This document shows positions 1-64,000 of a stretch of DNA of 64,000 bases, piece by piece (within the stretch, counting starts at the first letter, position 1; each line of letters starts with the position of its first letter). The position numbers were made by a program, and so were the translations under genes. The notes beneath the pieces are model-generated. The model did not search any database and was not told where the DNA came from. It was given only the letters and a program-made list of their open reading frames with translations. The stretch lies in assembly GCF_020091585.1 (NCBI RefSeq), contig NZ_CP083582.1:5342536-5406535 (forward strand). The letters run 5' to 3'. This DNA is from Kovacikia minuta CCNUW1. GTDB taxonomy: Bacteria; Cyanobacteriota; Cyanobacteriia; Leptolyngbyales; Leptolyngbyaceae.

Positions 1-349
1 GATGAGAGCTGTTTTAGTTTTTTGATTAGCATCAGGTCACTAGACGAAACAAAATAACCGGAATTGTTCCATTAATTGGACTTCAGGTGAAAGTGCTGAC
101 TCAACATCCAGAGTCTGAAATCCATCATCTAAACTCTAGTGAATTCACTTCAAGCTGAAGGATCTAAAACTTATCCTTCATTCAAGCTTCAGAATCGAGC
201 CAGCAGGGTTAATTAATACTTGAACCATCTAGACTGATTCAGGACTCATGACCCTGGGTCCTCTCGATTGGATCGGCTGATGCTGCCTGGACTTGTCTAT
301 CAGCCTGACTGATTCGCGGAGTCGCAAAGCGGTGAATGGTTTTTCGGAA
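1..349. other. Intergenic, no gene seen
   Basis: AT-rich stretch downstream of the minus-strand glycosyltransferase. It has no open frame with recognisable coding character, no RNA gene and no convincing strong hairpin that I can see. Confidence 0.5.
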
Positions 350-1324
350 TTATTTTGCTAAGGACGGATTTGTGATCGTTAAAGCCAATCGGCGCAGAAT
401 CCCCAGAGAACTCAACAAAGTGCTGTAACCGTTGGGACCAAACCATTGCATCAGGGAAATCGCCAAAGTCAGCCGCAAATAATCGCGGGTAGACCGTAGT
501 TCGGGATAGTAGCCGATCGCCCGTTCCCGAAATTGCCGTGCTGCCTTATAGTCCTTATCCCTACTTTGCAGTGCTTTCCACGCCAGGTTGAAATTTGCGT
601 AACCATAGCTCCGACTTCTCAGGTGAGACAATTCAGGGGGAACTGCCTGAAAGTTTTTCTCAATAATTCGGCTAAGAGACTGCTCAACCAGTTGGCAATT
701 TTTGGATTTGCTTGTCGGAATCATGCGGTAAAGCGCCAGGGGTTGCCGAATAACAGCAAAGGGATAATAGCGCGCAATACGAATCCACATGTCCCAATCT
801 TCAGCCGATCGCAAGCTTTGATCGAACAGTCCTGCTTGCTCGAAACAGTCTCGCCGAACCATCACAGAACAGCAGGCGATCGTATTCCGCTCCAGCAGTT
901 GTTCCCATACCGCGCCCTCCGAAAAAGAAGTTAATATCCCGCCTGTCGGCTTACTCTTCTCATTGATCATCGTGACCCAGGTGTGAACCAACCCAACTTC
1001 TGGGTTTTCAGCAAAACATTGAAGTTGTTTCTCAAGCTTGTTTGGCTGCCACAAATCATCCGCATCCAAGAACGCCAGGTATTTTCCTTGGGCATGGGTA
1101 ATGCCCGTATTTCGGGCTGCGGAAGCACCCTGATTAGGTTGAGCAATCAATTTAACGCGAGAATCCGCAATTTTCGATGCCCATTCTTGAACATGATCTG
1201 AACTCCCATCATCAATAATGAGAACCTCAAAATCAGCATGGGTCTGTCCCAACACACTGTTTAATGTTTCGGGCAGATAGGTCATCGAGTTATAAGCAGG
1301 GATGATGACAGAGATTAGCGCCAT
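350..1324 (-). CDS. Family 2 glycosyltransferase
   Basis: A 324-aa GT-A fold glycosyltransferase that would transfer a sugar from a nucleotide-sugar donor during surface polysaccharide or glycolipid assembly at the cytoplasmic face. The N-terminus SVIIPAYN is the first beta strand of the GT2 fold; DDGSSD at residues 38-43 contacts the nucleotide and DADD at 87-90 is the metal-binding DXD-type motif. QGASAARNTG near 65-75 is also typical. The C-terminal 100 residues are hydrophobic in part but show no clear multi-pass membrane domain. It is a single gene with no co-directional neighbour in view, so the acceptor cannot be inferred. Confidence 0.9.
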   Translation of the reverse strand: MALISVIIPAYNSMTYLPETLNSVLGQTHADFEVLIIDDGSSDHVQEWASKIADSRVKLIAQPNQGASAARNTGITHAQGKYLAFLDADDLWQPNKLEKQLQCFAENPEVGLVHTWVTMINEKSKPTGGILTSFSEGAVWEQLLERNTIACCSVMVRRDCFEQAGLFDQSLRSAEDWDMWIRIARYYPFAVIRQPLALYRMIPTSKSKNCQLVEQSLSRIIEKNFQAVPPELSHLRSRSYGYANFNLAWKALQSRDKDYKAARQFRERAIGYYPELRSTRDYLRLTLAISLMQWFGPNGYSTLLSSLGILRRLALTITNPSLAK

Positions 1325-1779
1325 TTGAGTTAAGGGGAATGATTGTTAAGAGTCTAATGGTTTTCCCGGCTGTCGGAAGCACGACATTCAGTAATTTTAC
1401 AGAGATCGGAAATAGTGTTAACTTTCTGTGAAGACACTATGAACGTCCCATATTGTTAAACAAATAACAGCTAGTTCTTTCAAGTTTTGTAGTGACGCCG
1501 TTACAAATTATTTATCGCCCTTTGACTTTCTAGATTATGCGAAGCTTACCCTTTAAATTCCACATCAATGGGTAAGTCATCGCAGCTCCTTTCGTTACTA
1601 ATCCAAAAGTAGTACTTCTTTAGTTAGACAACAAAATATCACAGCAGAGGTACAATCTCTCCTTGGAAAATTTTTTTCGATCGAAGGGTAAAATCCCTCC
1701 AGGATGCTGCTTCTGGTCTCCTGCTTAATTTCTAATTCCCCTCTTTTCTACTGGTTTCCTGCTCTATTATTTGTTAGAG

Positions 1780-1799
1780 AGGGTACTTTAAAGTACCCT
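1780..1799. repeat. 20-bp perfect palindrome
   Basis: AGGGTACTTT is followed at once by its own reverse complement, giving a gapless 20-bp palindrome. With no loop it is more likely an operator-like or replication-arrest site, or a repeat core, than a terminator. Function unknown. Confidence 0.6.
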
Positions 1800-2005
1800 T
1801 CGGTACCGTACAATCACGATCTGGTTTGTAACCAATTTAACCATCTGATATTCAAAATCATCTCTTTAAGAATAGTAAAAGTATGAATGTGAAAGCAGAT
1901 GTACTTACGTATCAGCTTAAAGCAGGTTTTTCCTTTTCTGTATTTATTCCTTTTTGTTCTAAATTTAGTTGGGATCTCGAATTAAATATGTCGGCAATTC
2001 CAGGC

Positions 2006-2076
2006 GTAAGGGCTTGGCATGCGGCAAATATACTTGCGCCTAGGGTAAAGGTTTTTGCCCGCATGCCAAGCCCCTA
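2006..2076. repeat. Long imperfect inverted repeat
   Basis: GTAAGGGCTTGGCATGCGG (from 2006) is answered by its near-exact reverse complement ending at 2076 (CCGCATGCCAAGCCCCTAC). Arms are about 23-25 bp with one unpaired base and a loop of roughly 23 nt. It could fold as a stable stem in RNA. It resembles a small hairpin repeat and lies 90 bp upstream of tRNA-Val. Confidence 0.65.
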
Positions 2077-2164
2077 CAAGTTACCGACTTTATTTTGTTT
2101 TTGCTCCTTAGTTATTGCTTGAGTATCTTAAAGCCTGTCTACATGTGCTATACTTCTATACTGC

Positions 2165-2238
2165 GGACGCATAGCTCAGTTGGTTAGAGCACCACGTTGA
2201 CATCGTGGGGGTCACTGGTTCGAGTCCAGTTGTGTCCA
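2165..2238 (+). tRNA. trnV: tRNA-Val (GAC anticodon)
   Basis: A 74-nt cloverleaf. The acceptor arm GGACGCA pairs with TGTGTCC, the D-loop contains AGCTCAGTTGGTTAGAGC, the anticodon stem-loop is CCACG-TTGACAT-CGTGG giving anticodon GAC (Val), and the T-arm carries GGTTCGAGTCC. The discriminator base is A and CCA is not encoded. A run of T follows directly, and the menE coding frame begins 15 bases later. Confidence 0.96.
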
Positions 2239-2253
2239 TTTTTTCTTAGTCCT

Positions 2254-3783
2254 GTGATTTTTTCCTATTTAGAAGCTCGGCTTGGAGAGGACTGGCTAAT
2301 TGGTTACGACAGTCAGGAATTTTTTGCGCTTGCCCACCAGGTTTCACAAAGGTTGAAGCCATCCACTGCAACCCCTCCAACAATTCTTCTGGCAGAACGA
2401 CACCCAGTTAAATTTCTGGCTTATTTCATGGGTGCCTGTTCCACCCCATGCACGATCGCCCTCGCTAATCCTGATTGGGGCACCACCGAATGGCACCAGG
2501 TGTTGGAATTAGTTCAACCCGACCTGATTTGGGGAGAGGGGGGAAAAACAGCAGAGGGGAGGAAAGCAGGAGCCAGGAGCCAGAAGCCAGAAGCTAGAAG
2601 CCAGAAGCTGCTCAAAATTCAAAACTCCAACCTCAAAATTCAAAATTCAAAATTCAAAATTCAAAACTCCTTTTCCTCCCCCCTGATCCTTATCCCCACT
2701 GGCGGAACCTCTGGGAAGATTCGCTTTGCTGCCCATACTTGGGAAACTCTGATGGCGTCGGTGCAGGGTTTTCAGCACTATTTTGGGGTGCATCAGATCC
2801 ACTCCTTTTGCGTGTTGCCGCCCTACCATGTCAGCGGTTTAATGCAATTTCTGCGTTCTTTCACCTCGGGTGGCAAATTGATCCTTCAGCCCTTCAAGTC
2901 GATCGAAGGTGGAGATTTTGGCACAGTTGATCCAAAGGATTTCTTTCTTTCACTCGTTCCAACCCAGCTCCAACGGCTCCTCTCTCCTGAGAAGAACTTC
3001 CCCCAGTCTCCATCTCCGGTAACCTGGCTCTCCCAATTCAAGACAGTCCTCCTTGGGGGTGCCCCTGCCTGGCCTGGGTTGTTGGAAATGGCGAGGCAGC
3101 ATCAGATTCGTCTAGCCCCCACCTATGGCATGACCGAAACGGCTTCCCAAATTGTGACGTTGAAACCGGAGGATTTTCTGAGGGGAATCAATAGCTGTGG
3201 TCAGGTTTTGCCCCATGCTCAGGTGACAATTTGTGATCCAGAGGGCAATAGACTGGGTTCAAACCAAACTGGCAGGATCACAATTCAGGCGAAATCTCTG
3301 TGTCTGGGTTACTGCCTGGCTGGGGATGGTTCAGACAATGCAAATTTGAAAGAATCCCTTTCAAATTCAATAAATATTCAGTTTCAGAAAGGAATTTTCC
3401 AACCAGATGACCTTGGTTTTTTTGATAGCCAGGGCTACTTACATATCATTGGACGATCGAGCGACAAAATTATTACGGGTGGGGAAAACGTATTTCCAGC
3501 AGAAGTTGAGGCTGCAATTCGGATGACCGGATTGATCCGGGATGTTTGTGTGATGGGTGTGAGCGATCGCCATTGGGGAGAAGCGGTTTGCGCTCTCTAT
3601 ATTCCCATCAATCCAACGGTTTCTTCTATAAAAATACAAGCCGCCCTTATTGACAAACTCAGTAAATTCAAATGTCCAAAGCATTGGATTGTGGTTGAAT
3701 CTCTACCCCGAAATCTTCAGGGGAAGATCGATCGACGGCAGGCAAAAAGAATGATTGAATTGAAAATTAGGGCTGAGAATTAG
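2254..3783 (+). CDS. menE: o-Succinylbenzoate-CoA ligase
   Basis: An acyl-adenylate-forming enzyme that activates o-succinylbenzoate to its CoA thioester in phylloquinone (vitamin K1) synthesis. Family motifs are clear: the ATP loop PTGGTSGK, YGMTETASQ, the hinge/A8 region GGENVFPAEVEA and the C-terminal lysine in LPRNLQGKIDR. The open frame reaches back into tRNA-Val, so the true start must lie after 2238; the in-frame GTG at 2254 gives 509 aa. Around residues 104-140 the protein holds a low-complexity stretch encoded by short tandem repeats that normally sit between genes, making it longer than usual. The convergent gene downstream is the DHNA-CoA thioesterase of the same pathway. Confidence 0.9.
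   Translation: MIFSYLEARLGEDWLIGYDSQEFFALAHQVSQRLKPSTATPPTILLAERHPVKFLAYFMGACSTPCTIALANPDWGTTEWHQVLELVQPDLIWGEGGKTAEGRKAGARSQKPEARSQKLLKIQNSNLKIQNSKFKIQNSFSSPLILIPTGGTSGKIRFAAHTWETLMASVQGFQHYFGVHQIHSFCVLPPYHVSGLMQFLRSFTSGGKLILQPFKSIEGGDFGTVDPKDFFLSLVPTQLQRLLSPEKNFPQSPSPVTWLSQFKTVLLGGAPAWPGLLEMARQHQIRLAPTYGMTETASQIVTLKPEDFLRGINSCGQVLPHAQVTICDPEGNRLGSNQTGRITIQAKSLCLGYCLAGDGSDNANLKESLSNSINIQFQKGIFQPDDLGFFDSQGYLHIIGRSSDKIITGGENVFPAEVEAAIRMTGLIRDVCVMGVSDRHWGEAVCALYIPINPTVSSIKIQAALIDKLSKFKCPKHWIVVESLPRNLQGKIDRRQAKRMIELKIRAEN
2566..2668. repeat. Heptameric tandem repeats inside menE
   Basis: A run of AGCCAGA-type heptamers is followed by AAAATTC-type heptamers, the two classes of short tandem repeats also seen between genes in this window. 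Here they are in frame within menE and encode a KPEARSQK / KIQNSN-like linker. The frame is kept, so the gene probably survives with an added surface loop ahead of the ATP-binding loop. Confidence 0.85.
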
Positions 3784-3925
3784 GAGTTACGCAAGCCACA
3801 AGGGATTGACCAAGCACCAGACACCGTGATCAATCCAGATAGGATCACTGCCCAGATAGGATCACTGCGATCAAAACTCGAAGATCCTGCGCGCTGTTCA
3901 TTTTGACACCTTTAATTCCTAATGC

Positions 3926-4345
3926 TCAATGCTTAATTTGAAATTGTTGTAGCCATCGGGCAATTTCTGATGGTACATTTTCTCGGGTTCGGGTGGTGGA
4001 ATTAATGCAAACATGGCGGGTCTTAGCCCTATTGGTTGGCTTATTTAATTGATTGATCAGGAAAATTTCATAGTTAATTTCAAATTCACTGTCCTTCAAG
4101 GAGTTGGGGGTCAGGAGAACACTGAGTCGATCGCCACAAAACAAGGGACGAAAAAAATCGGCACTGGTATGGGCGATCGGAATGACCGTTTCGGTTCCGC
4201 TGAAAAACCCACGCAAATCTATCCCTACTTCCACTAGAGAGGCTTCATAAGCCTCATGGCAAATTGCCAGAATAGTTGCGAAGTAAACAACCCCAGCAGC
4301 ATCCGTATCCTGGAATCGGACTGTGCGGTGATAGGTGAAAGGCAT
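3926..4345 (-). CDS. 1,4-Dihydroxy-2-naphthoyl-CoA hydrolase
   Basis: A 139-aa single hotdog-fold thioesterase of the cyanobacterial DHNA-CoA hydrolase (4HBT) family, releasing 1,4-dihydroxy-2-naphthoate from its CoA ester in phylloquinone synthesis. The motif RFQDTDAAGVVYFATI near the N-terminus holds the catalytic Asp and the substrate loop, followed by CHEAYEASL of the central helix. The frame is open up to 4498, but the family start MPFTYHRTVRFQDTD at 4345 matches expected length. It faces menE, two steps away in the pathway. The first bases of the upstream open frame overlap the promoter of the divergent DUF3386 gene. Confidence 0.88.
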   Translation of the reverse strand: MPFTYHRTVRFQDTDAAGVVYFATILAICHEAYEASLVEVGIDLRGFFSGTETVIPIAHTSADFFRPLFCGDRLSVLLTPNSLKDSEFEINYEIFLINQLNKPTNRAKTRHVCINSTTRTRENVPSEIARWLQQFQIKH

Positions 4346-4486
4346 AGGCGAGAAGGAAGGGAGAATGGGACAGGTGGAAATGAAGCCGGTGAAGAAGATA
4401 GGCAAAACCATCTCCCTCTGAATATAAGCCTGCGATCTCACCCAAAACTCTCTACACTGGAGTGGAAGAGAAGTAAGGAGCGTTTC

Positions 4487-5140
4487 ATGACAGAGCAACT
4501 GTCCGCCCGTAATCTGTTTCGGGCTGCCTACGAAAATCGCTACACCTGGGACAAAAATTTTCCGGGGTATACCGCTGATGTCCAGCTACGGCAGGGCGAC
4601 CAGGTTTATACGGGCAAGATCCAGATTAATTCTGATTTGAGCTTTGATGTTACAGATGTGGCTGATGAAGCGGCAAAAAAAGCAATTCACAGCCAGGTGT
4701 GGGAAATAGCCGTTCACCGAGTTCGTAGACCGTTTGAAGAAACCCACGGCAAGAATACCTTTGAGTTGGGCGAAACCGACCCGACGGGCGCGGTTGAAAT
4801 TTTAGTTGGGGGTAAAGCGGAGGGCGATCGCTACAAGGTGCGCAACAATGAAGTGTGCCTGGTTCATCGGTTTATTCATGGCGTTTTCGTAACCATCAAT
4901 ACCTTTAGTACGATCGACACCGGGGAAGGTTACCTTTCGCACCGCTATGACTCCATCTACCACGATGCCAAGACGGGTGAACAGAAAGGTGGGATTCAGG
5001 ACTTTGAAGATACCTATGAGAAAATTGGTCACTACTGGATCATGACCCGCCGTGACATTCATTCTGAGGAGGATGGTCAGCCAGCAACAACTGAGTTTGC
5101 TTTTTCAAATGTAAAACTCCTGCAACCTGTTGCCGTCTAG
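4487..5140 (+). CDS. DUF3386 family protein
   Basis: A 217-aa protein of the cyanobacterial DUF3386 family, function unknown. Start chosen at MTEQLSARNLFRAAYENRYTW because this is the family N-terminus and GGAG lies 7 bases before the ATG; the longer open frame from 4256 overlaps the divergent thioesterase gene. The sequence is soluble, beta-rich and acidic, without signal peptide or membrane segment. It is divergently transcribed from the DHNA-CoA thioesterase, sharing a 140-bp intergenic region. Confidence 0.85.
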   Translation: MTEQLSARNLFRAAYENRYTWDKNFPGYTADVQLRQGDQVYTGKIQINSDLSFDVTDVADEAAKKAIHSQVWEIAVHRVRRPFEETHGKNTFELGETDPTGAVEILVGGKAEGDRYKVRNNEVCLVHRFIHGVFVTINTFSTIDTGEGYLSHRYDSIYHDAKTGEQKGGIQDFEDTYEKIGHYWIMTRRDIHSEEDGQPATTEFAFSNVKLLQPVAV

Positions 5141-5432
5141 AATTAAGCGTTTTAAGCTTGTGATGCTCAAAACTTAAGCATTTTGCCTGAGATCCTAAGA
5201 GTCTAAGCCACAATGCAAATCACAATGCTTGATTCCTGGCTAAACCTCCGAGGTTTGCATCAATCATCAGCAGGGTATAGCGACCCTACCTAACGCTTCT
5301 GAAGGTCAGATTCTACGCCAGGGGACAGGACCAGGGGGGACAATTTTGAGGGCAAACCTAATTCTCAATTCTTAACTCTCCCCTTCCCGCTAGGATCATG
5401 ACAGAGACTGATTAGCAGAAAAAAGGTGAACT

Positions 5433-5675
5433 ATGACTGAAACTTTGCCCCTGACAACAGATAACGTCGAAACCGTATTGGATGAAATGCGTCCCTATCT
5501 ACTGGCAGACGGTGGCAACGTCGAGTTAGTAGAGATTGAGGGTCCCATTGTGAAGCTTCGGCTTCAGGGAGCTTGCGGCTCCTGTCCCAGTTCCGCTATG
5601 ACCCTGAGGATGGGCATTGAGCGTCGCCTGCGGGAATTCATTCCTGAAATTGCCGAAGTCGAACAAGTGCTGTAA
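5433..5675 (+). CDS. nfu: NifU-like Fe-S scaffold (Nfu)
   Basis: An 80-aa stand-alone NifU C-terminal domain that carries a transient [4Fe-4S] cluster for delivery to apoproteins such as photosystem I. The CxxC cluster-binding motif is in [18 protein letters not shown] and the preceding [12 protein letters not shown] strand is standard. Length matches the cyanobacterial Nfu proteins. An AAAAAGGTGAACT ribosome site precedes the ATG. Confidence 0.93.
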
Positions 5676-5763
5676 GAGTTTTCGGGGCGGGGGGGTAGGG
5701 GCTAGAGTTCAGACCTGATAGTCTGGTTCTAGTTCCGAGATCCTAGCCCCTAGCTCCTTACCT

Positions 5764-8013
5764 ATGACCTATCCCCTCCATGTCGCCGTCATCTGGCACC
5801 AGCATCAACCTCTTTATAAAAGCCGCATTGTTCAGAGTAGTGTCTCAGATGGGCAATATCGCTTGCCCTGGGTCAGGCTGCACGGCATTAAGGACTATCT
5901 TGACCTGGTGTTGATATTGGCGAACTATCCCAAGCTGCATCAGACCGTTAACCTGGTACCATCGCTGATTCTGCAAATTGAGGATTACGTTGCTGGAACT
6001 GCGATCGACCCCTACCTGGGACTGGCACTTCGACCGACCGAAACCCTGAGCCAGGAACAGAAAGAATTTATCATTGAGCATTTTTTTGATGGCAACCACC
6101 ATACGCTGATCGATCCCCACCCCCGCTACGCAGAACTGTATGGGTATCGGCAGGATAAGGGCAGAGAGTGGTGCCTGGAAAATTGGGATCTGCAAGATTA
6201 CAGCGACCTTTTAGCCTGGCATAACCTTTCCTGGTTCGATCCTTTGTTTTGGGACGATCCAGACATTGCCCATTGGTTGAGGCAGGATCGAGGATTTAGT
6301 TTGGGCGATCGGCAAAGAATTTACTCCAAACAACGAGAGATTCTGGCGCGGATCATTCCTCAGCATCGGCAAATGCAACAGGAGGGGCAACTTGAAGTGA
6401 TTACCTCCCCCTATACCCATCCCATTCTGCCCCTGCTAGCAGATACGGACTCCGGTCGGGTCGCCGTTCCCGACATGACCCTGCCCCACCGCCAGTTTCA
6501 GTGGGCAGAAGACATTCCCCGCCATCTGCGCAAAGCCTGGGAGATGTATCAGGAGCGCTTTGGGCAAACCCCACGAGGCTTGTGGCCCTCGGAACAGTCC
6601 GTCAGTCCGGCAATTCTGCCCTACATTACAGAGCAGGGATTTCGCTGGATCTGTTCCGATGAGGCGGTGTTGGGGTGGACACTGAAACACTTCTTCCACC
6701 GCGATGCTTCCGGCAACGTCCAGGAGCCAGAATTGCTCTACCGCCCCTACCGATTAGAAACTCCCCACGGGGATCTAGCGATCGTCTTTCGGGATCACCG
6801 CCTGTCCGATTTGATTGGCTTTACCTATGGAGCAATGGAACCAAAGCGGGCAGCAACTGACCTGGTGGGACATTTGGAAGCGATCGCCCGTTCCCTCAAG
6901 TCCCATCAGGCGGATGGCAGTACAGGGCTACAAGAACCCTGGTTGGTGACGATTGCCCTGGATGGCGAAAATTGTTGGGAATATTACCCAGAGGATGGAA
7001 AACCGTTTCTGGAAGCGCTCTATCGCATCCTCAGCGACCATAAGGACATCAAACTGGTTACCGTTTCCGAATTTACTGACCAATACCCTCCCACTGCAAC
7101 CATTCCCGCTGCCCAACTGCATAGCGGTTCCTGGGTAGATGGCAGTTTTACCACCTGGATTGGTGATCCGGCAAAAAACCGCGCCTGGGATCTACTAACG
7201 GAAGCACGACAGGTATTAGCAAACCATCCAGAAGCGACCGAGGAAAACAATCCGGAGGTCTGGGAAGCCCTTTATGCCGCAGAAGGCTCGGACTGGTTCT
7301 GGTGGTTTGGGGAAGGGCATTCGTCTAACCAGGACGCGATTTTTGACCAACTGTTTCGGGAGCATCTGGCTGCTATCTACCAGGCATTAAACGAACCTGT
7401 TCCACTGGAGGTGCGTCGTCCGCTTGAAAGCCATACAGCCCGGGGTGATCATGCTCCCCAGAGCTTTATCCATCCTTATATTGATGGACGGGGAGATGAG
7501 CAGGACTGGGATAAGGCAGGACGCATTGAAATTGGGGGTTCCAGAGGCACCATGCATCGCAGCAGCCCGATTCAACGACTCTGGTACGGGGTAGACCACC
7601 TCAATTTTTACCTGCGGCTGGACTTCCGCGCCGGTATCAAGTTGGGGTCGGATATCGCACCCGAGTTAAATCTGTTATGGTTCTACCCCAATCAGACGAT
7701 GCACAACAGTCCCGTGCCCCTGGTGGAATTACCCGATGAAGCACCGCTGAACTATTTGTTTCATCACCATTTGGGAATTAATCTACTGACCGGGACGCTC
7801 TGGTTTCAGGAAGCGGGGGAATCCTTTAGCTGGCATTCCCGTGCCAGCCGTGCCCAGGTTGGACTGGAGACCTGCCTGGAATTGGCAGTTCCCTGGGCAG
7901 ATCTACAAATTGAGCCTGACTGGTCCTTAGAGTTGGTTCTAGTCTTATCTGATGGAGGACGTTACCGCAGCTATCTACCTGAAAATGCCCTGATTCCGGT
8001 GGGAATCCCTTAA
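5764..8013 (+). CDS. Glycoside hydrolase family 57 protein
   Basis: A 749-aa GH57 enzyme, the family of retaining alpha-amylases, 4-alpha-glucanotransferases and branching enzymes acting on glycogen or starch-like glucans in the cytoplasm. The N-terminus VAVIWHQHQPLYK is the first conserved GH57 region, GLWPSEQSVSP and WICSDEAVLG are central conserved regions, and FRDHRLSDLIGF carries the expected acid residue. LDGENCWEYYPEDG follows. The last 200 residues form an additional beta-rich domain (LNFYLRLDFRAG). Substrate specificity cannot be told from sequence alone. Confidence 0.88.
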   Translation: MTYPLHVAVIWHQHQPLYKSRIVQSSVSDGQYRLPWVRLHGIKDYLDLVLILANYPKLHQTVNLVPSLILQIEDYVAGTAIDPYLGLALRPTETLSQEQKEFIIEHFFDGNHHTLIDPHPRYAELYGYRQDKGREWCLENWDLQDYSDLLAWHNLSWFDPLFWDDPDIAHWLRQDRGFSLGDRQRIYSKQREILARIIPQHRQMQQEGQLEVITSPYTHPILPLLADTDSGRVAVPDMTLPHRQFQWAEDIPRHLRKAWEMYQERFGQTPRGLWPSEQSVSPAILPYITEQGFRWICSDEAVLGWTLKHFFHRDASGNVQEPELLYRPYRLETPHGDLAIVFRDHRLSDLIGFTYGAMEPKRAATDLVGHLEAIARSLKSHQADGSTGLQEPWLVTIALDGENCWEYYPEDGKPFLEALYRILSDHKDIKLVTVSEFTDQYPPTATIPAAQLHSGSWVDGSFTTWIGDPAKNRAWDLLTEARQVLANHPEATEENNPEVWEALYAAEGSDWFWWFGEGHSSNQDAIFDQLFREHLAAIYQALNEPVPLEVRRPLESHTARGDHAPQSFIHPYIDGRGDEQDWDKAGRIEIGGSRGTMHRSSPIQRLWYGVDHLNFYLRLDFRAGIKLGSDIAPELNLLWFYPNQTMHNSPVPLVELPDEAPLNYLFHHHLGINLLTGTLWFQEAGESFSWHSRASRAQVGLETCLELAVPWADLQIEPDWSLELVLVLSDGGRYRSYLPENALIPVGIP

Positions 8014-8018
8014 GCAAC

Positions 8019-8333
8019 TTACATCCAGAGTGCTTTGATCCCCATCACAGGTTGAACTGGAACTGAAACAGGTTCTGCGACCAGGGACTCTTCCTCCGTT
8101 GGCGACAAATTGGCAGCCAGAGCTTCCTGGGCTGCCAGCGTTCTACGTTGCCAAATAATAATTTCTTCCAAGTTTTCCCAGGCAGGAGAAAAAGGTGGGA
8201 TTGCCAGGGAACAAGCCTTCCACGCGCTGTGAACAGATACATTAAGCTGATCACAACGACCTCCCCGTCGTCCTTCCGGTACATAGTACCGACAATTGCG
8301 ACAGGCGGATATGGAAGAATTAGAGGGTTTCAT
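8019..8333 (-). CDS. Conserved cysteine-containing cyanobacterial protein
   Basis: A 104-aa protein. The core ACRNCRYYVPEGRRGG-x-C ... WKACSLAIPPFSPAWE recalls a conserved cyanobacterial protein with four cysteines that could bind a metal or cluster; its function is not known to me. I start at MKPSNSSISACRNC (8333) since the upstream part of the frame to 8453 lacks family character. A glutamate/leucine-rich tail follows. It ends only 5 bases from the stop of the convergent GH57 gene. Confidence 0.75.
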   Translation of the reverse strand: MKPSNSSISACRNCRYYVPEGRRGGRCDQLNVSVHSAWKACSLAIPPFSPAWENLEEIIIWQRRTLAAQEALAANLSPTEEESLVAEPVSVPVQPVMGIKALWM

Positions 8334-8646
8334 AAATAGGAATGTTTGAAAACATGATGCTGGACTCCATTCTGAGTTACTGAAATTGCCTGTCAACAAC
8401 CCTAAAAACCCTGTAGTGATGTTCCCAACCGTGTTTGCGGGATCGCCCTCCAAAACAGGAGTTTAGATTGTCTTCACTTTTATGATAAAAAGAGCAATAT
8501 TTGTTGCAGTGACTCTTTGGGATCGCTTCATAACGGGTTAGCTTTTTCCAAAAAAAAGGAAGGGATCAAGCAAAACCCTAAGCCATCCAATTAACTCAGT
8601 ATTTCGCTAATCCCTGAAAAAAGGCTGATAATCTACTAAAAATTTC

Positions 8647-9207
8647 CTACCAGCGCTTAGCCACACAATGGGCACAAACTTGCCACCGATTTAATTCTCC
8701 TGGCGGAGTAGGGCAATGGCAGTGAGGACAGAGGGGGAGATCTTGTGATCGCGATCGCACCCTCTGGGCCCAACTTTGGAAGGCTAATTTGGGATCGGAT
8801 GGCTCTAAGGTCTGCCGATGCTGGAAGCCATGCTGCCCCGACAATCGACTGGGATGGTTTTGCCAAAGTTCAGCTTGCTGTTCCAAGCTAGGGGACGTAA
8901 ACGGGGAAGCCGCATTTTGCCATTGAGCCGTAGAAAAGCGAATGTCTGTCAGGGATAGCAACAATTTGGCATTGAGCTTTTCCAGAATTCGTTGACGCTC
9001 AAAGACAAGATTCTGTGCCCAGGCAGAACTGGAGGTTGCAACCCGTAGCACACCCCGCTGAATTGAAAGCGGGCGGGTCTGAACTGCGACTACCGGACCC
9101 ACAACCTCAGTCCAGCATTGAAGTAGGCGTTGAAGCTGCTGGCGCTCTTGAGGTTGATAGGAGGTTTCCAGGGTGTCTAGAACGTGATGAAGGGATTTGA
9201 ACGTCAT
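8647..9207 (-). CDS. dciA: DciA-like (DUF721) replicative helicase loader
   Basis: A 186-aa DUF721 protein. DciA helps load the DnaB helicase in bacteria lacking DnaC or DnaI. The DUF721 domain occupies about residues 1-105 (LLQCWTEVVGPVVAVQTRPLSIQRGVLRVATSS broken here by prose for length) with the typical WAQNLVFERQRILEKLN helix. The C-terminus has CPHCHCPTPPGEL...CAHC, a likely zinc ribbon seen in cyanobacterial versions. No operon partner. Confidence 0.87.
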   Translation of the reverse strand: MTFKSLHHVLDTLETSYQPQERQQLQRLLQCWTEVVGPVVAVQTRPLSIQRGVLRVATSSSAWAQNLVFERQRILEKLNAKLLLSLTDIRFSTAQWQNAASPFTSPSLEQQAELWQNHPSRLSGQHGFQHRQTLEPSDPKLAFQSWAQRVRSRSQDLPLCPHCHCPTPPGELNRWQVCAHCVAKRW

Positions 9208-9411
9208 GAGGCTAATGACCCAACGAAACTTGTTTCAGATCGCGTAAAAAAGTGTATAACTTTGCTCGACTGCCTACCCAAATTGGCATCAATCAGTGAT
9301 ACTGGACGGCTATGGCATACTCCCCGGCAGAGTGTACTCTGTCTGAGGCCAGAATGAGCAACTTTTTTCTGACATGAAATTTTATAGAAAGTTTGTAGAA
9401 GGAGCTGTGTG

Positions 9412-10878
9412 ATGCGCCCCCATTCTCAAGTAGAGTCCTCTACCCCAACTTCTCCCGTGCGATCGCTGCCGCCAGCGTTAAGCCATGCCCTGGCAAGTTT
9501 AGACATTCAGCTTGAGGAGGAGTTGATGCGTTATCGACGGCTGCGAGGTGGTCAGGGGCAATTTGTTCGCCCAGGAAGCCGCAACCAGCCTCGTAAAAGC
9601 CCCGATTTGATCGCAGTTTCCGCCCCCCCTGGAAGCAATCGCCCCGGAGAACCTGCGCCCCCCGCGCCGCCCATACCGGCGGGGAATCGACCTGATGCCC
9701 CCGTAGAACATGGGCTGAATCGTTCTGAACAGGCTTCTGAAGGCCAACCGGTTCCCGCCTATGTCCCCCCTACGGCTGCTTCAGCCTTTGCAGCCAATCC
9801 CCATGTTTCAGATCTGGCGATCGCAACCGCTCCCCCCTCCGACCAACTATCGGCGGAGGCTGAACTTCCCCCTCCCCAGCTGTCCGCTACGAATGGGGAG
9901 GCAGAGGGCGCATTCGCTCCTAAGATTAATCATCGATTAGATGACTATCTGGAATCGTCGGAAGAACTGTTACGAAGCCTGGCAACCGAAGAAGCAGAGG
10001 TTCAGGCTGAACGCGGTTTTATGCAGAGCTTGTTAACGCCCCTGGGGGTTGGTTCGATGCTGCTGCTACTCATTTCCAGTGCCATGTTTGGTTACGTGTT
10101 GATGAATCCGTCTAGCCTTGCCCGGTTGTTCTCTCTGTCGGGTGCCAAAGTGGCTGGAAATTCAGCAGGTCAAGAATCCCAGGCCCAACTTGCCCCACCC
10201 CAGCCCAACCTGGCAAATCAAGAATTCAAAGATCTGAATTTAGGCACGTTGGGAACGTTAAAAGATGAGGGTTCTACTCCTGGAAAACGGGGGGCAAATT
10301 CTACTGGCACCCCCACGGTTCCTGCAAAGCCCACCACCGTATCAACCCGCTTAGGTGCCGCTGGAACTTCCTCCGCTTCTACCTCCACATCTACTTTCCA
10401 ACCTGGCTCGTCGGGGACGCTTTCATCACCTGTTGCCCCTGCTCCCAGGTCTGAGCCAGCTGCAATAGTTCCGGCTCAACCTGCGCCGCCAGTGAGAGTG
10501 GTTGATCCTCCCCAGCCAGCTCGGCTCTCTTTACCTGCCAGTGGTCGATCGCCCGCCCCTGGCTACGACTCAGCACCCGTCAAAAAATCCACCCTCCCCG
10601 CTCCGGTCAGCCCGGTTCCCCCATCTAGTTCTGCTTCTCCCTCCAGGGGCAGCACCGCATCTGCTAGCAGTGGAGCCTACCAGTACAAAGTGGTAACCCA
10701 GTACGACAACGATCGCACCCTGGAAACGGTTAAAAAAGTCGTTCCCGATGCCTATGTTCGTAACTTCCCCGATGGTGCCCGGATTCAGGTGGGTGCATCC
10801 AGCAGCGCTACCGATGCTGAAGCGAAAGCTCAGGAACTGCGCAATCAGGGAATTTCTGCTGAAGTCTACAAGCCATGA
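9412..10878 (+). CDS. Single-pass membrane protein with SPOR-like C-terminus
   Basis: A 488-aa protein: a proline-rich cytoplasmic region (1-200), one membrane segment at about 208-230 (VGSMLLLLISSAMFGYVL), a long Pro/Ser/Thr-rich linker and a C-terminal module of about 65 residues (YKVVTQYDNDRTLETVKK ... ARIQVGASSSATDAEAKAQ) resembling an SPOR domain, the fold that binds denuded peptidoglycan at the septum. The ATG at 9412 sits 7 bases after AGAAGGAG and is preferred to the GTG just before it. Probably an envelope or division-associated protein; the exact role is unknown. Confidence 0.75.
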   Translation: MRPHSQVESSTPTSPVRSLPPALSHALASLDIQLEEELMRYRRLRGGQGQFVRPGSRNQPRKSPDLIAVSAPPGSNRPGEPAPPAPPIPAGNRPDAPVEHGLNRSEQASEGQPVPAYVPPTAASAFAANPHVSDLAIATAPPSDQLSAEAELPPPQLSATNGEAEGAFAPKINHRLDDYLESSEELLRSLATEEAEVQAERGFMQSLLTPLGVGSMLLLLISSAMFGYVLMNPSSLARLFSLSGAKVAGNSAGQESQAQLAPPQPNLANQEFKDLNLGTLGTLKDEGSTPGKRGANSTGTPTVPAKPTTVSTRLGAAGTSSASTSTSTFQPGSSGTLSSPVAPAPRSEPAAIVPAQPAPPVRVVDPPQPARLSLPASGRSPAPGYDSAPVKKSTLPAPVSPVPPSSSASPSRGSTASASSGAYQYKVVTQYDNDRTLETVKKVVPDAYVRNFPDGARIQVGASSSATDAEAKAQELRNQGISAEVYKP

Positions 10879-10912
10879 ACGCTCAGGAAAAGGTACGGTA
10901 CTATTGAGGAAA

Positions 10913-11035
10913 GTTTTGAATTCTGAGTTTTGAGTTTTAAGTTAGTACCGTTGAGCGCCAAGGGTTGAAGATTTAGTTCTGGCATTTCAAGGTTTGTAAT
11001 TCAAAACTCAAAACTTAAAACTCAAAACTCAAAAC
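10913..11035. repeat. Short tandem repeats, mirrored
   Basis: Units of TTTTGAG/TTTTAAG type are followed 60 bases later by AAAACTC/AAAACTT units, so the two arms can pair. This is the common intergenic heptamer class of this genome. It lies directly before the PspA-family gene and may fold in its leader. Confidence 0.7.
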
Positions 11036-11055
11036 TATCTAACCCGGAGAGCGTC

Positions 11056-11808
11056 ATGGGATTATTTGACCGAATCATGCGGGTGATTCGTGCCAATCTC
11101 AACAGCCTGGTCAGCAAGGCCGAAGATCCAGAGAAAATCCTGGAACAGGCGGTGCTGGATATGCAGGAAGATTTAATTCAACTCCGACAGGCCGTTGCCC
11201 AGGCGATCGCAACCCAAAAGCGAACGGAGCGGCAGTGTTCCCAGGCCCAGGCGACTGCGGACGAGTGGTATCGTCGCGCCCAACTGGCACTCCAGAAAGG
11301 GGACGAGACCCTGGCGCGGGAAGCGTTGACTCGCCGCAAGTCTTACCAGGAAACGGCAGAAGTGATGCAGGCACAAATTGGTCAACAATCCACTGTTGTT
11401 GCCCAGTTGAAGCAAAACATGGTGAAGCTGGAAAGCAAAATTTCTGAAGCCAAGACGAAAAAAGACCTTTATGTTGCCCGCGCCCGTTCGGCAAAAGCGT
11501 CTCAACAGATTAACGATATGTTGGGACGGGTGGGAACCGGGGGTGCCATGCAAGCATTTGAGCGGATGGAAGAAAAGGTTTTGCAGATGGAAGCCGAAGC
11601 CGAAGCCGTTGCCGAGCTAGGGATGGATGATCTGGAACAACGGATTGCTGCCCTGGGGGAAGCGGATGATGTAGAAGCGGAATTGGCAGCCATGAAAACC
11701 CAGATGATTGGGGGGGCGGAAGCAACAGCGCAATTGCCCGCCAGTGAAACTACCCCAAAACCTGGGCAAGAGCGGGAGGAATTGCGATCGCGGAGCGAAG
11801 GCTCCTAA
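11056..11808 (+). CDS. PspA/IM30 family protein (first of tandem pair)
   Basis: A 250-aa ESCRT-III-like membrane-remodelling protein. The N-terminal amphipathic helix MGLFDRIMRVIRANLNSLV is followed by SKAEDPEKILEQAVLDMQ and long coiled-coil helices up to about residue 220. It ends in a short disordered tail and lacks the extra C-terminal helix present in the downstream paralogue, so it is PspA-like in layout though its sequence is close to Vipp1. The ATG follows CCCGGAGAGCGTC. The pair probably arose by tandem duplication. Confidence 0.9.
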   Translation: MGLFDRIMRVIRANLNSLVSKAEDPEKILEQAVLDMQEDLIQLRQAVAQAIATQKRTERQCSQAQATADEWYRRAQLALQKGDETLAREALTRRKSYQETAEVMQAQIGQQSTVVAQLKQNMVKLESKISEAKTKKDLYVARARSAKASQQINDMLGRVGTGGAMQAFERMEEKVLQMEAEAEAVAELGMDDLEQRIAALGEADDVEAELAAMKTQMIGGAEATAQLPASETTPKPGQEREELRSRSEGS

Positions 11809-11930
11809 AAGGTCTCTCTTAAAAAAATCCACCGTAAACGGACAATCGCCGCTTGAAGTTTCTACACTGGAACGAGAGGGGCAATTTCTGTCGCACACCT
11901 CATCTTGTATACACCTGAAAGGACGGAAAC

Positions 11931-12722
11931 ATGGGACTATTAGACCGCGTAAGCCGGGTTGTGAGAGCCAATCTGAATGATTTAGTCAGCAAGGCAGAAG
12001 ATCCTGAAAAAATCCTGGAACAAGCCCTGGTAGACATGCAAGAAGACCTGGTGCAGATGCGGCAGGCTGTGGCTGGTGCGATCGCCAGCCAGAAACGTAC
12101 CCAACAGCAGTTGAACCAGGCACAAACCGAGTCCAATAATTGGCAACAACGGGCACAGCTTGCCCTCCAAAAAGGGGACGAAAACCTGGCGCGGGAAGCT
12201 CTGGTTCGCAAAAAAACCTATACGGAAAACGCTGCCACCCTGAAAGCCCAACTGGATCAGCAAACGGTAACGGTTGATGCCCTGAAGAAAAATCTGATTG
12301 CGCTGGAAGGCAAAATTTCCGAGGCAAAAACGAAAAAGGATATGCTCAAAGCGCGGGCGTCCGCAGCTAAGGCAAATGAACAGCTTCAAAGCACCGTTGC
12401 CAGTATGAATACGGGCAGCGCTATGGCAGCGTTTGAACGGATGGAGGACAAGGTACTTCAGATGGAAGCCCGCTCTCAAGCAGCGGCAGAACTGGCCGGA
12501 GCAGATCTGGAAAGCCAGTTTGCGGCTCTAGAATCCGGGAGCAATGTGGATGATGAACTGGAAGCAATGAAAGCCCAACTAATTGGCGGTTCCCAGGCAA
12601 AAGCCCAATTACCTGGCACCGAAACTGCCAGCACGGGCAACCCATCCAGTACCAGCAAAACGACAGAACCGGCGATCGATGCAGAACTGGAAGACTTAAA
12701 AACTAAGCTGGATCAGCTCTAA
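11931..12722 (+). CDS. vipp1: Vipp1/IM30 thylakoid membrane protein
   Basis: A 263-aa PspA-family protein with the MGLLDRVSRVVRANLNDLV amphipathic helix, SKAEDPEKILEQALVDMQ and the long coiled coil. It has the extra C-terminal helix (IDAELEDLKTKLDQL) joined by a Ser/Thr-rich linker, the hallmark separating Vipp1 from PspA. Vipp1 forms rings on the plasma and thylakoid membranes and is needed for thylakoid biogenesis. It starts 122 bases after the first paralogue; AAAGGACGG precedes the ATG. Confidence 0.92.
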   Translation: MGLLDRVSRVVRANLNDLVSKAEDPEKILEQALVDMQEDLVQMRQAVAGAIASQKRTQQQLNQAQTESNNWQQRAQLALQKGDENLAREALVRKKTYTENAATLKAQLDQQTVTVDALKKNLIALEGKISEAKTKKDMLKARASAAKANEQLQSTVASMNTGSAMAAFERMEDKVLQMEARSQAAAELAGADLESQFAALESGSNVDDELEAMKAQLIGGSQAKAQLPGTETASTGNPSSTSKTTEPAIDAELEDLKTKLDQL

Positions 12723-12723
12723 T

Positions 12724-13000
12724 GCAGTAAGGCAGAAGGCAGAAGGCAGAAGGCAGCGGGCAGAAGGAAAGATAGTTTTTGATCCCTTCTGCCCGCTGCC
12801 TTCTTACTTTGGCTGCGTTTGGCTGGATACCTGGAGGAAAATTTGTGTAAACAAATTGGCTAAGCGCTATATCTGGTGTCATGATTAGACGGATTGGGGC
12901 GCGATCGCTAGAATTGGGTTTGGGCGAGAAACCGGGTTTCTAGACAGAATCTAAACGATTAAACGATAAATTCTTCAGAAACCCGGTTTCTGGTTATTCA
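12724..13000. repeat. Tandem heptamers plus GAAACCCGGTTTC repeat
   Basis: 12724-12800 holds AGGCAGA heptamers with a mirrored copy, a likely stem after vipp1. 12925-13000 holds a pair of GAGAAACCGGGTTTC / GAAACCCGGTTTC arms about 40 bases apart, a diverged member of the dispersed MITE-like family seen at 27395 and 38743. No gene is visible in this 376-base gap. Confidence 0.65.
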
Positions 13001-13099
13001 GAAACCTTCAGAGCCAGAAACTTGAGTTGGGATTTCAGTTCATGATTAGATTGCAGCCAGTTCACTTTCTCATAATATTCTCTCCACACCCTTGGTTTA

Positions 13100-15361
13100 G
13101 TGAGTGTGACCGGTACCGTGGTTGCTGCCCTTGCGATCGACCCTGCTCAGGCTGGCTCACTGACGAATTGGCAATTCAACTCAACTGCCAACCAGTTGGA
13201 ACTGACCGTCAAGGATGGCACCACTCCCCGCTATTTTTTGATGGCGCAGCCTGCTCGGATTGTGGTTGATTTGCCTAATACATCGATTGGTACGGTCAGT
13301 ACGCAGCAGACCTATACTGGAGCAATTCGGCAAATTCGGGTTTCCCAGTTTCAACCTGGTCTGACTCGGATTGTGATGGAGCTGTCGCCAGAGGTTTCCC
13401 TCGCTCCTGGGCAGGTCAAGTTGGAAAAGGTAAAAGGTGATTCCCGCTGGCTGCTGCGCCCCCTCTTTGCCCAATCTCCCACCGCTACATCCCCTGTCAT
13501 TCAAAAGCCCGCTGTACCCGCGAAACCAATTGATGCTTCGATGGCGACCGCACCGATTTCGACTTCCACTCAAAAACCTGCTCCATCTGTCCAACCTCCT
13601 GTTGAAGTGACTCCTGCCCGATCGCCCGCACTTCCGGTACTTAAGAACAACCCAGCCGCATCTACCCCATCGCTTTCCCCCGCCCCAGGCAAAATCTCGG
13701 ACTTGAGTCCCAAGGCTCCGCCGCCTGCAACCACCAATTCAACCGCCAACGCTAACGCAACAGTCAAAGTTCCACCCCTGGCAGCGGTTAATTCTCCTGT
13801 CGAACCCACTCCAGAGGTGAAATCTCCTCCCCTGCCCACTTCCGATTCCTCCAACACTTCCAGGGTGAGTCCAATCGATCCTTTTCCAGCAATTCCAAAT
13901 CCCCTCCAGTCTCCTGGTTCAAATGTAACGGTGCCAACGCTCCCAGCGGGGGGGGGCACCCGGACACCCTCAAGTAGTCCGACAACTCCATCCCCAACCC
14001 GTTCCGCTGCGGCTGGAGATCTAGATGCGGGTATGAAGATCGATACCACAGGGGGAGTTGCGATCGCCGTCCCTTCGCCTGAGGGAAAAGTCTCGCCTCC
14101 AACTCCGGTTACATCCCCTGCGCCTCCGGTGTCTGCTCCGTTTAAGGATTCCGTTTCTCCAACCGTAGAAACCCGTCCACTCAAGCAGCAACCCTCCGCA
14201 ACTGCTCCCTCCATTTCTGCGCTGGGCGCGCCCACTGTTACCCCTGCTACTCCACGGATGGTTTCTGCTGCGCCTGCGTCCCCAAATGACTCCACCTTGC
14301 TGGAAATTCCCACGACGATCGTCACCCGTTCCGCAAAGGAACCCCTGATCACAGTACCGTCCCTGGGTGCTGCGGAAACGATCCCCCCTGCTTCCCCTAG
14401 CAGTTCTCCTGCTGCACTTAATGCTCCTGCTGTTGTTCCGGCAAGCCCTCCGTTCCCAAACCCTGGAGCGCCTGGTGCATCGGTGGATAGCTCCAATGCT
14501 TTACCCTCTACAACAACTGGGGCAGAACAACCCGTTACCGTCAGTGTTCCCTCCCTTGGTTCCAGCCAATCTTCCCAGTCAGGAAGCGCAGTTCTCCCAC
14601 CGTCAGCCGTAACTCCCCTGCCACCCGACCTGCCAGAATCCCCGCCACCCGTTGTCAACGTTCCTATTACCCAACCTGCCATCCCCCCCTCATCTGGGAT
14701 GGAACCGACGCGATCGAATTCAGGCGTCACCAACCCGGTTCCCCGTCCTTCTGCCCAACCCCGGGTGGTTGAATTTGGGCAACCCTTATCCGATTCCCAA
14801 AAATCATCATTGGGAGCAGGGTACGATCAAGCCTCAAACCTCCAATCCTTCCGCCCCCTTCCGCCAGCAGATACGTTGCTCCCAGCGGGAACCCTAATCG
14901 ACCTGCGCTACCCCGGTGAACAGGCGCTTAATTTACCCAGTAATGGAGCCCAGCAGGAGGTTCTGGTTTTGCGGCAGGAAATTCGTGACTCCTCCGGTAG
15001 GGTGGTTGCACCGGAAGGCACACGCGTCATTGGTCGGTTTGAAACCACGCCCTCTGGAAGCCGCTTTGTGGCTCAGGCGATTGCGCTGGAAGGACGCACC
15101 CTGCCACTGGTCGCTGAGTCGGAAAGTTTGGGTGGGAACCGCAACCTGTCGGAAAGTTCCCTGGTTAGAAATGCTGGAATCGGCGTTCTGGCGGGTGGTC
15201 TGGTCGGTGGTTTAACGGGTGGAGGAAATACGGGTTGGGGAGCGCTGGGTGGGGCAGCGGCTGGAGCCGCAGCCACCTATTTTACGGCTCCCCGACCTGC
15301 TACAATCCAGCCTGGGCAGGTGCTTCAAGTTCGTCTACAGCAGGATCTTCGACAGCCTTAA
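13100..15361 (+). CDS. AMIN-domain envelope protein, Pro/Ser-rich
   Basis: A 753-aa exported protein. Residues 20-125 form an AMIN domain (NWQFNSTANQLELTV, RIVVDLPNT, IRQIRVSQFQPGLTRIV), which targets peptidoglycan or outer-membrane machinery. About 400 residues of Pro/Ser/Thr-rich linker follow. The last 170 residues (LLPAGTLIDLRYPG ... GTRVIGRFE ... a Gly-rich helix pair GVLAGGLVGGLTGGG) resemble a TrbI/VirB10-like beta domain plus glycine zipper. The GTG start leaves only a short signal sequence ending at AQAG; an in-frame stop at 13073 blocks any longer frame, so the N-terminus may be truncated or frameshifted. Confidence 0.72.
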   Translation: MSVTGTVVAALAIDPAQAGSLTNWQFNSTANQLELTVKDGTTPRYFLMAQPARIVVDLPNTSIGTVSTQQTYTGAIRQIRVSQFQPGLTRIVMELSPEVSLAPGQVKLEKVKGDSRWLLRPLFAQSPTATSPVIQKPAVPAKPIDASMATAPISTSTQKPAPSVQPPVEVTPARSPALPVLKNNPAASTPSLSPAPGKISDLSPKAPPPATTNSTANANATVKVPPLAAVNSPVEPTPEVKSPPLPTSDSSNTSRVSPIDPFPAIPNPLQSPGSNVTVPTLPAGGGTRTPSSSPTTPSPTRSAAAGDLDAGMKIDTTGGVAIAVPSPEGKVSPPTPVTSPAPPVSAPFKDSVSPTVETRPLKQQPSATAPSISALGAPTVTPATPRMVSAAPASPNDSTLLEIPTTIVTRSAKEPLITVPSLGAAETIPPASPSSSPAALNAPAVVPASPPFPNPGAPGASVDSSNALPSTTTGAEQPVTVSVPSLGSSQSSQSGSAVLPPSAVTPLPPDLPESPPPVVNVPITQPAIPPSSGMEPTRSNSGVTNPVPRPSAQPRVVEFGQPLSDSQKSSLGAGYDQASNLQSFRPLPPADTLLPAGTLIDLRYPGEQALNLPSNGAQQEVLVLRQEIRDSSGRVVAPEGTRVIGRFETTPSGSRFVAQAIALEGRTLPLVAESESLGGNRNLSESSLVRNAGIGVLAGGLVGGLTGGGNTGWGALGGAAAGAAATYFTAPRPATIQPGQVLQVRLQQDLRQP

Positions 15362-15418
15362 CCTGAGTATTTTTTGGCCTCGATCAGAGGTAATTTCTGA
15401 ATTCCTGAAAGAAATTTA

Positions 15419-15451
15419 AGCCCCCCAGATTCTTAAAGAATCTGGGGGGCT
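15419..15451. terminator. Strong hairpin after the AMIN gene
   Basis: AGCCCCCCAGATTCTT and its exact reverse complement are separated by a single base, a 16-bp GC-rich stem 58 bases after the AMIN gene stop. It lacks a long T tail, so either a factor-assisted terminator or a palindromic repeat. Confidence 0.6.
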
Positions 15452-15466
15452 GGAAGTTGAATTCCT

Positions 15467-15528
15467 GATACCAGTTTGAATTGAAAACATGACCGATCGG
15501 GTAGGGGCGTTTGGCCAAACGCCCTTAC
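15467..15528. repeat. 62-bp dispersed repeat, copy 1
   Basis: Begins GATACCAGTTTGAATTG and ends in the palindrome GGGCGTTTGGCCAAACGCCC. A nearly identical copy lies in inverted orientation at 27276-27337. Both are intergenic. Confidence 0.85.
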
Positions 15529-15558
15529 AGGATGTTGATGCGCTCCTCAAAGGTTCTA

Positions 15559-16140
15559 TTAGAAGCGTTCGTTCTCTGGTTTCGCGATATTACCAATGCC
15601 TGGTTCATTCAAGAACATGTTCTTAGCAGCATCATTCTGGTAAATACAGTCGATTTGGGGGGAAGATTCTAACCCTCCCGTATAAGCAAAAGTATTCATC
15701 CGATTTTTGCAGTCGCGTACCTGCTCTGACTTAACCAGCCCGCGCTGTTCCAGGATCGACCAGTTATTGCTGCGCAGTACGCAACCTGGACGTGAGGTCG
15801 GTTGGGAGACATAAACATTCATCGGGTTCAGGGTAACAAAGACCCTTGTATCCATCGCGATCGCGCTGGCACCAAACTGAGCACAAAGCTCAGGATTGGG
15901 CGCTCTAGAATCCAAATCACTCACCGTCACGATCTTGCCCGTTCCCCCCGTAGAAGCAACCGAGCTAAAGCCCATACCGATCCCAATGCCCAGAATCAGG
16001 ACACCCAACAAGACCGCAATCGATGTGGTACTCAGCAAACCCGGTTTGGCTGTTTTTCGCTTTTGGTTGGCGTCCTGAGTGCTATAGCTATCGAAATCTC
16101 TGTCGTAGTCGTAGCTGGAGGACTTAGATTTTCGTTTCAT
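15559..16140 (-). CDS. DUF3172 family membrane protein
   Basis: A 193-aa cyanobacterial DUF3172 protein. A basic, Ser/Tyr-rich N-terminus precedes one membrane segment at about 37-58 (STTSIAVLLGVLILGIGIG), leaving a C-terminal domain of about 135 residues outside the cytoplasm with four cysteines (ELCAQFG, GCVLRSNNW, RDCKNR, IDCIYQ). Function unknown; no operon partner. Confidence 0.83.
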   Translation of the reverse strand: MKRKSKSSSYDYDRDFDSYSTQDANQKRKTAKPGLLSTTSIAVLLGVLILGIGIGMGFSSVASTGGTGKIVTVSDLDSRAPNPELCAQFGASAIAMDTRVFVTLNPMNVYVSQPTSRPGCVLRSNNWSILEQRGLVKSEQVRDCKNRMNTFAYTGGLESSPQIDCIYQNDAAKNMFLNEPGIGNIAKPENERF

Positions 16141-16313
16141 AGGTGCTTAACAGTTCAGAAAGGTAGGGAAAGGATCAGTTGCCCTCTCTTCCCAGTATGC
16201 CGCTAATTTTTGGGGATCGCAGCTGATCGATCAGGTACGCAAGCTAAGTTACCATCATGCCCGATTTATCCGCAACTAAGTAGAAATTTTTGGGAACTGG
16301 GCTGGGGTCACGG

Positions 16314-18047
16314 CTAATGATTTTGAACGGCTTCGATGTCTTTGAGAATGAGTTCAGCCCTGTAATTATCCCCCACCTCGTTGTAAATCGATAGAGCTTC
16401 CCGGTAAGAGTCGCGTGCTTTTGGGTACTGTCCCTGTTTGGCATAGGCTAAACCGATGTTGCGAAGAATTTCTCCTTCCACGCTGCGATCGCCGATCGCT
16501 TGGATGACTTTTAACGCCCGTTGATAAAATTCCAGGGCTTTTGCGTAATCTCCCTGGCGCGCATAGGCGACTCCCTGGTTGTGCAGGGTAGTTCCCTCGG
16601 CAGGGCGATTCCCCATCTGTTGATAAATTCCCAGGGCTTGCTGATAGGTGTCCAACGCCTGGGCGTATTTATCCTGACCGAGATGAATTCCAGCAATGCT
16701 GCTGAGGGTTGCCGCCTCAGCAGCACGATCGCCCAGACGTTGAATCATTGCTAAAGCCTGTCCATAGAATTCCAATGCCCTGGCATCCTGTGCCGAAATC
16801 TGTCCTTTCGTTACAGGAGTAGTCGATCGCTCCTGTCCTAAGGTTTTCTCAATCGAAGGGGAAGCCAGGGCAGCCGAAGGAACTGCTGCCCGCGTTAATC
16901 CCCGCTCTGCCTGACTCGATTCCAGCAGTTTCGGATCTTGCCCCAGGGTTCGATACAGAAAAGCAAGGTTACTTAGGGTTCTGGCTGCTTCTGGAGAATC
17001 ACCCAGGGTTTTACTGGTTGCCAAGGCTCGTTGATAGAACTCCTGGGCTTTCCCCAGATTTCCCTGGTCAAAATAGATCTCCCCAATTGTGTTGAGCAGC
17101 CTTGTTTCTTTACGCCGATCGCCCAGTTGCTGCCGAATTTCCAGGTCTGCCTGGTAATATTCCAGCGCTTTCTTGTACCAGCTAGACTTTTGTTCGGGTT
17201 GTTTCTCAGTTTGTCCTGCAATCCGACAAACAAACCCAATGTTATTCAGGGTATTAGCCTGCCCTCGCAGATCACCAACTTCCCGACGAGTAGATAAAGC
17301 TGCCAGATAGAATTCCAGGGCTTTATCATAAATTCTCTGAATAAAATAAATACCACCAATATTGTTGAGGGTAGTGCCCTCCCCCGGTCGATCGCCCACC
17401 TGCCGCCGAATGTCTAAGGCTTTCGTGTAATAGCTCAGGGCATCTTGCAGTTGGTTCTGGGCATCATAGACCGCACCCATGTTATGGAGCGTTGTTCCCC
17501 AGCGGGTCCACACCTCTCTGGTTGCACCAATCTGGTTGTAAATTGCCAGAGCTTGCTGATAGGACTCGATCGCTTTAGTATATTCTCTCAAACTGTAATA
17601 AACTTCTCCCAGCCCATTCAGCGTTGTCCCTTCTCCCAGGAGATCACCCACCTGCTGATAGCCTGTCCGGGCTTTCTGATAGGAAGTAATTGCTTGCTGT
17701 TGCTGCCCCTGGTTATTGTAGGTAACACCTTGCCAGAACAAAGCGGTTGCCTCGCCCCGGCGATCGCCCACTTGCTGGTAGAGCTTTACTGCCTGCTGAA
17801 ATTTTGTCTGGGCGAGTTGAAATTGGGCTTGATGGAATGACTGTTGCCCCTCCTGAAATGCTTGTGCCGCAGACAAAGGTTGAGCTGCCTGTGTCAGGAT
17901 AAATTTTTGAGTGCTAAAAACCTTTGATTGTGCTTTGCCACTGGGTTGAAAAAAGGGAAGTATCAATAAGCAGGTTAAAGTCAATAAGGGAATCGGCTGC
18001 TTGATGGAAAACCCATGAAGAAACCAACGCGAAAACATCTCGGACAT
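16314..18047 (-). CDS. Tetratricopeptide repeat protein, exported
   Basis: A 577-aa protein with an N-terminal hydrophobic signal-like segment (LLTLTCLLILPFF) followed by about ten TPR units of the 40-residue Kinesin-light-chain type (GDRRGEATALFWQGVTY, ALEFYQRALKVIQAIGD). Such arrays bind peptides or other proteins; in cyanobacteria they often accompany CHAT peptidases, but none is next to it. A Ser/Pro/Ala-rich break separates two TPR blocks at about 375-425. Function cannot be narrowed. Confidence 0.82.
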   Translation of the reverse strand: MSEMFSRWFLHGFSIKQPIPLLTLTCLLILPFFQPSGKAQSKVFSTQKFILTQAAQPLSAAQAFQEGQQSFHQAQFQLAQTKFQQAVKLYQQVGDRRGEATALFWQGVTYNNQGQQQQAITSYQKARTGYQQVGDLLGEGTTLNGLGEVYYSLREYTKAIESYQQALAIYNQIGATREVWTRWGTTLHNMGAVYDAQNQLQDALSYYTKALDIRRQVGDRPGEGTTLNNIGGIYFIQRIYDKALEFYLAALSTRREVGDLRGQANTLNNIGFVCRIAGQTEKQPEQKSSWYKKALEYYQADLEIRQQLGDRRKETRLLNTIGEIYFDQGNLGKAQEFYQRALATSKTLGDSPEAARTLSNLAFLYRTLGQDPKLLESSQAERGLTRAAVPSAALASPSIEKTLGQERSTTPVTKGQISAQDARALEFYGQALAMIQRLGDRAAEAATLSSIAGIHLGQDKYAQALDTYQQALGIYQQMGNRPAEGTTLHNQGVAYARQGDYAKALEFYQRALKVIQAIGDRSVEGEILRNIGLAYAKQGQYPKARDSYREALSIYNEVGDNYRAELILKDIEAVQNH

Positions 18048-18206
18048 GAAAACGTACCTCTACTGCCAATGCAGCACCTGGAAATAATTACTCTTTACAG
18101 AACTTTCTAGACAAAGCCGGATAAGTTTAGAAAGTTCTAAGTAGAGAAGCACCCATAAACTGATGCCCGACAGTTCACGGCTGACGGTTATCAGCTACCA
18201 GCTTTT

Positions 18207-18567
18207 AGAGGGTGTTTGAAAAGTCCTACTGTCGGTAGCAAAGATGCGATCCCCCTAAGTCCCCCTGATTAAGGGAGACTTTAAGCCTGTTTCCCCCCTT
18301 TTTAAGCTACCGTGTACACACAAGTCGGAAATCTGTGAACACAAGTCCTGAAACCCTTGCTCTGCCTCAACTTTGGAAATTGGCTGAAATCTCAATAATC
18401 TCGGCTTATTGAGAACCGGCAACGAGAAATCAAGGTTGTGGAGGATCAGGTTTTCGGAAAACGAATCAGCGATCGACTTGTGTGTACACCGTAGCCTTTT
18501 TAAGGGGGGTTAGGGGGGATCTCTGAGTGTTTCATCTTACAGTCCTTACCTTTTCAAACATCCTCTT
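18207..18567. repeat. Outer palindromic element with terminal inverted repeats
   Basis: Ends are AGAGGGTGTTTGAAAAG and its imperfect reverse complement CTTTTCAAACATCCTCT. Inside each end lie complementary CCCCCTAA/TTAGGGGG and TTTTTAAG/CTTTTTAA segments, so the pre-insertion element was a palindrome of roughly 180 bp with a central TA. A second element now sits at that TA. The remainder of the 800-base gap before sucC contains no gene. Confidence 0.8.
18310..18491. mobile_element. 182-bp MITE nested in the outer repeat (TA target)
   Basis: Perfect 16-bp inner terminal repeats GTGTACACACAAGTCG (18312-18327) and its complement (18474-18489), extended by one mismatched pair to 18310 and 18491. 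TA flanks both sides (18308-18309, 18492-18493), as expected for IS630/Tc1-type insertion. It has no coding capacity, so it would need a transposase in trans. Confidence 0.82.
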
Positions 18568-18846
18568 AGTAAGTTTGGTTTAACTCCGTCTATCTACTAA
18601 TGTACGAACAGGAATATAGCGATGAGCAGGAATCTTTTCTTAGCAATTTTTGGGCAGTGCTCCGGAGGCATTTCAAAAGAATTCATCCCAGCTTCGTCCA
18701 AGACTACCTCACCATAAAGATTGGATTTCAGGAGCATCAAGAATTAAGAATTAAAGATTAAAAATTGCAGACCGTTGAGTAGCCTTCTGATTTCTCTTCT
18801 GCCCTCTGCCCTCTCTCCCACACCCCACTCCCCCCCCGAAACACCT

Positions 18847-20046
18847 ATGGATTTACTGGAATATCAGGCGAAGTCACTCTTTCGTGAGATGGGCATCCCC
18901 GTGCTGCCCTCCCAACGAATCGATCGTCCCAAAGATTTGAAGGGATTGAATATTCCCTACCCTGTTGTCCTTAAGTCCCAGGTATACATTGGTGGACGGG
19001 GCAGGGTGGGTGGGGTTCGGTTTGTTGAGAACACAATTGATGCGGTTGCGGCTGCCCAAACCATTTTTAATCTGCCGATTATGGGCGAATACCCACAGGC
19101 GTTGCTGGCAGAGGCAAAATACGATGCCGATCGGGAATTTTACCTGGCAGTTATTCTCAACCGCTCCATTTGCCGTCCGCTTTTATTGGGATCACAACGG
19201 GGTGGAATTGACGTACAGGCGGCGATCGACCAGATGCAGCATGTCATTGTAGATCAGGAATTTTCTCCTTACTATGCCCGTCGGTTGGCGCTCAAAATGG
19301 GACTTGAAGGGGGATTGATCAGCTCGGTTAGTTCAATTCTGGAAAAGATGTATCAACTCTTTGTTCAGAAAGATCTGGATCTGGTTGAAATTAATCCTTT
19401 AGGCGTAAGCCCCAGTGGCGAAGTAATGGCGTTGGATGGAAAAGTGACCGTCAACGATGACGCATTGCCACGGCACAGTGATTTAGCCGCATTGCTGACC
19501 ACTTCCAACCGTAATCAAACGATTCTAACCGATAAACTTCCCGTCGCAATGGAACCTGACGGTCAGATTGGGATTTTGTGCAACGGCGCGGGCTTAACGA
19601 TGGCGACAATGGATTTAATTTGCCAGGCGGGAGGTAAGCCAGCCAGCTTTTTGAATATTGGGGGTGAAACCCAATGGAACTCGTCTCCGGGTGCGCTGAG
19701 GGAGCGGTTGGAGAAAGGGTTGGAGGTGATGGCACAAACGAAACAGGTAAGAGTATTGCTGGTCAATCTGGTCAGCAGTTTAATTCCCTGTGATGATATC
19801 GCCCAGGTCATTATCAACTTTTTGCAGCGCCGGGTGCGGGAACCACGGGGAGTCAGCGAAATCCGTCCTGACGCGCTGATTACCCACACCCTTCGGATTC
19901 CGCAGATGGTGGTTCGTCTGGTGGGTAGCGAGTGTGCTTTGGCAAGGGAACAACTGGCGAACAATCGTGTCTCCATAGTGGACAATTTGGATGAGGCGGT
20001 TGCTCAAACTGTCTCGCTGGCAAAATCGATCGCGAGAAATTCTTAA
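18847..20046 (+). CDS. sucC: Succinyl-CoA ligase beta subunit
   Basis: A 399-aa ATP-grasp subunit of ADP-forming succinyl-CoA synthetase in the TCA cycle. MDLLEYQAKSLFREMGIPVLP is the conserved N-terminus (start at 18847; the frame before it lacks homology). LKSQVYIGGRGRVGGVRF is the ATP-grasp loop, LVEINPLGVS the metal site, and GILCNGAGLTMATMDLI with FLNIGGE the CoA-ligase domain. The usual partner sucD is not next to it. The stop codon overlaps the start of the following small membrane gene (TAATG), so they are probably co-translated. Confidence 0.9.
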   Translation: MDLLEYQAKSLFREMGIPVLPSQRIDRPKDLKGLNIPYPVVLKSQVYIGGRGRVGGVRFVENTIDAVAAAQTIFNLPIMGEYPQALLAEAKYDADREFYLAVILNRSICRPLLLGSQRGGIDVQAAIDQMQHVIVDQEFSPYYARRLALKMGLEGGLISSVSSILEKMYQLFVQKDLDLVEINPLGVSPSGEVMALDGKVTVNDDALPRHSDLAALLTTSNRNQTILTDKLPVAMEPDGQIGILCNGAGLTMATMDLICQAGGKPASFLNIGGETQWNSSPGALRERLEKGLEVMAQTKQVRVLLVNLVSSLIPCDDIAQVIINFLQRRVREPRGVSEIRPDALITHTLRIPQMVVRLVGSECALAREQLANNRVSIVDNLDEAVAQTVSLAKSIARNS

Positions 20047-20468
20047 TGGAACTGAACAAGCAGCAACGCCAGATATTACTCCTGATGATTTTGGGCATCA
20101 ATCTTGTTTCTACAATCCTGCATTACACGGATAATTTCCTTTTCTTCAGTCAATACCCAGCCCCTACCTGGATGACCCCTGCTTCGGTTTATATTGCCTG
20201 GCTACTCCTGACACCCTTTGGGTTCATCGGTTATTTTCTATATAAAAGAGACGTTTTCCTTGCTGCCTACGTTTGTCTGGGCATCTACGCCTTAACGGGT
20301 GCTGCCAGTCCGGGACACTATCTTTTCCCTGCTGCCGAAAATTTTTCCCTGAAGATGCATCTGTTCATCTGGTTTGATGCGATCGCCGGACTGTTACTCC
20401 TAGGCTTTACTATTTGGTCAGGGTTGTTTCTTAGAGAATGGCAGCGGAGCGTATCCAGCTTCCGTTAG
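20046..20468 (+). CDS. Four-helix membrane protein
   Basis: A 140-aa hydrophobic protein with four predicted membrane segments (ILLLMILGINLVSTIL, VYIAWLLLTPFGFIGYF, FLAAYVCLGIYALTGA, AIAGLLLLGFTIWSGLFL). Conserved-looking HYTDN and SPGHYLF loops. I do not recognise a family with confidence. It overlaps the sucC stop by one base. Confidence 0.7.
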   Translation: MELNKQQRQILLLMILGINLVSTILHYTDNFLFFSQYPAPTWMTPASVYIAWLLLTPFGFIGYFLYKRDVFLAAYVCLGIYALTGAASPGHYLFPAAENFSLKMHLFIWFDAIAGLLLLGFTIWSGLFLREWQRSVSSFR

Positions 20469-20501
20469 CCCCTAACCCCTAGCCCCTAACCCCTAATCCC
20501 T

Positions 20502-21563
20502 ATGGCACCAGCAAACCACGTTTACCCTGTAATTTGGAACGATGATCGCGTCCTTTTAATTGACCAGAACCGCCTGCCCAATGAATATGCCGTCGTGGAT
20601 GTCCACCGCTATGAAGACATGGCGTGGGCGATAGAAACCATGATTGTTCGGGGTGCCCCAGCGATCGGGGTGGCGGCTGCCTATGGCGTATATCTGGGAG
20701 CGCGAGAAATTCAGGCCAGCGATCGAAGCAAATTTTTGAGCCAGTTAGAGGCCGTTGCCAAACGTCTACGGTCTACCCGTCCAACTGCGGTCAACCTGTT
20801 TTGGGCCATCGAGCGCATGCTGAAAACAGCGCATCAGACTCTGGGATCGGTGGATCACCTCAAAACAGTTCTGTTGGAAACGGCCAAGAAAATCAATGCA
20901 GAAGATTTGCAAACCTGCCAGCAAATTGGCGATTATGGGCTGGAAGCCTTACCCAGCAGCCCCAGTAAACTCTGTCTGCTGACCCACTGCAACGCGGGAG
21001 CGCTGGCAACCGCAGGTTATGGTACTGCGCTAGGTGTGGTGCGCTCGGCCTGGAAAGCTGGACGATTGGCACGGGTTTATGCCGATGAAACCCGTCCCCG
21101 CTTGCAGGGTGCCAGGCTCACTGCCTGGGAATGCGTTCAAGAGGGGATTCCGGTTACGGTGATTACCGACAGCATGGCAGCCCACTGTATGCAGCGGGGC
21201 ATGATCGATGCCGTGGTCGTTGGTGCCGATCGAATTGCGGCAAACGGCGACACCGCCAATAAGATTGGAACCTATAGTGTGGCACTGGTTGCCAGAGCAC
21301 ACAAGATTCCCTTTTTTGTGGCGGCACCCCTATCTACGATCGATTTTAAGATTTCAGACGGCAGCCAAATTCCGATCGAGGAACGGCATCCCAGTGAAAT
21401 CTACGCGATCGGTGAAACAACCCTCTGTCCCGTTGGTGCCGAATTTTATAATCCTGCCTTTGATGTCACTCCGGCTGACCTGATTACCGCCATCATCACA
21501 GAGTATGGTGCGGTTGCCCCCGCAGACTTGAGGGATCAGTTGGCGGCTAAACAAGTGGTATGA
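20502..21563 (+). CDS. mtnA: S-methyl-5-thioribose-1-phosphate isomerase
   Basis: A 353-aa aldose-ketose isomerase of the methionine salvage pathway converting methylthioribose-1-phosphate to methylthioribulose-1-phosphate. [13 protein letters not shown] is the N-terminal phosphate-binding region, [15 protein letters not shown] holds the catalytic cysteine, and [19 protein letters not shown] holds the catalytic aspartate. Length is standard. The preceding 33 bases consist of CCCCTAA-type heptamers. No other mtn gene is in the window. Confidence 0.94.
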
Positions 21564-21570
21564 GGTCATT

Positions 21571-22213
21571 GTGGATTCATCGACTGCGCTCGAAAACCAA
21601 GCCAAATCCCAGGCAAAACCCAGACCATTCCAGGCGACGCCAGCAAAAGTTTTCCACTGGGTCAATGTCGTCAGCCTGTTTTTGATGCTGACCAGCGGAT
21701 TACAAATTTACAATGCGAACCCCGTTTTTGGTGGGCGCGAGGGTTGGCATTTCCCGTGGATTGGATTGCTCGGCGGCTGGTTGGCGGGTGGACGGCACTG
21801 GCACTTTGCTGCCATGTGGTTCTTTTCCCTCAATCTGCTCTGGTACGGGATTTATGTGCTGATTACGCCAACGTTGGAAACATCGCTATGTGGGTGAAAA
21901 TGACCTGAAAGCGTTACAGCTCAGCCGCAATCCAAAACGCCGCATCTATGCCTGGCACCGAATTGTTTACACCTGCATCATCCCAATCCTGCTGCTGGCA
22001 ATTTTTACTGGCATCGGCATGTACAAACCTGCTCAATTTGCCTGGATTGCAGAACTCTTTGGTGGCTGGTTTGCCCTCAGAACCATGCATTTTTTAACTG
22101 TCCCTACAGTGCTTGGATTTGCGATCGTCCATTCTCTACTTGCCCTGAATGCGGGGGGCGATCGCCTGGTTGAGTCGATGTTTTGGAAGCAAGGAGAAGG
22201 TGGTAGGGAATAG
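21571..22213 (+). pseudogene. Cytochrome b561-type subunit, frameshifted
   Basis: Two overlapping frames together make one di-haem cytochrome b of the Ni-Fe-hydrogenase/thiosulfate-reductase b-subunit type, about 210 aa with four membrane helices. Frame 1 (21571-21897) holds VFHWVN and RHWHFAAMW; frame 2 (to 22213) holds YAWHRIVYT and RTMHFLTVPT; these histidines are the likely haem ligands. Near 21868 (ACGCCAACGTTGG) the protein would read on as RRWKHRYVGEND if one base were absent. It is either a real one-base insertion or a sequencing error. The product would pass electrons for the molybdopterin enzyme encoded next. Confidence 0.82.
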
Positions 22214-22365
22214 GTGGTAGGTGGTAGGTGGTAGGTGTCAGGGAAAGAATAAAGGCTAAAAACTGTCTCCCCCCGCTCCCTTCCCTTCTCTATCTCCTCA
22301 ACTCGTCGCTTTTTGCGCCTCACTTTCAAAATAAACTTCAAAACTCAAAATCTTACTTGTTTCCC

Positions 22366-23088
22366 ATGAAATCAACCAACAATGCTCCTGACCAACTTCA
22401 TCGGCGCAGTTTTCTAAGGATTGCTGGAATGACGGGTGCAGGTTGGATTATGGGCACTTCTGCCTTAACCTTGCTAGAAGGTGGCGTGGGCAAGCTGTTC
22501 ATGCCGTTGAACGATCGCCTGGACGCCCTGCTGCTGAATCCTCAAAAGCCTGTGCCGGAGTTTCCAACAAGTACGATTGAGCCAGAGGCACTGATCACTA
22601 ATACCTTTCGGTTCACTCCCATGATTGACCTCAACACCTTTCGTCTGTCCGTCGATGGAGAAGTCAAAAATCCACTCAATTTAGATTTAGCTAGAATTCA
22701 ACAATTGCCATTAACCTCGATGGTGATTCGGCATGTCTGCGTGGAAGGATGGGCAGCGATCGTCCAGTGGGGAGGGGTGCGCCTGAGTGAAATCGTAAAA
22801 CTGGCACAGCCGAAACCAGGCGTGCGTTATGTCTACTTCCAATCCGCAGATGGCTACTACGAAAGTTGGGATCTGGCATCAGCACTCCATCCCCAAACGC
22901 TGCTGGCCTATCAAAAAAATGGTGCCCCCTTGCCCGTTGAAAATGGTGCCCCCCTGCGTCTCGCTGCCCCGATCAAATTGGGCTACAAGCAAAGCAAATG
23001 GGTTACCCGCGTCACTCTGACCAGTCAATTACTGCCTCAAAAAGGCTATTGGGAGGATCAGGGATATGAGTGGTTTGCAGGGCTGTAA
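22366..23088 (+). CDS. Tat-exported molybdopterin-dependent oxidoreductase
   Basis: A 240-aa sulfite-oxidase-fold protein. A twin-arginine signal (RRSFLRIAGMTGAGW, Arg13-Arg14) predicts folded export to the periplasm or lumen. RHVCVEGWAAIVQWGG contains Cys125, the likely molybdenum ligand; YYESWDL and PLRLAAPIKLGYKQSKWV are family regions, as in MsrP/YedY. The start is the ATG at 22366, where family similarity begins. The upstream cytochrome b is the expected membrane partner, so loss of that gene by frameshift would leave this enzyme without its electron route. Confidence 0.87.
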   Translation: MKSTNNAPDQLHRRSFLRIAGMTGAGWIMGTSALTLLEGGVGKLFMPLNDRLDALLLNPQKPVPEFPTSTIEPEALITNTFRFTPMIDLNTFRLSVDGEVKNPLNLDLARIQQLPLTSMVIRHVCVEGWAAIVQWGGVRLSEIVKLAQPKPGVRYVYFQSADGYYESWDLASALHPQTLLAYQKNGAPLPVENGAPLRLAAPIKLGYKQSKWVTRVTLTSQLLPQKGYWEDQGYEWFAGL

Positions 23089-23271
23089 GAATTCTAGATT
23101 ATGGGTTTTGAATTTTGAGTTGGGTAATAGGGTTGATAACGATGATTGAACGAGTTGTACTTTACTGGGGTGAAAACTGCGATCGCGAATCCTGTGCGAT
23201 CAAATAGGGCTAACAAAGATATCCTGGGATATAGAATTTGACCCACAGCAATCGGTGTTGAACGGGAAATT

Positions 23272-24150
23272 ATGGTTGGTTCAGTTGAACGAATAGAACG
23301 GGATTTGGCTGTCATGGATGAGGCGATCGCAGCACTCGCCCAGGAGTTTCATGCAGCCTATTCTAACTACCTGAATGGATTAGGGCAGGCAGTTCGCCAG
23401 CAACTCGTTCTGGCTAGTTTTCATGTTTGCACCCAGGGATATCCGGAGCAGTTTTTGAACCTCTCCTACAACCAGCGTCAGCAGTTGCAAAAAATGCTCC
23501 GTACCCTGGCCCACCAAACCCAGGAAGAGTTGTTGGCACAACTACACATACCTGTCGTCACCGAATCACCGGAAGCGGTTGACTTATTTGACGAGATCAA
23601 CGAATTAGAAGCGGGAGAAGCGATTGCATCCCTGGCTACCTTTGAAACCTCACCGCTCAAATCAGAGAAAAACCCTCAACGTCTAACCCCGATTCACCTG
23701 GCACAATGGCAGCAAGACCTGGAACGGGCGATCGCCCAGGAACTCCAAACGGCTTCCCATGCCGCCAATCGCCTGCTTCAGCAGGCGGGAGTGTTGCCTA
23801 GAAAGTTACCAGAACCGTTGCTAGAAGCAGCATCCAGAGCAGATGCTGCCGATATAGGAGGAAGTACTCCCAATTTGATGAATCTGCTCGTCGAAGCTGC
23901 TGGCGAAACCCCAACGGAGAAAGACCGCTCGGATGAGTCAAGAAAGCAGTCGATAATGCACATCGTTGCAATTAATTTGCGTCTTCCAGAAATTGAATTT
24001 GCCAACGCCAGCCTGACCGCTGCCCGATCGCAGATTCGCACACTTTTGTCTCGACTCAAAACCCTCGGACGCGACTACCAAAAAAAACAACGAGAACGAG
24101 CGATCGCGGAAGCCCAGGATGCATGGCGCGCAAGCTGGACAGAAGACTGA
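23272..24150 (+). CDS. Conserved hypothetical helical protein
   Basis: A 292-aa, mainly alpha-helical soluble protein. Residues 1-95 (VERIERDLAVMDEAIAALA ... SYNQRQQLQKMLR) and the basic C-terminal coiled coil (AARSQIRTLLSRLKTLGRDY) resemble a conserved cyanobacterial protein of unknown function. No signal peptide or membrane segment. The next small gene starts 9 bases after its stop and is likely co-transcribed. Confidence 0.72.
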   Translation: MVGSVERIERDLAVMDEAIAALAQEFHAAYSNYLNGLGQAVRQQLVLASFHVCTQGYPEQFLNLSYNQRQQLQKMLRTLAHQTQEELLAQLHIPVVTESPEAVDLFDEINELEAGEAIASLATFETSPLKSEKNPQRLTPIHLAQWQQDLERAIAQELQTASHAANRLLQQAGVLPRKLPEPLLEAASRADAADIGGSTPNLMNLLVEAAGETPTEKDRSDESRKQSIMHIVAINLRLPEIEFANASLTAARSQIRTLLSRLKTLGRDYQKKQRERAIAEAQDAWRASWTED

Positions 24151-24159
24151 GGGGTAGAT

Positions 24160-24324
24160 ATGATGAATAAAAATCCCCGGTTGAGCGATATGGTAACTGT
24201 TTACCTAAAAGACGGAAGAATTGCAGAGGTTAGTCAAGAAGACCTGGAAATTTACTTGCAAGAGAACCGAGATTCCCTTGCACCTCGTCAAAGAAAAGTA
24301 CGTAGACCACGATCAACGTGTTAA
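24160..24324 (+). CDS. 54-residue hypothetical protein
   Basis: A short frame with two tandem ATG codons (24160, 24163), starting 9 bases after the upstream gene and preceded by GGGGTAG. It encodes MMNKNPRLSDMVTVYLKDGR followed by an acidic helix and a strongly basic tail (RQRKVRRPR). Composition looks coding and the placement suggests an operon with the 292-aa protein. No family recognised. Confidence 0.55.
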   Translation: MMNKNPRLSDMVTVYLKDGRIAEVSQEDLEIYLQENRDSLAPRQRKVRRPRSTC

Positions 24325-24417
24325 TGAATTAAGCTGAAATCTAGCAGCCTGTCGGAGTAAATTGGTGAGCAACGGATGAAAGCGGATGAAACGGATAAAA
24401 ACGGATAAGAATCAGAC

Positions 24418-24536
24418 TTTGCGACTGAAGGCTCTTCCTGAAGAGCATCTAAAAACTCAGCCAATTGTTGCAATTGCTCCGGTGATAATCAATTGATCTG
24501 TTGGTGAATTTCCTGAAGTGTTTGTGGGCTTGTCAT
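24418..24536 (-). pseudogene. Remnant of a small antitoxin-like gene
   Basis: Read on the minus strand from the ATG at 24536: MTSPQTLQEIHQQIN, then an in-frame TGA, then LSPEQLQQLAEFLDALQEE. This pattern resembles small cyanobacterial antitoxin N-termini (a short amphipathic helix with EQLQQLAEFLD). The stop codon and absence of a toxin partner indicate a remnant. Identification is tentative. Confidence 0.4.
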
Positions 24537-24611
24537 GACAGGTTATCAAGTGCTATCGAGAGTATTTTAGCAATTGGTTGTCGTAGAGGCAGCAGCGATA
24601 ACAACTACCCT

Positions 24612-24645
24612 AAATCCCCGATTTCTCCTAAGAAGTCGGGGATTT
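24612..24645. terminator. Hairpin in intergenic region before agrE
   Basis: AAATCCCCGA pairs with TCGGGGATTT over a 14-nt loop. Possible bidirectional terminator or repeat; no T-run follows. Confidence 0.45.
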
Positions 24646-24797
24646 CAGTCCGGGGATACAATGGATACATCAAGATTTCATAACTTGTGGCGATCGGGGA
24701 ATCGGTGAGGGGTAAGTCTTTGTAATACAATAGACGATTGTCTTTTTGGCTGTATTTTGCTTTGTTGCTTTAGCGTCATTCTTACTGGGGTTCACCT

Positions 24798-26906
24798 ATG
24801 ACTTCCTCAATTCGCTTTCTCATGTGTTCGCCAGACCACTACGATGTGGACTATGTGATCAATCCCTGGATGGAAGGGAACGTTCACAAGTCATCGCGCG
24901 ATCGTGCTGTTGAGCAGTGGGAGCAGCTTTTCCATATCATCAAAGAACACGCGATTGTGGATCTGGTGCAGCCCCAAAAGGGAGTGCCCGACATGGTGTT
25001 TACCGCCAATGCAGGCTTGGTGTTGGGTAAAGATGTGGTTCTCAGTCGCTTCTTCCACAAAGAGCGCCAGGGCGAGGAACCCTTCTTTAAGCAGTGGTTT
25101 GCCGAACAGGGCTATACGGTACATGAGCTACCCAAAGATTTGCCATTTGAAGGGGCAGGCGATGCCCTCCTCGATCGCGAAGGGCGTTGGTTGTGGGCAG
25201 GGTATGGCTTCCGGTCCGAACTGGATTCCCATCCCCAAATCGCCAAGTGGTTAGACATTGAAGTGCTGTCGCTGCGGTTGATGGATGAGCGGTTTTACCA
25301 TCTGGATACGTGCTTCTGCCCGCTAACGAATGGCTATTTGCTCTATTACCCTGGTGCTTTTGACGCCTATTCCAATCGCTTGATTGAATTACGGGTGCCA
25401 GAAGCAAAACGAATTGCGATCCCTGAAGAGGATGCCGTTAACTTCGCCTGCAATGCGGTCAACATTGAACAAACAATAATCCTGAACAAAGCCAGTGATG
25501 CTCTGAAGCAACGCCTGAAAGCGATCGGATTCCAGGTGATTGAAACGCCGCTGACTGAGTTTTTGAAAGCAGGGGGAGCCGCCAAGTGCCTCACCCTTAG
25601 AGTGACAGAACCGATTCGGGTTGAAGTCCACGCCAGTGCAGCAGTGGAGAGCCGGGTTATTCGCATGGAAGGGCATCTGCTGGATGCAGGCTTGATTAAC
25701 CAGGCACTTGATCTGATTGTGGAAGGTGGCGGCAGTTTCCAGGTGCTTAATTTCAACCTGGGAGAACAGCGCCAGAGTACCTCGTCCGCAGAGGTAAAAG
25801 TAACCGCTCCCTCCCATGAGGTGATGGAAACCCTGATGACCCAGTTAATCGACCTGGGTGCAGTCCCACCACCCCAGGAACTCTGTGACAGCAATCTGGA
25901 GACGGTGACTCAAACAGGGGTTGCGCCCGATGATTTCTATGTCACGACCATCTATCCAACCGAAGTGCGGGTGCGGTGCGAATGGGTGAAGGTGCAGAAT
26001 CAGCGGATGGATGGGGCGATCGTGGTTGATGAGGAAAATTTGACCGCCCGTTGTAAAATTCTGCGCGATTTGCAGGTCGGCGATCGGATTATTGTCGGCG
26101 TCGATGGGATTCGTACCATCCGCAAAACCGAATCCCGTGAACAGCGGAATACCCAGGAGTTCAGTTTTATGGGTGCGGGGGTATCCAGCGAACGGCGGGT
26201 GGAGTTGGTGGTGGAGCAAATTGCCTGGGAACTTCGCCAGATTCGAGACCAGGGGGGTAAGGTGGTCGTTACTGCGGGACCTGTTGTGATTCACACAGGC
26301 GGCGGTGAACATCTGGCAAAATTGATCCGCGAAGGTTACGTACAGGCTTTGTTGGGTGGAAATGCGATCGCCGTCCATGACATTGAACAGTCTATGATGG
26401 GCACCTCCCTGGGGGTGGACATGAAGCGGGGCGTCTCAGTTCGGGGTGGGCACCGCCACCATTTGAAGGTCATTAATGCCATTCGGCGCTGTGGAAGTAT
26501 TGCCCAAGCCGTGGAGCAGGGCGTTCTAACCAGTGGCATTTTCTATGAATGCGTTCACCACAACGTTCCCTTCTCCCTGGCAGGCTCGATTCGGGACGAC
26601 GGCCCCCTGCCCGATACCCATATGGATCTGATCAAAGCCCAGGAAGACTATGCCCGTTTGATTGAAGGGGCTGATTTGATTCTGATGCTGTCTTCCATGC
26701 TGCATTCGATCGGTGTGGGAAATATGACTCCCGCAGGCGTCAAGATGGTTTGCGTCGATATTAACCCAGCCGTGGTAACAAAATTGAGCGATCGTGGTTC
26801 TGTCGAGTCCGTTGGTGTCGTTACAGATGTGGGGTTATTCCTCAGCCTGTTGGTACAGCAACTTACCAAGTTAACCAGTCAATATCGCGTCATCCAACCC
26901 GTCTAA
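24798..26906 (+). CDS. agrE: Bifunctional arginine dihydrolase / ornithine cyclodeaminase
   Basis: A 702-aa protein matching AgrE/ArgZ of cyanobacteria. The N-terminal half (about 1-285) is a guanidine-group-modifying domain that turns arginine into ornithine with release of two ammonia; the catalytic Cys264 lies in GGAAKCLTLRV and His168 in FYHLDTCF. The C-terminal half (about 290-702) is the LOR/SDH-type domain with an NAD-binding ornithine cyclodeaminase function producing proline (GGNAIAVHDIEQSMMG, RGGHRHHLKVINAIRRC). It is central to nitrogen release from arginine or cyanophycin. Monocistronic in this window. Confidence 0.93.
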   Translation: MTSSIRFLMCSPDHYDVDYVINPWMEGNVHKSSRDRAVEQWEQLFHIIKEHAIVDLVQPQKGVPDMVFTANAGLVLGKDVVLSRFFHKERQGEEPFFKQWFAEQGYTVHELPKDLPFEGAGDALLDREGRWLWAGYGFRSELDSHPQIAKWLDIEVLSLRLMDERFYHLDTCFCPLTNGYLLYYPGAFDAYSNRLIELRVPEAKRIAIPEEDAVNFACNAVNIEQTIILNKASDALKQRLKAIGFQVIETPLTEFLKAGGAAKCLTLRVTEPIRVEVHASAAVESRVIRMEGHLLDAGLINQALDLIVEGGGSFQVLNFNLGEQRQSTSSAEVKVTAPSHEVMETLMTQLIDLGAVPPPQELCDSNLETVTQTGVAPDDFYVTTIYPTEVRVRCEWVKVQNQRMDGAIVVDEENLTARCKILRDLQVGDRIIVGVDGIRTIRKTESREQRNTQEFSFMGAGVSSERRVELVVEQIAWELRQIRDQGGKVVVTAGPVVIHTGGGEHLAKLIREGYVQALLGGNAIAVHDIEQSMMGTSLGVDMKRGVSVRGGHRHHLKVINAIRRCGSIAQAVEQGVLTSGIFYECVHHNVPFSLAGSIRDDGPLPDTHMDLIKAQEDYARLIEGADLILMLSSMLHSIGVGNMTPAGVKMVCVDINPAVVTKLSDRGSVESVGVVTDVGLFLSLLVQQLTKLTSQYRVIQPV

Positions 26907-27275
26907 CTGGACTTTAGATGATGAACACGGAACAATAACCGCATATGACACCAGGGCAAAAGGCAGAGGGTAAATATGAGTAAAAAAAACTCATTCCTTC
27001 TGCTTTCTGCCTTAAAGTAAATCAATGCTGTAATTCCCTCAACTGGCAGCACAGTTCCAACGAGTTGTGAGCAAAGATTAATCATTCAGCTATCAACTTT
27101 TACCTATCAACCTGGCAACAAAAGATAGGACAACACATAGGGTGCTGTCAGCGTCAGCGTAACGCACCGAAACTAGGGCTAGGGCAAAACCGTGCGTTAC
27201 AGCGTTGCCTAATGCACGCTGCGCAATCCGGTTGTCATACTCAATTAAATCGTCTTCGTGGCCCATCAACATCTG

Positions 27276-27337
27276 GTAAGAGCGTTTGGCCAAACGCCCC
27301 TACCCGATCGGTCGCGTTTTCAATTCAAATTGGTATC
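27276..27337. repeat. 62-bp dispersed repeat, copy 2 (inverted)
   Basis: Reverse complement of 15467-15528 with only a few differences: the GCGTTTGGCCAAACGC palindrome and the CAATTCAAATTGGTATC end are conserved. Confidence 0.85.
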
Positions 27338-27394
27338 ACTACCAAATCTATATGAACAAAGACTGCCGGGTGAATATCAACCCTTTGCTAGCTG

Positions 27395-27500
27395 CTAGAG
27401 CATCGGTACAGTATTTCGAGAAACCAGGTTTCTGGTGAGGATATTCAACGAAACTTGAGCATCTCACAGAAGAAACCTGGTTTCTGTATCGGCGTTTTAG
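27395..27500. mobile_element. 106-bp MITE-like repeat, copy A
   Basis: Starts CTAGAGCATCGGTACAG and ends in the imperfect complement CTGTATCGGCGTTTTAG, with inner palindromes GAAACCAGGTTTC and GAAACCTGGTTTC. Copy B at 38743-38848 has exactly the same length and differs at few positions, mostly compensatory within the stems. Confidence 0.88.
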
Positions 27501-28092
27501 TGGCTGGTAACAAAACATTTTTGACAATTCAAGTCAGGACACGATCGGCATCGCCATAAAAGTTAGAACCGCTTATTGGCTAAAACCCCTGACCACAGGC
27601 AATTTCTTCCTCGGCATCAATCAACGACAACCGATGGAAAATTAAGTTATTTAACCAAATTTGTTTTTATTTAAACAATACATTTCCTTATTTGTGCGGC
27701 GATAAACTTCTATTAAAGGCTGTATGCCGCAAACTAATCGAGTGTTATTGTTAAAACAGGACACAGAGAGCACTTAATCCTCTCTACAAAGGCTAGCTTT
27801 CGGGATTGTGTCCCCTTCCCAAAGCTCCCTACAGAAGCCGGTTAGTTTGTCAGTGAGTTAGTTGTCTGCCTAGTTGTGTTTTGTTGCTTTTGCGTAACCT
27901 TATGTAACGCATTTTAAGCTGGTTTTTACCAGCTGGCATTTGTGAACTCTCTAGTAAACTCTCTCCAAAATAAGGAGGAATACTCTCTTCGTCAATGGCA
28001 GATGTAGGGTCGGTTTAGTTAACCATTAGTTAGTTTTAGTTTGCGCTCGATCAACTTTTTATTGTTTTGTTTCTTTATTCCACTAACTTTCT

Positions 28093-28116
28093 AACCTGGT
28101 AGCCTTCTACCAGGTT
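28093..28116 (+). terminator. Terminator-like hairpin with T-rich tail
   Basis: AACCTGGTAG-CCTT-CTACCAGGTT, a 10-bp stem with tetraloop followed by TTGGTTTTTATT. No gene ends upstream on the plus strand, so it may terminate a small untranslated RNA from the 27.6-28.1 kb region. Confidence 0.55.
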
Positions 28117-28224
28117 TTGGTTTTTATTGACCTAAACTAACTATCATTACTTTTTTATTTATTTCAGAATTCCTCCATCATTCATTCGATAAGCTAAGGG
28201 TAGAACTCATAAGAGGCAAATCAA

Positions 28225-28743
28225 ATGGCTATGGTTTCTGGAGTTATTTCAAAAAGACCGAACTGGCAGGTAATGATCCTGCTAACTCTAGCGTTTTGGC
28301 TTAGTGGCAGCTTGATTTTAGACACTTTGATTATGCCTATTCTTTATACTTCTGGAATGATGGCAGCACCAGATTTTGCAGCTGCTGGATACTCCATCTT
28401 TTGGGTTTTTAACCGGATCGAGTTGTTATGTGCAGCAGTCGTCCTGACAGGTGCTTTGATCCTGCAATATAACCAGAATGATGGGGGTAAATTTGGTGGC
28501 ACATCAATTACGCTCTCTTCCTTGCTGCTGGTTGTCGCACTGATTTATACCTACGGTTTATCTCCCCAAATGAGTGCTTTAGGGCTTCAACTCGATCTGT
28601 TTAATTCGGTTCAAGAAACGCCTGTGCTTATGAATTCTCTTCATGTAGGCTATTGGGTGTTAGAAGCAATTAAGTTAATTGCCGGTGGAATTTTGCTAAA
28701 GCTTTGCTACGATTTTCGCCTTGAGTTTCATCGCCACTTGTAG
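28225..28743 (+). CDS. Four-helix membrane protein (DUF4149-like)
   Basis: A 172-aa integral membrane protein with four segments (VMILLTLAFWLSGSLIL, LLCAAVVLTGALIL, LSSLLLVVALIYTYGL, LEAIKLIAGGILLKL). The layout resembles DUF4149-type proteins of unknown function. AAGAGGC precedes the ATG. It is preceded by an unusually long, possibly regulatory, upstream region. Confidence 0.7.
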   Translation: MAMVSGVISKRPNWQVMILLTLAFWLSGSLILDTLIMPILYTSGMMAAPDFAAAGYSIFWVFNRIELLCAAVVLTGALILQYNQNDGGKFGGTSITLSSLLLVVALIYTYGLSPQMSALGLQLDLFNSVQETPVLMNSLHVGYWVLEAIKLIAGGILLKLCYDFRLEFHRHL

Positions 28744-28757
28744 CCCTGGACTGCCAT

Positions 28758-28850
28758 AAAGAAATTGGGTTTCTATTCTTCAAGGCATCAAAATCTTGTA
28801 AGTTCAACGTAAAGGAACCCGATTTCTGAAATTTGGTGAACGATGCTCTA
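28758..28850. repeat. Diverged copy of the GAAACC MITE family
   Basis: Read on the minus strand it begins TAGAGCATCGTTCACC and carries the GAAATCGGGTTCC / GAAATTGGGTTTC arms, so it is a decayed third relative of the 27395 and 38743 elements. Confidence 0.6.
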
Positions 28851-28937
28851 ACCTCCATAACATTGGATCTTCCATCGGTAAGCCTTTTCTACGTTGAAGG
28901 ATACCCAGATTTCTTGAGTAATTGGTTCATATCGCTC

Positions 28938-28970
28938 AAGTCTCCAGCTTTCTAAGGAAGCTGGAGACTT
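28938..28970. terminator. Bidirectional terminator between convergent genes
   Basis: AAGTCTCCAGCTT and its exact complement form a 13-bp stem with a 7-nt loop, placed between the convergent membrane gene and hpnH. Confidence 0.7.
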
Positions 28971-28986
28971 AAATTATAGGGATAAC

Positions 28987-30009
28987 TTAACGGCTCAGAC
29001 TCAGCACACTGCCTAAAGCCCGCACCATGTTTTGAGGTTCCATCGCGTCAGTAGCGGCGGTGGGTTCATAGCCACAATGAACCATACAATCGGCACACTT
29101 GGGATTATTGCTTTTGCGCCCGTACTTACTCCAGTCGGTATTATCCAGTAATTCTTGATAGGACTTGTAATGCCCTTCGTTCAGCAGGTAGCAGGGTTTT
29201 TGCCAACCCAGCACACTGTAACTTGGCATGCCCCAGGGGGTGCAATCATAGTCTTTCTCCCCAATCAAAAAGTCTAGGAAGAGAGGATTGTGATTGAAAT
29301 TCCAGCTTTTTTGTCCCGCTTTATAGGGTGCCAGAATCTCCCGGAATAGGGCGCGAGTTTGTTCTTGTTTGAGGAAGTGATCCTGGTTTGGTGCCCATTC
29401 ATAACTGTAACCGGGGGAAATCATCATGCCATCAATTCCGAGCGTACTCAGGAAGTCAAAAAAGTCCTGGATCTCTTTTGGATCAGTTCCCTCAAACACA
29501 GTGGTGTTGGTGGTAACACGGAAGCCTTTGGCTTTGGCAGCTTGAATCGCCTTAACCGCAATATCGAAAACCCCTTTGCGATCGACGCACTGGTCGTGGT
29601 GTTCCCGCAATCCATCCAGGTGAACGCTAAAGGAGAAGTAGGGAGAGGGTTCGAATTTATGGAGACTCTTTTCCAACAGAAGACCATTGGTGCAAAGGTA
29701 AACATACTTTCGTCGCGCCACCAGTCCACGGACAATCTCATCAATTTGGGGGTGTAGCAACGGTTCCCCACCGGGAATGGCAACAACGGGAGCACCACAT
29801 TCCTCGACGGCGGCAAAACACTGCTCCGGAGTCAAATTTTGCTTCAGGATATCGGTTGGGTGTTGAATCTTGCCGCATCCACTACACGCCAGATTGCAGC
29901 GAAATAGAGGCTCCAGCATTAAAGTCAGGGGATACTTTTTGCGCCCCTTGAGTCGCTGGGTAACAATGTACTTGCCAATCTCGATCGCCTGCTGAATACT
30001 AACGGACAT
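28987..30009 (-). CDS. hpnH: Radical SAM hopanoid biosynthesis protein HpnH
   Basis: A 340-aa radical-SAM enzyme that joins the 5'-deoxyadenosyl radical to diploptene to make adenosylhopane, the first step of hopanoid side-chain extension. CNLACSGC supplies the three cluster cysteines; [10 protein letters not shown] is the SAM-binding GGE motif. C-terminal cysteines ([13 protein letters not shown]) fit the SPASM-like tail of the family. The ATG at 30009 is preferred because AGGAG sits 8 bases upstream; a GTG nine bases earlier is the alternative. The next gene upstream on the same strand is hpnA. Confidence 0.93.
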
Positions 30010-30162
30010 AGGTTTCACTCCTCGTTGGGAACACCACTAAAGAATTATGAATGTTGAGTTTTAAGTTTTGAGTTAGGTCATTAGCTGTTAGCTGTTAGTG
30101 ATTAAGAATTTGCACAAACCTAACTCCTAACTCCTAACCCCTGACACCTGTCGCCTCACTTC

Positions 30163-31164
30163 TCATTGCTTTACCGGTATGTAACTATATTTTACAAACC
30201 ACTCTACGGCATCGTGTAAAGCGGTAGCAATTGAAGTTTGGGGAAGGTTGAGTTGACGGACTGCTTTGGTGGCGTCGTAATACATGGGTTGTTGTGCCAT
30301 CCGAACACCATCCAGAGGGACGGAGGGGGTTTTGCCCAAGGGGGCAAGCAAGTATTCATCCACCCAGGCAACGGAGAGGGGAATCCATGCCGGGATGGCA
30401 CGCTGAGGGGCAGGAAGTCCGGTTATCTCAGCAAGCTGGTCGAGTAGTTGCTTTAGGGTCAGGTTTTGGTGACCCAGGATGTAGCGATCGCCCGATTTTC
30501 CCTTCTCTAATGCCAACACATGTCCCCATGCCACATCCCGGACATGAATAAAGTTCAACCCTGTTTCAACGTAGGCAGGCATTTGGCGACGCAGAAACCG
30601 TAGAATAATGTCTCCCGTTGGCGTCGGTTTGATGTCCCAGGGACCGATCGGACTACTGGGATTGACAATTACCACATCCTGCCCCGCTTGAGCTGCTTTA
30701 AGGGCTTCCTGTTCCGCCCAGTATTTTGATTGCTTGTAGTGGCCAACCAGCTTTTCCACCGGACTCTGGTGGGTTTCATCGACAGGCTTGCCCGCTGCAC
30801 CGACCCCGATCGCGGCGACTGAACTGGTGTAGACTGTCCGTTCAATCCCTGCCTGGTTCGCTGCTGCCAGGACATGCCGGGTTCCCAGCACATTATTTTG
30901 ATACAGTACCTCCTTCTCTGCCTGCCACAGGGAATAATGAGCCGCAACATGGAACAAAAACTGGCATCCCTGCATCTGCTGCCACAAGTTGGGCGCATTC
31001 AGATCGCCTTCAACAATCTCCACATCCAGCCCTTGCAGGTTATCCAGACGACTGGAAGGACGTACAAGTGCCCGCACCTGATACCCTTCTTGCAGGAGCA
31101 AGTGAACCAGGTTCGCTCCAACAAAACCTGTTCCTCCAGTGACAAAAGCCCTCTTCATACCCAT
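30163..31164 (-). CDS. hpnA: Hopanoid-associated sugar epimerase HpnA
   Basis: A 333-aa extended short-chain dehydrogenase. AFVTGGTGFVGANLV is the NAD(P)-binding Rossmann motif, TSSVAAIG and HYKQSKYWAE contain the Ser and Tyr-x3-Lys catalytic residues. HpnA proteins cluster with hopanoid genes and are thought to modify the sugar of composite hopanoids. It lies directly upstream of hpnH on the same strand, separated by 150 bases of TTAGCTG/CCTAACT tandem repeats. Start could be M1 or M3. Confidence 0.92.
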   Translation of the reverse strand: MGMKRAFVTGGTGFVGANLVHLLLQEGYQVRALVRPSSRLDNLQGLDVEIVEGDLNAPNLWQQMQGCQFLFHVAAHYSLWQAEKEVLYQNNVLGTRHVLAAANQAGIERTVYTSSVAAIGVGAAGKPVDETHQSPVEKLVGHYKQSKYWAEQEALKAAQAGQDVVIVNPSSPIGPWDIKPTPTGDIILRFLRRQMPAYVETGLNFIHVRDVAWGHVLALEKGKSGDRYILGHQNLTLKQLLDQLAEITGLPAPQRAIPAWIPLSVAWVDEYLLAPLGKTPSVPLDGVRMAQQPMYYDATKAVRQLNLPQTSIATALHDAVEWFVKYSYIPVKQ

Positions 31165-31305
31165 CCCTAGACCCTATTTTTACTCGCTAGCGGCAGGTTA
31201 ATCCCCTACAAACAACCTTGATTTCTTATAAATAACACCTCGACATCTGGCTCAGGTGCAGTGTTAGCCTTCTGTGATAGCCCACAATACCTCGACAATT
31301 TAGAT

Positions 31306-31515
31306 TCAAAGTAAATCTTCTTCAGATAATTGGGCTATTTTCATCAAGGCTTTCAAGGTTCCAATCTTCAGATCTTGATTGCGATGAACTGGAATTGACA
31401 AAATTTGCTCTATTTCGGGATTCTCATAAATGTGATGACTGCCAGTAATTTTTCGCAATATCCAGCCTTTTTGCTCCACAATCTTGCACAATCGCTTACC
31501 AGAAACAGATTTTAT
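31306..31515 (-). CDS. hicA: HicA-type toxin, start codon apparently lost
   Basis: A HicA mRNA interferase: a double-stranded-RNA-binding-like fold with the catalytic His in GSHHIYENPE. Homology extends to KSVSGKRLCKIVEQKGW, but the codon where ATG is expected (31513-31515) reads ATA, overlapping the hicB stop TAA. The first usable start is TTG at 31491, which would remove eight residues. A single G-to-A change from ATGA to ATAA would explain this: hicB still stops, hicA loses its start. The toxin may be silent or weakly made. Confidence 0.78.
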   Translation of the reverse strand: MKSVSGKRLCKIVEQKGWILRKITGSHHIYENPEIEQILSIPVHRNQDLKIGTLKALMKIAQLSEEDLL

Positions 31516-31715
31516 ACAGCGATATCGACAACTTGATCAGTTGGCTTAACCGCATTGCGGCTGTTAGCAACATTAAGCCAACCTTCAATTGCATCCTTCA
31601 AATTCGCTGTCACCTCATCTATGGTCTCGCCTTCGGTCACACAACCAGGAAGTGCTGGGACTTCCGCCCAATAGCCGCCTTCTTCTGCTGGATGAATAAT
31701 CGCTCTGATTTTCAT
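31512..31715 (-). CDS. hicB: HicB antitoxin
   Basis: A 67-aa HicB protein: MKIRAIIHPAEEGGYWAEVPALPGCVTEGETIDEV is the RNase-H-like antitoxin fold (quoted in pieces: IHPAEEGGYWAEVP, ALPGCVTEGET). It lacks the C-terminal DNA-binding domain of longer HicB forms. It is upstream of and overlaps hicA, the usual order in cyanobacteria, and lies 11 bases from the end of the RND pump gene. Confidence 0.9.
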   Translation of the reverse strand: MKIRAIIHPAEEGGYWAEVPALPGCVTEGETIDEVTANLKDAIEGWLNVANSRNAVKPTDQVVDIAV

Positions 31716-31725
31716 ACCTTCCTGC

Positions 31726-34542
31726 TTACCCCTTTCCCTTTTGTCCTTCAGGAAATCCTATTAAACTTTTACGTGGTTTGCGCCAGAACTTGAGATCGTC
31801 CAGTAAAGCATAAACAACGGGAACGACGAGGAGACTGAGTAGAGTAGAGGTGACGAGTCCACCAATGATGGCGATTGCCATCGGTGCTCTTAGCTCGGCT
31901 CCCGCCCCAATGCCCAGGGCGATCGGTAACATACCCAGAATGGTAGCAAAGGTGGTCATTAAAATGGGGCGCAAACGAACGGGACCCGCTTTCAGGATGG
32001 AGTCTTCGCGATTTACCCCAGAACGTCTTAATTGGTTAATGTAATCCACCAATAGAATGGCGTTTTTGTTAGTTAGACCCAGCAGGAAGATAATTCCGAT
32101 GACTGAGATCACCCCAAATTCACTGCCCGTAAACAGCGTTACCAAGAATGCTCCCAGAATCGAAAGCGGCAGTGAGAAGATGATGACCAGTGGATCGGTC
32201 CAACTGCGGAACAGGAATACCAACACCAGCAAAATACAGAGAACCGAAAGCGCCAATGTCGCACCAAAACTTTCAAAGATCTCACCAACTCGGGCTGAAT
32301 CGCTGCCCAAATCCAGAGAAATACCAGCAGGTTTGACTTCGTTCACGATCGCCACTACCTGGTCTGTCGCACTACCCAATGCAATGCCCTTTTCCAGATC
32401 GGCGCTGACATAGGCAACCCGCTGGGAGTTAAGCCGATCGATCGTTTGAACCTGGCTGTTTTCAGTTGTTGTACCTGTAACGGAAACATCCACGAAACCA
32501 GGGAGTTGCTTCAATCGTTGTTGAATTTTCTTTGCAGTCTGACTCAATAATTGAGGATTTTCTCCAATTAAGGCAACCTGAACGGGTTTTTCACTGCCCG
32601 TATCGACAAATGGGATATCCTCCACATTAACCGTCACGCCTGGAAGGACAGGAAGTTGACGCCGAAACTGATCCTGTAGAGCAGCCGTATGGATCGTGCG
32701 ATTCTCCCGTAACTTGACATAGATTGTCCCGGTGTTGGGTTGCCCATTGCGAGTTCCCACCGTTGTAAAGACTGTCTCCACTTCAGGCGACTTGAGGGCG
32801 GCAGCTTCTAATTTCTTCCCTGCCTCCAGCGCATCGTTGACAGGATTGAAGACAGGAGCTTGTTGAGCTTGAGCCGCCAGGGCAGCAGGGTCAGCAGCAG
32901 GGTCAGCAGTGGCAGTCTCTGCCGGGTTCGTTGGGGCATTTGCTGCGGGGTTTGCTTCAGAATTTTCTCCAGAATTTGCTGCGGGGTTTGCGGTAGTTGC
33001 AGCCATCTGGTTAAGGGCAGCGGCGGGTAGGGGAGTGGTGTAGTTGATATTGAACTCACCCTGGTCGAGCTGGGGAATAAATCCCTTGGGGATATAGGGA
33101 ATTAATGCCACTCCAGCAATAAAGCTAAGCGTCGCGAGTCCAACCACAATCCAACGATGGTTCAAGGACCATTGCAACAAGTGGCTATACCAGCGGATAA
33201 AGTGTGTCCAGTTTCTATCTTCCCGATATTCGTCTCGCGGTCGAAGCCACTTCACTGCCAGTAAGGGAGAGAGGGTACGGGCAACCAGCAGGGAAATGAT
33301 GACAGCGGCAGAGACGGTAATTCCAAAGGGGCGGAAGAACTGCCCAATCACACCCGTCATTAGACCGATCGGCAGAAACACGGCAACAATTGTGAACGTA
33401 GCGGCTGTCACGGTTGAACCAATTTCATTTGTTGCTTCGATCGCTGCCTGCTTCGGGGGCGATCCCTCCTCCATGTGGCGGGAAATGTTTTCCACATCCA
33501 CGATCGCGTCATCAACGATGATCCCAATCACCAAGGCCAGTGCCAGCAGGGTAATGGTTTCCAGGTTGTAGCCAAAAATTGCCATGACAATGAAGGTTCC
33601 CAACAAGGAGGTGGGAATTGCCAGGGCAGAAATCAGCGTTGCTTTCCAATTCCACAGGAAGGGAAAGATCACGATGACGGAGAGCGCAATTGCCAACACC
33701 AGCGCATCGATCGTGGCATGGGTTGCTTCTCGAATGTAGCCTGCCTGAGTCGCAGCCAGGCTTAAGGTCACATCGGACAACTGGGGTTGCAGCTTCTTGA
33801 CAGCGCTTTCGACATTCTCAACAACCTCCAGCGTGTTGGCGTTACTCCGTTTGACCACCTCAATTGCCAGAGCATTCTGACCATTCATTCTGACCGCAGA
33901 ACTTCCCGGAGCCAGCACCACTTCCTCGGCGGCATTTTTCTGAGCTAGATCTTTAACCTTCGCTTCGGTAGGGGCACCCAACAACTCAACCTTAAGTACG
34001 CCTGGAATTTTGGCGATCGCAGGCAAAATTTGAGCTTGAGCGGTTTCGGTCAACTCGGCCAGGTTGCGCTTGGAACTAAACAGGGCATAGCTAATGGCAG
34101 AAGACTCGTTGAGATTAATCGGAATCACCTTATAGCTGGAACCCTGGGGCAATTTTTCCTGGTTTAAGACCTGCTTAACGCGATCGGTGGACTCCTCCAG
34201 ATCCGTCCCCACATCAAAAGTTAGGGTCAACAAACTCCGTCCCGGATAGGTTGAAGACCGAATGTCACCTAACCCATCTTCTGTTTTTAGGGATTGCAAA
34301 CCCCGCTCCAAAGGCTCTGTCAGCTTCGCCTCTGTATCAAGCGCCGTTGTCAGGGGAGCCTCCGCATTCACAACCACTACCGGAAAGGTGATATCCGGCA
34401 ACAGGGCATACTTCAGGGAACTAAATGCCAACAGCCCTGCCACTGACACAGCAATCCAAAAACCAAGCGTCAGCCAGGGATGCTGAATCGCAATCCTGGA
34501 AATATTAAACTGCTCTCGAACCGATTTTTGAAATAGTGACAT
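31726..34542 (-). CDS. RND family efflux pump (AcrB/HAE type)
   Basis: A 938-aa inner-membrane proton-driven exporter. The usual RND layout is visible: TM1 near 20-40, first periplasmic loop, TM2-6 with GIIVDDAIVDVEN (the proton-relay Asp pair in TM4), a second periplasmic loop, and TM8-12 (LGLTNKNAILLVDYIN, PVRLRPILMTT). It is about 100 residues shorter than typical AcrB. At about 497-550 there is an Ala/Asn/Pro-rich insertion (AATTANPAANSGENSEANPA) just after FIPQLDQGEFN. No membrane-fusion or outer-membrane partner is adjacent. Confidence 0.88.
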   Translation of the reverse strand: MSLFQKSVREQFNISRIAIQHPWLTLGFWIAVSVAGLLAFSSLKYALLPDITFPVVVVNAEAPLTTALDTEAKLTEPLERGLQSLKTEDGLGDIRSSTYPGRSLLTLTFDVGTDLEESTDRVKQVLNQEKLPQGSSYKVIPINLNESSAISYALFSSKRNLAELTETAQAQILPAIAKIPGVLKVELLGAPTEAKVKDLAQKNAAEEVVLAPGSSAVRMNGQNALAIEVVKRSNANTLEVVENVESAVKKLQPQLSDVTLSLAATQAGYIREATHATIDALVLAIALSVIVIFPFLWNWKATLISALAIPTSLLGTFIVMAIFGYNLETITLLALALVIGIIVDDAIVDVENISRHMEEGSPPKQAAIEATNEIGSTVTAATFTIVAVFLPIGLMTGVIGQFFRPFGITVSAAVIISLLVARTLSPLLAVKWLRPRDEYREDRNWTHFIRWYSHLLQWSLNHRWIVVGLATLSFIAGVALIPYIPKGFIPQLDQGEFNINYTTPLPAAALNQMAATTANPAANSGENSEANPAANAPTNPAETATADPAADPAALAAQAQQAPVFNPVNDALEAGKKLEAAALKSPEVETVFTTVGTRNGQPNTGTIYVKLRENRTIHTAALQDQFRRQLPVLPGVTVNVEDIPFVDTGSEKPVQVALIGENPQLLSQTAKKIQQRLKQLPGFVDVSVTGTTTENSQVQTIDRLNSQRVAYVSADLEKGIALGSATDQVVAIVNEVKPAGISLDLGSDSARVGEIFESFGATLALSVLCILLVLVFLFRSWTDPLVIIFSLPLSILGAFLVTLFTGSEFGVISVIGIIFLLGLTNKNAILLVDYINQLRRSGVNREDSILKAGPVRLRPILMTTFATILGMLPIALGIGAGAELRAPMAIAIIGGLVTSTLLSLLVVPVVYALLDDLKFWRKPRKSLIGFPEGQKGKG

Positions 34543-34943
34543 AACTTAAGCTGCACAATGAGTTTGCAGAATTACACCCTGATTAGCAAAACTTTATATT
34601 GGTTCCATTATGCCGCACGCTGTTTTGAAGCCAGGAAGGCATGTTTGCTAAGTTAAGGGAGAACTTACCCATAAGATGAATTTTTCTATACAGAAATCTA
34701 CCTTTATAAAGGTGGATCTCCGACTCCTACAAAAGGGTGAATTGAGTCTTTGCAGGAAAGCTACAACAAAGCGAGTTGGTTTTTCGGATGTTGGGGGAAG
34801 GCAGGAGGAAGGATGAGAGAGATGGGGAGATGGGGGAGATGGGGCTAAGGTTAATTCAGGATTCATAATTCTCTCCCTTTCCTCTCCCCAGGAAATGTTG
34901 GGATGGAGACGATTGTTGAACCTAGTTGATTGAGGAGTGTGAG
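34543..34943. other. Intergenic region between divergent genes
   Basis: About 400 bases holding the promoters of the RND pump and the ferritin-like gene. An inverted stretch ACCTTTATAAAGGT at 34700-34713 is a small palindrome. No further gene is seen. Confidence 0.5.
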
Positions 34944-35810
34944 ATGAGAATTGGTTCGGAAGAACACAAGCGTTTATTTTGCGAAAGTTTCATGGAGAGC
35001 CACCGCATCTATGAACCCGAGCAAATTCCGTTGCCCCAGTTAGACACGGCAACCCTCGATCGCCTGCGTTCGATTCCCTTTTGGGACGAGGCTTTGTACA
35101 CGGAGCGGAAGGCTGGCAAAATGCTGGATGCCTTTTCGGAACGGGTGGAGGATATCCAAATTCGAGAGGCGATTGCCCTCCAGGGTCGAGAAGAAGCTCG
35201 TCATGGACGCCTGATTCAGTATTTGCTGAACCATTACGCCATTGAAATTCCCCAACGACCGGAGCGAGAGATTCCTGCCGATTTGGAACCCGCTTTTGTC
35301 AAGTTTGGCTATGGCGAATGCTTTGATTCCTTCTTTGCCTTTGGACTGTTTGCGATCGCCCGTCAAGCCGGACTGATGCCCGAAGACTTCTTCACCCTGT
35401 TTGATCCCATTCTGGATGAAGAAGCCCGCCATATGGTGTTTTTCGTGAACTGGATTGCCTACCAACAAGTCCAGGCAGGACGTGATTGGTTGCGTCCAGC
35501 AAATTCCCTCTGGCAGTACACCGGAGCATTGCAACGGCGGTTAGATAACCTGCCCATCTCAAAGAAAAAGAAAAAAAGCAGCAACAAAAAAGGCTTTACC
35601 GCCACTGGAGTCAAGTCTTTTACCCTCAACCTGACACTGGAGCAATTTCTGCAAACCTGCATTGAAGAAAATGCCCGTCGTATGAGCGTTTACAATCAAC
35701 AACTGCTCCGCCCGGAGTTTTTGCCTGCACTTGCAGGGGTTGCGCTTCACACACTCAGACTGCTGCCAAAGCGGCAAGGCGAGAGTTGGGCTGAGGATGC
35801 GAGAGGGTAA
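34944..35810 (+). CDS. Ferritin-like domain protein
   Basis: A 288-aa protein with two ExxH-type di-iron motifs (GREEARHGRLIQY near 80-95 and LDEEARHMVFFVN near 155-170) in a four-helix bundle context, as in the ferritin-like superfamily. The function is unknown; an oxidase or oxygenase role is possible. The start at 34944 has GAGGAG six bases upstream; a longer frame from 34926 lacks one. A Lys/Ser stretch (KKKKKSSNKKG) near 213-223 is an odd basic linker. Confidence 0.78.
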   Translation: MRIGSEEHKRLFCESFMESHRIYEPEQIPLPQLDTATLDRLRSIPFWDEALYTERKAGKMLDAFSERVEDIQIREAIALQGREEARHGRLIQYLLNHYAIEIPQRPEREIPADLEPAFVKFGYGECFDSFFAFGLFAIARQAGLMPEDFFTLFDPILDEEARHMVFFVNWIAYQQVQAGRDWLRPANSLWQYTGALQRRLDNLPISKKKKKSSNKKGFTATGVKSFTLNLTLEQFLQTCIEENARRMSVYNQQLLRPEFLPALAGVALHTLRLLPKRQGESWAEDARG

Positions 35811-35888
35811 AGTGCTATGGTAAAGCCAATTCCTGTTGAGTTGAGAAATGTCGTATGAACCTTTCCACTCGCTCACCCTTCATCCCCT

Positions 35889-36512
35889 TCAAGCAGCACT
35901 CTGCTTAGCCTTGCGCACAGGTCGCTTGCGATCGCTGCGACGAACGCCGCCTGCCATTTTATCCTCATTGCTATTCTTGCCATATTTGGCAGCGACGCCA
36001 AGTAACACATGCTCTGTCAGTTCCATGAGCAACTCTTCTGCATCCTCTAAAGCGCTCTGAGTCTGATCTACGGTTGAGAGGCTTGAATTGTAAGCTTCCA
36101 GCTTTTCCCGCGTGGTTTCAATAGCAGATGCAAAAGAGGATTTGATGAGTACCGCCACGAGTTTGATCGGTGATTCTCCGAGTTCTACTCACATCTGCCA
36201 GAGTTCCATCAATGCTTCCTTGAGCAGTGGTAAAGGATTCAGCGATCACACTTTTTCCCAGGGTGCATGTCACCTTTACGCCCTCACCCTAAATCCCTCT
36301 CCCCAGGGAGGAGGGACTTTTAATCCTGCTCCCTTCTCGCTAGGGAAAAGGGTTGGGGATGAGGGCAAATCAGGAACTTGCAAAAGTGACATGCTACCAG
36401 GGGATTCATTTTCTATCACTGATGGTGTGATAGAAAATGAATCAGCTCCCATTGTAAAAATCTGTTCAGCCGTGAGTTGCAAGTTGGGAAAGGAAGGCTT
36501 GAGAGCAACCAC
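35889..36512 (-). pseudogene. Broken hypothetical gene with internal insertion
   Basis: Three coding pieces on the minus strand seem to belong together: MVALKPSFPNLQLTAEQIFT (from 36512), then ESFTTAQGSIDGTLADVSR (36240-36185), then ELGESPIKLVAVLIKSSF running to the stop at 35889 with a conserved tail AAKYGKNSNED...RKRPVRK. Between pieces one and two lies a hairpin and a repeat carrying CCCTCACCCTAAATCCC. Between pieces two and three the frame shifts near 36183. The reconstruction is by eye; the family function is unknown. Confidence 0.6.
36404..36442. repeat. 16-bp perfect hairpin
   Basis: ATTCATTTTCTATCAC, 7-nt loop, exact reverse complement. It sits inside the broken gene at 35889-36512 and marks one edge of the inserted material. 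Confidence 0.75.
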
Positions 36513-36650
36513 ATAGGGGATTGACCCTACTGAAAATTAACGGTTGCTATAAACTATCTGTACAGGAATTGCAATCATCCGGTTTCATTCGCATTTCTGA
36601 ACTCGATTCTCAACCCGCAGCATTTGACACCTAGCCCCTGCCCCTGCCCT

Positions 36651-37727
36651 ATGAGCAACATCCCGGAAACGAATCGTCCGCCAAGCCGTGGAATCCGGTT
36701 GATGGTGATTGAAGATGATCCGGTGTTTCGGTTGGGGTTAATTACAGCTCTGGAAGAGTTTCCCGATTTGCGCGTGGTGTTTGAAGCGGATTCAGGTGTT
36801 GCGGCTTTGCGAATTTTGCAGGATTGGATGGGAAAACCCTCCGATACCGGTTCTAACCCGCCTACTCAGGCGATCGCTCCAGAGGTGGTGATTCTCAGTC
36901 TGGATTTAGGCAAGTCAAGGACAGGAGACAATGCTGGGCTGATCCTTTGCCAGCAGCTTAGAGCCAGATATCCCGAATTACCCCTACTGCTGTTGAGTGC
37001 CCGTCAGGAACCGCTTGAGTTAGCCATGGCACTCCAAACGGGAGCAGGAGGATTTTGCCCCAAGGGTGCGGAAATTAGCCAACTGGTGACAGCGATCCGG
37101 TTAGTTGCCAGAGGTCAGTCCTACTGGAATCCAGCCATCCGAACGATCACCCAGGCGTTGGCGACCCCTGAGCCAGCCTCCTTTGCCAGTGCAGGAGCAC
37201 GCTCCGCTGCTTTTCCGATCGTGTCCCGCAGCACTCCTGGAAAGGAATTGGTGAATCCTCCCAGTCCCACAGAATCTGGTTCTTTTGCTGTCTTGAAACG
37301 GAATTTGCGGCGCTCAGGTTTGCAGCAAATTGATGCGGCGATCGCCCTTCTCAATAACCAACTCCAAAACCCCGATCTCTCCGTCCTCGACCAATTATTT
37401 CTGACCGGACGCCGCCGAGAACTGCGGGCAGCCCGCTGGTTGGTGAATCAGGTGTTGACCTCCTCTCGCGAGAGGTTGGGGACAAACAGGGGGCAGAATG
37501 GAGAAGCCAGGAGCCAAGAGCCAGGAGTCAGGAGCGAAATCAGTCCTCAATCCCCAGTCCTCAGTCCTCAGTCCCCCGTCTCTAGCCCTCCCCCCTCTCC
37601 CCCCTCTCCCCTATCTCCCCCTCTCCCTCCGCCCTCCGCCCCTCTGCTCCTGCCAGCCTTCGCTCCATCCGAGCCGCCCTATTTGATGCTACGGCTGGCA
37701 AGCTCCAGTCCAGTTTGCGGAATTTGA
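36651..37727 (+). CDS. Response-regulator half of a split REC-DUF3685 gene
   Basis: N-terminal half of a cyanobacterial REC-DUF3685 protein. Residues about 18-150 form a receiver domain (LMVIEDDPVFRLGLITALEE, LLLLSARQEP, GAGGFCPKGAEISQLV). After residue 230 comes the helical start of DUF3685 (LQQIDAAIALLNNQLQNP). The reading frame then runs through heptameric repeats (GAGCCAG, TCCCCAG, CTCTCCC types) at 37500-37650 and ends out of frame at 37727. The real continuation, SLRSIRAALFDATAGKLQ, is in the next frame. Start at 36651; the nine codons before it are repeat. Confidence 0.78.
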   Translation: MSNIPETNRPPSRGIRLMVIEDDPVFRLGLITALEEFPDLRVVFEADSGVAALRILQDWMGKPSDTGSNPPTQAIAPEVVILSLDLGKSRTGDNAGLILCQQLRARYPELPLLLLSARQEPLELAMALQTGAGGFCPKGAEISQLVTAIRLVARGQSYWNPAIRTITQALATPEPASFASAGARSAAFPIVSRSTPGKELVNPPSPTESGSFAVLKRNLRRSGLQQIDAAIALLNNQLQNPDLSVLDQLFLTGRRRELRAARWLVNQVLTSSRERLGTNRGQNGEARSQEPGVRSEISPQSPVLSPQSPVSSPPPSPPSPLSPPLPPPSAPLLLPAFAPSEPPYLMLRLASSSPVCGI

Positions 37728-38680
37728 CCACAACAACCCTGGAAATTGACATTCTGAAGGAGGACAAAAAACGGGAATTGTTGTTTACAATCCTGCGCAA
37801 GCTGGAGGAGATTTTGGATGATTTGCGGTTTTCCCAGGTGCAGCCAGAGCAACTGGCCGACAAACAAATGGCTGTGCTTCAGGATCTGTGGGAAGCAGCC
37901 ATGACTGACTTTTTTGGCAAATACTATACATTGCAACTGGGGGCGGGCGATCGCGTCTCTATTCCATCATCTCCTGTCGCAAACGGTGAAATAAATCAGA
38001 TTGAAATGGTGGAGGTTTTACTTCAGGATCGGGAAATCGTTCAAACCAGTATCTTGAAAAAGATTCCCCTATTACCAGAATTTCTTGCCCATCTACTATT
38101 CCAAACTCCCCTGACCATTGATGACAATTCCTACCCAGTTGGTTCAGTAGAAGCCATGCTGCGGATGGAAATTTTGCTTCAGAACTTGGCGATTCAAACT
38201 GCCAATGCAGTGATGCAACCATTACTGAATCGCTTTGGCAACGTGGAAGTGATTAAGCGCAACTTTTACGATAAGCGACTACTTTCCACCCGCGAGATCG
38301 AGCGCTTCCGCAATAATCTTTCCTGGCGCTATCGCCCGGAACAATATTTTGGTGAACCTACTGCGATTTTTGAAAGTCGGTATAACCTGCTGAATTTGCA
38401 ACCCGGTGGAATTGCCAACGCCTCGATCTATGCGCCCCGTAATCAGGAGTTGGAAGAATTATCTGGCATTCCGCTGGCTGTGACGCTGGTTTTAGAAGCA
38501 CGGGATGCCGTCTCTCCGCGCCTGCGGGCAGCCATTTCCTTTTTGGGTAGTGGTGTCGTGTATGTGTTGACAGACGTGGTTGGGCGCGGAATTGGTCTAA
38601 TTGGTCGGGGAATTATCAAAGGCATTGGCAATGCGTTGCAGGACAGCCGATTTAATCGTGACAGTGAACGATCGCGATGA
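37715..38680 (+). CDS. DUF3685 C-terminal half of the split gene
   Basis: The larger part of DUF3685, about 321 aa from the first start-like codon, but coding similarity clearly begins upstream at about 37650 in the same frame (SIRAALFDATAGKLQSSLRN). It ends with a glycine-rich hydrophobic segment (VVGRGIGLIGRGIIKGIGNA). The two halves are joined in other cyanobacteria into one protein of roughly 600 aa. The break coincides with the repeat tract, which suggests repeat-length change caused the frameshift. Function unknown. Confidence 0.78.
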   Translation: MRNLTTTTLEIDILKEDKKRELLFTILRKLEEILDDLRFSQVQPEQLADKQMAVLQDLWEAAMTDFFGKYYTLQLGAGDRVSIPSSPVANGEINQIEMVEVLLQDREIVQTSILKKIPLLPEFLAHLLFQTPLTIDDNSYPVGSVEAMLRMEILLQNLAIQTANAVMQPLLNRFGNVEVIKRNFYDKRLLSTREIERFRNNLSWRYRPEQYFGEPTAIFESRYNLLNLQPGGIANASIYAPRNQELEELSGIPLAVTLVLEARDAVSPRLRAAISFLGSGVVYVLTDVVGRGIGLIGRGIIKGIGNALQDSRFNRDSERSR

Positions 38681-38742
38681 TGGGTCATTAGTCATTGGTC
38701 ATTAGTCATTAGTCATGGGTGACTAGTAGCTGGTCATTCACC

Positions 38743-38848
38743 CTAGAGCATCGGTACAGTATTTCGAGAAACCGGGTTTCTGGTGAGGATATTCAGCGAA
38801 AATTGAGCATCTCACAGCAGAAACCCGGTTTCTGTACCGGCGTTCTAG
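38743..38848. mobile_element. 106-bp MITE-like repeat, copy B
   Basis: Matches copy A at 27395-27500 along its length: CTAGAGCATCGGTACAG start, GAAACCGGGTTTC and GAAACCCGGTTTC inner palindromes, and end CTGTACCGGCGTTCTAG. Changes between copies in the palindromes (A to G and the partner C to T) keep pairing. Confidence 0.88.
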
Positions 38849-38998
38849 CACCTGACACCTGACACCTGACACCTGGCACCTGACACCTATTCCCTTCTGC
38901 CCTCTGCCTTCTCCTGCCACCTACCACAGATTTTCGTGCCAAAGTTGCCAGCATGGTCATAATGGTGTCTTGTTTGACTGTGCTGTGGATAGAAGGGA

Positions 38999-40219
38999 AT
39001 GATTTTCGAGTTTCCCAAATGGGCGGGGAAAAAATTTCCCAGGCAACTGAAAGCATCTCGCTTAGCTGTAGGTTGCGTTGGGGTGATTATGTTGCTCTGG
39101 CTTCTGCTTGCGGTTCAGCCTGTTGCAGCTCGCGCTCCAATTGATTCATTCCAACTTGCACAGGCGGGTTCAGTTGAGGAGCTTCAGCGGCAGCAGCAGC
39201 AAATTGAGCAACAGCGATCGCAGGTTTCTGAGGAACGCAATCGCCTGCAAAATATGCAAAAAGCGGCGGAGGGAAACCTGACCGGGTTGAAGCGGACCAT
39301 CAAAGCGACCGCCAGCCAGATCAAACAAAATGAAACCCGTCTCCAACAAGCCACCCAACAATTGAGAAAATTGGAAATGGTTCTGGCAAAGGCAGAAGAT
39401 AGTTATCGGCGGAAGCAATTTTCCACCGTTGCCCGGTTGCGTTTTTTGCAACGGCAACAGATGGAACGGGGATGGGCAGTTCTGTTGCAAAGTCAGAACT
39501 TGAATCAGTTTCTCGATCGCCGCCGCCAACTGCGATTGATTTATACCGCTGATCGAAAAATACTGGTGGGGCTGAAGCAAGAAGCCGATCGCATCAACCA
39601 ACAACGGAATCGGGTAGAACAAAAAAAGAATGAGATTGTCCTACTTAAAGAGGAGCTTTTAGCCCAAAAAGCCGATTTTGAAACAGAAGCAGGATCTCAA
39701 AAAGAAAAAATCGATCGGCTGAAAACCGACCATAAAGCTTTGGAGGTGGCTGAAGAACAACTTTTACAGGACTCTCAAAATATTTCTGCAATGATTAGAC
39801 AACGGCTTGGGATGGGGTCTCTTGCCTACCGGGGGACAGGGCAAATGCTTTACCCCTGCCTGGGTGAAGTAACCAGTGGGTTTGGCTGGCGAACTCATCC
39901 CATCCTGGGCTATCAACGCTTCCATTCTGGGCTAGACATTGGAGCTGACTACGGCACACTGATCCATGCAGCGGATCGGGGCACGGTTATTTTTGCTGGT
40001 TGGTACGGGGGATACGGCAACGCTGTGGTCATTGACCACGGAGGGGGGATTACCAGCCTCTACGGACACACCAGCGAACTTTATGTGGTGGAAGGGCAAA
40101 CGGTTCAGCGAGGACAGGCGATCGCCGCAGTGGGTTCTACGGGGCTATCTACAGGCCCCCACCTCCACTTTGAGGTGCGAGAAAATGGTGAACCAGTTGA
40201 TCCGGTAGCGTATCTGTAG
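38999..40219 (+). CDS. M23 family murein hydrolase (EnvC/NlpD-like)
   Basis: A 406-aa exported protein. A basic N-terminus and hydrophobic segment (VGVIMLLWLLLAVQPVAA) form a signal, then coiled coils (about 55-270, Gln/Glu/Arg rich), then an M23 LytM domain (about 285-406) with GFGWRTHPILG, HSGLDIGADYG (zinc His and Asp) and HLHFEV (catalytic His-x-His). All metal ligands are present, so it may be an active endopeptidase, unlike degenerate EnvC activators. ATG preceded by AGAAGGGA. Confidence 0.9.
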   Translation: MIFEFPKWAGKKFPRQLKASRLAVGCVGVIMLLWLLLAVQPVAARAPIDSFQLAQAGSVEELQRQQQQIEQQRSQVSEERNRLQNMQKAAEGNLTGLKRTIKATASQIKQNETRLQQATQQLRKLEMVLAKAEDSYRRKQFSTVARLRFLQRQQMERGWAVLLQSQNLNQFLDRRRQLRLIYTADRKILVGLKQEADRINQQRNRVEQKKNEIVLLKEELLAQKADFETEAGSQKEKIDRLKTDHKALEVAEEQLLQDSQNISAMIRQRLGMGSLAYRGTGQMLYPCLGEVTSGFGWRTHPILGYQRFHSGLDIGADYGTLIHAADRGTVIFAGWYGGYGNAVVIDHGGGITSLYGHTSELYVVEGQTVQRGQAIAAVGSTGLSTGPHLHFEVRENGEPVDPVAYL

Positions 40220-40379
40220 GATTTTGAGTTTTGAGCGACAAGTGGGGGAAGTCAGGAGTCAGAACAAAGATAAAGAAGTATCCCCATCTCCCCCACCTGC
40301 CCCATCCCCTTTTTCCCTTTTCCCCTTTCCCATGTAACTATCTTCCCCATCTCCCCGTGCTATACTCACACCAGTACGA

Positions 40380-40452
40380 GGGCATGTAGCTCAGTGGATA
40401 GAGCATCAGGTTCCGGTCCTGAGGGTCGGGGGTTCGAATCCCTCCATGCTCG
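40380..40452 (+). tRNA. trnR: tRNA-Arg (CCG anticodon), target of the CAST
   Basis: A 73-nt cloverleaf: acceptor GGGCATG with CATGCTC (one G-T pair), D-arm GCTCAGTGGATAGAGC, anticodon stem-loop TCAGG-TTCCGGT-CCTGA (anticodon CCG, Arg), T-arm GGGTTCGAATCCC, discriminator G. Bases 40397-40413 are identical to the 17-nt homing spacer at 40603-40619, and 40394-40396 (GTG) form the PAM. The transposon end starts 7 bases after the gene, so the tRNA is intact. Confidence 0.96.
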
Positions 40453-40458
40453 TTATGT

Positions 40459-40571
40459 TGTACAGTGACTAATTAAACGTCATCGGGGTCAGATTAATGT
40501 CATTTGGGACAAGTTGGTGTCGTCGAGACAAATTGATGTCGCTTAGTTGCTAGTGACAAATTAATGTCGCC
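40459..40571. repeat. CAST transposon end with five TnsB-site-like repeats
   Basis: The tip TGTACAGTGAC begins at 40459. Five imperfect copies of a 19-20-bp unit follow: 40465-40484 (GTGACTAATTAAACGTCATC), 40487-40504, 40506-40524, 40525-40543 and 40552-40571 (AGTGACAAATTAATGTCGCC). The consensus is G(A/T)GACAAATTAATGTCGTC. Both tip and repeats resemble what I recall of the ShCAST end carrying its homing spacer. TnsB would bind these sites and cut at the tip. The five bases before the tip are TATGT, the candidate target duplication. Confidence 0.88.
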
Positions 40572-40602
40572 AGAATAGGAATTCTTTTTTCCCTATTAGC
40601 AT

Positions 40603-40634
40603 GAACCTGATGCTCTATCCTTTCAACCCGCTTT
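40603..40634 (-). ncRNA. Homing crRNA unit: repeat stub plus 17-nt tRNA spacer
   Basis: On the minus strand: AAAGCGGGTTGAAAG (40634-40620, a shortened repeat end) followed by GATAGAGCATCAGGTTC (40619-40603). The spacer equals 40397-40413 of tRNA-Arg with no mismatch. The stub keeps the GGTTGAAAG end of the main repeats but differs before it. This is the layout known for V-K CAST homing guides, which are separate from the array and shorter than normal spacers. Confidence 0.92.
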
Positions 40635-40667
40635 CTCTAATCTTTTTTTTGCTTAAAGAACCAGTAA

Positions 40668-42240
40668 CTTTAACCTACTCCAATTAGGACAGATGATTGC
40701 GACAACGGCTGTCCCGATCCCCTCCGGCAATAATTTCTGGCTTTCAACCTGCCTCGATTAGGACAGGTGATTGCGACCTAATTCCTCCTTCGGGCGGCGC
40801 TTTCTTACCTCCATTAACTTTCAACCTGCCTTGATTAGGACAGGTGATTGCGACATCCGGTTCAACTGCTCCCAGTAGGAGCAGCAGGCTTTCAACCTGC
40901 CTTGATTAGGACAGGTGATTGCGACAACGATCAAGGGATGGGTGTTGTTCAAGAGTCTCTCTTTCAACCTGCCTTGATTAGGACAGGTGATTGCGACTCG
41001 GGAATTGTCGGTCACCCCTGCCTGTCTCAGGTGCTCGTACTTTCAACCTGCCTTGATTAGGACAGGTGATTGCGACTCAATAAAGCAACTTTAGCCAATT
41101 TGACCTATAGACTTTCAACCTGCCTTGATTAGGACAGGTGATTGCGACTCGGGAATTGTCGGTCACCCCTGCCTGTCTCAGGTGCTCGTACTTTCAACCT
41201 GCCTTGATTAGGACAGGTGATTGCGACTCCACATACCAAAGATGATCATCACAACAAAGAGTGCTTTCAACCTGCCTTGATTAGGACAGGTGATTGCGAC
41301 GAACCTGATAAGCTGTACGAATCCTGTTCTCAAGCTTTCAACCTGCCTTGATTAGGACAGGTGATTGCGACGCCGAAGCCATCTATGCTGCCTTCCCGAG
41401 CATGACTGCCTTTCAACCTGCCTTGATTAGGACAGGTGATTGCGACGGATTGACCGACACTGATTCCCGTCGGTACGCATCTTTCAACCTGCCTTGATTA
41501 GGACAGGTGATTGCGACGAAAAGGAGATGGCGGCATGAGTTTGAAAGATATAACCTTTCAACCTGCCTTGATTAGGACAGGTGATTGCGACACATCGGGC
41601 GGCCCTATCCCCTGAAGCCCTTACCGGGCTTTCAACCTGCCTTGATTAGGACAGGTGATTGCGACAAGGCCCTCTGTAAAGAGGCAGGGATGTCCAATAG
41701 CTTTCAACCTGCCTTGATTAGGACAGGTGATTGCGACATACCCGCGTCAACTCTTTTCGCAGCCCGACAACAGCTTTCAACCTGCCTTGATTAGGACAGG
41801 TGATTGCGACTTTATTCAAAAGTGGAAAGTCACGAAAAAGGGCACTTTCAACCTGCCTTGATTAGGACAGGTGATTGCGACACTATGGGTTGCTGTGCGA
41901 GAGCGGAGAAAGTATTCTTTCAACCTGCCTTGATTAGGACAGGTGATTGCGACAATCCCAGATATTGAGCGGTTCCCATTTCTCCTTGGGCTTTCAACCT
42001 GCCTTGATTAGGACAGGTGATTGCGACTTTGTCCACGCGGGGACTTCGATCAAAAAGCTTGCTTTCAACCTGCCTTGATTAGGACAGGTGATTGCGACCC
42101 TCCATGCCACCGAAAGACTGAGAGCTTTCGCTCTTTCAACCTGCCTTGATTAGGACAGGTGATTGCGACGCGGGAACTGGAGAAAACACTCAGACATCAA
42201 GGCCTTTCAACCTGCCTTGATTAGGACAGGTGATTGCGAC
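40668..42240 (-). CRISPR. CRISPR array, 22 repeat units of 37 bp
   Basis: Repeat on the minus strand runs from GTCGCAATCACCTGTCC to AAGGCAGGTTGAAAG. Twenty-one units at 40741-42240 are identical or differ by one base; a degenerate unit lies at 40668-40703. There are 21 spacers of 34-42 nt. Degeneration on the left puts the leader on the right (42241 onward), next to the tracrRNA, so transcription is leftward. The GGTTGAAAG 3' end is typical of V-K repeats. Spacers 40998-41039 and 41149-41190 are identical. No Cas1, Cas2 or other effector gene is in the window. Confidence 0.96.
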
Positions 42241-42436
42241 TGCAGGTTTCTAAAATCTAGACTTTGCTAGCGTTTCAGAAGGCAGTTGCGCGAATCGCGT
42301 TGCCTATCCCTTCTCCACCCCTTTGGTCTCAAGATTTAGAGATTATCTAGCAGCATGAAACCTAGATATCAAAGGAATTCGAGCCTTTGCGCGGATCGCT
42401 TCAAGAATTTACTCCCTTTGCGATCGCTGAAATGAA
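42241..42436 (-). promoter_or_regulatory. Probable CRISPR leader
   Basis: About 200 bases between the tracrRNA 3' end and the first (leader-side) repeat at 42240. It includes an inverted repeat around GCAGTTGCGCGAATCGCG and no open frame. Position at the conserved-repeat side supports a leader with the array promoter. Confidence 0.55.
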
Positions 42437-42716
42437 GAATAGAAGCGGGTTCCCCCTTGGGTGGGGGTGATTCGGTAGCCACTACAGCAGTACATCCGCG
42501 CCCTTGTTGCCGGGAGCGCACCGACGCCATAATTGAAGCAGACTAACGCATCAACTATGACTTAATCTCGTTTAAGAAACCGAAGTCTCTTATCCGACAG
42601 CATCAGGGTGAGCAGCTACCAGGGTCAGAAAGCAGAACGTCTACCGACAGTCAAACTAACCCTCATTTTGCACGAGCGTACACTGCAAGCAGCATACGTC
42701 GCGGCGCTGTTTGAAT
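42437..42716 (-). ncRNA. V-K CAST tracrRNA
   Basis: On the minus strand this stretch closely follows the ShCAST tracrRNA as I know it: it starts near ACAGCGCCGCGACG, then GCTGCTTGCAG, ATGAGGGTTAGTTTGACTG, TCTGACCCTGGTAGCTGC, CACCCTGATGCTG, GGTGCGCTCCCGGCAA, GGGCGCGGATGTACTGCTG, TAGTGGCTACCGAATCACCC and AAGGGGGAACCCGC. A loop between GATGCTG and GGTGCGC is about 50 nt longer than in ShCAST. The anti-repeat AACCCGCTT (42451-42443) can pair with AAGCGGGTT of the homing stub without mismatch. Ends are estimated. Confidence 0.9.
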
Positions 42717-42757
42717 TTTATTCGGTTTTCAAGGTGCAAAACTTTGTCTACAGCCCT

Positions 42758-43003
42758 TTAAGCACGGGCCTGATAAGCCGAAATCGCAACATCTCTGGCT
42801 TTCTCTTCTAGCTTCCCGATAAGTGGTTGTTTTGCCGCTTCAACAGCAATACCAAATTTGGTTGCTTGGCTCTGAATACTCTCCAGTAGCCTGCTGTAAC
42901 TCCAACGATGAATACTGGCACGGTACTGCTTGGCATATTTCTTTTGTCCTTCCAAATAACCTGGACATTTTTGTTCTGCTCTGGCTTTTATCTCTGCTTC
43001 TTG
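42758..43003 (-). pseudogene. cas12k: cas12k, C-terminal 81 codons only
   Basis: The frame opens at 43003 with EAEIKARAEQKCPGYLEGQK and continues KKYAKQYRASIHRWSYSRLL, SIQSQATKFGIAVEA and KLEEKARDVAISAYQARA to a TAA at 42758. This is the C-terminal end of Cas12k, the catalytically inactive Cas12 that guides V-K insertion. Immediately upstream a TGA and the tip of a 199-bp inverted-repeat element interrupt it, and the other roughly 550 codons are absent. The product would be non-functional. It ends 42 bases before the tracrRNA, the normal V-K order. Confidence 0.85.
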
Positions 43004-43005
43004 TC

Positions 43006-43204
43006 AAATGACAGTGACATTGGCGGCACGACATCTACCAACCCTTCTCCAAAAGAAGCGATCGTAAAACGACATCTAAAAATGGCAGTGCTAAACCCAG
43101 GGCTGTGTAAGTCTTCAGTTCCGATCATAGTTGTCGTGACACGTATGATCGGCTGGGATGGCAGGGTTGATAGCTGTCGTCACTCGCCAATGTCACTGTC
43201 ATTT
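43006..43204. mobile_element. 199-bp element with 20-bp inverted ends
   Basis: The ends AAATGACAGTGACATTGGCG (43006-43025) and its exact complement (43185-43204) bound a non-coding stretch. Each arm also holds two copies of ACGACANCTA: 43028-43037 and 43069-43078 on the left, 43128-43137 and 43171-43180 inverted on the right. Paired internal binding-site-like repeats are a mark of Tn7/Tn5053-like ends. No clear target duplication flanks it; it joins truncated cas12k to a truncated transposase, suggesting a deletion at or through it. Confidence 0.75.
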
Positions 43205-43998
43205 CATATCCATTACCAATGCACACTTTTGATATCGCGCATTGTCCAGTATCAGTGTGATCGGGATATCCAACCCCAATGCTGCAAGTTTGTTCAATAA
43301 CTCGCAGACGCTTTGAGCATTAATGTAGGTTTCATTGGTTACAGTAATTAACTCATGGCTGACGGCATTGAGCGCACCCAGGACATTCAAGCGTTGTCGT
43401 CCTGACCCCGTTTTGATGAACAATCTCTCAAAGCACCACAACCAACCCAGATAAGCACCCAAAACAAAATGGGCAGCATCAACAAAGAAAACTGCTCGTT
43501 TCCCTGCTTTTGCCTCCTCCAGTCGAGGCTCTAAGTTTTTTTTACGAATTCTGCTTGTGCCTCTACATCGGCTTTGGCAGGCATCACACCGACTCGACGG
43601 CACCCCATCCCCATCGACTTCAAAAACTGACGCACTTGCTCCCGACTGCGAACAATTCCGGTCAATTCTTCAATCTTAGCCGTCGCTTGAGCCAACGTTT
43701 TCGGAGGATGCTCTCGGAAGTAAGCTTCTAAACTCTCTTGATGCTGCTTCAGTTCGCTCTGCGGTCGATAAAACGTCAGTTCTTTGAGTTGGGCTATCCC
43801 TCCGGTTTGATAATCTTGAAAGTAACTCAGCAAGGTCGGTTTACTCACACGAATCAGTTGAGCAATTTCCCAATGGGGATATCCCTGGCTCTTAAGATAC
43901 AGCGCTTCCATTTTTCGTTGTACACGAGGGTGAGGATGATGAAAGCGTTCGTAATGCAGTTGTTCAATCTCTGTGTCTGTGAAGCTGAGTTGGATCAA
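43199..43998 (-). pseudogene. IS630 family transposase, two-frame and 3'-truncated
   Basis: orfA (43998-43531) has a helix-turn-helix region (VQRKMEALYLKSQGYPHWEI, LIRVSKPTLLSYFQDYQ) and ends in VKKT. orfB (from 43603) continues KKNLEPRLEEAKAGKRAVFF with the DDE motifs VDAAHFVLGAYLGW and LILDNARYQK. The two frames are linked by an A8 run on the minus strand (43536-43543), a classic -1 frameshift site of IS630 elements. The last third, with the catalytic Glu, is missing: the frame runs into the inverted-repeat element at 43204. Confidence 0.85.
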
Positions 43999-44041
43999 GG
44001 ATAATGACCAAGGCTAGAGTTCTCTCCTATTTTTACCCCTC

Positions 44042-44224
44042 CACAAAGAAAAATCTGTGCCCTGGCAAAGTATAGATCGCGCAATGCTCAAAACTTTGAG
44101 TCCCTACATCACTCGTCACCTCAAGCGTTACGGCGATTATGTGATTGATTTTGAGCAGATCCCTTTACCTTTGGAAGCGGCGATTCCCTTACCGCTTCCA
44201 TTGGACGAACAGCAATTGGAGTAA
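44042..44224 (+). pseudogene. C-terminal scrap of a Tn3-like transposase
   Basis: An open stretch ending VPWQSIDRAMLKTLSPYITR, HLKRYGDYVIDFEQIPLPLE and a stop at 44222. The LSPY-x5-HL-x-RYGDYV-x-DF pattern resembles the C-terminal end of cyanobacterial Tn3-family TnpA. Everything upstream is lost. Tentative. Confidence 0.5.
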
Positions 44225-44757
44225 GGCTTTTCAGCTCAGCTTGCACTTTTTTGCCCGTATGTCGGCTCAACCCCTAGGTGACATTCTTAATCAGGCAACG
44301 GCACCGTTGAGTACTGACGCGGTGATGGCGGCGTTGTATGACGGTTTGCCTACAGCAGAGTACGATCGCGCTAAGCATTCGTTAGCCAATACCCTTTCCG
44401 TAGGCAGAAGCAAGGGGCTATGGAAAAGTGCAGGCAGAGGAGTGCAGGCAGAGGGCTTTATGCTGCTCAGACAACGACTACAACCTGAGCAAAGAGGATA
44501 GGCGTTTGCTTTGAGTCCAGTGGTATGACAAGCTGATTTACACCATCAGGAGTTTAGGTGGGTTAATCCATTTGCTCGGCGACTCTAACATCTGCATGCC
44601 GAGGAAGCTTATGAACCGTATCACCTTCAGAATGAGAATGGGCGGCACCAGAAGGCAGAAGCTTTTCTACGTCAAAGAGAAGGTCAGAAAATTCTCATCA
44701 CACTACTAGCCTATTGGGATACCGTAGGCGCGATGGGTATACCCAACTTGCTGCCGT
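44225..44757 (+). pseudogene. Gene debris including a DUF2235-like fragment
   Basis: 44270-44430 encodes MSAQPLGDILNQATAPLSTD and more that I do not recognise. 44540-44757 contains YTIRSLGGLIHLLG and, in another frame, EEAYEPYHLQNENGRHQKAE with LLAYWDTVGAMGIPN. These recall the DUF2235 hydrolase family (SRGAYTVRSLAGLI ... WDTVGALG). Frames are broken several times; no intact gene remains. Confidence 0.5.
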
Positions 44758-44769
44758 TCTCATACCAAA

Positions 44770-45369
44770 TCAAAAAATGCCTGCGACAAATAGCGCCTCT
44801 ACAATAAAGCCAAAGCCAGTCACAGAAGCAACAGTTTCGGTCGTTAAATCAGCAATCAAGTTGTCCACTTTCGTTTGTAGTTGAGTCAGGTTCTTGAACA
44901 GCGCCCAGCACAAATCCTGCTTCAAGTGCTGCCACAAGCGCTCAATTGGATTTAATTCGGGACAATAAGGCGGTTGAAACAGCAGCATGATGTTGTTTGA
45001 AAGCACCAGATGTTTGGCTTTGTGAAAGGCTCCGTTATCGACTTGGAGGATGTTGAGGCTATCTGGATAGGCTTGAGAGAACTGGTCGAGAAAAAGCTGA
45101 TAGCACTCGCTATCGACATGGGTCAATTGCAAAAAGAACGGCTCTCCGGTGGTTGGTTCCACCGCACCATAGAGCCAAAAGGCTTTGAACTGCCGTGTCC
45201 AAGTGCCGAATGGTTTAACGCCTAAACTTGTGATCAAGCGACCAACCGTTGTTTTCAACCCAAAGCGACTCTCGTCAGCCGCAAAGTAGTGCAGCCGTTC
45301 AAACTCCGGTTTTACAAGCGTTGCATACTGTTTCAGCAGGATGAGGTCATCGCTGAGGTTTGCTTAAAG
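44770..45369 (-). pseudogene. Second IS630-type transposase, N-truncated
   Basis: A DDE transposase fragment: HYFAADESRFGLKTTVGRLI (first Asp region), ILQVDNGAFHKAK (second Asp), FQPPYCPELNPIERLWQHLK (Glu region). The intact frame starts at 45258, but the same frame upstream adds DDLILLKQYATLVKPEFERL before a stop; AFAAFK lies in a neighbouring frame, so one base appears lost near 45363. The N-terminal DNA-binding part is missing. It is not the same IS as the one at 43.2-44.0 kb. Confidence 0.82.
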
Positions 45370-45438
45370 GCCGCAAAGGCTTCTGAGTTCTGCTTGGCAT
45401 GCCGGGATGGGCGGCTTTCAACTTCGCACCTAAGCAAT

Positions 45439-45516
45439 ACCGCTTTCTTCGGGCGCGATCGCTTTATTGAGCGTCTAATGCAGGATGTGCAGGCTAAACC
45501 ACTGATTACTGTAATT
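45439..45516 (+). pseudogene. nSTAND1 NTPase fragment
   Basis: TAFFGRDRFIERLMQDVQAK followed by PLITVI is the start of the nSTAND1 domain, which normally continues GASGSGKSS. Here the sequence leaves homology just before the P-loop. Only about 26 codons remain. nSTAND1 domains occur in WD-repeat and defence-related ATPases. Confidence 0.55.
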
Positions 45517-45639
45517 GTCAGTTGGGTCAATACAATTGTTGCGCCATGCCATATCCCAACTCCAGTTTGTATATCACTATACCATTCTCACACACCTCCT
45601 AGGAGAGCCCTAATCAAAGGGTAAGGATAGCGATAGTTC

Positions 45640-45888
45640 TTACTCTTGGAATGGTGATTCTCCAAGCCCTAATGCCTTTTTGCTCTGCCTGAGCTGCTTA
45701 TACAAAGCTTTGATTTGTTGGTAAGCATCGAGCGGTGCCATCTTGCCATTGGTCTCCAGATTGCAAATAAAGCTCGCTTTTTGAGCAAACTCTTGCAGAT
45801 TCGCATTAAACACTAAATTTTCTGGCTTGACCTCTCCTCGATAGGTACTACGAGGGTACAGAAAATCATCTTTCTCTAGCATCTCCAC
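45640..45888 (-). CDS. Small conserved cyanobacterial protein (DUF7219-like)
   Basis: An 82-aa protein with the conserved stretch YPRSTYRGEVKPENLVFNAN, then LQEFAQKASFICNLETNGK and an Lys/Gln-rich helix KALYKQLRQSKKALG. This resembles a widespread small cyanobacterial family of unknown function. Preceded by GGAGGTGGAG nine bases before the ATG. It is the first intact gene after the debris zone. Confidence 0.8.
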   Translation of the reverse strand: MEMLEKDDFLYPRSTYRGEVKPENLVFNANLQEFAQKASFICNLETNGKMAPLDAYQQIKALYKQLRQSKKALGLGESPFQE

Positions 45889-46180
45889 CTCCTATATCAA
45901 TCTTCCCTTAACCAGAATTTTTCCTCTACGATTGTCGGTTGTGACGCGATCGCTAGCCTCATTCGTTTGAGTCCTTAGAGTTGTGTCCCTATCCTTCCGA
46001 AGGAAGAAAAACTTATCTTCAATGGAATCGGCGATACAGTACAGCTTAAAAAGCCATTCAAACCAGAGTTGGAGGGTGCAAAGATCTAACGCTACGGAAA
46101 AGTTGTCGAGTTCCCTGAAAAGAGGTTAACTGAATCCTTTCGTCATTGAAGAGGACACCTAACTCATCCCGAATAAGAAG
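45889..46180. other. Intergenic with a possible coding scrap
   Basis: 46030-46140 (plus) reads DTVQLKKPFKPELEGAKI, stop, RYGKVVEFPEKR, which looks like a decayed small protein. Otherwise nothing is seen. Confidence 0.35.
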
Positions 46181-47257
46181 TCACTGTACAACAGAGCTGA
46201 ATTGGAGCCGACCGTTGCGGCTGAATTGGTCTGCCAATACGTTCTGATAGACTGCTTCATAGCCATCCACCATAGAATTTAAGCTGAAGCACTGTTCTAC
46301 ATGTTGACGACATGCATGGCGATCGATTTCGTCAACCTTCGCCAACGCTTCGATGCACTCCTCAACTGTATGACAAAGGAAACCAGTTTTGCCATGAGCA
46401 ATGATTTCTGGTGCAGAACCCATCGCCATCGCAATTACGGGCGTTCCACTGACCATTGCTTCGGTCATCACCAGTCCAAAGGGTTCTTGCCAGGTGATGG
46501 GAAAGAGAGTGGCGACGGCACCCCCCATCAAGGCATTCTTTTGAACATGGTTTGCTTCCCCCAAAAATTCAATTTGCTTACTATCAATATGAGGTTTAAT
46601 ATCCTGCTCGTAATAATCCATATCGACGCGATCGATCTTACCTGCGATCTTTAAGTGCCAACCTGTTCGTTTTGCAATCTCAATTGCCAAATGGGTTCCT
46701 TTCTCAGGTGAGATTCGTCCCAGGAAAGCCAGGTAGGGTGGATCGTCGGGTTTTGGATGAAAGACGAAGGCGGTTGGGTCAACGCCGTTGTAAACCGTCG
46801 CCACATAATTTAGCCCCAGATCCATGCGGCGTTGAGAGTGAGAGATACTGATGAAATTTTGGTGTTTATGATTCACATACATTTGCTCTATTAGTGGGGC
46901 AAAAATCCCATGAAGGGTGTGAACTGTTGGGGTTTTTACCAGATTGGCATAGGGCAGGGCTTGAAAATCGATGTGAGAATGGATGATGTCAAATTCGTTT
47001 GCCCGATCGTATACTTTGCTGAGTTGCATCATGCTATGGATATGCGCCTCGTGAGGCGATATTCCTAACTGCCGGAAAGATTTTGGAATGCTGGGTTCCA
47101 ATGCGGCAAGAGTCATTGAATCTGCTGTGGCGAACAGCGTAACGTCATGTCCTCGCTGGACTAACTCATTCGTCAACAGTTCAACAACAAGTTCAGTGCC
47201 ACCATAGGTTAAGGGAGGAACGCGCTCTCCTAAAGGGGCAACTTGGGCAATTCGCAT
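46181..47257 (-). CDS. Family 4 glycosyltransferase
   Basis: A 358-aa GT-B fold glycosyltransferase. GGTELVVELLTNELVQRGH is the N-terminal acceptor domain, FLGRISPEKGTHLAIEIAKR the donor domain, and PITWQEPFGLVMTEAMVSGTPV (shortened here) the EX7E motif. The ATG has AGGAG nine bases upstream. It lies downstream of the signalling island on the same strand, with its own 260-base upstream region containing a copy of the shared operator-like motif. Substrate unknown. Confidence 0.9.
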   Translation of the reverse strand: MRIAQVAPLGERVPPLTYGGTELVVELLTNELVQRGHDVTLFATADSMTLAALEPSIPKSFRQLGISPHEAHIHSMMQLSKVYDRANEFDIIHSHIDFQALPYANLVKTPTVHTLHGIFAPLIEQMYVNHKHQNFISISHSQRRMDLGLNYVATVYNGVDPTAFVFHPKPDDPPYLAFLGRISPEKGTHLAIEIAKRTGWHLKIAGKIDRVDMDYYEQDIKPHIDSKQIEFLGEANHVQKNALMGGAVATLFPITWQEPFGLVMTEAMVSGTPVIAMAMGSAPEIIAHGKTGFLCHTVEECIEALAKVDEIDRHACRQHVEQCFSLNSMVDGYEAVYQNVLADQFSRNGRLQFSSVVQ

Positions 47258-47365
47258 TCGTGATTCTCCTAAAAACTGAGTCTAAAATGTTTATTAAAGC
47301 CACCCAACCAGGATCTGCTTTAGAAATTCTGATTGCCACGTTAAAGCTGAAAGATAAGCATTTGA

Positions 47366-47398
47366 TGAGGAAATTCTGAGGCGGTTTCTAAGGAAATT
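47366..47398 (-). promoter_or_regulatory. Operator-like motif, site D (before GT4 gene)
   Basis: On the minus strand: ATTTCCTTAGAAACCGCC followed by TCAGAATTTCC. It is the same two-part motif as at 55381, 56562, 56812 and 61657, here about 110 bases before the GT4 start and in the direction of that gene. Confidence 0.55.
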
Positions 47399-47518
47399 CT
47401 GAATAGAAAAATTTTTGTTTTGATATAAGAAAACCTTTTTGTAAGGGGATTTTCAGCAATGAAAATCCCAACTCACGGTGCGTTACGCTTCGCTAACGGC
47501 ACCCTACGACGGGTACAA

Positions 47519-47902
47519 TTACCACCCCAACAGCTTCATGATTTCATCGGCAAGATGCAAAACATCGAACGGCTTGAAGATGACTCCAGCAAGGTCGAAA
47601 GGGCACAATTCTAGCCAATCGTCTGACAGGTCGGTTGCAGTGAACAAAATCACTGGGATCGACTGCGTAATTGGGTCGGTCTTTAAAGTTTGCAGCAGAG
47701 CCAGCCCCTCCCCATCCAGATTGAGATCCAGCAAAATCACGTCAGGATGGTGCCCTTTTGCTTGCTCTAGTCCCGCTTGTACAGACTCAGAGGTTATAAC
47801 CTTCCAACCCTTGAGTCGTTCTAGCGTAACTTTAACAATGCGGTTTAGTTCAGGTTCGTCGTCAACGACAAGAATGCATCGATCGCCATAAGAAGAGGAC
47901 AT
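47519..47902 (-). CDS. Single-domain response regulator
   Basis: A 127-aa stand-alone receiver. RCILVVDDEPELNRIVKVTL gives the acidic pair, DVILLDLNLDGEGLALL the phospho-acceptor Asp, and FKPFDVLHLADEI the conserved Lys. The start MSSSYGDRC at 47902 is preferred over a longer frame. It follows the giant hybrid kinase by 49 bases on the same strand and is probably its output or a phosphate sink. Confidence 0.88.
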   Translation of the reverse strand: MSSSYGDRCILVVDDEPELNRIVKVTLERLKGWKVITSESVQAGLEQAKGHHPDVILLDLNLDGEGLALLQTLKTDPITQSIPVILFTATDLSDDWLELCPFDLAGVIFKPFDVLHLADEIMKLLGW

Positions 47903-47951
47903 TACATTTAGGGTTACTCCATCTAGTTGGAACACGTTTTATCATGGAAAT

Positions 47952-50900
47952 TTAGGCTGGTATTGGCAGCGTGAAGTAAAGTTTGCTGCCCCTCCCGAAT
48001 TCACTCTCTGCCCAGATGCGTCCGTCATGCAGTTGCACAATCAGACGACAGATTGACAGCCCTAATCCTGTCCCTCCCTTTTGGCGAGAATCAGACATAT
48101 TGACCTGTTGAAACTGCCCAAAGATGGTTTCTAGCTTCTCAGTTGGAATGCCCCGTCCCTGGTCGGTCACTTGAAATAAAACCTGCTGAGGTTGTGGCTC
48201 TACATTAACAGAGACGGTGGTTCCAGCAGGAGAAAATTTGACGGCATTGTTAATTAAATTCACCAGCACTTGCACTAGCCAATCCAGGTCTGCCCAAACC
48301 TGAATGTTTCCAGTGGACGATCGCAAATCCACCTGGTTCGCTTCTGCCAGGTTTTGCACACTGGAGAATGCCTGTTGCACCAGCGTTGCTGTCTCACACC
48401 ATTGCTTTTTCAGTTCCACCTGTCCTGACTCCAGTCGGCTCAGTGCCAGAACATCATTCACCAGTCGTACCAATCGCTCGATATTGTTGTTGGCAATGCC
48501 CAGCATCTCTTTCGCCGTTGAGGGATCGTCATCCAAAACTCCGGTTGCCACGAGTCCCAGCGCCCCTCGGATGGAGGAAAGCGGTGTGCGAATTTCGTGG
48601 CTGATGATGGCAATGAATTCACGCTTCATCCGTTCTAACTCACGCTGTTGAGTGACATCCCGTACTATCAGCAGCCCGCCGTTATGCGTCTCACTGCCGC
48701 CGTGGAGCGGCGAATAGCGGGCTTCAATCCACTGGCGCTGTCTGGTTTTGGGGTGGGTAAAGTGAAAGTCGAAGGTCGTGACGGTTTCTTCTATGCCGGG
48801 ATGAAAGCCTTGCAATGTTTTAGCGTCCAGGAGAAGGGAAAACACGGCTACTCCACGTCTGCTCATAACGTCTTCCTGTCGCAGTCCGGTCATCTGTTCC
48901 ATGGCAGGGTTCCAGAGGGTGCAACAGCCAGCAGCATCAAAGGCAACAATGCCGTCTACGCTGCTGGTAATTAACAGGAGCGATCGCTCCTGTTCAGAAC
49001 GTAGAGCGCTTTGCAACCGCACCTGGGCAGAAATGTCACGCCCCTCAACGATCACCCAGAGAATTTGATCGGTCTCGATCGCATAGACGGGTTTTGCGGA
49101 TATATCGAAGGTGTGGACGTTGCTGCTGGCATCGAGAATGTTAACTTCTTGATGGAAAAGCTGTCCGGCGGCAGCTTGAGCGACTAACGTTTTGGCAATT
49201 TCCTGAAGTTCGGCGGTGGCATTCCAGGAGGGGAATTCCCAAAACGGTTTGCCAATGACAGCCTCACGCTCAACGTTCGCGAAGGTGAGCGGATTTTGAT
49301 TGACTTCCAGCAACATTCCATCCGGGGTGAGCAAGCCGAGAAACTGGTACATTTGGTCGAAAACAGCTCGGAATTTGGCTTCGCTTTCCTGAAGGGCAAT
49401 TTCTGCTCGTTTGCGATCGCTGATATCCACCACCACTGCAACCGCAGATTGAACTTGACCGAATGCATCCCGAACGGGTGACACACTTTTGCTGACCCAA
49501 ACTTCAGAACCATTCTTGCAGATGTAACGCTTCTCAATGGTAAAGTCAATGCCTTCGCTGGCTAGGCGCTGGTATAGCTCAAGGTTGTGAGGTAAATCGT
49601 CAGGATGGGTCATGTCCTGCATCCGCTTGTGTAACAGTTCCTCCCTGGAATAGCCTGTGAGCTCGCTATATTTCTGGTTGACCAGGATGAGCCGTCCTGT
49701 CAGGTCGCCTTGAGCAATGCCCACTGTTACCTGGTTGACGATCGCCCGGAACCGCTCTTCGCTCTCGCGCAGTGCCTCCTCTGCTTGTTTGCGATCGGTG
49801 ACATCTAAGGCACGTGACAGGATCGATATCAACTCACCTGCCTCATTCCTCAAGACAGAGTTATACCACTCGCAGTAAACGATTGAGCCATCTTTGGTAT
49901 AGTTGCGGCTATACATCGTTTTGGACTGTTCATCCCCATTCACCAAGGGTTCAATGACCTCTCGGCGAGCGGCGGCTTCATCTTCAGCATGGACGAATCC
50001 CATATCGATCAGGCGTTTGCCAAGCACCTCCTGGCTTTTCCACCCAAAAACGTTTTCCGCCTGCGGTGACCACTGCACGACACGCAATTCAGAATCAAAC
50101 TCCATCACAGCGAGTGGAGAGTTCATGACGTGATACGTCAGGCGTTGGTGAGCGACACGCAGTGCCTTCTCAGACTGCTTGCGAGCCGTGATATCTCGAT
50201 AGAAAATGCCAAGCCCCTCCTCAGAAGGGTAGGCGTGAATCTCCAGCCAGATATCAAAGCTGGGCGGCAAGTAGTAGTGATGCTCAAAGTGAACCGGAAT
50301 CTGCTCCGCCATTGCCCGTCGGTACTGATCCTCTAGGTTGGTACTGACTGATGCGGGCCATTCCTCCCAATGTGTTTTTCCCAGCACTTCTGTCAGTGGT
50401 TTGCCGTTGATTCGTTGCGCTGCCGCGTTTTGGTGGATAATCCGCCAGTCGCGATCGAGAGCAGTAAACGCATCCGTCATGCTTTCCAGCAACCGATTAA
50501 TGCGGTTGTAGGCATCCTCAGCCTGCTGTTGAGCCGCCTCGCTGATCAGCCGCAGTTCCCGCTCTTGCTGCGACGCTTCTTGACGCATCCGAGCCATCTT
50601 GAGCGTTGCCTCAACTCGCGCCAACAGTTCCCGCGCCGAAAAGGGCTTGATCAGGTAATCATCCGCTCCGGCTGCCAGTCCTTCAAGCCGCGATTCTTCC
50701 CCAGCCCGGGCAGACAGCAGCATGATTGGAATCTGATGAGTGTCTGGGTTCGCCCGGAGCGCTTGTAACAAACCAAAGCCATCGAGGCGAGGCATCATCA
50801 CATCGGTTAAGACCAAATCGGGCATCTGCTGGCGAATGGCGGCTAATGCGGCGACTCCATCCGACACGACTTCTACCTCATACTGTTGATGCAATAAACG

Positions 50901-51281
50901 CCTCACATAGTGGCGCATATCGGCATTATCGTCAGCGAGGAGGATGCGAGCAGGGCGGGCGGGTGAGTGGGTGGACGGGTAGATGGGTAGACGGGTGAAT
51001 GGGTGGTGATCCGCTTCACTCATCCACTCATCTACCGGTTCACTCCTTTCGTCTGGTAGCCAGCGCAACACTTCCGCGATATAAGGGGTAGCTCTTGTCT
51101 CTACTGAGGGAAATGAATGCTCTGCATTAATAAGTTGGGCTTCGCTGTGGTGTAGTTGTAGACGATTCTCCTGCGGAGACGCTACGCGATCGTCTGGCAA
51201 ATGACTGTATCCAGTGGGAATTGATATCGTGAAACAGGTTCCCTGACGCCACCACGCTACTGACCCAAATGCTGCCACCAT
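47952..51281 (-). CDS. Hybrid histidine kinase, downstream part of a split gene
   Basis: Domains in order: tail of an HATPase (RQGTCFTISIPTG), receiver at about 110-230 (LADDNADMRHYVRRLL, PDLVLTDVMMPRLDG, IKPFSARELL), four or five PAS/PAC units, HisKA (IISHEIRTPLSSIRGAL) near 875, and HATPase_c (LVNLINNAVKFSPAG, DQGRGIPTE, GTGLGLSICR). The first residues overlap, in another frame, the end of the upstream kinase, so the pair is one gene of about 1,700 codons broken by a frameshift near 51250. Heptameric GGGTGGA repeats encode the linker before the receiver. Confidence 0.85.
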   Translation of the reverse strand: MVAAFGSVAWWRQGTCFTISIPTGYSHLPDDRVASPQENRLQLHHSEAQLINAEHSFPSVETRATPYIAEVLRWLPDERSEPVDEWMSEADHHPFTRLPIYPSTHSPARPARILLADDNADMRHYVRRLLHQQYEVEVVSDGVAALAAIRQQMPDLVLTDVMMPRLDGFGLLQALRANPDTHQIPIMLLSARAGEESRLEGLAAGADDYLIKPFSARELLARVEATLKMARMRQEASQQERELRLISEAAQQQAEDAYNRINRLLESMTDAFTALDRDWRIIHQNAAAQRINGKPLTEVLGKTHWEEWPASVSTNLEDQYRRAMAEQIPVHFEHHYYLPPSFDIWLEIHAYPSEEGLGIFYRDITARKQSEKALRVAHQRLTYHVMNSPLAVMEFDSELRVVQWSPQAENVFGWKSQEVLGKRLIDMGFVHAEDEAAARREVIEPLVNGDEQSKTMYSRNYTKDGSIVYCEWYNSVLRNEAGELISILSRALDVTDRKQAEEALRESEERFRAIVNQVTVGIAQGDLTGRLILVNQKYSELTGYSREELLHKRMQDMTHPDDLPHNLELYQRLASEGIDFTIEKRYICKNGSEVWVSKSVSPVRDAFGQVQSAVAVVVDISDRKRAEIALQESEAKFRAVFDQMYQFLGLLTPDGMLLEVNQNPLTFANVEREAVIGKPFWEFPSWNATAELQEIAKTLVAQAAAGQLFHQEVNILDASSNVHTFDISAKPVYAIETDQILWVIVEGRDISAQVRLQSALRSEQERSLLLITSSVDGIVAFDAAGCCTLWNPAMEQMTGLRQEDVMSRRGVAVFSLLLDAKTLQGFHPGIEETVTTFDFHFTHPKTRQRQWIEARYSPLHGGSETHNGGLLIVRDVTQQRELERMKREFIAIISHEIRTPLSSIRGALGLVATGVLDDDPSTAKEMLGIANNNIERLVRLVNDVLALSRLESGQVELKKQWCETATLVQQAFSSVQNLAEANQVDLRSSTGNIQVWADLDWLVQVLVNLINNAVKFSPAGTTVSVNVEPQPQQVLFQVTDQGRGIPTEKLETIFGQFQQVNMSDSRQKGGTGLGLSICRLIVQLHDGRIWAESEFGRGSKLYFTLPIPA

Positions 51282-53103
51282 GCAGTTTCACCAACTCCTG
51301 CACTAAGGACAATCCAATTCCTGACCCTTCATAGCTCCGTCCGGCTGCCCCCTTTACCCGATGGAATCGCTGAAAGATATGAGGTAGTTCTTCGGCGGGA
51401 ATGCCCGTACCCGTATCTCGCACTTCTAGAATGACATGGAGATGTGAAGGTGTGAGGGTGTGAGGGTGTGAAGGTGAAATCGCAGGAGGAACATTACTCT
51501 CCCACTCTCCCACTCTCCCACTCTCCCACTCTCCCATTTGCAAACTCACCCGAATCTCACCCTCAAAGGTGAACTTGAAAGCGTTAGAAAGCAAGTTGAG
51601 GATAATCTTTTCACACATTTCGCGATCGACATACACAAGCTGAGGCAGCGGGGGGCAGTCTACCCGTAACCGTAAACCGGCACGCTCGATCGCAGAGCGA
51701 AATACCCCTGCCAAATCGGTTGTTAACATCGCCAGGTCTGTTGGCTCGTAGACTGCTTCAATCCGCCCTGCCTCAATCCGCGCGAAATCTAGCAGGGTAT
51801 TGACCAGTTTCAGCAAGCGTTGGGCGTTACGATGGGCAACCTGAAGTTGGTATTTTAGCGTCAGTGAGTCGGCGGGTCGGTAGGGCGATGGAGTCTCATC
51901 TATCCTCCCGCTCCCCTGCTCCTCCCCTGCCCCACTCCCTTGCTCCTCTAAACTCACCAGTGCATCTTCCAAGGGACCGAGCATGAGGGTCAGGGGTGTG
52001 CGAAATTCATGACTGACATTACTGAAGAAAACGGTTTTAGCGCGGTCTAGCTCCGCCAATGCTTCTGCCCGTTGCCGTTCTGCTTCGTAAGCCTCCGCAT
52101 TGGCAATACTGGCTGAGATTTGCCCTGCCACCAAATCGATGAAGCCTCGATAGTTGCCGTCAAACAGCCTGAACGGATTTAACCCAACCACCAAAATGCC
52201 CGCTTTTCCGGTCTGACCGGATGCCGCAATGGGTATGGCAACGGCTTGATGCGGTATTTGCTGCCAGGCACCCGTGGGTAAGTTGTCAAACGATGCTTCT
52301 AAATCTGTAATCAAGCAGGCTTTTTGGGTTCTGCCAACCTCTGCAAGCTGCCAAATCGAATCATCGTCAAACGCAACGGCTTGCGGAACGGCAGGGTGGT
52401 CTCGATCGATACTAGATCTCCCTGCCAGAACAATCTGTTGTTGCTCCGGCTCGATGAGATAAATCATCGCAAAGGGAAGATCGTAAGGATTGGTTTCCAG
52501 GCAGCTTGCACTGAGAGTGCAGACTTCATCGAACGTACGGGCATCTGCCGTTCTGGCTGCCAGTTCCTGCAACAGCGCTAACTGACGCTCACCGACAATG
52601 CGCTGGGTATCGTCCGTACAGGCGCAAAAAATACCGCCTGTGCCGCCATGATCATCAGGGATGGGGCTGTAGGAGAACGTCACATAGGTTTCCTCTAGAT
52701 AGCCTTTCCGCAACATGATGAACAACAGCGCTTCGTCAAACGTTCCCTCATTTTTGCGGAGCGCCGATTCTATCCGAGGTTGAAGTTGATCCCAAAGCTC
52801 AGGCCAGACGCGGGAAGCGGGAAGCCCCAGGGCTGCCGGATGTTTGTTTTGGAGGAAAGAACTGTAGGCGTCATTATAGAGGTTAATCAAGTCTTCGCCC
52901 CACCAGACAAACATAGGTTGGCGCGATGTCAGCACAATGCGAAGAGCAGTCTTTAAGCTTTGTGACCAATGCTCTGGTAAGCCTAACGAGGTTTGCGACC
53001 AGTCGGCGTTACCTTCGGCACACGCGAAGCGTGCTCGCATCAGCGCACCCATTTCACCGCCACCTGCAAACAGTTGGTCTAACACAGCCTGTTCATTAGT
53101 CAT
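51127..53103 (-). CDS. Histidine kinase, upstream part of the split gene
   Basis: A PAS-like sensor (FVWWGEDLINLYNDAYSSFL), a GAF domain at about 180-345, HisKA (FSNVSHEFRTPLTLMLGPL) and HATPase_c (LLSNAFKFTFEG, DTGTGIPAEELP, GSGIGLSLVQEL). The true protein leaves this frame after GGSIWVSSV near 51250; the remaining 40 codons are out of frame. Two repeat tracts lie in frame: EEQGSGAGEEQGSG after the HisKA and GEWESGRVGEWES within the ATPase domain. It begins 51 bases after the regulator gene upstream, in one operon. Confidence 0.87.
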   Translation of the reverse strand: MTNEQAVLDQLFAGGGEMGALMRARFACAEGNADWSQTSLGLPEHWSQSLKTALRIVLTSRQPMFVWWGEDLINLYNDAYSSFLQNKHPAALGLPASRVWPELWDQLQPRIESALRKNEGTFDEALLFIMLRKGYLEETYVTFSYSPIPDDHGGTGGIFCACTDDTQRIVGERQLALLQELAARTADARTFDEVCTLSASCLETNPYDLPFAMIYLIEPEQQQIVLAGRSSIDRDHPAVPQAVAFDDDSIWQLAEVGRTQKACLITDLEASFDNLPTGAWQQIPHQAVAIPIAASGQTGKAGILVVGLNPFRLFDGNYRGFIDLVAGQISASIANAEAYEAERQRAEALAELDRAKTVFFSNVSHEFRTPLTLMLGPLEDALVSLEEQGSGAGEEQGSGRIDETPSPYRPADSLTLKYQLQVAHRNAQRLLKLVNTLLDFARIEAGRIEAVYEPTDLAMLTTDLAGVFRSAIERAGLRLRVDCPPLPQLVYVDREMCEKIILNLLSNAFKFTFEGEIRVSLQMGEWESGRVGEWESNVPPAISPSHPHTLTPSHLHVILEVRDTGTGIPAEELPHIFQRFHRVKGAAGRSYEGSGIGLSLVQELVKLHGGSIWVSSVVASGNLFHDINSHWIQSFARRSRSVSAGESSTTTPQRSPTY

Positions 53104-53154
53104 GGCATGGCCCCTATTCTGAATACAGCCGTTCTCAGTTCACTTGTTTTCTCC

Positions 53155-55200
53155 TCAGGGTCTGCTCTTTGCAACGGTGAATGAATCAGATAGTTGTCCC
53201 AGTCGTTTCAAAATTCGCTGAATCAAATTGGCTTCTACAATTGGCTTCAAGACATAATCATCTGCTCCTACGGCTAATGCCTGATGTAGGGTATTAGCAT
53301 CGGCATGCGCGGAAAGGAACAACACAGGTAACTGGCTCCAGTGCGGATCGCTCTTGACCGCCTGGCATAGTTCAATCCCATTGAATCCTGGCATAGAGAC
53401 ATCCAGCAGCAGTAGATCTGGGCAAGTCACTTCCAGGCATTGCCAGAACAGAGTTGGGTCTGCTAAAGCCGTTACTTGAAACCCTCTCGGTTCCAGGTTG
53501 GCTTGCAGCCGTGTTAATAAGACTGGATCGTCGTCCACAATCAGCAGTTTGGCAGCGATCGCCGCGATCGGGTTGAGAAGCTGAGTGACGACCTGGAACA
53601 CTTGAGAGGGCATCACGGGTTTTTGCAAAAAGGCATTCACTCCCAGACGAGCCACTTCCACGCGCTTGCTCAAATCGCCCTGCCTGCTCAGCACCACTAC
53701 CGGAATCGTCGGGAACTGACGCTTAAGCTGTGCAAGCAGGGTTAACCCGCTTTCCGTGGTGTTAGAAAAGGTAAGATCCAGCACGACCGCATTCGGCATA
53801 AGGGATTGCAGCCGCTCACGGGCAGTGATCAAGTCGCTAGCCGTTTCCAGCTGCACCGCCCAGTGAGGAGCCTCTGCCTGCATGGACTCAAGCATGGTTG
53901 GGTCGTCGTCGATCATAAAGACTGAGGACGCGGTGAGGGGAGGACGCGGCGACGCGGCGAGTACTTCTTGATTCCCCGTATCCCCGTATCTCCCTGCCTC
54001 CGTGTCATCTTCTATCTCCGTGTCTCCGTGTCCCCGTGTCCATGCGCCTTCGCTACTTGGCGCAGCAAACATCGGCGATTGCTGGGTAATGCACCGGAGT
54101 TGCTGAAGCAGCGTTTCGAGTTGAACTGCTGACTCGGATTGCAACACAGCCGTTGAGGAGTTTAGAACACGTTCGATCTGACGGGCAAGCTCTGCTGCAT
54201 GTGGAATGCCAAATGCTCCCAAAGAGCCGATGAGCCGATGAGCAATAGTTTGGGCGTGCTGCCGCTGGTTGGGGTCGAGAGAGTTTGTTGTAAGGTGGGC
54301 GATCGCCTGCTCCAGCGTGGCGAGTTGTTCCTGCAATCGCTCCTGAAACCCTTGCCACATCTGCTGAATTGTTGCTACTGCTGCGGTATAATCAGCATCC
54401 ATACCGCTAGTACTATCAGACTGAGAAGGGGCAGACTGGGCATGGTCAGGCTGGGAAGGGGCAGGCTGGGAATGAAGCGTGCCATTCCCTTCTTTTCTCA
54501 TCTCTTCATCGTCCTGCCGCTCCTCAGGCAATGATCTCAATCGGTATCCCAAACCATATAGGGTTTCGATCGGATCAGCCGTTAGCCCTGCCATTTGGAG
54601 CTTTCGCCGCAAGCCACGAATCTGGGTGGTGACTGCCTCTTCGCCCGGGCATTCATCAAGCGACCAGATGCGATCGAGCAGCGTTTGTCGATCAAAAATT
54701 CGACGTGGGTGCCGTAAGAATAACTCCAACAGTTTGTATTCCTTGGGCGTAAGGTGTAGAGGTTTACTCTGGTAAGTTACCTGACAATGATTTGGGTCAA
54801 GCTGCAACTCGCCCCAGCAGAGTTCCTCCGTTAACTCAGTGTCGCCTCGTCGTAACAACGCGCGAATTCGGGCAAGTAGTTCCGATCGCTCGTAGGGTTT
54901 AGTGACATAATCATCGGCTCCTGCCTCAAAGCCTGCCACCCGGTCTGCCGGATCATCTTTCGCGGTCAGTAGCAAAATGGGGACACGCTGATTCTGCGTT
55001 CTCAGTTGCCGACAGAGGCTAATGCCATCCAATCCTGGCAGCATTACATCCAGCACAATCAGGTCATACTGGCTCGTCTCAACGAGTGCCAGTGCTGATT
55101 TGGCATTATGGGCTGCATCGATCGTAAACAGTTGGGCTGACAAAAAGCTAACCAGGGCGGCTACCGCATCTTGATCATCTTCAATAATCAGAAGTCTCAT
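53155..55200 (-). CDS. REC-wHTH-HPt-REC-REC response regulator
   Basis: A 681-aa multidomain regulator. 1-120: receiver (LLIIEDDQDAVAAL, DLIVLDVMLPGLDG, VTKPYERSEL). 125-225: OmpR-type winged helix (LTPKEYKLLELFLRHPRR, VTTQIRGLRRKLQ, LYGLGYRLR). 270-385: HPt with the phospho-His in IAHRLIGSLGAFG. About 425-545: a second receiver (VFMIDDDPTMLES). 550-680: a third (LLIVDDDPVLLTRL, LLLLDVSMPGFNG, LKPIVEANLI). Start at MRLLIIEDD. It heads the operon with the giant kinase, so it is likely both the relay and the DNA-binding output. Confidence 0.92.
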   Translation of the reverse strand: MRLLIIEDDQDAVAALVSFLSAQLFTIDAAHNAKSALALVETSQYDLIVLDVMLPGLDGISLCRQLRTQNQRVPILLLTAKDDPADRVAGFEAGADDYVTKPYERSELLARIRALLRRGDTELTEELCWGELQLDPNHCQVTYQSKPLHLTPKEYKLLELFLRHPRRIFDRQTLLDRIWSLDECPGEEAVTTQIRGLRRKLQMAGLTADPIETLYGLGYRLRSLPEERQDDEEMRKEGNGTLHSQPAPSQPDHAQSAPSQSDSTSGMDADYTAAVATIQQMWQGFQERLQEQLATLEQAIAHLTTNSLDPNQRQHAQTIAHRLIGSLGAFGIPHAAELARQIERVLNSSTAVLQSESAVQLETLLQQLRCITQQSPMFAAPSSEGAWTRGHGDTEIEDDTEAGRYGDTGNQEVLAASPRPPLTASSVFMIDDDPTMLESMQAEAPHWAVQLETASDLITARERLQSLMPNAVVLDLTFSNTTESGLTLLAQLKRQFPTIPVVVLSRQGDLSKRVEVARLGVNAFLQKPVMPSQVFQVVTQLLNPIAAIAAKLLIVDDDPVLLTRLQANLEPRGFQVTALADPTLFWQCLEVTCPDLLLLDVSMPGFNGIELCQAVKSDPHWSQLPVLFLSAHADANTLHQALAVGADDYVLKPIVEANLIQRILKRLGQLSDSFTVAKSRP

Positions 55201-55380
55201 ACATAGAACCTTGCAGATTGTCTCTTGCAAATCCCTAAGCTGAAGGAATACGCCAGGTTAGAGAGTTCAGAGGGAGCTGAGACCCCTTTCGTTTTATCTG
55301 GTTACGATCAATGCCTCATCCTCCTAAAGCTTCAAAATGTGTAAAGCTTTGTGAATAATTTCATTGACAAATGACTATGA

Positions 55381-55404
55381 TTTCCTCAGAAAGCCCTTAG
55401 GTTC
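55381..55404 (+). promoter_or_regulatory. Operator-like motif, site C
   Basis: TTTCCTCAGAAAGCCCTTAG, identical over 20 bases to sites at 56812 and 61657. It is 180 bases upstream of the minus-strand regulator gene but in the opposite orientation to it. Confidence 0.6.
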
Positions 55405-55507
55405 TCTGTCTAAGGTGTAGAAGCATCCAGATTCAAGCCGTGTGGAATTGTTTCAGCAACTCATCCAGCTACTTGGCGGATGCTAAATAACAATATCCTT
55501 CTTTTTG

Positions 55508-55546
55508 AGATGTAACAAACAACTTCTTTAGATGTAACAAATAACT
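55508..55546. repeat. Two direct repeats of GATGTAACAAA
   Basis: GATGTAACAAACAACTT and GATGTAACAAATAACTG, about 22 bases apart, that is two helical turns. Could be a protein-binding pair; nothing more is known. Confidence 0.5.
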
Positions 55547-55894
55547 GTTGCATCTAAAACACATGCTGGATCAGCGTACAAACAAAATTCGCTGGAATTT
55601 GACGAGCAACACATCTCTTGAGTTGCTGCGGTATTCAAGAGATGAGCCTTCACTCCATATCAAAATGATCGCAGCAAAACCAATCGGCAAACCTGTGTTT
55701 AAAGTCGTACAAAAACACATCAGCCCAAGATGGTTGTTGATGATGATATTTCCATGTTTTGAACGGCGATGTTGACCCCTCGGCTGTGCTGACGCACCGC
55801 TTGCCTCTAACTGGAGCCAAGCAGGGCTTTGAGATGTTCAAGCACAAGAAAGACCAGTGCATCAAAGTGATGTTGCAGCCGGACTAGGCTCATC

Positions 55895-56016
55895 TCATAC
55901 CAATTTAAAGAGGGGTCATGACAGATGGGAAACGGGGTGCAGGGGTGGAACCCCTGGCTGGGGGCGCAGCCCCCACACCCCCTTCTGTAATTAACTCTGT
56001 TTAAAGCGGTATCACT
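55895..56016. repeat. MITE-like hairpin element
   Basis: Ends CTCATACCAATTTAAAGAG and, inverted, CTCTGTTTAAAGCGGTATCAC match imperfectly. The centre has nested GGGGTGC/GCACCCC-type palindromes (GGTGGAACCCC, GGGGGCGCAGCCCCC). A type common between cyanobacterial genes. Confidence 0.65.
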
Positions 56017-56080
56017 TAGGAATACGTGAATAAGAATAAACAATGGGGGTAGTGTCACAAGTACGACACTACCCTATTTA

Positions 56081-56491
56081 TTAGGTGCCTAGATCCCAAT
56101 TTAAAGTAGATGCGATCGCCCGGTGCAATGTCAGCGGGTCAAAAGGTTTGCCTATGATTCCTTTAACTCCTAGTGTTTCATAATGATGGGGTTCGAGTAA
56201 TCCAGCCTGTGCAGTCAAAAATACGACAGGGATAACCTGCATTTCCGGCTTCACCCACAGTGCATCCAGAAACATATAGCCATCCATTTTTGGCATCATA
56301 ATGTCCAGCAGGATCACATCTGGTTGTTCAGCGATCGCCTTGAGTAACCCTTCTTCTGCCGATGTTGCGATAATGACAGTCCATTGGGCTAATTTTTCCA
56401 GGCAGGTTTGTACTACCCGTTGCACATCGGGTTCGTCGTCAATTAACAAGATGCGCTTTGATGCAGAGGTCACCATCATCGTCTGTAACAT
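56081..56491 (-). CDS. Single-domain response regulator
   Basis: A 136-aa stand-alone receiver related to the one at 47519 (RILLIDDEPDVQRVVQTCLE, DVILLDIMMPKMDGYMF, IGKPFDPLTLHRAI). ATG at 56491 follows GAGAGG; an in-frame GTG lies just before. It is divergent from the hybrid kinase at 57053 and has an operator-like motif about 70 bases upstream in its own direction. Confidence 0.88.
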   Translation of the reverse strand: MLQTMMVTSASKRILLIDDEPDVQRVVQTCLEKLAQWTVIIATSAEEGLLKAIAEQPDVILLDIMMPKMDGYMFLDALWVKPEMQVIPVVFLTAQAGLLEPHHYETLGVKGIIGKPFDPLTLHRAIASTLNWDLGT

Positions 56492-56561
56492 CACTGTGCC
56501 GCCTCTCTTAAAAGAAAAGACTATAAGCCGTTGAAGTATTACCTATAAAAGATCAATAATT

Positions 56562-56589
56562 CAAGAAAATTGTGAGGAGATTCTGAGCG
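56562..56589 (-). promoter_or_regulatory. Operator-like motif, site E
   Basis: On the minus strand CGCTCAGAATCTCCTCAC then AATTTTC: two CTCA(G/C)A half-sites 11 bases apart, oriented toward the receiver gene. Confidence 0.5.
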
Positions 56590-56811
56590 ATTAGCACCAC
56601 CAGGCTACAACTCTGTTCCACTCTCCGTATCTAAAGATAGATTACCATCAATATCGTGTCTGGTTAAGTGCTTATAAAACCCAAAATGCGAAAGCTACAC
56701 GGCTTTCATTTAAATAAACTCGGAATTTTTTGTGAGCTAGATGAGGAGTGTAGTTGAACAGGCTCATTAAGATGCGATCGCGACTCAACAACTCCTGCGA
56801 ATCCAGCACAA

Positions 56812-56836
56812 TTTCCTCAGAAAGCCCTTAGATTTT
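56812..56836 (+). promoter_or_regulatory. Operator-like motif, site A (before hybrid kinase)
   Basis: TTTCCTCAGAAAGCCCTTAG followed by ATTTTCC. Lies 217 bases before the ATG at 57053 in the gene direction. Its position makes the alternative TTG start at 56849 unlikely. Confidence 0.6.
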
Positions 56837-57052
56837 CCTGCTAGAGTCTTGAAAAGAGTCAGACGAGTCTTGCAACCTCTAGTCGAACAGATAGACTCCA
56901 ATCTGGTTCCGGAATCAGATCACTACAAGCTGGATAAGGAGCCATATTTCTATGGTGTCAATGATTCAAACTTGAAAAGTGTACAAGAACAACCTACTTT
57001 ACTTGGGCTGCTAAGATCTGGACAGAAGATTTCCAGAGTGGGAGGGAGAAGC

Positions 57053-59662
57053 ATGAGTTTGGTGATTTCAGACGACATGCTCTGGATTAGCTGGTCAGAC
57101 TCCTTACTGACGACAGTTGCTCCCACAGCAGAGGCTTTGACCGAACTACAGACGCTGAGAGGTTGGTTTTTTGTTAGTTGTAGCAGTTTGCTGCTGTGTG
57201 GGTTAATTTGGCGCGGTGTGCGGCAACTTCAACAAAAACATCAGTTGCTTCAAAATATCATTAACTCTACAAGTGATGCCATTTTTGTGAAGGATCTCCA
57301 GGGTCGTTATGTCGTGGTGAACAAAATGGCAGCTCAATGGTTAGGGCATCCTACGATGAATATTTTAGGGAAAGTTGACGAACAATTTCTATCTCCTGAA
57401 GAGGCTCAACGGCTTCGTTCACTTGAACAAACCATTTTGCAGACAGGACAAGCGGAGGAGGTTGAAGCATTACTGACCATCAATGGAGAAGCACGGTGGT
57501 TTTCGACGACTAAAAGCTTGTGTTTGGACGAGCGATCGCGACCTGTGGGGATCGTGGGCATTGCCAGAGACATCACCCAACGCAAGCAAGCAGAGGCAGA
57601 ACGGCGGCGAGCAGAACAGCTACGCATTGAGTTGAAGCTTTTGGAGAATATCCTTGAAACCATCCTGGCAGGCTATTGGGACTGGGACATTCTCGGTAAG
57701 CGGCTGCATTATAGCCTCGCCTGGAAGCGGATGCTTGGCTATGACGATCACGAGTTACCGGATAGCCCAGAAACCTGGCAACAACTCATTTTTGCAGAAG
57801 ATTTACCCCGCGTCATGGACTGCTTTGATCAACATATCCAAAGCCGAGGCGAAATTCCGCTTTCTAACGAGGTGAGATACCAACGCAAAAACGGTTCTAC
57901 TATTTGGGTCATCTGTTCGGGGCGTGTGATTGAGTGGGATGAGCATGGTAAGCCACTCCGAATCATGGGTTGCCACATTGACATTACCCAACGTAAGCAA
58001 GTCGAGGAAGCTCTACGGGAGAACGAGCGTCGCTTCAGGGCCGTCTTCAACCAGCAATTCCAGTTCATGGCCATCCTGAAACCAGACGGGACGGTGATTG
58101 ATGTCAACGATACTTGCTTAAGGGTGACGGGCGTTTCTGCTGAACGGGTGCTGGGCGTTCGGTTCTGGGAAACGCCCTGGTTTAATCAGGTCCCCTTAAT
58201 GCAAGAACCGTTGCAGCAAGGCATTGCTCAGGTTGTCAGCGGTAGCAGTTCGGTGAGGGGAGAAGTCGAGTATTCGATGGTAGACGGGACGACGCAATTT
58301 GCCACTTATGCCATTACAGGACTCAAGGATGATCGCGATCAGGTCGTAGAGATCATTGTTGAAGGAGAAGGGGTAGACTTCACGCAGCGTAAACAAGCGG
58401 AAGAACAACTGCGACAGACCAATGAGCAGTTAGCACATCTCAACGCTGAACTCGCTCGTGCAACCCGACTGAAAGACGAATTTCTGGCAAACATGAGCCA
58501 TGAGTTGCGGACTCCTCTCACCTCAATCCTGGGTATGTCAGATATGCTCATACAAGAGATCTATGGGTCGCTAAATGAAAAACAGCACCAATACCTTGAG
58601 GTCATTTCCCAAAGTGGAAACCATTTGCTGACGCTGATCAATGACATTCTCGATCTGGCAAAAATTGAGTCTGGCAAGATGGTATTACAGATTCTACCCA
58701 CGTCGATCGAGGCATTGTGTAATTCCAGTTTGAACTTTATCAAGCAAGTTGCCTATCAAAAAGCAATCAAACTGGAAACTCGTATTCCCACCAACATTGG
58801 TCAGATTGATGTGGATGAACTACGCATGCGGCAAGCATTGATCAATCTACTAAGCAATGCCATCAAATTTACACCGGAAAAAGGACAGGTTATTTTAGAG
58901 GTGAGCCGCGAATTTGCTACAGATAGGCTTCACCAAAAGACTCAACAATTCATTCGATTTAGCGTCATTGATACAGGCATTGGGATTGCTCCAGAACATC
59001 TACCAAAACTATTTCAATCCTTTGTACAAATTGACAGCAGTCTTAATCGTAAATACAGCGGTACGGGTTTAGGTTTAGCGCTGGTCAAGCAAATTGCTGA
59101 GTTGCATCAAGGAACTGTTAGTGTCGTCAGTACGGTTGGTCAAGGCAGCCGCTTTACCATTACGCTGCCAAGTCAAAATTGCTCTGACTTCACGCCGATG
59201 CCAGCGATACAACTGGAACGAACGTTGCCATCAGAACAGCCCTTGCAACTTCAGGATTCCACGGTTACTGGTTTATTGCCAGCCCAACCTCTGATTCTGT
59301 TAGCAGAAGATAACCCAGCAAATACTGACACCTTCTCAGCGTATCTCACCAGTTGTGGTTTTCGTTTAATTGTCGCAACAAATGGGCAGGAAGCAATTAA
59401 TTTAGCCCAACAACAGCCCGATCTGATTTTAATGGACATTCAAATGCCGGGAATGGATGGTTTGGAAGCGATCCGTCAGATTCGAGCCGATCGCACCCTG
59501 ACGAATGTACCAATCATTGCGGTGACAGCTTTAGCGATGGCAGGCGATCGCGACAAATGTTTGGCAGCAGGCGCAACAGACTACCTTGCCAAACCCTTCT
59601 CTCTCAAACAACTTAAGACGATGATTCAACAGTTACTTACGATGTCGAAGCCAGCTCAATAG
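57053..59662 (+). CDS. Hybrid histidine kinase (TM-PAS3-HK-REC)
   Basis: An 869-aa sensor kinase. One membrane segment (WFFVSCSSLLLCGLIWRGV), three PAS units (IINSTSDAIFVKDLQGRYVV, GYWDWDILGKRLHYS, FQFMAILKPDGTVIDVND), HisKA (ANMSHELRTPLTSILGMSD), HATPase_c (LINLLSNAIKFTPEKG, DTGIGIAPEHLP, GTGLGLALVKQI) and a C-terminal receiver (ILLAEDNPANTDTFSAYL, LILMDIQMPGMDG, LAKPFSLKQL). I prefer ATG 57053, with GGAGGGAG upstream; the frame stays open back to 56849, so an N-terminal sensor part could have been lost. It likely phosphorylates the nearby receivers. Confidence 0.88.
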   Translation: MSLVISDDMLWISWSDSLLTTVAPTAEALTELQTLRGWFFVSCSSLLLCGLIWRGVRQLQQKHQLLQNIINSTSDAIFVKDLQGRYVVVNKMAAQWLGHPTMNILGKVDEQFLSPEEAQRLRSLEQTILQTGQAEEVEALLTINGEARWFSTTKSLCLDERSRPVGIVGIARDITQRKQAEAERRRAEQLRIELKLLENILETILAGYWDWDILGKRLHYSLAWKRMLGYDDHELPDSPETWQQLIFAEDLPRVMDCFDQHIQSRGEIPLSNEVRYQRKNGSTIWVICSGRVIEWDEHGKPLRIMGCHIDITQRKQVEEALRENERRFRAVFNQQFQFMAILKPDGTVIDVNDTCLRVTGVSAERVLGVRFWETPWFNQVPLMQEPLQQGIAQVVSGSSSVRGEVEYSMVDGTTQFATYAITGLKDDRDQVVEIIVEGEGVDFTQRKQAEEQLRQTNEQLAHLNAELARATRLKDEFLANMSHELRTPLTSILGMSDMLIQEIYGSLNEKQHQYLEVISQSGNHLLTLINDILDLAKIESGKMVLQILPTSIEALCNSSLNFIKQVAYQKAIKLETRIPTNIGQIDVDELRMRQALINLLSNAIKFTPEKGQVILEVSREFATDRLHQKTQQFIRFSVIDTGIGIAPEHLPKLFQSFVQIDSSLNRKYSGTGLGLALVKQIAELHQGTVSVVSTVGQGSRFTITLPSQNCSDFTPMPAIQLERTLPSEQPLQLQDSTVTGLLPAQPLILLAEDNPANTDTFSAYLTSCGFRLIVATNGQEAINLAQQQPDLILMDIQMPGMDGLEAIRQIRADRTLTNVPIIAVTALAMAGDRDKCLAAGATDYLAKPFSLKQLKTMIQQLLTMSKPAQ

Positions 59663-60030
59663 GGGCGAGACGCGATCGCATCGCTGCTTACCTGGACATC
59701 ACAACCCACATAATGATCCAGCAATTCTCATTTTGGCAAAAAAGCTGTTCCGAGCCCTGGAAATGCCGGTGTTGTAGGGACATCTGAGAGAGCCAAGAGA
59801 GCCAGAACCGTTGAAAGAACGGGGTTGTTTGACACCATCGTCGGTTCTTTTCGCTAGTGACTATCCTCGCTACCGGACAAACGCAGGGGCAAAAATACCC
59901 GCTATGGGATGGAAGATGCAGCTCTAAGCGCGTTTAGCGTGTTCTTCACCCAAACCCCTTCCTTTCTGGACTATCAGCGCATGATGGAAGGTAAGTAGCT
60001 AAGGGTTACAAAGCTCAGGTATGTAACGGT

Positions 60031-60696
60031 TCATGAATGAGCCATTTTCGAGGGAAACCGAAACCGTTGAGCTTGATAGCCTTTCGCTTGCGTTCTTTCA
60101 TCAATCCCGTCAATGACGGCATACGCTAAGTCCAGTTCATTTTCAAACATGTGCCCCCGCAATTGATGCGTTTTTAACTGATGCCACTCGATTTCAATCG
60201 GATTGAGTTCTGAGGCGTATTTCGGCAAGAAGAAGAAATAGAGTCCACAGGCTTCCCACTCCGACCATTTGGCCTTGACTGGGTTGCTAGTATGCACCGG
60301 ACCGTTATCTTGCACAATCACCCGAATCCTGCCAGTTTGCTCAAACTGACGTTTGGCTTGCTGTGCCAGTTCATCCATCATCGTGATGTAGCGCTGGCTA
60401 TCAAAACTGCCCACCACCAAGCCATAGATGAAACTTACAAACGGTTGCAACAAGCCCAAAATGCTGAGCCGCCTGCCCTTGCGCGAGGTTTGTTCCAGGC
60501 GCTTCTGTTCCCCAAGGAAAAAATAACTGTACTCGACCGGCATCCACAGCGAAAACCCGGATTCATCGAGATAGAACAAGTCGATTTCGCCCACGGCGGC
60601 TGACCATTGCAACATCTCTAAGTCCGCCAGTTTCTTCGCTTTTTCGAGCGGGTCTTGTTTGCCTCGGTGACTGTGGCGCGTACGCTTCCAAATCAC
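60031..60696 (-). CDS. IS630 transposase orfB (catalytic part)
   Basis: A 221-aa DDE domain: IDLFYLDESGFSLWMPVEYS (Asp), IRVIVQDNGPVHTSN (Asp), FFLPKYASELNPIEIEWHQL (Glu); all three acids are present. It is made as an orfA-orfB fusion by -1 slippage at the A8 run (minus strand, 60700-60707) followed by GGGG; the orfA stop lies just after it. Confidence 0.9.
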   Translation of the reverse strand: MIWKRTRHSHRGKQDPLEKAKKLADLEMLQWSAAVGEIDLFYLDESGFSLWMPVEYSYFFLGEQKRLEQTSRKGRRLSILGLLQPFVSFIYGLVVGSFDSQRYITMMDELAQQAKRQFEQTGRIRVIVQDNGPVHTSNPVKAKWSEWEACGLYFFFLPKYASELNPIEIEWHQLKTHQLRGHMFENELDLAYAVIDGIDERTQAKGYQAQRFRFPSKMAHS

Positions 60697-61112
60697 CCCT
60701 TTTTTTTGAGCACCTGTCTGAGATGGTCGGCACTCAACTGCACGTGCCGCTCGGTGGCTAACTTGTGAGCGAGTTGTTGGCTATTGTAGGTGTGCTGGTC
60801 ATCTCGTAAGCAGGCCTCTAGGTACGCGATGTCCTCCGGTTGCCAGCGGCGTTGCGCTCCGGGTCGGGGCGCATCCCAGAGTCCACCCAGTCCCCGCGCT
60901 TGCCAGCGCTGCAAGGTTTCTCGCACTGTCCGCTCGTTCCAGTTGAGAAAAGCCGCGATTTTTTCGACATACATGCCGTGATGGCTCAAACGAACTGCTG
61001 TCGCTCGGTCTTTCACACGCTGTGGCACGGTGGTCGCAGTGCGAAGCTCAAACAAAGTGCGCTCTTCAGCAGCATTCAGAAAAAGGCGTAAGCGGGCCCC
61101 CATATGCTGCAC
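60693..61112 (-). CDS. IS630 transposase orfA (DNA-binding part)
   Basis: A 139-aa N-terminal part with helix-turn-helix (AAFLNWNERTVRETLQRWQA) and a second winged region (HVQLSADHLRQVLKKKG). It ends at the slippery A-run where translation can shift into orfB. Confidence 0.9.
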   Translation of the reverse strand: MQHMGARLRLFLNAAEERTLFELRTATTVPQRVKDRATAVRLSHHGMYVEKIAAFLNWNERTVRETLQRWQARGLGGLWDAPRPGAQRRWQPEDIAYLEACLRDDQHTYNSQQLAHKLATERHVQLSADHLRQVLKKKG

Positions 61113-61656
61113 CTCCCAATCGTTGAAATCGCTACCTCCATCTAACTTTACATACCGGAACCTTTCAAGCCTGATCTACTTAATAAGAGCGAAAGTAATG
61201 CCCAAAGCCTGTTTGGTGTCCATCAGATCCCAAGCGACAACCAAATTCGGAACCTGTTAGATCCCGTGTCACCTGAGCACGTTTTTCCTGTGTTTGAGGC
61301 AAGCTTGCAGGTGCTAGAACAGCAGGGGCAGTTAGAGGGTTTGCGCTCGGTGGCGGATACTCTGTTGATTGCCATCAATGGCACCGAATACTTCAGTTCG
61401 AGCCAGATCCACTGCTCAAACTGTTCAAAGCGCACGCTGAAGTCGGGAGAAACCCACTACTGACCTAGCGTCATCACGCCGATCGTCGGTTGTCCGGGGC
61501 AGGCTCATGTAATTCCGTTGGTGCCTCAATTCATCGTGCCTCAGGATTCGGAGGGTTTCCCCCGTTGAGCGAACTGGCGTGACTAAGAAAGGTTAAAGGG
61601 AAAATATTTGTTTTTCCCTTACAATTTTGCCTTGTCCCAATCCCCAATCATCATAA

Positions 61657-61681
61657 TTTCCTCAGAAAGCCCTTAGATTTC
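61657..61681 (+). promoter_or_regulatory. Operator-like motif, site B (before hsp20)
   Basis: TTTCCTCAGAAAGCCCTTAG then ATTTC, identical over the core to sites A and C, 130 bases upstream of hsp20 in the gene direction. The rest of this 350-base gap shows no other feature. Confidence 0.6.
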
Positions 61682-61810
61682 TTCTTTATCTTCATAGTGT
61701 CAACAAGATCAGCACTGGCATGATAGCACCGCTGTTTCAGCGACTGACAAAACCCAGTCTAATGCAGCATTCTAAGCACCCAAATATAGATCATCAGGAG
61801 GCTTAAAATT

Positions 61811-62272
61811 ATGGCACTCGTTCGTTGGGAACCTTTCCGAGAAGTTGAAAGTTTGCAGCGGCAGTTAAACCGCTTGTTTGATGAAATAGCACCGACAGGT
61901 CGTAGAGGAGAGGAAGGCATTGCCTTTGTTCCCTCTGCTGAGATAGAAGAAACCCCTGATGGAGTTCATCTCAAGGTAGAAGTTCCCGGTGTAGACCCCA
62001 AAGACCTAGATGTGCAGGTATCGCCAGAGGCAGTATCTATTTCCGGTGAGCGCAAGTCAGAAATCAAAACGGAAGAAAGAGGCATCACCCGCACCGAATT
62101 CCGCTATGGCAAGTTTCAGCGCGTAATTCCGTTGCCTACCCGTGTCCAGCACGATCAGGTGCAAGCAGAATACAAAGATGGCATTCTCAAGCTGAGGCTG
62201 CCCAAGGCTGAAGAAGATAGGAACAAGGTTGTGAAAGTAAACTTAGGTAACGGGCACGGGGGCAACGGGTAA
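61811..62272 (+). CDS. hspA: Hsp20 small heat-shock protein
   Basis: A 153-aa alpha-crystallin-type chaperone that holds unfolding proteins, including at thylakoid membranes. MALVRWEPFREVESLQRQLN is the usual cyanobacterial N-terminus, the alpha-crystallin domain spans about 42-140 (GVHLKVEVPGVDPKDLDVQV, GISGER-type strand, YKDGILKLRLPKAEE). AGGAGG lies 9 bases before the ATG. dnaK lies 470 bases further on the same strand. Confidence 0.93.
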   Translation: MALVRWEPFREVESLQRQLNRLFDEIAPTGRRGEEGIAFVPSAEIEETPDGVHLKVEVPGVDPKDLDVQVSPEAVSISGERKSEIKTEERGITRTEFRYGKFQRVIPLPTRVQHDQVQAEYKDGILKLRLPKAEEDRNKVVKVNLGNGHGGNG

Positions 62273-62366
62273 GGGCAGTGACGCAATGTTTTCCAAAGCA
62301 CTCCCTTAAGAGCAGGAGGTGACAACATGATCACAACAGCAATGGGCGAACTTAGCCTCCCAGTTA

Positions 62367-62634
62367 GCGAACGCGAATCTCTTTGAACATAAACAGGCGC
62401 TCGATCGCAAACATCTAGATAGAATATGCCGCTAACATCGGTCTTGATGTGTCTCGGTTTAGTCACGAACTCGCTGAGCACGCCCACGTAGCCAAGATAC
62501 GCGAAGACTTACTCAGCGGAATTCAGAGCGGGGTCAACGGCACGCCGACGTTTTTCATCAACGGTATGCGCCACGATGGCTCTTACGACCTCCGCTCATT
62601 GTTAGCTGCGATTGAAACCGCAGCCGAATCCTGA
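62367..62634 (+). pseudogene. DsbA-like oxidoreductase remnant
   Basis: ANANLFEHKQALDRKHLD (62367 on), then in a shifted frame YAANIGLDVSRFSHELAEH and GVNGTPTFFINGMRHDGSYD to a stop at 62632-62634. This is the C-terminal half of a DsbA/thioredoxin-fold protein with its cis-Pro (NGTPTFF). The frame breaks near 62430 and the CxxC half is absent. Left between hsp20 and dnaK. Confidence 0.75.
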
Positions 62635-62740
62635 GTGCTAAGGAGCCAGAGGGCAAAAGGTTCAAGGATAGATTTGTTCAACTTGTCCTGAACCCAGATT
62701 CTCAATTTTTTATCCCAATCTTTGAAGGAGGTTGCTAGCG

Positions 62741-64000
62741 ATGGCAAAAATTGTTGGTATTGATTTAGGAACGACCAACTCCTGTATCGCTGTAATAGAG
62801 GGCGGACAACCCATCGTTATTCCGAACTCAGAAGGCGGTCGCACAACTCCGTCTGTGGTTTCTTACACCAAGAAGGGCGAAAAACTTGTCGGGCAAATTG
62901 CCAAACGCCAGGGTGTAATGAACCCAGAAAACACGTTTTATTCTGTGAAACGGTTCATCGGGCGCAGGTATGATGAAGTCACCCAAGAGGCAAAACAAGT
63001 TACTTACAAAGTGGTACGTGACAGTAATGGCAATGTCAAGCTAAACTGTCCCGCTCTGAACAAGGAATTTTCACCGGAAGAAATCGCGGCTGAGGTAGTC
63101 CGCAAGCTGATAGATGATGCCAGCACCTATCTGGGGGAACCAGTGAGGCAAGCGGTCATTACCACCCCTGCCTATTTCAATGACTCTCAACGGCAGGCGA
63201 CCAAAGATGCCGGTAGAATTGCTGGAATTGAAGTTCTGCGAATTATCAATGAGCCAACGGCGGCTGCCCTCGCCTACGGACTTGACAAGAAAACCAATGA
63301 AACCATCCTGGTCTTTGACTTAGGTGGTGGAACGTTTGACGTGTCTATCCTGGAAGTGGGTGATGGTGTGTTTGAAGTGAAAGCTACCAGTGGCGACACC
63401 CACTTGGGCGGTGATGACTTTGATAAGAGAATCGTAGACTGGCTAGCAACCGAATTCCAGCGTAACGAAGGCATCGACCTCCGGAAAGACAACCAAGCCC
63501 TGCAACGCCTCACCGAAACCGCAGAAAAAGCCAAAATTGAACTGTCTGGCGCAACACAGACGCACATTAACTTACCTTTTATTACTGCAACCCCGGAAGG
63601 CCCGAAACATCTAGATATGACCTTAACGCGGGTACAGTTCGAGCAAATGTGCGCCGACTTGTTCGATCGCTGCCGCATCCCCGTCGAACAAGCTCTGCGC
63701 GATGCTAAACTGAGTCCCGCAAATATTGATGAAGTCATCTTAGTGGGTGGTGCAACTCGGATACCGGCTGTCCAGCAACTGGTACGGCAGATAATCGGCA
63801 AAGACCCACACCAGGGTGTAAACCCGGATGAAGTCGTAGCAGTGGGTGCAGCGATTCAGGCGGGTGTGCTTGGGGGTGAGGTAAAAGACGTACTGCTCCT
63901 GGATGTCACGCCGTTGTCGCTGGGTGTTGAAACTCTAGGTGGTGTGACGACCAAGATTATTCCGCGCAATACTACTGTCCCAGTGAAGAAGTCTGAGGTG
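62741..64000 (+). CDS. dnaK: Hsp70 chaperone DnaK (incomplete, runs off window)
   Basis: The first 420 codons of DnaK, open to the end of the window. [20 protein letters not shown] is the N-terminal phosphate-binding region; [37 protein letters not shown] and [16 protein letters not shown] are the other ATPase signatures. The substrate-binding domain has just begun ([17 protein letters not shown]). GAAGGAGG precedes the ATG by 8 bases. Clustering with hsp20 suggests a stress cluster. Confidence 0.97.

Follow-up and report, generated by a model that had tools for sequence, protein, structure and literature searches.

The window analysed here, a 64,000-nt stretch of the Kovacikia minuta CCNUW1 genome, contains the left end of a CRISPR-associated transposon (CAST) of type V-K, next to tRNA-Arg(CCG), and it raises the question of which guide the tracrRNA of such an element fits best: the crRNA that homes the element to its tRNA or the crRNAs of its CRISPR array. 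In cyanobacterial V-K CASTs, a tRNA-flanked left end is followed by the array and the tracrRNA on one strand and then by cas12k (PMC9938897). The truncated homing repeat, R*, is about 12 nt long and carries a 17-nt anchor spacer, with a GTN PAM and a distance of 46-82 nt from the left end, and the tracrRNA and array are reported to derive from a longer precursor by processing (PMC9938897). Truncated homing guides and the categorisation of guides in V-K CASTs are already established. The att-site crRNA accounts for almost every natural V-K insertion, whereas experimental use brings a high level of off-site insertion; a review suggests spacers optimised in nature, or else an unknown host factor, as the cause of this on-site bias (PMC11406308).

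Reading inward on the minus strand, R* and its anchor spacer are followed by the array, the tracrRNA and a C-terminal fragment of Cas12k (Table 1). The homing unit combines a truncated R*, a 17-nt anchor spacer that matches its protospacer at 17 of 17 positions, a GTG PAM and a distance of 62 nt from the left end, all as in V-K homing guides, and the tracrRNA adjoins the array and the cas12k remnant, again as in V-K elements. The left end is sound and, over 111 nt, 81% identical to the corresponding region of a sister locus, L196. In the array, 20 of the 22 repeats are identical and the R*-proximal one is degenerate; the 37-nt repeat ends in GGTTGAAAG, as is required of a type V-K CAST, the spacers are 34-42 nt long, and a search of the genome gave no further copy of the repeat. 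One 42-nt spacer (TACGAGCACCTGAGACAGGC...) is present twice (40998-41190), with one other spacer between the copies. The ~197-bp element with inverted ends TGACAGTGACATTGGCG.. lies where the Cas12k fragment meets the IS630 remnant; it is single copy in the genome, and its inverted-repeat ends are 86% alike.

Table 1. Features of the CAST remnant, in window coordinates
Feature	Position	Strand	Basis or remark
tRNA-Arg(CCG), homing target	40380..40452	+	ARAGORN, Rfam
Protospacer in tRNA-Arg(CCG)	40397-40413, GTG PAM 40394-40396		17/17 match to R* spacer
CAST left end, first bases TGTACAGTGAC	40459..40600	+	62 nt past PAM
Homing unit: R* AAGCGGGTTGAAAG (40620-40633) and 17-nt anchor spacer (40603-40619)	40603..40633	-	
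CRISPR array, 22 repeats of 37 nt	40667..42240	-	
Full-length V-K tracrRNA	42437..42716	-	Comparison with V-K tracrRNAs including L196
Cas12k C-terminal fragment, about 80 aa	42758..43000	-	NF038191 positions 570-629, E 9e-23
~197-bp element bounded by terminal inverted repeats, at cas12k break	43007..43203		Direct reading
IS630-family transposase remnant, truncated, two frames	43199..43998	-	NF033545

The window thus shares with the V-K CASTs ShCAST, AcCAST and AnCAST the tRNA-flanked left end, R*, the 17-nt anchor spacer, the GTN PAM and the strand order. In contrast to these elements, its Cas12k is a C-terminal fragment, tnsB, tnsC and tniQ are absent, and its array is long (22 repeats). 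About 80 C-terminal residues are what is left of the effector; a profile search of the window gave no match to TniQ or Mu-transpos_C, and no tnsC candidate was found among its listed ORFs. The element is therefore a remnant, and its guide module is an orphan at this locus, Cas12k and the transposase genes being gone. A second TGTACAGTGAC occurs at 46190 (window 46180-46190), where motif and glycosyltransferase stop codon overlap; it is without a flanking target-site duplication, and TnsB-site-like repeats are not evident there. This candidate right end was set aside on these grounds; it is possibly the right end, or else a chance occurrence. The tRNA-Arg flank and the glycosyltransferase gene sit on different contigs in the relatives compared, and that comparison gave no position for the right end.

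The first-pass annotation had described the tracrRNA as fully retained, and the comparison with L196 bears this out: the tracrRNA (42716-42437, minus strand) is complete in length, and its alignment over 279 nt with that of L196, whose Cas12k is intact, shows 94.6% identity. Its surroundings, that is, the Cas12k fragment, the gap between tracrRNA and array and the left end, are about 81% identical. The extra loop of about 50 nt that had been described in the tracrRNA is also real, and it is present in L124, the closest relative compared. Since other V-K tracrRNAs hold unrelated inserts at this site, it is a variable loop and not a peculiarity of the locus. In L124/L197 (Stenomitos frigidus), which appear to be one Stenomitos locus, an insert of ~300 bp lies in the tracrRNA between CTTTCTGACCCTGG and TAGCTGC. 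A CTTTC in the tracrRNA of the window (42631-42627) is a possible partner of the GAAAG of the repeat. A consensus scan gave neither a sigma-70 promoter at the tracrRNA nor a terminator.

With the transposition genes and all but a fragment of Cas12k gone, present activity at the window locus is unsupported, and it is quite likely that the tracrRNA, array and R* are here fossils without present function, left after a recent decay. Besides the survival of only the C-terminus of Cas12k, the absence of a target-site duplication, the doubtful right end and the divergence of the genome's second Cas12k (at 4.21 Mb, close to TniQ and TnsB matches) argue for this. The higher identity of the tracrRNA than of its flanks to L196 and the uniformity of the array repeats argue against it, although both may merely reflect how recent the loss was. 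A fossil state of this copy would be compatible with the explanation that we prefer for active elements, to which the pairing of the anti-repeat leads.

On the minus strand, the anti-repeat, AACCCGCTT (AACCCGCUU), occupies 42451-42443, directly after a conserved CCCCC..GGGGG hairpin. As had been claimed from a first reading of the sequence, it forms nine of nine Watson-Crick pairs with AAGCGGGTT of R* (minus strand; plus-strand span 40625-40633), while against the array repeat (..AAGGCAGGTT) four pairs are followed by a C-A mismatch at position 5, two further pairs, a U-G wobble at position 8 and a last pair. The interaction predicted with ViennaRNA is -14.2 kcal/mol for R* vs -7.7 kcal/mol for the array repeat when the last 14 nt are taken, and -18.4 vs -2.2 kcal/mol for 37-nt segments. 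Equal or better pairing of the array repeat, which would have spoken against the claim, was thus seen at neither length, and these models support the homing stub as the better predicted partner of the tracrRNA.

L196 belongs to the same family as the host genome, has a tRNA-Gly beside its array and encodes an intact Cas12k (646-aa frame), to which the fragment in the window is 82% identical. Its anti-repeat is identical to that of the window and its array repeat has the same mismatch. Its R*, AAGTGGGTT, is its own, unlike that of the window, and pairs over nine positions with one wobble; on 14 nt, the predicted interaction is -12.3 for R* vs -7.7 for the array repeat. Since L196 shows the bias, it exists in an element that keeps its effector, and it was probably already present in the window element before decay. 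The pairing of R* is weaker (-7.2) in L197/L124.

To place these two loci among their relatives, we turn to a survey of Cas12k loci gathered from whole genomes, named genome contigs and viral contigs, the viral collection contributing three Cas12k loci only. Neither the anti-repeat nor R* was picked by pairing: the hairpin upstream served to place the anti-repeat, and a GTN-PAM protospacer beyond the array to place R*. Both R* and array were available for 70 loci, the window among them; L072, whose picked R* was the array repeat itself, was left out of the statistics. Duplex energy favoured R* at 50 of these loci and the array repeat at 12, with 8 ties, and uninterrupted pairing averaged 8.2 for R* vs 5.7 for the array. 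The difference is concentrated at position 6 of the anti-repeat, which has a Watson-Crick partner in 86% of R* vs 21% of arrays, the mismatch of the window lying one place earlier than this usual position, at position 5. At position 6, covariation with the anti-repeat is seen for R* (z 5.9) and none for the array (z 0.8). Five loci combine U3 in the anti-repeat with A3 in R* and G3 in the array; here R* has kept in step with the tracrRNA, its A3 pairing with U3, and the array has not. On 37-nt segments, stronger binding by R* is predicted at 66 of the 70 loci, and on trimmed 14-nt ends the two medians, -11.2 and -13.3, differ moderately. At L040, L058 and L070, the array repeat is the better fit on 37 nt as well, and the 14-nt duplex bias is reversed in favour of the array at L097, L110 and L121. 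In the latter three, the array repeat GGGAGGGTT is perfect to the anti-repeat, and the position-6 mismatch is found in R*.

The survey loci are related, and their Cas12k proteins were clustered at 85%, 75% and 65% identity. On 37 nt, R* is the better partner in 31 of the 34 clusters formed at 85% identity and in 20 of 23 at 75% (sign p 0.0005); at 65%, 11 clusters are left, which divide 9 to 2 (p 0.065). Position 6 favours R* by 19 to 2 among the 85% clusters and by 11 to 2 (p 0.02) among those at 75%. The 14-nt duplex energy taken alone gives 15 to 8 in the 75% clusters (n=23), which is not significant (sign p 0.21), and parsimony on the Cas12k tree gives only a few independent matched changes. 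Judged from the sequences compared, a pairing bias toward R* is widespread in type V-K CASTs.

The larger part of the predicted difference seems to lie outside the mismatch. The full 37-nt array repeat is predicted to fold on itself, burying the bases that are due to meet the anti-repeat, and R* lacks the 5' arm. Array repeats throughout the survey are strongly self-complementary (median -14.8 kcal/mol). In chimeras computed for 69 survey loci, the array repeat had a median interaction of 0.0 and R* one of -11.8, with -10.1 for the array core in R* context and -3.8 for the R* core in array context. In these models, the predicted difference stems mostly from the missing 5' arm, with the core bases adding to it, and a hairpin that hides the anti-repeat site is a larger predicted effect than a single mismatch. 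The weight of this argument depends on where the 5' ends of the mature crRNAs lie. The earlier proposal that the homing crRNA is the preferred partner therefore stands as regards its better predicted pairing, but its emphasis on a single mismatch gives way to the hairpin. From the energy difference, we infer that the R* guide would be loaded preferentially and that homing would follow.

Taken together, we put at roughly 0.58 the probability of the following reading: the window holds the guide module of a decayed V-K CAST that once homed to tRNA-Arg; its anti-repeat is matched to R* and not to the array, an arrangement widespread among V-K elements; and R* is preferred through docking on the tracrRNA. 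The full array repeat would be closed by its own complementarity, its 3' arm pairing with its 5' arm, and once trimmed it would still be mismatched, usually at anti-repeat position 6 (position 5 in the window). R*, having lost the 5' arm and carrying the matching base, could be docked by the tracrRNA directly. Array guides would need trimming or opening and would then bind less tightly, with a mismatch, so that in an active element the homing crRNA may be the preferred or first partner whenever the pool of tracrRNA and Cas12k is limiting. Against this, array guides work in ShCAST despite a mismatch. The wider form of the proposal falls somewhat short of even odds and is offered tentatively: V-K CASTs would sort their guides via the tracrRNA, with the anti-repeat tuned to R* and the arrays held back by their self-hairpin and a mismatch around positions 5-6, such that homing to tRNA sites, which are safe ones, would be the default and array-guided jumps secondary.

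The same pattern could also arise with no regulatory role at all, which we consider rather unlikely. Under this explanation, borrowed adaptation and processing machinery holds the array repeats palindromic, the unconstrained R* co-evolves with the tracrRNA, and trimmed guides load equally; array repeats could not follow the anti-repeat because the spacer-acquisition and processing machinery of the host needs the palindrome. V-K elements are without adaptation genes of their own and are thought to borrow them (PMC11406308), which fits this explanation, as do the strong self-complementarity of the array repeats and the moderate difference between trimmed ends. However, it gives no reason for the mismatch that tracrRNAs retain to the array guides, which outnumber the homing guide: covariation at position 6 is present for R* and absent for the array.

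Use of the orphan module in trans by another effector would require a second Cas12k. PF18516 (RuvC_1) detected no Cas12k in the genome, whereas the NF038191 profile, which detects Cas12k, gave one other copy, divergent and at 4.21 Mb. It belongs to a second V-K-like CAST (G000:C1 4.2105-4.2435 Mb; L003, L004, L188) with a 584-aa open Cas12k frame. A TniQ match and TnsB-type matches lie nearby at 4.23-4.24 Mb, its repeats likewise end in GTTGAAAG, and its candidate stub, GGGAAGTT, fits its own anti-repeat better than its own array repeat does; a local protospacer for the spacer of this stub was not found. The open frame, the nearby TniQ and TnsB-type matches, the shared repeat end and the fit of the stub could be taken in favour of service in trans, but the second locus is equipped with a tracrRNA and an array of its own, the repeat of that array is very unlike the one in the window, and the end motif TGTACAGTGAC was not found there, which makes such service very improbable. 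Least probable is a chance likeness of two short sequences that share a conserved GGGTT core: in the window, the match outside the core comes down to just four bases (a chance of 1 in 256 that all four match), but dozens of other loci show this relation too, matched pairs of anti-repeat and R* scoring 7.88 of 9 Watson-Crick positions vs 6.52 when permuted (z 9.5, a test in which relatedness remains).

Type I-F3 CASTs, which have atypical repeats, likewise set one crRNA apart from those of the array: it is dedicated to homing, and its repeat has diverged (PMC11406308). There the distinction acts via the Cascade effector and TniQ (PMC11406308), whereas here it is proposed to act via tracrRNA complementarity and self-folding of the repeat. 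No statement of a rule linking anti-repeat and R* was found in the literature searched, a search outside which the likeliest primary papers lie, and the word tracrRNA is absent from a review on homing guides and their categorisation; the pairing rule is thus possibly an unreported feature of V-K CASTs. If R*-type repeats load better, the rule may serve as a guide to sgRNA design for Cas12k tools. As a base-level rule that ties together tracrRNA, R* and array repeat, it bears on how V-K elements choose their tRNA home site over the targets of the array and, if true, would mean that these elements favour one guide over others through tracrRNA pairing.
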